A stretch of 21,320 nt of DNA from an uncultured Rubellimicrobium sp. (GTDB taxonomy: Bacteria > Pseudomonadota > Alphaproteobacteria > Rhodobacterales > Rhodobacteraceae), in NCBI GenBank assembly GCA_902805995.1, contig CADCUU010000487.1:1-21320 (forward strand), given 5' to 3'. Positions 1-21,320 of the stretch are shown here, piece after piece. Positions within the stretch are counted from its first letter, which is position 1; the number at the start of each line of letters is the position of its first letter. The notes under the pieces were generated by a model, which worked only from the letters and a program-made list of their open reading frames with translations, did no database searches and was not told where the DNA came from. The position numbers and the translations under genes were made by a program.

Positions 1-927
1 ACCAAGGCCCGGACCCGCCCGGGCGCAGAGGCCTTCCTCGCCCGCCTCGACGCCCTCGACCCATCCGCTCGGCTGGAGGAGGTGACCCTCAAGGCCTTGG
101 CCGAAACCTACGCCGCCCACCTGCGCATCGCCAAGGACGCGGGCTTCTCGGACTGCACGCCGGGGAGGTTCCTCCTGCCGGGCGACCTCGAAGGCTCGCC
201 CGCGCTGACCTTCGCGCCCCTGCCGCCCACGCCGGACGCCGGACGCGGGAGCCTCTGGCGCGAATCCGAGCGCCGCTTCGAGGCCTACAAGCGCTTGATC
301 GTGAAGCCCTTCTTCCGCGAGCATTTCGCCCGCATCGACCGGCAGGTGGTGCTGGTGGACGTACTCGGCGCCCTCGCCAGCGGTCCCCGCGCCTTCGAGG
401 ATCTGCGGCAGGCCATGGCCGACATCCTGGGCGCCTTCTCCCCCGGGCGCGGCGCCTGGCTCGCCCGGCTGCTCGGCCAGAAGCGGGTCGAGCGAATCCT
501 CTTCGCGGCGACCAAGGCCGATCACCTCCACCACGCCCAGCATCCCCGCCTCGCCGCGCTGGTGGAGGCTCTCCTGCGAGAGGCCAGGGACCGCGCCGAG
601 TTCGCGGGCGCCGACACCGCCGCCATGGCCATCGCCTCCCTCCGCACCACCGTCGAGGATCGCGTCCCGCATGGCGGCGACATGCTCGACGTCGTTCGGG
701 GACGCCTTCTTGGCTCCGGCCACCAGGCCGCGCAGCATCCGGGCGACCTCCCCGAGGACCCGAACCGCCTTCTCGCCCCGGCGCGGTCGGGCGCGGAGGA
801 CTGGCCCTTGCAGGACTACGCCGTCCAGGACTTCGCCCCCGCGCCCCTCACGCTCCGCCCCGGAGAGGGCCCGCCGCATATCCGCCTCGACAAGGCGGCC
901 GAGTTCCTGATCGGAGACCAGCTGTGA
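1..927 (+). CDS. YcjX family P-loop protein, 3' part only
   Basis: The frame is open from the first base, so the gene starts outside the window; 308 codons are visible, against about 460-490 residues for the family. The motif LLPGDLEGSPALTFAPL (about residues 51-67 of the visible part) and the later stretch VEDRVPHGGDMLDVVRGRLLG are typical of YcjX-like proteins, which are predicted nucleotide-binding stress proteins of unknown exact role. The Walker A loop should lie upstream of the window and cannot be checked. A GTG at base 82 is in frame but is internal, because coding similarity continues upstream of it. The stop overlaps the start of the next gene (GTGA at 924-927), indicating translational coupling with the YcjF-like gene, the usual partner. 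The family call is strong; the biochemical function is not established. Confidence 0.88.
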   Translation, partial: TKARTRPGAEAFLARLDALDPSARLEEVTLKALAETYAAHLRIAKDAGFSDCTPGRFLLPGDLEGSPALTFAPLPPTPDAGRGSLWRESERRFEAYKRLIVKPFFREHFARIDRQVVLVDVLGALASGPRAFEDLRQAMADILGAFSPGRGAWLARLLGQKRVERILFAATKADHLHHAQHPRLAALVEALLREARDRAEFAGADTAAMAIASLRTTVEDRVPHGGDMLDVVRGRLLGSGHQAAQHPGDLPEDPNRLLAPARSGAEDWPLQDYAVQDFAPAPLTLRPGEGPPHIRLDKAAEFLIGDQL

Positions 928-1979
928 TCCTCCGCGACGATCCCTCCGACGAGCCCCGCCCCGCCGACGCACCCCGCTCGCGCGGCCCCGTTCTGATCGA
1001 GGTGGAGGACGCCCCCCCGCCCGCGCCCGAAGCGGCGCCCCCTGTCCCGGACCTCGGGACCCCCGGCGTCCCGCCCCCGGCGATGGAGCGGGCCATGCAG
1101 ATGGCGGCCCGACCGCGCTCCCAACTGGCGGGCTGGTTCTGGTCGCTTTTGGGCAGCTTCCTCCTCTTCGCCCTGTCGCTCGCGGCCTGGGACTGGGCGG
1201 CGGGGCTTCTTGAGCGTCACCCGCTTCTGGGCGGGATCGCGACGGCGCTCCTCCTGGGGCTTACCGCCGTGGCGCTCCTCATCGCGGGGCGCGAGCTTCT
1301 GGCGATCCGGCGGCTCGCACGCATCGACACGATCCAGCGGGAGGCCGTAGGCGCGCTGGCCTCGGGGAGCCTCTCGCAGGCGCGCGTTGTGGTGGATCAC
1401 CTCGCCCGCCTCTACTCCGCGCGCGAAGGCCTGCGCTGGAACGCCTCGCGCCTTGCCGAACGTCAGGGCGAGGTCCTCGACGCCGACGGCCTCCTGCGAT
1501 TGGCGGAGCGGGAGCTTCTCCTGCCGCTCGACACTGCTGCGGAGCGAGAGGTGGGGGGCGCCGCGCGGCAGGTGGCCACGGTGACGGCCGTCGTGCCCCT
1601 CCCCCTCGCGGATGTAGCGGCGGCGCTGGCGGCAAACCTCCGCATGATCCGCCGGGTGGCCGAGATCTATGGCGGCCGGTCGGGCGTGGTGGAGTCATGG
1701 CGGCTCGTTCGGACGGTGATGACGCATCTCGTGGCCACGGGCGCGGTCGCGGTGGGCGACGATCTCCTCCACGGCGTCGCGGGCGGGACGGTGCTGTCGC
1801 GCCTGTCGCGCCGGTTCGGGGAAGGCGTGGTGAACGGCGCGCTGACGGCGCGGGTCGGCGTCGCGGCCATCGAGGTCTGCCGCCCCCTGCCCTTCCTGGG
1901 CCGCGAGAAGCCCAGCGTAACCGCGATCCTGGGCGGCGCGTTGAAGGGCCTATTCGGGCGCGGGGACGCGACGCCGTAG
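924..1979 (+). CDS. YcjF-like DUF697 inner-membrane protein (TIGR01620 type)
   Basis: 351 residues, starting at a GTG that overlaps the stop of the YcjX-like gene by 4 nt. The N-terminus (about residues 1-65) is Pro/Ala-rich, acidic and probably disordered and cytoplasmic. Two membrane segments follow, near residues 68-90 and 98-123, in the order expected for YcjF. The C-terminal half is helical, with the DUF697 stretch ALTARVGVAAIEVCRPLPF near residues 305-323. The YcjX/YcjF pair is commonly co-encoded in proteobacteria and linked to envelope or heat stress, but no reaction is known. It ends 20 nt before the convergent sqdC stop, and no T-tract terminator is visible in that gap. Family assignment is from sequence; any stress role is inference. 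Confidence 0.87.
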   Translation: MILRDDPSDEPRPADAPRSRGPVLIEVEDAPPPAPEAAPPVPDLGTPGVPPPAMERAMQMAARPRSQLAGWFWSLLGSFLLFALSLAAWDWAAGLLERHPLLGGIATALLLGLTAVALLIAGRELLAIRRLARIDTIQREAVGALASGSLSQARVVVDHLARLYSAREGLRWNASRLAERQGEVLDADGLLRLAERELLLPLDTAAEREVGGAARQVATVTAVVPLPLADVAAALAANLRMIRRVAEIYGGRSGVVESWRLVRTVMTHLVATGAVAVGDDLLHGVAGGTVLSRLSRRFGEGVVNGALTARVGVAAIEVCRPLPFLGREKPSVTAILGGALKGLFGRGDATP

Positions 1980-1999
1980 GAGGGCACGCCTACGCCGAC

Positions 2000-2815
2000 C
2001 TACACCATCACGCGCAGCGTCTCTTCCAGAGCCGTTTCGCCGCCAGGCCTCCATCCCAGGGCACGCAGGCGCGAGCAGTCCATCATGTTCGGACGTTTCT
2101 GAACCTGCTCCGGCAGTGTTCCCTTGACCCCGGAGATCCGGGACCAGCGCTCCAGCAGCTCGCGCCGGTCGAGGAGAAGGTCCGAGCAGTTGTAGGGGCC
2201 CGAGGCCCCGCCAAGAAGCAGCGCCACCGCGCGGGCGAGGTCGTCGCCATGCACCTCGGTCCCGCAGGCGGGTGCGACCACTTCACCGCGTGCGAAGGCG
2301 TCAAAAAGGTCCGCCCATTTGTGGCGCTGGCCCGGCGCGGGGGGGCCGTAGACTCCGGTCGCGCGTAGGCTCGCGCCGCCGAAATCGTGCAGCGCCTCCT
2401 CGGCGCGGAGCTTCACCTGGCCGTAAAGTCTGTCGGGGGCGAGGGGCAGGTCTTCGGTGAGGGTCGTGCCTGGGGGCAGCCCGTCATAGACCGCGCGGGA
2501 GGACAGGAAGACGATCCGCAGGCCGCGCGCCTCCCTCCAGAGACGGAGCGTGCCGTCGAGGTTGGCGTGGAGAAAGCCTTCGGGGTCTTCGCCCTCCCCG
2601 CCTCGGTAGCGGCCGGGGACGTGGGAAAACGCGGCATGGACCAGCGCGTCGCACCCCTGAAGCAGCGCAGGTTCGCCCAGACGCCAGGGGCGGTGCTCGC
2701 CTCCGTGCGGCGACGGCGTGCGGCCGAGGGTCACCACCCGCCAGCCCATCCTGAGGAACCGGGCCACGATGAACTGGCCCACAAGGCCGGTTGCCCCCGT
2801 GACAGCGACCTTCAC
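2000..2815 (-). CDS. sqdC: SqdC-like NAD-dependent epimerase/reductase, sulfolipid biosynthesis
   Basis: 271-residue extended short-chain dehydrogenase. The Rossmann motif GATGLVG is at residues 7-13, the catalytic Ser region FLSSRAVYDG near 103-112, and the active-site pair YGQVK at Tyr131/Lys135. On its own it would be called a generic NAD-dependent epimerase/dehydratase. Its place as third gene after sqdB and a GT8 gene, on the same strand, reproduces the sqdBDC order of Rhodobacter sphaeroides, where loss of sqdC disturbs sulfolipid formation and leads to a sulfoquinovosyl-dihydroxyacetone by-product. The exact substrate is unknown. It is separated from sqdD by 114 nt, longer than usual within an operon, so a second promoter is possible. 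The symbol rests mainly on context. Confidence 0.8.
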   Translation of the reverse strand: MKVAVTGATGLVGQFIVARFLRMGWRVVTLGRTPSPHGGEHRPWRLGEPALLQGCDALVHAAFSHVPGRYRGGEGEDPEGFLHANLDGTLRLWREARGLRIVFLSSRAVYDGLPPGTTLTEDLPLAPDRLYGQVKLRAEEALHDFGGASLRATGVYGPPAPGQRHKWADLFDAFARGEVVAPACGTEVHGDDLARAVALLLGGASGPYNCSDLLLDRRELLERWSRISGVKGTLPEQVQKRPNMMDCSRLRALGWRPGGETALEETLRVMV

Positions 2816-2929
2816 GGCTTGAACCTTCGCTCTGATCGCGAGGCTGTCCCTCTCGGAACCATGATCCTCGCGCTCAGGCGCATATGGACCAGCGAACGTG
2901 AGAGATTGTGGCCGAGCGGCACGACACGG

Positions 2930-3727
2930 TCATGGCAAAGGCAGGGTCGACAGGTCCGGGACCGCCTCATCCCCCGCATAGGCCCGCCAGAGGTCGATCA
3001 GCGGGCGGAGGCGGTCGACCTTGGCGTGGTCCTGCCAGGGTTTCTCGTACTGGAAGTGGAGGACATGGATATCCGACCAGTCCCAGAGCCCGGGCAGGTT
3101 GAACCACACATACTGGAGCATGTTGTAGATCACCGGCAGCCCGTGCCAGTCGGGGAAGGCCTCCTGCAGGAAAGTCTGGTCGGTGCGCTTCCAGAAGGCG
3201 CCGGGCGTGTCGAGATGCGCGAAAAGGCGCTGGAACGTGGCCTCTGAGGGACGCGCCGTGAACACCCCCGAATTCATGCGGTGGAAGTCTGAAAGAGATT
3301 CGTAGACGTTCGGGGCCGCGCAAAACTCTGGATAGTCGAACAGCCGGTCGATGTTGCGCAGCGCCAGCGTGTCGGCGTCGAGGAACACGACCCGCTCGTA
3401 GGGCAACTGCCAGAGCCGCAGCTTGGCGAAGTTGTCGAGCGGCGTATGAAACGGAGGCTTCGTGCCCTTGGTGAAGGGATTGAGGCCGTGGATACGGTCC
3501 TTGGCGTGACGCTCGTTGAACTCCGGCGAGGTCGGCAGGAGATCCACCGGCACGAGGCGGGCCCCCCGGGCGGCGAGTGCGCGAAGGCTGTCCTCCGGCA
3601 CGCCGCCGGTGTGCATCACCACCCGGTCAGCCGTGGTCCCGGTGAGCGAAAGGGAGCGCAGGAGAGCCCCCGCGCCGACCGCGAAGTCGGCGTTGGTGAC
3701 GAGGGTGACATAGGCGCGGGTGGTCAT
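2930..3727 (-). CDS. sqdD: SqdD-like family 8 glycosyltransferase (sulfoquinovosyltransferase candidate)
   Basis: 265 residues with a glycogenin/GT8 fold. It shows an N-terminal YVTLVTNADF strand, the metal-binding DxD in VVFLDADTL (Asp117-Ala-Asp119), the MNSGVF motif in mid-protein, and HFQYEKPW near residues 214-221, matching the family's C-terminal His-Lys element. SqdD of Rhodobacter sphaeroides is a glycogenin-like protein proposed to transfer sulfoquinovose from UDP-sulfoquinovose to diacylglycerol, and the neighbour sqdB supports the same role here. This differs from cyanobacteria and plants, which use the unrelated SqdX/SQD2 (GT4). ATG 3727 is the first ATG after an in-frame TGA upstream. 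No good Shine-Dalgarno sequence is seen, and a small GC hairpin (3738-3750) sits just upstream. Confidence 0.88.
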   Translation of the reverse strand: MTTRAYVTLVTNADFAVGAGALLRSLSLTGTTADRVVMHTGGVPEDSLRALAARGARLVPVDLLPTSPEFNERHAKDRIHGLNPFTKGTKPPFHTPLDNFAKLRLWQLPYERVVFLDADTLALRNIDRLFDYPEFCAAPNVYESLSDFHRMNSGVFTARPSEATFQRLFAHLDTPGAFWKRTDQTFLQEAFPDWHGLPVIYNMLQYVWFNLPGLWDWSDIHVLHFQYEKPWQDHAKVDRLRPLIDLWRAYAGDEAVPDLSTLPLP

Positions 3728-3843
3728 GGTGCTGACAGGTGCCCCGCACCGTCATGCGAAGCATTGCACAGCCTCAGGCCGGGCGCGTCGATGCCATCTG
3801 CTAGCGCGCCCATGTCAGCCAAGACTCCACAGGACCAGCCCCA

Positions 3844-5061
3844 TCAGGAGGCCGGGCGCAGGGCCTGACGCTCCGGGTCGCGATCCACGCGCTCGGCGAT
3901 CTCCTTGGTCCAGGCAGACACGGCGGGCACGCGGGACCGGTCGATGCGGTGTGCGAACTTCTTCGCGACGTCCACCACCTCGCTCAGGAGCCCTTCCTCC
4001 AGCCGGATCGGGTTGAGGCCGAGCGCGAGGAACTGGTCGTTGCGCACGATCAGGTCGTTCTCCTCGGCCTCCTTGCGGGGGTTGGGGAGAAAGGCGACCT
4101 TGGCCCCCGACAGGCGCGCCACGAGTTGCGCGAGGTCGCGGACGCGGTGCGTTTCCGTCATCTGGTTGAAGATGCGCACCCGCTCGCCCGACTTCGGCGC
4201 GTCCGCGAGAGCGAGTTCGATGCAGCGGACCGAGTCCTGGATGTGGATAAAGGCGCGCGTCTGCCCGCCCGTGCCGTGGACCGTCAACGGATAGCCGATC
4301 GCCGCCTGGATGAGGAAGCGGTTGAGCACCGTGCCGTAGTCGCCGTCGTAGTCGAAGCGGTTCACGAGCTGCGGGTGGCGCCGGGTCTGGTCGGTGTGGG
4401 TGCCCCAGACGATGCCCTGGTGCAAGTCGGTTATCCGCAGTCCGTCGTTCTGGGCGTAGAACTGAAACAGGATCTGATCGAGGCTCTTGGTCATGTGATA
4501 GACCGAGCCGGGGCGCGTCGGGTACAGGATCTGCTGTTCGCGCGGGCCAGCGGGCGTGTCGATCGATACGTCGAGGTAGCCCTCGGGGATCGGCGCGCCG
4601 ACGCTGGAATAGCCGTAGACGCCCATCGTCCCGAGATGGATGAGGTGCGCGTCGATCCCGGTCTCCACCAGGGCGGCGAGGACGTGGTGCGTGGCGCCCA
4701 CGTTGTTGTCCACCGTGTAGACCTTGTGGCGGTCGGTCTTCATCGAATAGGGCGCGGCCCGCTGCTCGGCGAAGTGGATGACCGCATCGGGGCGATGCTC
4801 GGCGAACCACTGCTTCACACGCTCGTATTCGGTGGCGAGGTTGAGGAGGTGGAAGTGCAGCGTGCGCCCCGTGACCTCCTTCCAGATGCGGCAGCGCTCC
4901 TGGATCGAATCCATCGGGGTCAGCGACTGCACGCCAAGCTCGGTGTCGATCCAGCGGCGCGAAAGGTTGTCCACGATGTGGATGTCGTGGCCGAGGTTCG
5001 ACAGGTGAAGGCAGGTGGGCCAACCCACGAAGCCGTCCCCGCCGAGGATCGCGATCTTCAT
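3844..5061 (-). CDS. sqdB: UDP-sulfoquinovose synthase SqdB
   Basis: 405 residues, recognisable along their whole length as SqdB/SQD1, which makes UDP-sulfoquinovose from UDP-glucose and sulfite using bound NAD+. Visible elements in order: nucleotide motif GGDGFVG (7-13); VDNLSRRWIDTELGVQSLTP (30-49), typical of this subgroup; HFAEQRAAPYSM (96-107); LGTMGVYG with Thr145; YHMTK with Tyr188 and Lys192 as the catalytic pair; NRFDYDGDYGTVLNRF; and VPAVSAW near the C-terminus. These distinguish it from ordinary UDP-glucose 4-epimerases. It is first in the sqdB-sqdD-sqdC set and is preceded by a GGAG about 7 nt before the ATG. The product headgroup goes into the anionic membrane lipid sulfoquinovosyl diacylglycerol, which can replace phospholipids under phosphate limitation. 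No Pho-box was identified upstream. Confidence 0.95.
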   Translation of the reverse strand: MKIAILGGDGFVGWPTCLHLSNLGHDIHIVDNLSRRWIDTELGVQSLTPMDSIQERCRIWKEVTGRTLHFHLLNLATEYERVKQWFAEHRPDAVIHFAEQRAAPYSMKTDRHKVYTVDNNVGATHHVLAALVETGIDAHLIHLGTMGVYGYSSVGAPIPEGYLDVSIDTPAGPREQQILYPTRPGSVYHMTKSLDQILFQFYAQNDGLRITDLHQGIVWGTHTDQTRRHPQLVNRFDYDGDYGTVLNRFLIQAAIGYPLTVHGTGGQTRAFIHIQDSVRCIELALADAPKSGERVRIFNQMTETHRVRDLAQLVARLSGAKVAFLPNPRKEAEENDLIVRNDQFLALGLNPIRLEEGLLSEVVDVAKKFAHRIDRSRVPAVSAWTKEIAERVDRDPERQALRPAS

Positions 5062-5142
5062 CCCAGAACTCCGGTTGCCGCCCGCGCGCAGGCCGGGCCG
5101 CGCCCGTGTAAATCATGCCGAGGCCAAGGTCCACCGAGGCGG

Positions 5143-5158
5143 GCACTGGCGGCAGTGC
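5143..5158 (-). terminator. GC hairpin after the histidine kinase gene
   Basis: A perfect 6-bp stem (GCACTG/CAGTGC) with a 4-nt loop begins 15 nt after the kinase stop. There is no T-tract on the minus strand, so if it terminates transcription it is a weak or Rho-assisted site. It separates the kinase from the downstream sqdB start. Confidence 0.35.
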
Positions 5159-5173
5159 ACGACGCTGCGGAGG

Positions 5174-6169
5174 TCAGAGGTCGGGCGACCGGGGGGTGAA
5201 CTCCACGGTGACCTCGGTCCCGTCGGGGCCGGTCCGGGTGCTGATCTCGCCCCCGAGCTCGCCCACGAAGGCCTGGATGAGGATGCGGCCGACGCCGGCG
5301 CCCTCCTGGCCCTCGATCACGCCATGGCCGTCGTCGGCGACGGACACACGGCACTGCCCCTCCGCCACGGACAGCGCCACCCGCACCGCGCCGGACCGCC
5401 CGTCGGCGAAGGCGTGCTTGACCGCGTTGGTCAGAAGCTCGTTGACGACCAGCGCCAGAGGCACCGCCATCTGCGTGGGCAAGGTGATCGGGGCGAGGTC
5501 GGCTGTCACGGTCACGGGGGCCGGCGCGGCCAGGGAATCTCGGAAGCTCGCGACAAGGCCGCCCAGATAGTCCGACATCTCGACCCGGTCAGCCTGGGAC
5601 GCGCCGTCGAGCCGGCGATAGAGCGCGGCCAGCGCCTGCACCCGTCCCTGGACGCGCTCCAGCGCCGGGCGGCCTTCCCGGGGGGTGGCGCGCGCCTCCA
5701 TCGACAGGATGGCCGAGATGGCGGCGAAGCTGTTCATCACCCGATGGCCCAGCTCCTTGAGGAGATGCTGGGCGTGGTCGAGCGCCTGGGCCTGCTCGGC
5801 CTCCAGGCGGCGGGCCTCGGTCAGGTCTCGGAACGCCACGATGAAGCGACCCGCCGGCTCCATGGGGGCGGCGCGAACCTCGTAATACCGCCCGAGCGCT
5901 GCCGAGTGTTCCGTGAAGCGCAAGGGCACGCGGTCGAGCGCCACGCGCCCGTAATGGTCGATCCAGGTCTGCTCGATGGCGGGCAGGACCTCGCGCACGG
6001 TGCGGCCCTGGACGTCGCGCAGGCCGGTCGCCTCCTCGAAGCCGCCGCTTACCCGATGGACGTGGACATCGACGGGCGCGCCGTCGGCATCGGTGATGAT
6101 CGAGCAGATCGCGAAGGGCCAATCCAGAATCGCACCGAGCAGTTCAAAGCCGCCGTCGTCCGTTGCCAT
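5174..6169 (-). CDS. Orphan PAS-domain sensor histidine kinase, HisKA_2/HWE type
   Basis: 331 residues from ATG 6169; an in-frame ATG at 6235 would add 22 residues and cannot be excluded, as neither site has a strong Shine-Dalgarno. Residues about 10-120 look like a PAS sensor domain ending in FIVAFRDLTEARRLEAEQ. The phospho-acceptor box KELGHRVMNSFAAISAIL places His142 in the HisKA_2 pattern. The ATPase part has the N-box VVNELLTNAVKHAF, the VADDGHGV box, and a C-terminal GTEVTVEF. The second Gly box reads GVGRILI where GLGL-like is usual. No membrane segment is seen, so it is probably cytoplasmic and may sense a cofactor or small ligand. No response regulator gene lies beside it. Kinases of this type often feed single-domain regulators or PhyR-type stress pathways in alphaproteobacteria, but that link is inference. 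Confidence 0.88.
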   Translation of the reverse strand: MATDDGGFELLGAILDWPFAICSIITDADGAPVDVHVHRVSGGFEEATGLRDVQGRTVREVLPAIEQTWIDHYGRVALDRVPLRFTEHSAALGRYYEVRAAPMEPAGRFIVAFRDLTEARRLEAEQAQALDHAQHLLKELGHRVMNSFAAISAILSMEARATPREGRPALERVQGRVQALAALYRRLDGASQADRVEMSDYLGGLVASFRDSLAAPAPVTVTADLAPITLPTQMAVPLALVVNELLTNAVKHAFADGRSGAVRVALSVAEGQCRVSVADDGHGVIEGQEGAGVGRILIQAFVGELGGEISTRTGPDGTEVTVEFTPRSPDL

Positions 6170-6425
6170 GATATGCCGTTCGAAGTGCAAGGCGGCCCCC
6201 TTAGAAGTGCGCGGTCCATCCTCGGCGGCGCACATAACATGGTCTCTGGTCGATCATCCCCTGGTTGTTTATTGACACAATTTCGCCGCTTCGCCCACAA
6301 CTTTCGGACAGGAACTTACCTGCTTCGATCGCTTCAGCAAAAGCTTGCCGAAGGCGGGGCGCCTGGCCGAGGGAGGCTTGGCCGACAGGGTGCGGCGACC
6401 GTAGCGCGGCGGATTGCGTCGTTCG
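6170..6425. other. Intergenic region between kinase start and DUF1537 kinase stop
   Basis: No gene is supported here. The part near 6265-6305 is the most AT-rich stretch of the neighbourhood and could hold the kinase promoter on the minus strand, but no convincing -35/-10 pair was found. No T-tract terminator follows the DUF1537 kinase gene. Confidence 0.4.
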
Positions 6426-7790
6426 TCAGCGGATGGGGGGATCTGCCCCGACCCCCATCATCACCGGATCGGGTCGCTGGCCTAGCGCCTGCTCGAACAG
6501 GTTCTCGGGCCCCATCTGGCCGCCCTTCAGGATGATCTCCACGGGGTCGCCCTCGGCCCGGTGCCCGCGCATGAGGGATGCGCCGTGAGCGATCCAGGCC
6601 AGAGGCTCCAGTGCCACGACGCCAAGTTCACGGGTCACGCGGCCCGAGGTGTCGCCCCCGCAGACGAGAACCCGACCCACGCCCCTGTCCACGAGCCCTG
6701 AGAGGACCATCCCCAGCGCCTCTCCGATTCGAGCCTCGCCCTCGGCGGGGGAAAGCCCTGCCCGGGCGATGGCGGCACGGGTTGTGGCGAGGGCCGGGTC
6801 GTCCGGGCCGCGCAGCGCGGCGACGATGGGGTTCCGCCCGTGAGCCAGCGCGGCGGCGGCGCTGTCCGTCGCGGCGCCGATGGCCGCCTGCGCGCCCGGC
6901 CCGAACAGGGCCACGGTGTCGAGGGGGATCACGGGCCAGCCACGAGCCTCCGCCCAGGCGACCTGCATGGCCGTGATGGCCGAGGCGGAGCCCGACACCA
7001 CGGCGATCCGGTCCACGGGCCAGGGCGCGGGACGCGTGGACTCCTCGGCCAGCCACCCCTGCGCCCGGAAATAGGCGACAAGCGCGGATTCCACGCCCTG
7101 GGAGCCTAGGGCGAAGCGCCGGGACCAGATGATCCGCCCCACGGCGGCGAGGTCGTCCTGCCCCGCGCAGTCGACGGCAATGCCGCGCGGGCCCTGTTGG
7201 GCCAGTCGCTCGAACCCATCCGGGCCCAGATCGGGCCGCATCAGCGGCGCAAGTGGCAGGTCCGTCTGGCGGCCGAGGTGGCGGCAGATGTCGGCCTCGT
7301 CCATGGGTGTCACAGGGTGGCGCGCCATGACGGGGTGCCGGTCGATGCGGTGGATGCCCCCGGGACCCCGCGCAAAGAGCGTGCCGAAGGCCTGGTACCG
7401 CCCCATCTCGGGCGAGGCGAAGAGGATGGGTGCGCAGGGTTCTCCGGTCGCGGTCAGGCCTAGTTCCAGCGCGCGGCCCAGCGATCCGACTTGCGGTGCG
7501 CTGTCCATGGTGGAGCAGGCCTTGTAGTGGACCAGCGGCGCGCCCGTAGCCTTGAGCGCGGCATAGAGCTCCGGCAAGTGGGCGTTCATCCAGTCGGGGC
7601 TTTCGGCCCGAGCGGTGGTGGCGAGGCCGATGCCGCGCAGGCCCGGGAATCGCAACAGCATCTCGGGCGTCGGCGGCTCGAGGAACATCGCGGCGGGCAG
7701 GCCTGCGAAGGCCAGGGTCTCGGCCACCGCGGCGCCGCCGGTGAAGTCGTCGCCGAGCCAGGCGACCAGCGGTCCCTCGGGCAAACTCAC
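6426..7790 (-). CDS. oiaK: DUF1537 (four-carbon acid sugar kinase) family, likely 3-oxo-isoapionate kinase
   Basis: 454 residues from a GTG start that overlaps the RLP stop (GTGA, 7787-7790). Family motifs in order: N-terminal WLGDDFTGGAAVAE (about 10-23), the substrate-domain motif YKACSTMDSAPQVGSLGRA (about 95-113), VVSGSASAITAMQVAWA starting the C-terminal domain, and the nucleotide-site motif LVCGGDTSGRVTRELG near residue 385. DUF1537 proteins phosphorylate four-carbon or branched sugar acids. In the non-oxidative part of D-apiose catabolism, OiaK makes 3-oxo-isoapionate 4-phosphate, the substrate of an RLP. Its position directly after the RLP and downstream of an apsD-like gene fits that role. 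Substrate is inferred from context. The same frame stays open far upstream, but that extension is antisense-like translation of the RLP region and not part of this protein. Confidence 0.82.
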   Translation of the reverse strand: MSLPEGPLVAWLGDDFTGGAAVAETLAFAGLPAAMFLEPPTPEMLLRFPGLRGIGLATTARAESPDWMNAHLPELYAALKATGAPLVHYKACSTMDSAPQVGSLGRALELGLTATGEPCAPILFASPEMGRYQAFGTLFARGPGGIHRIDRHPVMARHPVTPMDEADICRHLGRQTDLPLAPLMRPDLGPDGFERLAQQGPRGIAVDCAGQDDLAAVGRIIWSRRFALGSQGVESALVAYFRAQGWLAEESTRPAPWPVDRIAVVSGSASAITAMQVAWAEARGWPVIPLDTVALFGPGAQAAIGAATDSAAAALAHGRNPIVAALRGPDDPALATTRAAIARAGLSPAEGEARIGEALGMVLSGLVDRGVGRVLVCGGDTSGRVTRELGVVALEPLAWIAHGASLMRGHRAEGDPVEIILKGGQMGPENLFEQALGQRPDPVMMGVGADPPIR

Positions 7791-9028
7791 CGATAGGCCC
7801 CAAGGGCCGCCGCGAGGGCCGGGCTCCGCTGCGCTCGGTCCTCGACAGCCTCGCCCGCGCGGGCGGCGGCCCAGGCCTCGCGAAACGCCTCCACGCCTGC
7901 GCGGGGCCCCTGGGGATGCGCGAGGATGCCCCCTCCCGCCGCATGGATCAGGTCGTCGGTGCCGAGCGCCGCCCAGGTCGGCCCCGCCTGCCGGATCGTC
8001 TGGCCGGAGGAGAAGACGGGCATCGCCAGCATGGGCGTGTCGTCCCAGAGCGGCTGGAGCACCGACCGGGCGGAGGCGATGACGCTGTCGTCCTCCTCCG
8101 TGAACTTGTTCGCGATCCCATTGACATGCAGGTGGTCCGCCCCGGCGAGCCGCCACAGCTTGGACCAGGCGACGTAGGATATCCCGTGGTTCGGATGCCG
8201 ACCCAGCGCGCCCCAGCCGTTGCGATGCGCATGGATGGGAAGCTGCGCATGACGCCGAAGCGCAAGCATCCCCGTAAGCCCCACCGAATGCATCGAGGCC
8301 ATGACGGACGTCCCGCCTTCGGCCAGCACGAGGTCGTGGCGGCGGCGCATCTCGTCCACCTCGCCCGTCAGGTTGAAGGCGTACATCACCGTCTTGCCCG
8401 TCCGCTCGGCCTCCTCGCGGATCACGCGCATCACGGCCCGGACACGGTCGTCGAAGGGGCAATGCGGGCCGTCGGCCTGCAGCTCGTCGTCCTTGATGAA
8501 GTCGATCCCGGCTTGGGCAAGCACCCGCACCAGATCCGCCGTCTCCTCCGGCGTGAGGCCGACCGAGGGTTTCACGATGGTGCCGACGATGGGTCCCTGC
8601 GCCACGCCCGCGAGCCTGCGGGTGCCCTCGATCCCGAAGGCCGGGCCGGGATTCGCCTCACCGAACGCGCGCGGCAGCCGGATGTCGAGGAGCTTCAGCC
8701 CTGAGAAGGCCCGCAGCTCGAACAGGTTGCCTGCGACGGTCGCGAGAAGGTTCGGCAGCGACGCCCCAAGGTTCGACAGGGGCCAGGACAGCGTCGCCCG
8801 CGCCAGCACGGGCCGCCCCGGCGTCGCGCCGGGCAGCGACGGGCGCTCGGCCTCGCCCACGATCTCCAGCCGCTCCACCACGGCGCGGGCGAGGCGCACG
8901 CCTTCGTTGTCCTCGCCGGGGACGGAGACGAAGGTGCCCGAGGACTGCTCGCCCGCTATGACCTCGGCAGCGCGGGCCGGGTCCTCGGCGGTCTCGATCA
9001 GGTAGTCGGCCTCGATCCGGTCGGTCAT
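7787..9028 (-). CDS. RuBisCO-like protein acting on 3-oxo-isoapionate 4-phosphate (OiaX or OiaT type)
   Basis: 413 residues; the start ATG 9028 overlaps the apsD-like stop (ATGA). The RuBisCO large-subunit barrel is clear: TIVKPSVGL (Lys153, equivalent to RuBisCO Lys175), DFIKDDEL (Lys179, Asp181, Glu182, equivalent to the carbamylated Lys201, Asp203 and Glu204), HAHRNGW (His268, Arg269), DHLHVNG (His301), a loop-6-like NKFTEED (Lys308) and AAGGGILAHP phosphate loop (365-367). The metal site therefore looks intact, but there is no small-subunit gene and the protein is shorter than RuBisCO. RLPs beside DUF1537 kinases in apiose loci either decarboxylate 3-oxo-isoapionate 4-phosphate (OiaX) or convert it to 3-phosphoglycerate and glycolate (OiaT). 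No tetrose-phosphate isomerase genes are nearby, which leans toward OiaT, but motif inspection cannot settle it. Confidence 0.88.
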   Translation of the reverse strand: MTDRIEADYLIETAEDPARAAEVIAGEQSSGTFVSVPGEDNEGVRLARAVVERLEIVGEAERPSLPGATPGRPVLARATLSWPLSNLGASLPNLLATVAGNLFELRAFSGLKLLDIRLPRAFGEANPGPAFGIEGTRRLAGVAQGPIVGTIVKPSVGLTPEETADLVRVLAQAGIDFIKDDELQADGPHCPFDDRVRAVMRVIREEAERTGKTVMYAFNLTGEVDEMRRRHDLVLAEGGTSVMASMHSVGLTGMLALRRHAQLPIHAHRNGWGALGRHPNHGISYVAWSKLWRLAGADHLHVNGIANKFTEEDDSVIASARSVLQPLWDDTPMLAMPVFSSGQTIRQAGPTWAALGTDDLIHAAGGGILAHPQGPRAGVEAFREAWAAARAGEAVEDRAQRSPALAAALGAYR

Positions 9029-10062
9029 GGCTGCACGCGCCTCCCTTGCTCGGCCGAGTCGTAGGCCGCGAGGCACAAGGCCAGCGTCTTCAGGTTATCC
9101 GCGCCGGAGGGCTGGGGCGCGGCCTCGCCCCGCAGGACGCCCAGCACGTGACGTTCGAAGTTGCGCACCGAGTCCTGCACGACGTGCCAGGGCTTCTCGC
9201 CCCAGGCCGGGACCTCGGGCTCCACGTCCTCCTCGCGCCGGCCCTGGGCGTCATGAATCAGCAGGCGGTAGTCCTCGCGCAGCTCCAGCGTCCCCTCGTC
9301 GCCTTCCAGCACCGCGAGCGTCTGAGGGAAAGGCTCGGGCCGCAGGGTCGTGTGGAACGACGCATCCGTCATGCAAACGCCTCCGCCCGCGTGGCGCGTC
9401 AGGGCCGTGAAGGCGTCCTCCCCCGCCACGCGCGGGTTCCGCTTCTGCGTCTCGCAGGTCACGGCCACAGCATCGCCCAGGAAGAGCCGCGCGAGGTCGA
9501 AGAGGTGCACGCCGATATCCATGATCGCGAGCCTCGGAGCCGTCGCGAGGTAGGGCTGGCCGGCATAGACGTCCCAGCCGTGGCGAAAGGAGAACCGGCC
9601 AAAGCGCGGCGTGCCGATGCTGGGGAGCAGGTCCAGCATCCGCATGAAGGGCCGCTGCCAGCGGAAGTTCTCGTGAATCAGGAACGCCGCGCCCGATGCT
9701 TCGCAGGCCGCGACCATGGCGCGGGCGTCCTCCAGCGTATCGGCGATGGGCTTCTGGCAGATCACCAGCCCCACGCGCGGTGCGCAAAGCTCCACCAAGG
9801 CGCGGTGCGACGGGGGCGTGGTGGCGATGTCCACGAAGTCGGGGCGGATCGCGTCGAGCATTTCTGCCGGGTCGGTGAAGGCCTGTGCGCCGAACTCCTC
9901 CGCCATGGCCTGCGCCCGGCCTGCGTCGAGGTCGCAGACGCCCACGATCCGCGCGCCCTCCGGTGCCAGGTCGCGCCAGGCCTGCATATGGTTGCACGCA
10001 AAGAAGCCCGCGCCGATCAGCGCGCCCCGGAACTCCGCCCTGCCGTTTGCCTCAGCCACCAT
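9025..10062 (-). CDS. apsD: Gfo/Idh/MocA oxidoreductase, likely D-apiose dehydrogenase
   Basis: 345 residues from ATG 10062, chosen over an in-frame GTG one codon upstream because an AGGGGGA sequence sits a few bases before it. The N-terminal Rossmann domain carries GALIGAGFFACNHMQAW, and the family's EKP motif appears as CQKPIADTLEDA, a form typical of the branched-sugar group. HENFRWQRPF and DIGVHLFDLARLFLGD provide the catalytic His region. ApsD oxidises D-apiose to the lactone/apionate with NAD+. It is first gene of a tightly overlapped apsD-RLP-oiaK transcript, with a consensus TATAAT and an operator-like pair just upstream. The Gfo/Idh/MocA family is certain; apiose as substrate follows from the RLP, kinase and apnO neighbours. 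Another sugar with a related path remains possible. Confidence 0.8.
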   Translation of the reverse strand: MVAEANGRAEFRGALIGAGFFACNHMQAWRDLAPEGARIVGVCDLDAGRAQAMAEEFGAQAFTDPAEMLDAIRPDFVDIATTPPSHRALVELCAPRVGLVICQKPIADTLEDARAMVAACEASGAAFLIHENFRWQRPFMRMLDLLPSIGTPRFGRFSFRHGWDVYAGQPYLATAPRLAIMDIGVHLFDLARLFLGDAVAVTCETQKRNPRVAGEDAFTALTRHAGGGVCMTDASFHTTLRPEPFPQTLAVLEGDEGTLELREDYRLLIHDAQGRREEDVEPEVPAWGEKPWHVVQDSVRNFERHVLGVLRGEAAPQPSGADNLKTLALCLAAYDSAEQGRRVQP

Positions 10063-10082
10063 CACATCCCCCTGCTGCGCGG

Positions 10083-10124
10083 ATCATTATACCAGTTGAT
10101 GCGTGGCGCAACTGGTATGACGAG
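10083..10124. promoter_or_regulatory. Operator pair over the apsD promoter
   Basis: An inverted repeat CAACTGGTAT / ATACCAGTTG, 10-nt spacer, lies between the gntR stop and apsD start. Its plus-strand arm reads ACTGGTATGACGAG (10111-10124), shared with the sites between gntR and apnO. Its minus-strand arm, ACTGGTATAATGAT (10096-10083), contains a perfect TATAAT (10091-10086) placed to serve as the apsD -10 box. No good -35 is seen at 16-18 nt. GGTAT-type half sites are known for NanR-like FCD/GntR regulators, so the local GntR protein is the likely binder, acting as a repressor over the -10. Confidence 0.72.
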
Positions 10125-10129
10125 TTCCC

Positions 10130-10846
10130 TCAGCCCGACGCGTCCTGCCGGTAGAGCGCGTTGGCCCGCGTCAGGTGATCCTTCATGGCCTGCGCCGCCC
10201 GCTCCGGGTCCCGCGCCGCAATGGCCGCGAAGATGGCCTCGTGCTCCTCCAGCGTCAGCTGCTCCAGCCCCGAGCTGTGGACCGCGCCCTGGTGGAACCG
10301 CGCCATCCAGTCGAAGACCGCCCGCACCACCGCAGAGAGCACCACGTTCCCGCTGATCCCCGCCACGGCGGCGTGGAATTCCCCGTCCCGGCGCATGAAC
10401 TCCTGCGGGTCGGCGCGGGCGAGGAGCTGCCGGGCGAGGATGTCTCGAAGCTCCTCCAGATGAGTGTCGGTCCGCAGTTCGGCCGCAAGGCGCGCGGTCC
10501 CGGTTTCCACGACGATCCGCGCTTCGCGCAGCTGCCGCAGGATGTTGTCGTCATGTGTCAGCACATGCCGCATCGTGAGGGCCAACTGCTCGGCCAAGAG
10601 GTCGAGCCGGGGTGCCGCGAGGCGGGGCCGGTCCCCGTGCCGCACGATGATGAGGCCCAGGGAGGCCAGTTGCTGCATCGCCTCTCGAATCGCGGGCCGC
10701 CCCACGCCATAGAGCGCCATGAGTTCCCGCTCGGACGGAAGGGGGTCGCCGGGCCGCAGGTCGCCTTCGTTGATCTGGGCGAGCAGACGCTCGCGCACCT
10801 CGTCGGACAGCTTGCGGCGGCGGATCGGATCGGCGTCGAGGCTCAT
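10130..10846 (-). CDS. FCD-domain GntR family transcriptional regulator (NanR-like)
   Basis: 238 residues. The winged-helix domain spans about residues 10-75, with PGDPLPSERELMALYGVGRPAIREAMQQL as the recognition region; the linker leads to an all-helical FCD effector domain (about 90-230) that contains the DGEFHAAVAGISGN metal-ligand segment and a late EEHEAIFAAI/KDHL pair typical of FadR-group regulators. A GGGAGG precedes the ATG by 4 nt. The gene sits between the apsD and apnO transcripts and has matching CTGGTAT elements on both sides, so it most likely represses both, and itself, until a pathway sugar acid binds the FCD domain. The ligand is not known from sequence. Confidence 0.9.
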   Translation of the reverse strand: MSLDADPIRRRKLSDEVRERLLAQINEGDLRPGDPLPSERELMALYGVGRPAIREAMQQLASLGLIIVRHGDRPRLAAPRLDLLAEQLALTMRHVLTHDDNILRQLREARIVVETGTARLAAELRTDTHLEELRDILARQLLARADPQEFMRRDGEFHAAVAGISGNVVLSAVVRAVFDWMARFHQGAVHSSGLEQLTLEEHEAIFAAIAARDPERAAQAMKDHLTRANALYRQDASG

Positions 10847-10899
10847 GGGCCCTCCCTCTCTCCGTCAGGCTAGCGCAACGCGGCCGGGATGGCGACAGG

Positions 10900-10974
10900 C
10901 TCGTCATACCAGCGGGCAGGTTGGCCCTCCCCGGCATTGACCGAACGCAGTCGCGTCCGTACTGGTATGACGAG
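10900..10974. promoter_or_regulatory. Divergent operator pair between gntR and apnO
   Basis: CTCGTCATACCAGC at 10900-10913 is the inverse of the direct ACTGGTATGACGAG at 10961-10974, sharing 13 identical bases. The right copy overlaps a possible apnO -10 (TACTGG, 10960-10965) placed 17 nt after a TTGACC -35 (10937-10942); that -10 is a poor match. The left copy lies about 55-67 nt upstream of the gntR start. The layout fits autoregulation and control of apnO by the same GntR protein, possibly with looping across the 47-nt gap. Confidence 0.68.
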
Positions 10975-11007
10975 TGCGCCCGGGGGCGCGACGGGGGAGG
11001 ATCCGCG

Positions 11008-11844
11008 ATGACGACAACCGTGGCCGTGCTGGGCGCCGGCGGAAAGATGGGCTTCCGCGTCACGCGCAAGCTCCGCGATGCAGGCTACGACCTGCGCGCC
11101 GTGGAGATCGGAGAGGCCGGGCGCGAGCGGCTCCGCGAGGCGGGGATCGAGGCCGTGGACCGGGCGACGGCGCTGTCGGGCGCGCAGGTCATCGTGCTCG
11201 CGATCCCCGATTCGGCCATCGGCGCCGTCGCGCAGGAGATCGTCCCCCAGATGGACCCGGGCGCGATGCTCCTGATCCTCGACGCGGCGGCCCCCTATGC
11301 GGGCGCGCTGCCGCAGCGGGAGGACGTCACCTACTTCATCGGCCATCCCTGCCATCCGCCGCTTTACGCCCACGACATCAACGATCCGGACCAGCGCCGC
11401 GACGTGCATGGCGGGGTCGCGCCCCAGTCCATCGTCTGCGCCCTGATGCAGGGGCCAGAGGAACACTACGCCCTGGGCGCAGCGATCTGCGAGGCGATGT
11501 GGTCGCCCATCATCCGCACCCATCGCGTGACGCTGGAGCAGCTTGCGATCCTGGAGCCCGGCCTGTCCGAGATGATCGCCATGACCTTCATCGACGCCAT
11601 GTCTGACGCGCTCGACGAGTGCGTGGAGAAGTACGGCATCGCGCGCGAGGCGGCCTTCGACTTCCTGATCGGCCACATCAACGTCGAGGCCTCCATGTGG
11701 TTCGGCTTCTCGCCCAAGGTGCCGTCGGACGCCGCGCTCCGCGTGACGCGCTACGCCAGGGACATCGTCCTTGCGCCCAACTGGCGCGAGGCGCTGAGCC
11801 CCGCCAAGGTCAGGGACGCGTCGGAGCTGATCGCCCGGGGCTGA
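11008..11844 (+). CDS. apnO: Phosphogluconate-dehydrogenase-like oxidoisomerase, likely D-apionate oxidoisomerase
   Basis: 278 residues from ATG 11008, supported by GGGGGAGG seven bases upstream; the frame is open further back but that stretch holds the operator. The NAD-binding motif VLGAGGKMGFRV is at the N-terminus, VLAIPDSAIG marks the end of the Rossmann core, and GHPCHPPLYAHDIND is a likely substrate-loop signature. The helical C-terminal domain resembles the PGDH_C group. ApnO converts D-apionate with NAD+ to 3-oxo-isoapionate, the substrate for the kinase encoded in the opposite transcript. The gene is divergent from gntR and shares its operator. Assignment of substrate depends on the co-located RLP, kinase and ApsD-like genes. 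The downstream hairpin at 11853-11878 probably ends the transcript. Confidence 0.8.
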   Translation: MTTTVAVLGAGGKMGFRVTRKLRDAGYDLRAVEIGEAGRERLREAGIEAVDRATALSGAQVIVLAIPDSAIGAVAQEIVPQMDPGAMLLILDAAAPYAGALPQREDVTYFIGHPCHPPLYAHDINDPDQRRDVHGGVAPQSIVCALMQGPEEHYALGAAICEAMWSPIIRTHRVTLEQLAILEPGLSEMIAMTFIDAMSDALDECVEKYGIAREAAFDFLIGHINVEASMWFGFSPKVPSDAALRVTRYARDIVLAPNWREALSPAKVRDASELIARG

Positions 11845-11852
11845 TCGATGTC

Positions 11853-11878
11853 AGGCCCGGCTCCCTCGGGTCGGGCCT
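11853..11878. terminator. Bidirectional GC hairpin between apnO and the SH3 gene
   Basis: AGGCCCG (11853-11859) pairs with CGGGCCT (11872-11878), with possible further pairing in the loop. It lies in the 39-nt gap between two convergent stops and can serve both. There is no T-tract on either strand, so efficiency is uncertain. Confidence 0.5.
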
Positions 11879-11883
11879 CGCCC

Positions 11884-12381
11884 TCACTGCCCGGTGAGGT
11901 AGCTCCGGCGAACCCAGCCCTCCCAGCCGTCGGCCCGGATCTTCTGCCAGCCGTCCCGCGCATAGGGCAGCACGATGATCCCGCAGGCGTTCGGGGCAAG
12001 GACGGTCAAGACGCGCGAGGTCGTGGACGGCCAAGCCCGCAGGTTCAGCCCATCGTTCTGCGCCACGCCGGTCACGCAATACATCGCGGGCGACACCATA
12101 CCGAGGTAGTGGCGGTGCGCCCAGCCGGAATAATGGCCCTCCTCCACGGGGCACCAGTCGCTGCGGCACTCGCCCATCACCATGACGCCGCATTGACCAT
12201 AGCGCATGCCCGTCAGGATCCCGGCCCGGGCGCTGGGTCCCTCGCGCAGGTTCAGCACGTCGTCGCTGCGGACGTTGATGACGCAATGCTCGGAGTCCGC
12301 CGCGATCGGGTCGGCCTGGGCGGGGCGCAGGGACAGGTGCAAGGCAAGAACGGCCAGGAGGCCAAGGAGGACGGGGCGCAT
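11884..12381 (-). CDS. Secreted bacterial SH3 (SH3b) domain protein
   Basis: 165 residues from ATG 12381, preceded by AAGGAAAG at good spacing; an upstream in-frame ATG is less likely because it would bury the signal peptide. MRPVLLGLLAVLALHLSLRPAQA is a classical signal peptide with probable cleavage after AQA near residue 23. Two SH3b-like repeats follow, each marked by a VLNLREGPS or GLNLRAWPS motif and a closing GWAHRHYLG or GWVRRSYLTG. Cysteines around the first repeat (CGVMVMGECRSDWC) and between repeats suggest periplasmic disulfides. SH3b proteins often bind peptidoglycan or sit in the envelope; no enzyme domain is present. It is convergent with apnO and probably independent of the apiose genes. 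Confidence 0.87.
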   Translation of the reverse strand: MRPVLLGLLAVLALHLSLRPAQADPIAADSEHCVINVRSDDVLNLREGPSARAGILTGMRYGQCGVMVMGECRSDWCPVEEGHYSGWAHRHYLGMVSPAMYCVTGVAQNDGLNLRAWPSTTSRVLTVLAPNACGIIVLPYARDGWQKIRADGWEGWVRRSYLTGQ

Positions 12382-12575
12382 GGGGCTTTCCTTCGACGCG
12401 AACGGGTCCAGCATAGCAGCCCGCCCCCGCCCCGCCATTCGGGAGAACCCGACCCGCCCCTGCCCCCACGTCGGTCTTGCGCGCCCCGCGACCGCGCGCC
12501 CCGTTCCGCCGGATGATCCAAGCCGCTAGCCATGAGACAAGGGGCGAAGGACGGCGCTGTCGCAGAGGGCACCAG

Positions 12576-13808
12576 ATGGACGGGTTGAGCATCGGCATCG
12601 CGGGCGCGGGAATCGGCGGGCTCGCCGCGGCGTCGCTGCTCGCGGACCGAGGCCACCGCGTCACCCTGTTCGACCAGTTCGAGGCTCCGCGCCCCGTCGG
12701 ATCGGGCCTCGTCGTCCAGCCTGTCGGGCTTGCGGTGCTCCGGGAGATCGGGGCGGCCGACCGTGCGCTGGACCTCGGCGCGCTCATCACGCGGATGCGG
12801 GGGCTCGAGGCGCATACGGGCCGCCCGGTGCTCGACGTGTCCTACGGGCGGGAGCCCGGATTGGCCCTCCATCGCTCCGCCCTCTTCGCCGCGCTCCACG
12901 AGGCCGCCTGCCGCCGTCGCATCCAACTGCGCCCCGGGGCCCGCGTGACCGGGCGCGACGGCCAGCGGTTCCGCTTTGCCGATGGCACTGGCAGCGAGGA
13001 GTTCGACCTCCTCGTGGATGCGTCGGGCGCTCGGTCCGCCCTGTCGCCGCTGCGTTCGCGGCCCCTGCCCTATGGCGCGCTCTGGGGCGTGGTGGACTGG
13101 GTCGATGGGGCGGGGCTCGACCCGTCGCACCTGTCCCAGCGCTACCGCCGCGCCGACCGGATGCTCGGCGTCCTGCCCATCGGCTGCCTGCCCGGCGATC
13201 CGGTCCCCAAGGCCGCGATCTTCTGGTCGCTCCCCGAGAGCGGGCATGGTGCCTGGCGCGACCGGGGCCTGGGCGCCTGGGCCGAAGAGGCCGCCGCGCT
13301 CTGGCCCGAGGCCGCGCCCTTCTTTCGCCAGATCGACCACCCGGACCGCCTGACGATGGCGCGTTACAGCCACGGCGCGCTGCGCAGGCCCTATGCGCCC
13401 GGCCTCGCCATCCTGGGCGACGCCGCCCACCGCGCGAGTCCCCAGTTGGGCCAGGGGGCAAACATGGCGCTGCTCGACGCCCTGGCCTTGGCCCGCGCTC
13501 TCGACCACTTCCCTGGGCTCCCGGCCCTGCCCGATGCGCTGGCCGCCTATGCCCGCGCCCGCCGCTGGCCTGTCCGGACCTATCAGGCCCTGAGCGCCGC
13601 CTTCACTCCGCAATATCAAAGCGACAGCCGCTGGCTTCCCGTCCTGCGCGACCGGGTGCTCTATCCACTGTCCTGCATGCCGCCGCTGCCGACCATCCTG
13701 TCGCGCCTCGTCGCCGGGCGTCTGCTGCCTCCCTTGGGGGCACTCGGGGCGCTCGGTGTCGCCGCTGCCCGAGAAAGTGCCCCGCTGCCCAGGGACCGGG
13801 CCGCATGA
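12576..13808 (+). CDS. FAD-dependent aromatic-ring-type monooxygenase (PHBH family)
   Basis: 410 residues from ATG 12576 with AGAGGG about 6 nt upstream; a longer in-frame start exists but lacks similarity. The N-terminal dinucleotide fold is IGIAGAGIGGLAAASLLADRG, followed by the FAD-ribose acid region VTLFDQFEAP; VDASGARSAL matches the DG-like middle motif, and LGDAAHRASPQLGQGANMALLDALALARAL is the second FAD/pyrophosphate motif with the Gly-Asp signature. This is the salicylate hydroxylase / p-hydroxybenzoate hydroxylase-like class, which uses NAD(P)H and O2. The substrate cannot be read from sequence, and no aromatic ring-cleavage genes are nearby. Neither neighbour suggests an operon role. 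Confidence 0.88.
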   Translation: MDGLSIGIAGAGIGGLAAASLLADRGHRVTLFDQFEAPRPVGSGLVVQPVGLAVLREIGAADRALDLGALITRMRGLEAHTGRPVLDVSYGREPGLALHRSALFAALHEAACRRRIQLRPGARVTGRDGQRFRFADGTGSEEFDLLVDASGARSALSPLRSRPLPYGALWGVVDWVDGAGLDPSHLSQRYRRADRMLGVLPIGCLPGDPVPKAAIFWSLPESGHGAWRDRGLGAWAEEAAALWPEAAPFFRQIDHPDRLTMARYSHGALRRPYAPGLAILGDAAHRASPQLGQGANMALLDALALARALDHFPGLPALPDALAAYARARRWPVRTYQALSAAFTPQYQSDSRWLPVLRDRVLYPLSCMPPLPTILSRLVAGRLLPPLGALGALGVAAARESAPLPRDRAA

Positions 13809-13862
13809 CCCGAATGCCGCGACATTTCATCGACAGCCCCAGACGCATCATCTGACCGCCAT

Positions 13863-13888
13863 GATTCGTCCGTGATTCGGTGCGATTC
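13863..13888. promoter_or_regulatory. Cluster of three phased GATTC (GANTC) sites
   Basis: GATTC, each followed by G, occurs at 13863, 13874 and 13884, spaced 11 and 10 bp, about one helical turn. GANTC is the target of the CcrM methylase found in most alphaproteobacteria, and such sites are sparse in GC-rich DNA. The cluster lies 56-81 nt before the start of the helical unknown protein, where a promoter would be expected. The methylation link is inference from the motif. Confidence 0.5.
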
Positions 13889-13943
13889 GACAGGGATGCC
13901 CAATCCCACGCGTCGCCCCGGCGCCTCCGAAAAGGACCGTCCC

Positions 13944-14390
13944 ATGCCCGTCGCCTTGCCCGCCTTGCCCGCCCTCATGGCCGGACACGCCCTCAAGGCC
14001 GACGCCACGGCCGCGGCCCAGGCGGCGCTGGAACAGTTGCGCCAGCTCGTCTCGGCCTATGACCTGACCCTGAGCCTCGTGGCCGACCTGCCCCAGGCCG
14101 CGCGGCAGGCCCTGACCTCGGCCCTGACGGAGCGGGCCGAACGCGTGGACCGGCTCGCCCGCAACTGCCAGGACCGGCTGGACGAGGCGACGGCCTTTGT
14201 CCGCTCCTTTGGCGCGACCTGCTCGCCTACCGACATGGTGGAAGTCCCGGGCCCGTTCTTCGAAATGCTGTCGCCTTACCTCGACGAGGCCATGGACCCG
14301 GTCCTCGGCACCATCTCGCGCCGCGCGACCTGCTCCCCGGAGGAGGTGGCGGCCTTCTTCCCCCGGCCCCGACCGACCCTCGCCGCCTAG
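13944..14390 (+). CDS. Unknown helical protein, 148 aa
   Basis: I do not recognise this protein. Start ATG 13944 follows AAAGGA by 8 nt; an in-frame ATG 17 codons upstream is less well supported. Residues about 15-105 are Ala/Leu/Gln-rich and predicted to form long amphipathic helices (AAQAALEQLRQLVSAYDL, ALTERAERVDRLARN), somewhat like phasin or other helical-bundle proteins. The C-terminal third has two isolated cysteines, FFEMLSPYLDEAMDPV and a Pro-rich end. There is no signal peptide or membrane segment, so it is probably cytoplasmic. It stands alone between the monooxygenase and the LAB_N gene. Codon use is like its neighbours, which supports it being real. Confidence 0.65.
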   Translation: MPVALPALPALMAGHALKADATAAAQAALEQLRQLVSAYDLTLSLVADLPQAARQALTSALTERAERVDRLARNCQDRLDEATAFVRSFGATCSPTDMVEVPGPFFEMLSPYLDEAMDPVLGTISRRATCSPEEVAAFFPRPRPTLAA

Positions 14391-14484
14391 GCCCCCGACG
14401 CGCGCCCTTCGGGGCCACCTGCCCAGGGTTGCCCGGCGCGTCGAGAGACCGCATACGGGAGCGAGGCATCACCTATGCCCCTCC

Positions 14485-14501
14485 CCGGCGCACTTCGCCG
14501 G
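14485..14501 (+). other. Leader hairpin before the LAB_N gene
   Basis: CCGGCG, loop CACTT, CGCCGG forms a 6-bp stem 24 nt before the start codon and just ahead of the AAAAGGA ribosome site. It may be a terminator for the preceding gene or a leader structure; no T-tract follows. Confidence 0.35.
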
Positions 14502-14525
14502 AGCGGAACGACAAAAGGACGGCGC

Positions 14526-14837
14526 ATGGACCTCCTCGCATTCTTTCACGTGGAGACCACGACCGAGCTTGCCTGGATCCTGATCGGCTTTCTGGCCCAG
14601 GTCCTGTTCGGGGGCCGGTTCATCCTGCAATGGCTCCGCTCCGAGAAGGCGGGCGAGTCGGTCATTCCCGTGGGATTCTGGTGGCTGTCTATCTTTGGCG
14701 GCGCCTTGATGCTCGCCTACGCGATCTATCGCTGGGACCCGGTCTTCATGCTGGGGCAGGCGCTGGGGCTGCTGGTCTATGTCCGCAACCTCGTGCTGAT
14801 CCGCCGGGCCACGCGCCGCGCCGCTCAGCCCGGCTGA
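14526..14837 (+). CDS. LAB_N (lipid-A-disaccharide synthase N-terminal domain) small membrane protein
   Basis: 103 residues from ATG 14526, with AAAAGGA seven bases upstream. It shows three hydrophobic segments (about 12-30, 46-66 and 73-90) and the LAB_N signature FGGRFILQWLRSEKAGESVIPVGFWWLS split across the first two. Such proteins are not themselves LpxB; the domain occurs free-standing beside GT2 and GT39 membrane transferases. Here both lie next door on the opposite strand, and the last 13 nt of this gene overlap the end of the GT39 gene. A role in handling polyprenyl-phosphate sugar or lipid A substrate is inferred from that association; the reaction is unknown. Confidence 0.87.
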   Translation: MDLLAFFHVETTTELAWILIGFLAQVLFGGRFILQWLRSEKAGESVIPVGFWWLSIFGGALMLAYAIYRWDPVFMLGQALGLLVYVRNLVLIRRATRRAAQPG

Positions 14838-16444
14838 TCGAGCCGCCAGAGCAGGTGGGCGTCGTCAAAGGACACCAGCTCGCCCGTCTGCATCAGATGC
14901 TCGACGACGCTGGCATGATGTTCCACGAACAGGCGGCCTTGATTGTCGGTGGCGTTCCGGGTCAGGCCGAACCACCGCGCCCCCTCCGCCCGGAGCCGCT
15001 CCAGCTCGGCGATGGCGGTGGCGTCGTCATCGTAAAGGCGCGCCCAGTCCCGGTCGTCGCCGCCCGGCGGGAACACCCAGCCCCGTCCGCGGCTGTAGTA
15101 GAGCGCGATGGGGTCCCCGACCGTCGGCGCAACCAGGATGGCGAGGTCGTCCGGCCGGCGCAGGCCCGCCAAGGCCTCGCCCAATTGCTGCCCGGCCTCG
15201 GCATAGGGCGTCTTGATCGACTCCAGCAGAGGGGAAAGAGACCCGATCAGCACCACCGCACCCAGGATCGCGACGCGGGCCATCCGACGCCCCAAGGCCA
15301 CCCCGCCAAGGCCGACCAGGACCACCACGGCCCGCCCGATCAGGAAGGCCATCGGCACATGGAACATGTGGAGGTTCCACGGATTCGCGGTGATCTCCCT
15401 CGCCCCCACGAGGTAGACCACGACCGCCCCGCCCAGCCAGACCAGCGGCAAGAGCGTGAGCGCCGGGTCCTGCCGCAGCTCCGCCGCGCTTGGCCAGAAC
15501 CAGAGCCCCACCAGCATGAGAAGGAGAAGCGGCCAGCCGTAGAACCAGTTGGTCGCGATCCATCCGGCCTTTTCCGTGTAGAAGGCTTCGGCGAAGAAGG
15601 CGGACAATCCGTCGTCCCAGAGATAGCCGCTCCCCGCGACGTGGTAGGGCGGCGTGGTCGTGCCCAGATGGATCGCCCAGGCGTAGTAGGCCACGACCAG
15701 CGCCAGCCCGACCGCGGAGGCCAGCGCCGACAGGCCCGCGATCTTCTTCTCCCCACGCAGCAGCGCCGCGCCCACGAGCCAGACCACGGCGAGCCCCGCC
15801 GAAAGCCCCGGAAGCTTGCACAGCACGCCCAGAGTGAAAGCCGCAGCCCCCAGGATCAGCAGGGCCGGCGGACCGCCCCGCCAGTACCGAACAAAGAGCC
15901 ACAGCCCGAGCGTGAGCATGGCCAGCATGGACGGGTCCGGCAGGAACGAGGTGTCGATGGCGATGGCGGCGGGCATCACCGCATAGGCGCCCGCGACCGC
16001 ATGAGCGTGCGGCTCGTCCCAGATCAGGGCGGCGAGGCGGTGCAGGGACACCAGGGTCACCAGCCCGAACAGCATCGCCACCAGCCGTCCGAACCAGTCG
16101 TGCCAGCCAAAGACGGCGTGCAGGATCGCGGTGATGTAGCTCAGGAGCTGGAACTCGCGTCCCTGGTAGCTCGGTCCCGGGCCGGTCCAGCTCACCTCCG
16201 GCAGGAAGATGTTCCAGCCGCCGGTCCGGAAGTTGTCCGCCATCATCGCCGTGCTGGCCTGCCGCCACGAGAAGGCGTCCACCAGCGGCTGGGTCACGAA
16301 GGGAAGCCGCAGCAGCACCGCCAGAAGCACGACGGCGCCCAGGGTCAGCAGATGCGCCCGTTTTATCGACTCCTCGCCGGGGACGCGGCGCGACAGGTCG
16401 GCGGGACGGATCGGCGCCCCGCGTTCGGGGCTGTCCGCCATCAT
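14825..16444 (-). CDS. GT39/ArnT-like membrane glycosyltransferase
   Basis: 539 residues. Start ATG 16444 overlaps the stop of the GT2 gene by 4 nt (ATGA). After a short cytoplasmic N-terminus, the first membrane helix begins near residue 30 (HLLTLGAVVLLAVLLRLPFV), followed by a periplasmic loop with DAFSWRQASTAMMADNF, which carries the Asp/Glu-type catalytic residue position of the PMT/ArnT fold. About ten further hydrophobic helices are visible to roughly residue 410, then a soluble C-terminal domain. Family members transfer a sugar from polyprenyl phosphate to lipid A or protein on the periplasmic face. With the coupled ArnC/DPMS-like GT2 and LAB_N protein it probably decorates a surface glycolipid. 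The sugar and acceptor are unknown; no arnB/arnA-type genes are present. Confidence 0.86.
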   Translation of the reverse strand: MMADSPERGAPIRPADLSRRVPGEESIKRAHLLTLGAVVLLAVLLRLPFVTQPLVDAFSWRQASTAMMADNFRTGGWNIFLPEVSWTGPGPSYQGREFQLLSYITAILHAVFGWHDWFGRLVAMLFGLVTLVSLHRLAALIWDEPHAHAVAGAYAVMPAAIAIDTSFLPDPSMLAMLTLGLWLFVRYWRGGPPALLILGAAAFTLGVLCKLPGLSAGLAVVWLVGAALLRGEKKIAGLSALASAVGLALVVAYYAWAIHLGTTTPPYHVAGSGYLWDDGLSAFFAEAFYTEKAGWIATNWFYGWPLLLLMLVGLWFWPSAAELRQDPALTLLPLVWLGGAVVVYLVGAREITANPWNLHMFHVPMAFLIGRAVVVLVGLGGVALGRRMARVAILGAVVLIGSLSPLLESIKTPYAEAGQQLGEALAGLRRPDDLAILVAPTVGDPIALYYSRGRGWVFPPGGDDRDWARLYDDDATAIAELERLRAEGARWFGLTRNATDNQGRLFVEHHASVVEHLMQTGELVSFDDAHLLWRLDQPG

Positions 16445-17496
16445 TCCGCGGCCTCCAGGTTCGTGGTTTCCCGGACCGAGTAATGCGTCCGCTCGGCCAC
16501 TCGTCCGTAGTAGATCCGCACGAGCACCTCGCTCAGGATGCCGAGGCTGAGGAGCTGGAGCGCCGACAGCGCCGACACGACGGTCAGGAGGAGGAGCGGG
16601 TTTCCGGTCAGGTCCACGCCGCCCAGGGTCTTCATCAGCAGCGCGACGACAAAGGCCATCCCGCTGAGGCCGAGGCAGAGGAGCCCGAGCCCGCCGAAGA
16701 GCCGCATAGGATGGGCCGAATAGTCGAGGAGGTACTTGAGCGTCAGCAGGTCGAGAAGCACCACGACCGTTCGCCAGAGCCCGTATTTCGTGACCCCCGC
16801 CACGCGGGGCCGGTGCGAGGTGGGCATCTCGGTCCAGCGGGCCCCGCGCTGCACCATCAGGATCGATACGAAGCGGTGCATGTCGCCGTAAAGCTCCAAC
16901 TCCGCGAGGAAGGGCCGCCGGATGACCTTGAGCGTGCAGCCCAGGTCGCGGATCGGCACGCGCGTGACCTTGCGGATCAGCTTGTTGGCGAGCCGCGACG
17001 GCAGCTTGCGGGTGATCTGCGCGTCCTGCCGGTCCCGCCGCCACCCGGCCACGAGGTCGTAGCCCTCCTCCAGCTTGGCGACCATGGCCGGGATGTCGGC
17101 GGGGTCGTTCTGGAGGTCGCCGTCGATGGTCACGATGGCGCCGAACTGCGCCCGGTCCATCCCGGCCCGCAGCGCCGAGGTCTGGCCGTAGTTCCGGCGC
17201 AGCATGACGAGCTTGACCCGTTCGTCCCCGGCGGCGATGGCCTGCATCATCCGCGCGCTGCCATCGCGCGAGCCGTCGTCCACGAGGATGATCTCGTAGG
17301 GCTTGCCGCTGGACAGGAGCGCGGCCGTCAGCTCCTCGTGGAGGCGGACGAGGTTGTCCTCCTCGTTGTGGATAGGCACCACGACCGAAATTCCGTCCAC
17401 CGGCTCCGGCTCCTGGAGGGATACGTTGTCCCGGGCGGCCTTCAGCCGACCGGCGGGGGCGAGGGCGACAGGGGCCGACATGATCTCTTCCGGCAT
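16441..17496 (-). CDS. DPMS/ArnC-like polyprenyl-phosphate glycosyltransferase, GT2
   Basis: 351 residues from ATG 17496, preferred because AGGATAGGA lies just upstream; in-frame ATGs at 17514 (no ribosome site) and 17481 are alternatives. The catalytic domain shows VVVPIHNEEDNL, IILVDDGSRDGS, the DxD-type IDGDLQNDP and GCTLKVIRRPF, typical of dolichol/undecaprenyl-phosphate sugar synthases. Two C-terminal membrane helices (about 270-295 and 305-330) match the GtrB/ArnC subgroup. It would load a nucleotide sugar onto undecaprenyl phosphate on the cytoplasmic face, supplying the co-translated GT39 protein. It is first in the pair. A modest promoter candidate (TTGTGA 17562-17557, 18-nt spacer, TCTAGT 17538-17533) lies upstream on the minus strand. 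Confidence 0.88.
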   Translation of the reverse strand: MPEEIMSAPVALAPAGRLKAARDNVSLQEPEPVDGISVVVPIHNEEDNLVRLHEELTAALLSSGKPYEIILVDDGSRDGSARMMQAIAAGDERVKLVMLRRNYGQTSALRAGMDRAQFGAIVTIDGDLQNDPADIPAMVAKLEEGYDLVAGWRRDRQDAQITRKLPSRLANKLIRKVTRVPIRDLGCTLKVIRRPFLAELELYGDMHRFVSILMVQRGARWTEMPTSHRPRVAGVTKYGLWRTVVVLLDLLTLKYLLDYSAHPMRLFGGLGLLCLGLSGMAFVVALLMKTLGGVDLTGNPLLLLTVVSALSALQLLSLGILSEVLVRIYYGRVAERTHYSVRETTNLEAAE

Positions 17497-17582
17497 TGTC
17501 CTATCCTGCGACATACGTGAACCCGCGGCCTCACTAGAAGCGAAAGCGAGGTTCCCTCACAAGCCGGGTTCGGGGCCGGGCG

Positions 17583-17756
17583 TCAGTCGCCGACCATGGG
17601 GTTGCCCAAAGGCAATGGGAGCGCGACGGCCTGCCCGGTGTAGTACCGACTGGAGCGCAAGCGGTCCACGTCATTTAGGGCGATGCCCAGCTTGTCGCCG
17701 TCCGAGATGCCGAGCCCGATCTTGCCGGCACCATCGATGGTCACGCCGCCTGACAT
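17583..17756 (-). CDS. Short open frame, 57 codons, possible gene remnant
   Basis: I do not recognise it. From ATG 17756 the frame reads MSGGVTIDGAGKIGLG, then a segment with DKLGIALNDVDRLRSSRYY and a C-terminus ALPLPLGNPMVGD. The phrasing looks protein-like (Gly-rich beta turns, then a compact end) rather than random antisense. The frame stays open upstream for 27 codons to a TGA at 17840-17838, and the ATG has no good ribosome site, so it could be the C-terminal stump of a longer, broken gene such as a tail or fibre-type protein. Codons such as CTA, AAT and GGT are less GC-biased than those of nearby genes. Treat as low confidence. Confidence 0.35.
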   Translation of the reverse strand: MSGGVTIDGAGKIGLGISDGDKLGIALNDVDRLRSSRYYTGQAVALPLPLGNPMVGD

Positions 17757-17962
17757 CGGGGCTCGACTGGCAGCTTCGAGGACGGCGGGGGCGCGACTGC
17801 GACCCTCGGGGCAGGCGTGCGGATCGGCGCGGGCCGCTCAGGTCCGGCGGTTATGGCCGATGCGCAGGGCTTCTCCTCGCCGCGACGGCGGCGGGACCAA
17901 GGCCGATCGGTCTGACCTTAGCGATGCGCGCCCACCAGGGCCAAGCTGCTGCCGCTTGCCGG
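17757..17962. other. Stretch with no supported gene
   Basis: Between the short frame and the secreted peptide no frame on either strand shows a ribosome site with recognisable protein. Together with the 57-codon frame this makes the longest gene-poor area of the window, consistent with decayed sequence. Confidence 0.4.
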
Positions 17963-18262
17963 TTAGCGCGAGGTGCAGGAGGACGACATGCCGCCGCCGG
18001 CGGGGGAGCAGATCCAGCTTCCATGGCCCAAGTGGCGCTGGCTCACGGTGCGCACCGTTTCGGCCTGGATTGCGGTCGACGCAGCCGTGGCGGCGTTGGA
18101 GAACCAGTCGAATGCGAGGCCCGGCCCGGCCTTGCCGCTGGGCGCGGCGGCTGTCCAAGTCGGCGTGTCCTGGATGGAAAGCTGGTGAGCGGAGGCGGCC
18201 CCGGAGGCCACGGTGAGGATCAGGCTGAGGAACAGGGCACGGCAGGCATTGGGACGGGTCAA
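17963..18262 (-). CDS. Small secreted protein of unknown function, TTG start
   Basis: 99 residues. The start is TTG 18262, fixed by a perfect AGGAGG (18273-18268) five bases upstream and by the signal peptide that begins there: Thr-Arg-Pro-Asn, then hydrophobic LFLSLILTVASGAASA with likely cleavage after ASA near residue 25. The mature part of about 74 residues starts HQLSIQDTPTW, is Ala/Ser/Thr-rich, and ends with two cysteines in SWICSPAGGGMSSSCTSR, which could form one periplasmic disulfide. I do not recognise a family. It is a single gene with its own leader, which carries a strong hairpin (18285-18318). Signal peptide plus ribosome site make it a real gene in my judgement. Confidence 0.68.
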   Translation of the reverse strand: MTRPNACRALFLSLILTVASGAASAHQLSIQDTPTWTAAAPSGKAGPGLAFDWFSNAATAASTAIQAETVRTVSQRHLGHGSWICSPAGGGMSSSCTSR

Positions 18263-18284
18263 GACGGCCTCCTGCAGGGGTGCG

Positions 18285-18318
18285 GGTCAAGGGTCCGCAG
18301 TCGCGGACCGGCATGACC
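18285..18318 (-). promoter_or_regulatory. Strong hairpin in the leader of the secreted small protein
   Basis: GGTCCGC (18292-18298), loop AGTC, GCGGACC (18303-18309) is a perfect 7-bp stem. Outside it GGTCA (18285-18289) pairs with TGACC (18314-18318) across a small internal loop. It begins 12 nt upstream of the AGGAGG of the TTG-started gene. It could be a leader structure affecting translation or stability, or a back-up terminator for transcription from the GH26-like gene. Confidence 0.5.
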
Positions 18319-18449
18319 AGACGGTGCCCTAGCGGCAAGGCAACTTTTGGGCCCCCGGGGGGCGATGCAGGGGTCGTTCCGGGGCCTTACGCGGCGATCA
18401 GCCGACAGTCTTTGCCCATTCCGGCGATTAGTCGCCCGACAGAAACAAA

Positions 18450-18473
18450 AGGGCGGACCCTAAGGCCCGCCCT
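18450..18473 (-). terminator. Rho-independent terminator of the GT2-GH26 transcript
   Basis: On the minus strand AGGGCGGGCC pairs with GGTCCGCCCT around a TTAG loop (one G-U pair), followed by TTTTGTTTC. It begins 26 nt after the stop of the GH26-like gene. This is the clearest intrinsic terminator in the window. Confidence 0.88.
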
Positions 18474-18499
18474 GCCGCGATCTCGCCGGTTTTCCGGTC

Positions 18500-19453
18500 T
18501 TAGTTCGCAAGCTGCTCGACAGGTTGGTCGGGTTGCACTGTCTGGGCCGCGGCGACGACGGGCTCTCCGGTCACGCGGCTGTCGATGCGCCAATCGGGAA
18601 AGCCGAATCCGTTGGGCCAGGGATAGACCTCCTGCTGGTTGAAGTAGACCACACCCACAAGGTTCGGCATGTCGGGCTGGGGCTGGCGGACGCTGTTCTC
18701 CCAATCGGCGACGTAGGCTGCGTCGCCGGTGTAGCCCAGCTCGGCCACCACGACCGGCTTGTTGAACTGCGCGGCCCTCGCATAGCGCTCCGTCAGGAGC
18801 TCCTCAAAGGAGAGCGCCCGGCCCAGCACCCCCTCCTCGTAGTCCTGGTAGCCGAAGATCGACAGGCCCACGAGGTCGACGTAGTCGTCGCCGGGATAGT
18901 ACCGCTCCATCCCTTCCAGGCCCAGGGGCGACCAGATCGCGTTGATCCGGGGCGCCTCCTCGCGGCAGATGCCGATCATGCGGCGATAGGCGGAAATGTA
19001 GTCTTCGGGCGTCCAGCCCGACCAGATGAACTGGCCGTCCTCGTAGTCCATCTCCTGGCCCCAGCGGACCGAGACGGGACTTTGGAGCGTCCCGATCACC
19101 TCGCAGACCGCGCGCATGTTCGCGTCGTACTGGCCGGAGGCGATGCCGTTGCGCAGGTAGTCGGGCGTGTTGCGTTCGTCGCGGGACCAGGTCCAGGGCT
19201 CGATGGTGATCATCAGCGCCCGATTGCGTTCGAGAGCATAGCTGTCGGCTGCGGCGAGGGAGTCGAGCGAGACGTCTTCCCAGGGGAGAAAGATGTGCTC
19301 GATGGTCACCTCGGCCGAGGGCTGCTCGTAGTATCCGCCGGGATCGTAGGAGCCGTAGGGCAGCGGGCCGGGCGGGGCCGCGAGCGCGGCGCAAGTCCCC
19401 ATCAGGAGCGTGAGCCCGGCGGCGGCAGGGATGCGGGATGTCCGGGTTCGCAT
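18500..19453 (-). CDS. Secreted GH26-like glycoside hydrolase
   Basis: 317 residues from ATG 19453, with GGAGAG eight bases upstream; the frame is open well beyond it but that part is antisense-like translation of the GT2 gene. A signal peptide covers about residues 1-26 (AGLTLLMGTCAALA core). The TIM-barrel shows ITIEPW (82-88), the probable acid/base in SVRWGQEMD (Glu134), WSGWTPEDYISAYRRM (144-159), and the probable nucleophile in VVVAELGYTG (Glu238), an arrangement like GH26 beta-mannanase/lichenase enzymes. The His that often precedes the acid/base in GH26 is Gln here. It follows a cellulose-synthase-like gene by 56 nt, so it probably trims or releases the exported beta-glycan, as BcsZ does for cellulose. 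Substrate is not known. Confidence 0.83.
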   Translation of the reverse strand: MRTRTSRIPAAAGLTLLMGTCAALAAPPGPLPYGSYDPGGYYEQPSAEVTIEHIFLPWEDVSLDSLAAADSYALERNRALMITIEPWTWSRDERNTPDYLRNGIASGQYDANMRAVCEVIGTLQSPVSVRWGQEMDYEDGQFIWSGWTPEDYISAYRRMIGICREEAPRINAIWSPLGLEGMERYYPGDDYVDLVGLSIFGYQDYEEGVLGRALSFEELLTERYARAAQFNKPVVVAELGYTGDAAYVADWENSVRQPQPDMPNLVGVVYFNQQEVYPWPNGFGFPDWRIDSRVTGEPVVAAAQTVQPDQPVEQLAN

Positions 19454-19509
19454 GTGGTGTTCTCTCCAGCGGATGGTTGCGTCGTGATGTGGCGGGATGG
19501 GCATGGCGG

Positions 19510-21306
19510 TCAGTTCCATGGCAGGTTCCAGCGGTACTCCATGGGCGGCCCGCCCACGTCGCTGCCGGCGCCGGAGACGCGGTAGCTCACCTGGACCGGC
19601 GCGAACTGTTCCGCCCCGATCGTCAGGCCGTAGACGCCTTCGGTCAGGCGGGCGTTGGCCGTGAAGCCCGTGAGTATCATCAGGACCGTGATGGTCGCGA
19701 CGTGCAGCGCGGCGTCCCGGGTGCGTCCAAGGAAGGTCCACCCGTTCTCGTAGGCATGGCGCAGGACGATGACGGCGACTGTGATCGTGTAGAGAAGGCC
19801 GGTGAACAGCGCGAGGACGTAGAAGCCCAGCGCCACGTCGAGGTGGCTCACCGCGAGGACGGGGGCGAGGCAGCCCAGGGCCAGCACCGAATAGACCCCG
19901 AGGACCCGGTAGGGCAGCCGCCCGCGCGCGGCCTCTCCCTTGGGGGTGATGCGGAAGTCCACGAAGCGCCCGGTCAGCCTGTCCCGCACGGCCATCAGGC
20001 AGCCCCAGACCACCCAGGGCCATTGCAGCAGGACGAAGAGGATCTTCTCCCAGCTCATGAGGCGGGCGTCGAAGGGGCGGAAGAGCCCGAAGGCCTTTTG
20101 CGCGGTGGCCAGCCCCAGCAGCGCCAGGGAGGCCGGCGCGGCATGGAGCACATAGGCCGGCCATGTCACTGCGGAGTAGCGGATATCGAGCGCCACGGCG
20201 AGCAGCGGCAGCAGGTACATGGCCGTCAGGGTGATCGCGAACATCGGGTAGATGAGCTGGCAGAACAGGAACTGCGCCCGGAGCCGCCAGCACAGTCCTG
20301 GCAGGAAGCGGGGGGTGTGTTGCAGCAGAAGCGTCACGAGGCTGCGCGACCACTGGAATTCCTGCGTGACCATGTCCGCGACAGTGGCGGGGCCGTCGCC
20401 CACCGCGATGGCGTCGATGGCGTGCACGCCCTTCCACCCGCCCGAGTTCATCATGAGCGTGGTGGAGTGATCCTCGGCCAGTTCCGGCCCGAGCCCGCCG
20501 ATGGCCTTCAGCGCCGCGGTGCGCACGGCGTAGTGCGACCCGATGCACATGGGCGCGAAGCCGTTGGTGTAGCCCGACTGGAGCAGGCCATGGAACGCGC
20601 CCTCGGTGTAGAGCCGCGTCCGCGCCGCCCAGTTCTCGCGGGCGTTGGAGGCGCAGATCGACGGGGCGCTCACATAGCCCACCGCCGGGTCCGCGAAGGG
20701 GCGGAGCACCTCGCGCAGGTAGCCCGGCCGGGGCACGTGGTCGGAGTCGAGCTGGCTCACGACATCGTAGTCGTCGTAGCCCCAGCGGTCGTAGAAGTGG
20801 GCGAGGTTGCCTTCCTTGCAGCGGGTCCGCCGGGGCCAGGACGTGCGGTGATACTCGGCGACACCCTTGCGGCAGGACACCTTCACGCCATGCGCGCGAC
20901 ACCAGGCCAGGGTCTCGGGCGAGGGATCCTCGTCGGCGAGCCAGGTGTCGTGGGGATAGTCCTGGGCCAGCATCGCCCGGAGCGTCCGGCGCACGACGGA
21001 CCAGGGCTCCGACGGGGTCTTGGTGGTGACCATCGCCACGCGCCACTGGCCGGGCACCGGGTCGGGCGCAGAGGAGCGGGCCGCGCGGAGCGTGAAGACC
21101 ACGTACCAGATGCCCAGGACCTGCACCCAAAGCAGGAGCGCCGTCACCACGACGAAGCGGCCCCATCCGACCACATGGGCCGGGTCGAGCCACCACTGCC
21201 AGAAGTAGAGCGACGCCACCGCCCAGACGGCCACGAGACCCGCCTGGAGCCACCAGCGCCAGCCGGTCACGACAGGGGACAGTAAGGGGTCACGCGGCGC
21301 GATCAT
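19510..21306 (-). CDS. Cellulose-synthase-like membrane GT2 glycosyltransferase
   Basis: 598 residues; ATG 21306 is preceded by GGAGG at 6 nt spacing. Two N-terminal membrane helices (about 16-38 and 50-72) lead into the GT-A domain: LADEDPS (Asp125), the DxD motif QLDSDH (Asp187, Asp189), the acceptor-base motif AEDHSTT (Glu278-Asp279) and QEFQW (315-319) in the place of the QxxRW motif of processive synthases. At least five further helices follow from about residue 340. The C-terminus is a short soluble tail with no visible PilZ RxxxR motif, so direct c-di-GMP control as in BcsA is unlikely. It probably polymerises and exports a beta-linked exopolysaccharide, with the downstream GH26-like enzyme. 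No BcsB-like partner is in the window. The polymer is unknown. Confidence 0.88.
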   Translation of the reverse strand: MIAPRDPLLSPVVTGWRWWLQAGLVAVWAVASLYFWQWWLDPAHVVGWGRFVVVTALLLWVQVLGIWYVVFTLRAARSSAPDPVPGQWRVAMVTTKTPSEPWSVVRRTLRAMLAQDYPHDTWLADEDPSPETLAWCRAHGVKVSCRKGVAEYHRTSWPRRTRCKEGNLAHFYDRWGYDDYDVVSQLDSDHVPRPGYLREVLRPFADPAVGYVSAPSICASNARENWAARTRLYTEGAFHGLLQSGYTNGFAPMCIGSHYAVRTAALKAIGGLGPELAEDHSTTLMMNSGGWKGVHAIDAIAVGDGPATVADMVTQEFQWSRSLVTLLLQHTPRFLPGLCWRLRAQFLFCQLIYPMFAITLTAMYLLPLLAVALDIRYSAVTWPAYVLHAAPASLALLGLATAQKAFGLFRPFDARLMSWEKILFVLLQWPWVVWGCLMAVRDRLTGRFVDFRITPKGEAARGRLPYRVLGVYSVLALGCLAPVLAVSHLDVALGFYVLALFTGLLYTITVAVIVLRHAYENGWTFLGRTRDAALHVATITVLMILTGFTANARLTEGVYGLTIGAEQFAPVQVSYRVSGAGSDVGGPPMEYRWNLPWN

Positions 21307-21320
21307 CCCTTGCCTCCAAG

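Follow-up and report, generated by a model that had tools for sequence, protein, structure and literature searches.

A gene module with an OiaT-like RuBisCO-like protein, probably serving D-apiose catabolism in Rubellimicrobium

A module of five genes present in the DNA of an uncultured Rubellimicrobium sp. (the window, i.e., the whole stretch of 21,320 nucleotides analyzed) probably serves the catabolism of D-apiose along the OiaT branch of the known pathway. The pathway is of a known kind, of which the Rubellimicrobium set is a further member: a plant-wall sugar pathway is placed in a further genus, and the branch to which its RuBisCO-like enzyme belongs is indicated. No paper dealing with both Rubellimicrobium and apiose was found by our literature search.

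Gene content and organization

The five ORFs at 6426-11844 are intact and open, and Pfam matches above the curated cut-offs were obtained for all five products (Table 1). The genes for a DUF1537 kinase, a RuBisCO-like protein (RLP), a Gfo/Idh/MocA dehydrogenase and an FCD/GntR regulator lie on the minus strand, and the ApnO-like gene is divergent, on the plus strand. The original prediction placed five genes of these families here and assigned them to apiose/apionate; the ORFs and Pfam families agree with it, and homology and context support the assignment. The dehydrogenase stop and RLP start codons overlap in ATGA (9028-9025) and the RLP stop and kinase start codons in GTGA (7790-7787, the kinase start codon being GTG), so the kinase and RLP starts are internal to the longest ORFs. 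The dehydrogenase starts either with GTG at 10065 or with ATG at 10062.

Table 1. Genes and operator-like sites of the module (positions in the window)
Feature	Position	Strand	Basis or remark
DUF1537-type kinase, OiaK (3-oxo-isoapionate kinase)-like	6426..7790	-	Pfam SBD_N and NBD_C
RuBisCO-like protein, most likely OiaT	7787..9028	-	Pfam RuBisCO_large, tree, diagnostic positions, identities
Gfo/Idh/MocA dehydrogenase, ApsD (D-apiose dehydrogenase)-like	9025..10065	-	Pfam GFO_IDH_MocA, PDB, homologue names
Operator-like half-site, one mismatch	10083..10095	-	Inverted repeat ATACCAGTTG-N10-CAACTGGTAT with the site at 10112..10124
Operator-like site CTGGTATGACGAG, between regulator and dehydrogenase	10112..10124	+	
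FCD/GntR regulator, NanR subfamily	10130..10846	-	Pfam GntR and FCD, NCBIfam NF003011
Operator-like site CTGGTATGACGAG, upstream of regulator	10900..10912	-	
Operator-like site CTGGTATGACGAG, upstream of ApnO-like gene	10962..10974	+	
ApnO-like oxidoreductase (D-apionate oxidoisomerase-like), divergent subtype	11008..11844	+	Pfam PGDH_C, PDB

The module was compared with 80 related RLP loci, the genes being counted within the fetched flanks. Since the kinase gene occurs in 70 of them and an ApnO-like gene in 55, the gene set is more than a chance assembly. RLP, kinase, ApnO-, dehydrogenase- and ApnL-like genes occur together within the flanks of 14 of the 80 loci; L011 holds these five genes, with the same ApnO subtype as the window. 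All five genes of the window's module are present together in 15 loci, and the window's layout is shared by only two, L003 and L004. The divergent layout is carried by the window, contig C441, L003 and L004, all of which are Rubellimicrobium; the suggestion that it may be lineage-specific is in line with its restriction to this genus among the 15 loci.

The RuBisCO-like protein

Judging from sequence relationships, the RLP is most likely an OiaT (3-oxo-isoapionate-4-phosphate transcarboxylase/hydrolase). It is 64.6-70.5% identical to three proteins labeled OiaT by JGI, versus 40.9-43.9% to four OiaX-type proteins, this JGI label being based on similarity rather than on a characterized OiaT sequence, and three of the seven proteins bearing it lying at 65-70%. 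In the tree, which was built without six loci that duplicated genomes already represented and without ORFs that were broken or did not reach 80% of the query length, the RLP falls on the non-OiaX side, and it carries the non-OiaX residue at 34 of the 35 diagnostic positions. The choice between OiaX and OiaT, which had been left open originally, is thus tipped toward OiaT by the tree, the diagnostic residues and the identities. The best NCBIfam model is that of OiaX (NF042437), on which the RLP scores 409.6 bits and three family members 755-781 bits, the cut-off being 700; on the model of true type III RuBisCO (TIGR03326), it scores 249 bits, below the cut-off of 497.45. The motif FIKDDE, with the lysine and metal ligands typical of RuBisCO, is retained, as are 150 of the 156 near-invariant columns. 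Histidines are found at positions 248 and 282, where N and L are present in 91 and 92, respectively, of the 93 other rows.

The kinase, the oxidoreductases and the lactonase

The dehydrogenase has its nearest PDB match in 5uhw (316 bits, the next match scoring 78 bits), which we take to be an apiose dehydrogenase, and 3 of the 120 homologues listed, 60-61% identical to it, bear the JGI name D-apiose dehydrogenase. By homology, it can therefore be regarded as a putative ApsD. The best NCBIfam model for the kinase is OiaK (NF042436; 403.1 bits, below the cut-off of 700), and 89 of the 93 near-invariant columns are kept. Replacement of the kinase gene was considered and rejected: the mean identity to the kinases of other loci (44.7%) is inside the spread shown by 1,481 pairs whose RLPs are identical to a similar degree (mean 49.4, sd 3.7). 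The ApnO-like protein matches PDB entries 3c24 (404 bits) and 5t57 (255 bits); it shows a mean identity of 44.8% to the ApnO-like proteins of other loci and 68% to that of L011, and departs from 11 of the 79 near-invariant ApnO columns.

When the genome was searched with the lactonase (ApnL) family, no match was found on the window's contig; a distant relative is present on contig C23, in two stretches scoring 195-196 bits, below the cut-off of 750, and no operator match was found on that contig. An ApnL-like gene lies beside the R. roseum copy of the module. The search for glycolate oxidase yielded two matches below the cut-off (230 and 60 bits versus 568).

Regulator and operator-like sites

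The regulator passes the NCBIfam NanR model NF003011 narrowly (260.6 bits, cut-off 260). Among the regulators of five other loci scored on this model, those of L006, L009 and L025 also pass, and those of L093 (256.7) and L003 (259.7) score just below 260. No sialic acid genes were found among the window proteins scanned. Only four TGGTAT half-sites occur in the window, all of them in the two gaps flanking the regulator gene. When 25 dereplicated loci were scanned with a matrix built from the Rubellimicrobium sites, 17 had their best match upstream of one of the module genes, where 1.55 were expected, the training loci L003 and L004 being excluded from the operator tests; the result holds in other genera. 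Half-sites are also present in loci where no GntR gene was detected (13 observed versus 2.2 expected), and operator matches in the Rubellimicrobium bin itself point to a second ABC importer. A published description of the operator was not found among the matches listed, none of which mentions apiose; this does not show its absence from print.

We consider common control of RLP-based apiose gene sets across Proteobacteria by NanR-type repressors and a shared ACTGGTATRATGAGT-like operator to be likelier than the use of these genes on another substrate, which is discussed below. The operator-like sites provide a testable candidate operator for apiose gene sets, as well as a means of finding importers and lactonases separated from the modules. 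Routine annotation would be misleading for both proteins, because RuBisCO large chain is the source name of most such RLPs encountered and the regulator scores above the NanR cut-off.

Proposed pathway and alternative explanations

The reactions proposed are those of the D-apiose pathway with OiaT and OiaX branches that was reportedly described by Carter et al. 2018 (Nat Chem Biol 14:696). We infer that the dehydrogenase would convert D-apiose into apionolactone, which would give D-apionate either by spontaneous hydrolysis or through a lactonase whose gene would lie outside the window (contig C23); D-apionate would be oxidized and rearranged to 3-oxo-isoapionate by the ApnO-like enzyme and phosphorylated by the kinase, and the RLP would yield 3-phosphoglycerate and glycolate, which would enter central metabolism. 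The five genes had been predicted to cover the path from D-apiose to a phosphorylated 3-oxo-isoapionate: the families fit this path, but its coverage is incomplete, as ApnL is not among the five genes, and the module would not end at this compound, since the RLP would act after it and consume it. The NanR-subfamily repressor would bind the TGGTAT half-sites in both gaps and keep both divergent units shut until an inducer, presumably apiose or an acid of the pathway, is present. Points that speak against this reading are the kinase and RLP scores, well under the OiaK and OiaX cut-offs, the departures of the ApnO-like protein from near-invariant columns, the unlinked position and low scores of the ApnL relative, and the half-sites at loci in which no GntR gene was detected.

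The same genes might act on another branched sugar or sugar acid, such as D-hamamelose, to which ApnO and the RLP would then be adapted. In that case the substrate of the Rubellimicrobium set would be not apionate but a different branched sugar acid, the ApnO subtype being retuned and the RLP carrying H248 and H282. According to excerpts of PMC10176493 and PMC8914248, which cite Kim et al. 2018, an RLP belongs to the D-hamamelose pathway of Ochrobactrum. RLP and kinase genes occur without ApnO or ApnL in 21 of the 80 loci, so that the pair alone is no proof of apiose use, and they are accompanied by a short-chain dehydrogenase gene in 12 of these 21 loci versus 2 of the 59 others. The divergence of the ApnO subtype and the two unusual histidines are consistent with such a change of substrate; however, the window's module includes ApnO-like and ApsD-like genes and no short-chain dehydrogenase gene, and ApnL-like genes lie next to the gene for this ApnO subtype in L011 and beside the R. 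roseum copy. On balance, we find another substrate unlikely.

A second copy of the module, on contig C441, is accompanied by an ABC importer. The importer and a TIM-barrel gene flank the copies of C441, R. arenae and R. roseum, and both are missing at the window copy, which might suggest that the latter is a duplicate in decay, or a silent one, and the C441 copy the fuller of the two. In view of its five open reading frames, its well-kept RLP and kinase columns and its retained operator half-sites, this seems quite improbable. Moreover, the window copy would be the only one if C441 came from a contaminating genome: the contamination of the bin is 5.1%. The G+C content is 67.2% in C441, 70.1% in the window and 64.6-72.3% in seven sampled contigs; the tetranucleotide correlation obtained when checking C441 for contamination was 0.914 versus 0.920. 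In the bin, SqdB-like matches comprise one full-length and two weak ones, and no rpoB match was found.

That the RLP is an OiaX-type decarboxylase, forming erythrulose phosphate and CO2, is very improbable and was rejected: OiaX is its top NCBIfam model and the OiaX rows are nested among the others in the drawn tree, on a long branch, but the score of 410 bits, where 700 are required, the identity of 41-44% and the 34 non-OiaX positions argue against this assignment.

Comparison with known systems

The window's regulator resembles E. coli NanR in its subfamily model and its TGGTAT half-site, the E. coli operator motif being TGGTATAW according to excerpts of PMC4494728; in the parts of this source and of PMC8012715 available, the E. 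coli sites are tandem direct repeats, whereas those of the window are single or inverted and lie at apiose-type genes. As described in the available part of PMC8914248, the Ochrobactrum hamamelose RLP is likewise involved in the breakdown of a branched sugar and has 3-phosphoglycerate and glycolate as its products. With the OiaX branch of the D-apiose pathway, the window has the upstream gene families in common, but its RLP is distant from the OiaX-type rows and under the OiaX cut-off; excerpts of PMC11747546 indicate that apiose supports growth, as the sole carbon source, of a Rhodobacteraceae strain whose annotated gene set is of the decarboxylase type. The D-apiose pathway with OiaT is discussed in the available part of PMC6302742. 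The window differs from the OiaT branch in its unlinked lactonase, its missing importer, its divergent ApnO subtype and the divergent placement of apnO, but resembles it in that apiose dehydrogenase-, ApnO-, OiaK- and RLP-type genes are present together and that the RLP is on the OiaT side.

Organization of the gene set

Five genes, all of them intact, are present in 5.4 kb of the window, as the original prediction of an apiose/apionate module had stated, and they do form two divergent units around the regulator gene, the ApnO-like gene being transcribed away from the other four. The dehydrogenase and RuBisCO-like protein (RLP) genes, and likewise the RLP and kinase genes, overlap by four bases, as in a coupled operon. 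Among the related loci fetched (the best 80 of 547 confirmed), 15 carry all five genes inside the fetched flanks. The order apnO / regulator-dehydrogenase-RLP-kinase occurs in only two of these 15, those of R. arenae (L003) and R. roseum (L004), as well as in the window and on C441, another contig of the same bin, which agrees with the suggestion that this layout may be lineage-specific. The set is probably a D-apiose module of the branch using the 3-oxo-isoapionate-4-phosphate transcarboxylase/hydrolase OiaT, with substrates and products predicted from the sequences.

Coordinates of the genes discussed
Feature	Locus	Position	Strand	Remarks
FCD/GntR regulator	window	10130-10846	minus	1st in transcription order
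Gfo/Idh/MocA dehydrogenase	window	9025-10065	minus	2nd in transcription order
RLP	window	7787-9028	minus	3rd in transcription order
DUF1537-type kinase	window	6426-7790	minus	4th in transcription order
ApnO-like gene	window	11008-11844	plus	divergent from the other four
Whole five-gene set	window	6426-11844		
Three-gene set	window	2000-5061	minus	NAD-dependent epimerase, family 8 glycosyltransferase, UDP-sulfoquinovose synthase-like
TIM-barrel gene	C441 (L093)	18932-19768		Pfam AP_endonuc_2
TIM-barrel gene	R. arenae (L003)	4357-5187		identity 71-72%
TIM-barrel gene	R. roseum (L004)	4360-5196		identity 71-72%
TIM-barrel gene	Hoeflea (L011)	3580-4374		identity 43%
Second sugar ABC importer	C441 (L093)	3484-8069		

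Assignment of the RLP to a pathway branch

The top NCBIfam models were OiaK (3-oxo-isoapionate kinase) for the kinase (403 bits) and OiaX, the decarboxylase of the other D-apiose branch, for the RLP (410 bits), the cut-offs being 700. Among 149 genomes of the family, three carry an RLP above the OiaX cut-off (755-781 bits), and 20, including the present one, carry RLPs scoring 379-465 bits. A quick tree with 105 rows unites the window RLP with its counterparts from C441, R. arenae, and R. roseum (support 100), and this group is joined next by four more alphaproteobacterial rows (support 96), with the three OiaX rows standing apart. The OiaX branch is nested among other rows, but the point at which it joins the tree is unreliable, given its great length (2.99) and a program warning about long branches coming together. 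Seven RLPs that JGI names 3-oxoisoapionate-4-phosphate transcarboxylase/hydrolase fall into two groups among the non-OiaX rows; the window RLP shows 64.6, 64.8, and 70.5% identity with three of these, versus 40.9-43.9% with four OiaX-type rows, the fourth of which (L110) was so classed by its tree position. At 35 diagnostic positions, these four rows share one residue and at least 95% of the 97 others (including the window RLP) share a different one; the window RLP has the non-OiaX residue in 34 cases and a third residue in the remaining case. The FIKDDE motif is retained, its lysine presumably playing the same role as in RuBisCO.

Residues 248 and 282 are both histidine in the window RLP, where N and L occur in 91 and 92 of 93 other rows; histidine is also found there in 36 and 29, respectively, of 118 close homologues, near relatives included. 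G152, the genus genome matching R. roseum, carries a second RLP (L110/L129) clustering with the OiaX rows, and a single Rubellimicrobium genome may therefore harbor both branches.

Dehydrogenase, ApnO-like protein, and lactonase

The RLP and kinase look like a pair serving more than one pathway: 59 of the best 80 of 547 confirmed loci carry a gene similar to those of ApnO (D-apionate oxidoisomerase) or ApnL (lactonase) and 21 carry neither (L021, L043, and L078, for example). Short-chain dehydrogenases of a single cluster occur in 12 of these 21 loci versus 2 of the 59, possibly reflecting a second branched-sugar pathway reusing the pair. For this reason, the assignment of the present set to apiose leans also on its ApnO- and ApsD-like (D-apiose dehydrogenase) genes. 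The main alternative, less probable, is that the set acts on a different branched sugar. The top PDB match of the dehydrogenase is 5uhw (316 bits; runner-up, 78 bits), an apiose dehydrogenase of Agrobacterium. Three of the 120 dehydrogenase homologues listed bear the JGI name D-apiose dehydrogenase (60-61% identity), most of the others that have a name being called simply "predicted dehydrogenase". The ApnO-like protein matches 3c24 first (404 bits) and 5t57 second (255 bits). Its mean identity with the ApnO-like proteins of other loci is 44.8%, versus a mean of 57.0% (sd 7.0) among pairs with comparable RLP identity; it is 68% identical to that of Hoeflea, the gene of which adjoins ApnL-, ApsD-, and OiaK-like genes, an RLP, and an ABC importer. 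The ApnL model matched in six of the eight genus genomes, never above its cut-off. The match in the present bin lies on contig C23 in gene surroundings like those in G150 (the genome matching R. arenae), and its product shares 71% identity with the G150 protein and 37% with that beside the R. roseum cluster.

Sister copies and genomic context

The bin (3.03 Mb, 504 contigs) has a completeness of 85% and a contamination of 5.1%. Its only two RuBisCO-family matches are the RLPs of the window and C441, which are 88% identical (kinases, 76%), and the C441 copy either belongs to this genome, as a paralogue, or derives from a contaminating relative. The locus in G150 and G152, genomes of the same genus as the bin, corresponds to L003 and L004, respectively (100% identity, 4,239 bases), which identifies that genus as Rubellimicrobium. 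About 10.9 kb, comprising a TIM-barrel gene, apnO, the regulator, dehydrogenase, RLP, and kinase genes, and an ABC importer, are common to R. arenae, R. roseum, and C441, and only the 5.4-kb core of this stretch is present in the window. Since the next genes after the core encode an HWE histidine kinase and a protein resembling UDP-sulfoquinovose synthase, the same pair as that following the importer in R. arenae, the window copy occupies the R. arenae place, without the importer and the TIM-barrel gene. The latter, which is xylose isomerase-like, is located past apnO in the sister copies. The UDP-sulfoquinovose synthase-like protein scored 324 bits (cut-off 575) and belongs to a three-gene set resembling a sulfolipid sqdBDC operon.

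Regulator and putative operator sites

The NanR model (cut-off 260) gave the regulator 260.6 bits and the regulators of five other loci 257-340 bits, three of the five being above the cut-off. Direct repeats of TGGTATAW are the reported target of NanR (PMC4494728). The 21,320-bp window has four TGGTAT hexamers, and all are confined to the two gaps on either side of the regulator gene, together 225 bp long. Taken together, the model score, the known motif, and these half-sites suggest that the genes are likely to be controlled by a NanR-type repressor at putative NanR-type half-sites.

The pattern CTGGTATRAYSAG, composed after viewing the window and sister sites, is matched exactly at six places in the bin, of which three are in the gaps of the window copy and two in those of the C441 copy, the sixth lying upstream of the second C441 sugar ABC importer. 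This importer probably belongs to the same regulon, since the match precedes its binding-protein gene by about 60 bases. A tolerance of up to one mismatch gave 13 matches in the bin, five of them elsewhere (reversed pattern, six); with two mismatches allowed, the window has five matches versus a mean of 1.0, and 2 of 100 shuffles reached five.

TGGTAT was the top hexamer (62 occurrences versus 8.5 expected; 39 of 47 loci) when the 250 bp preceding module genes were examined in the 47 GntR-containing loci outside Rubellimicrobium, and it ranked first of its 60 anagrams. After clustering to 25 loci, 35 occurrences remained versus 4.9 expected (22 of 25 loci). The motif is not strictly tied to a linked GntR gene, since it occurs 13 times, versus 2.2 expected, in 31 loci where none was detected. 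For a matrix built from 15 sites in the four Rubellimicrobium copies, the best match preceded a module gene in 17 of the 25 loci (1.55 expected), versus 0-4 loci with eight column-shuffled matrices.

The kind of pathway predicted here is already known. The peculiarities of the module are its unlinked lactonase, the absence of an importer, and its divergent ApnO, and the putative NanR-type operator is found again in other genera.
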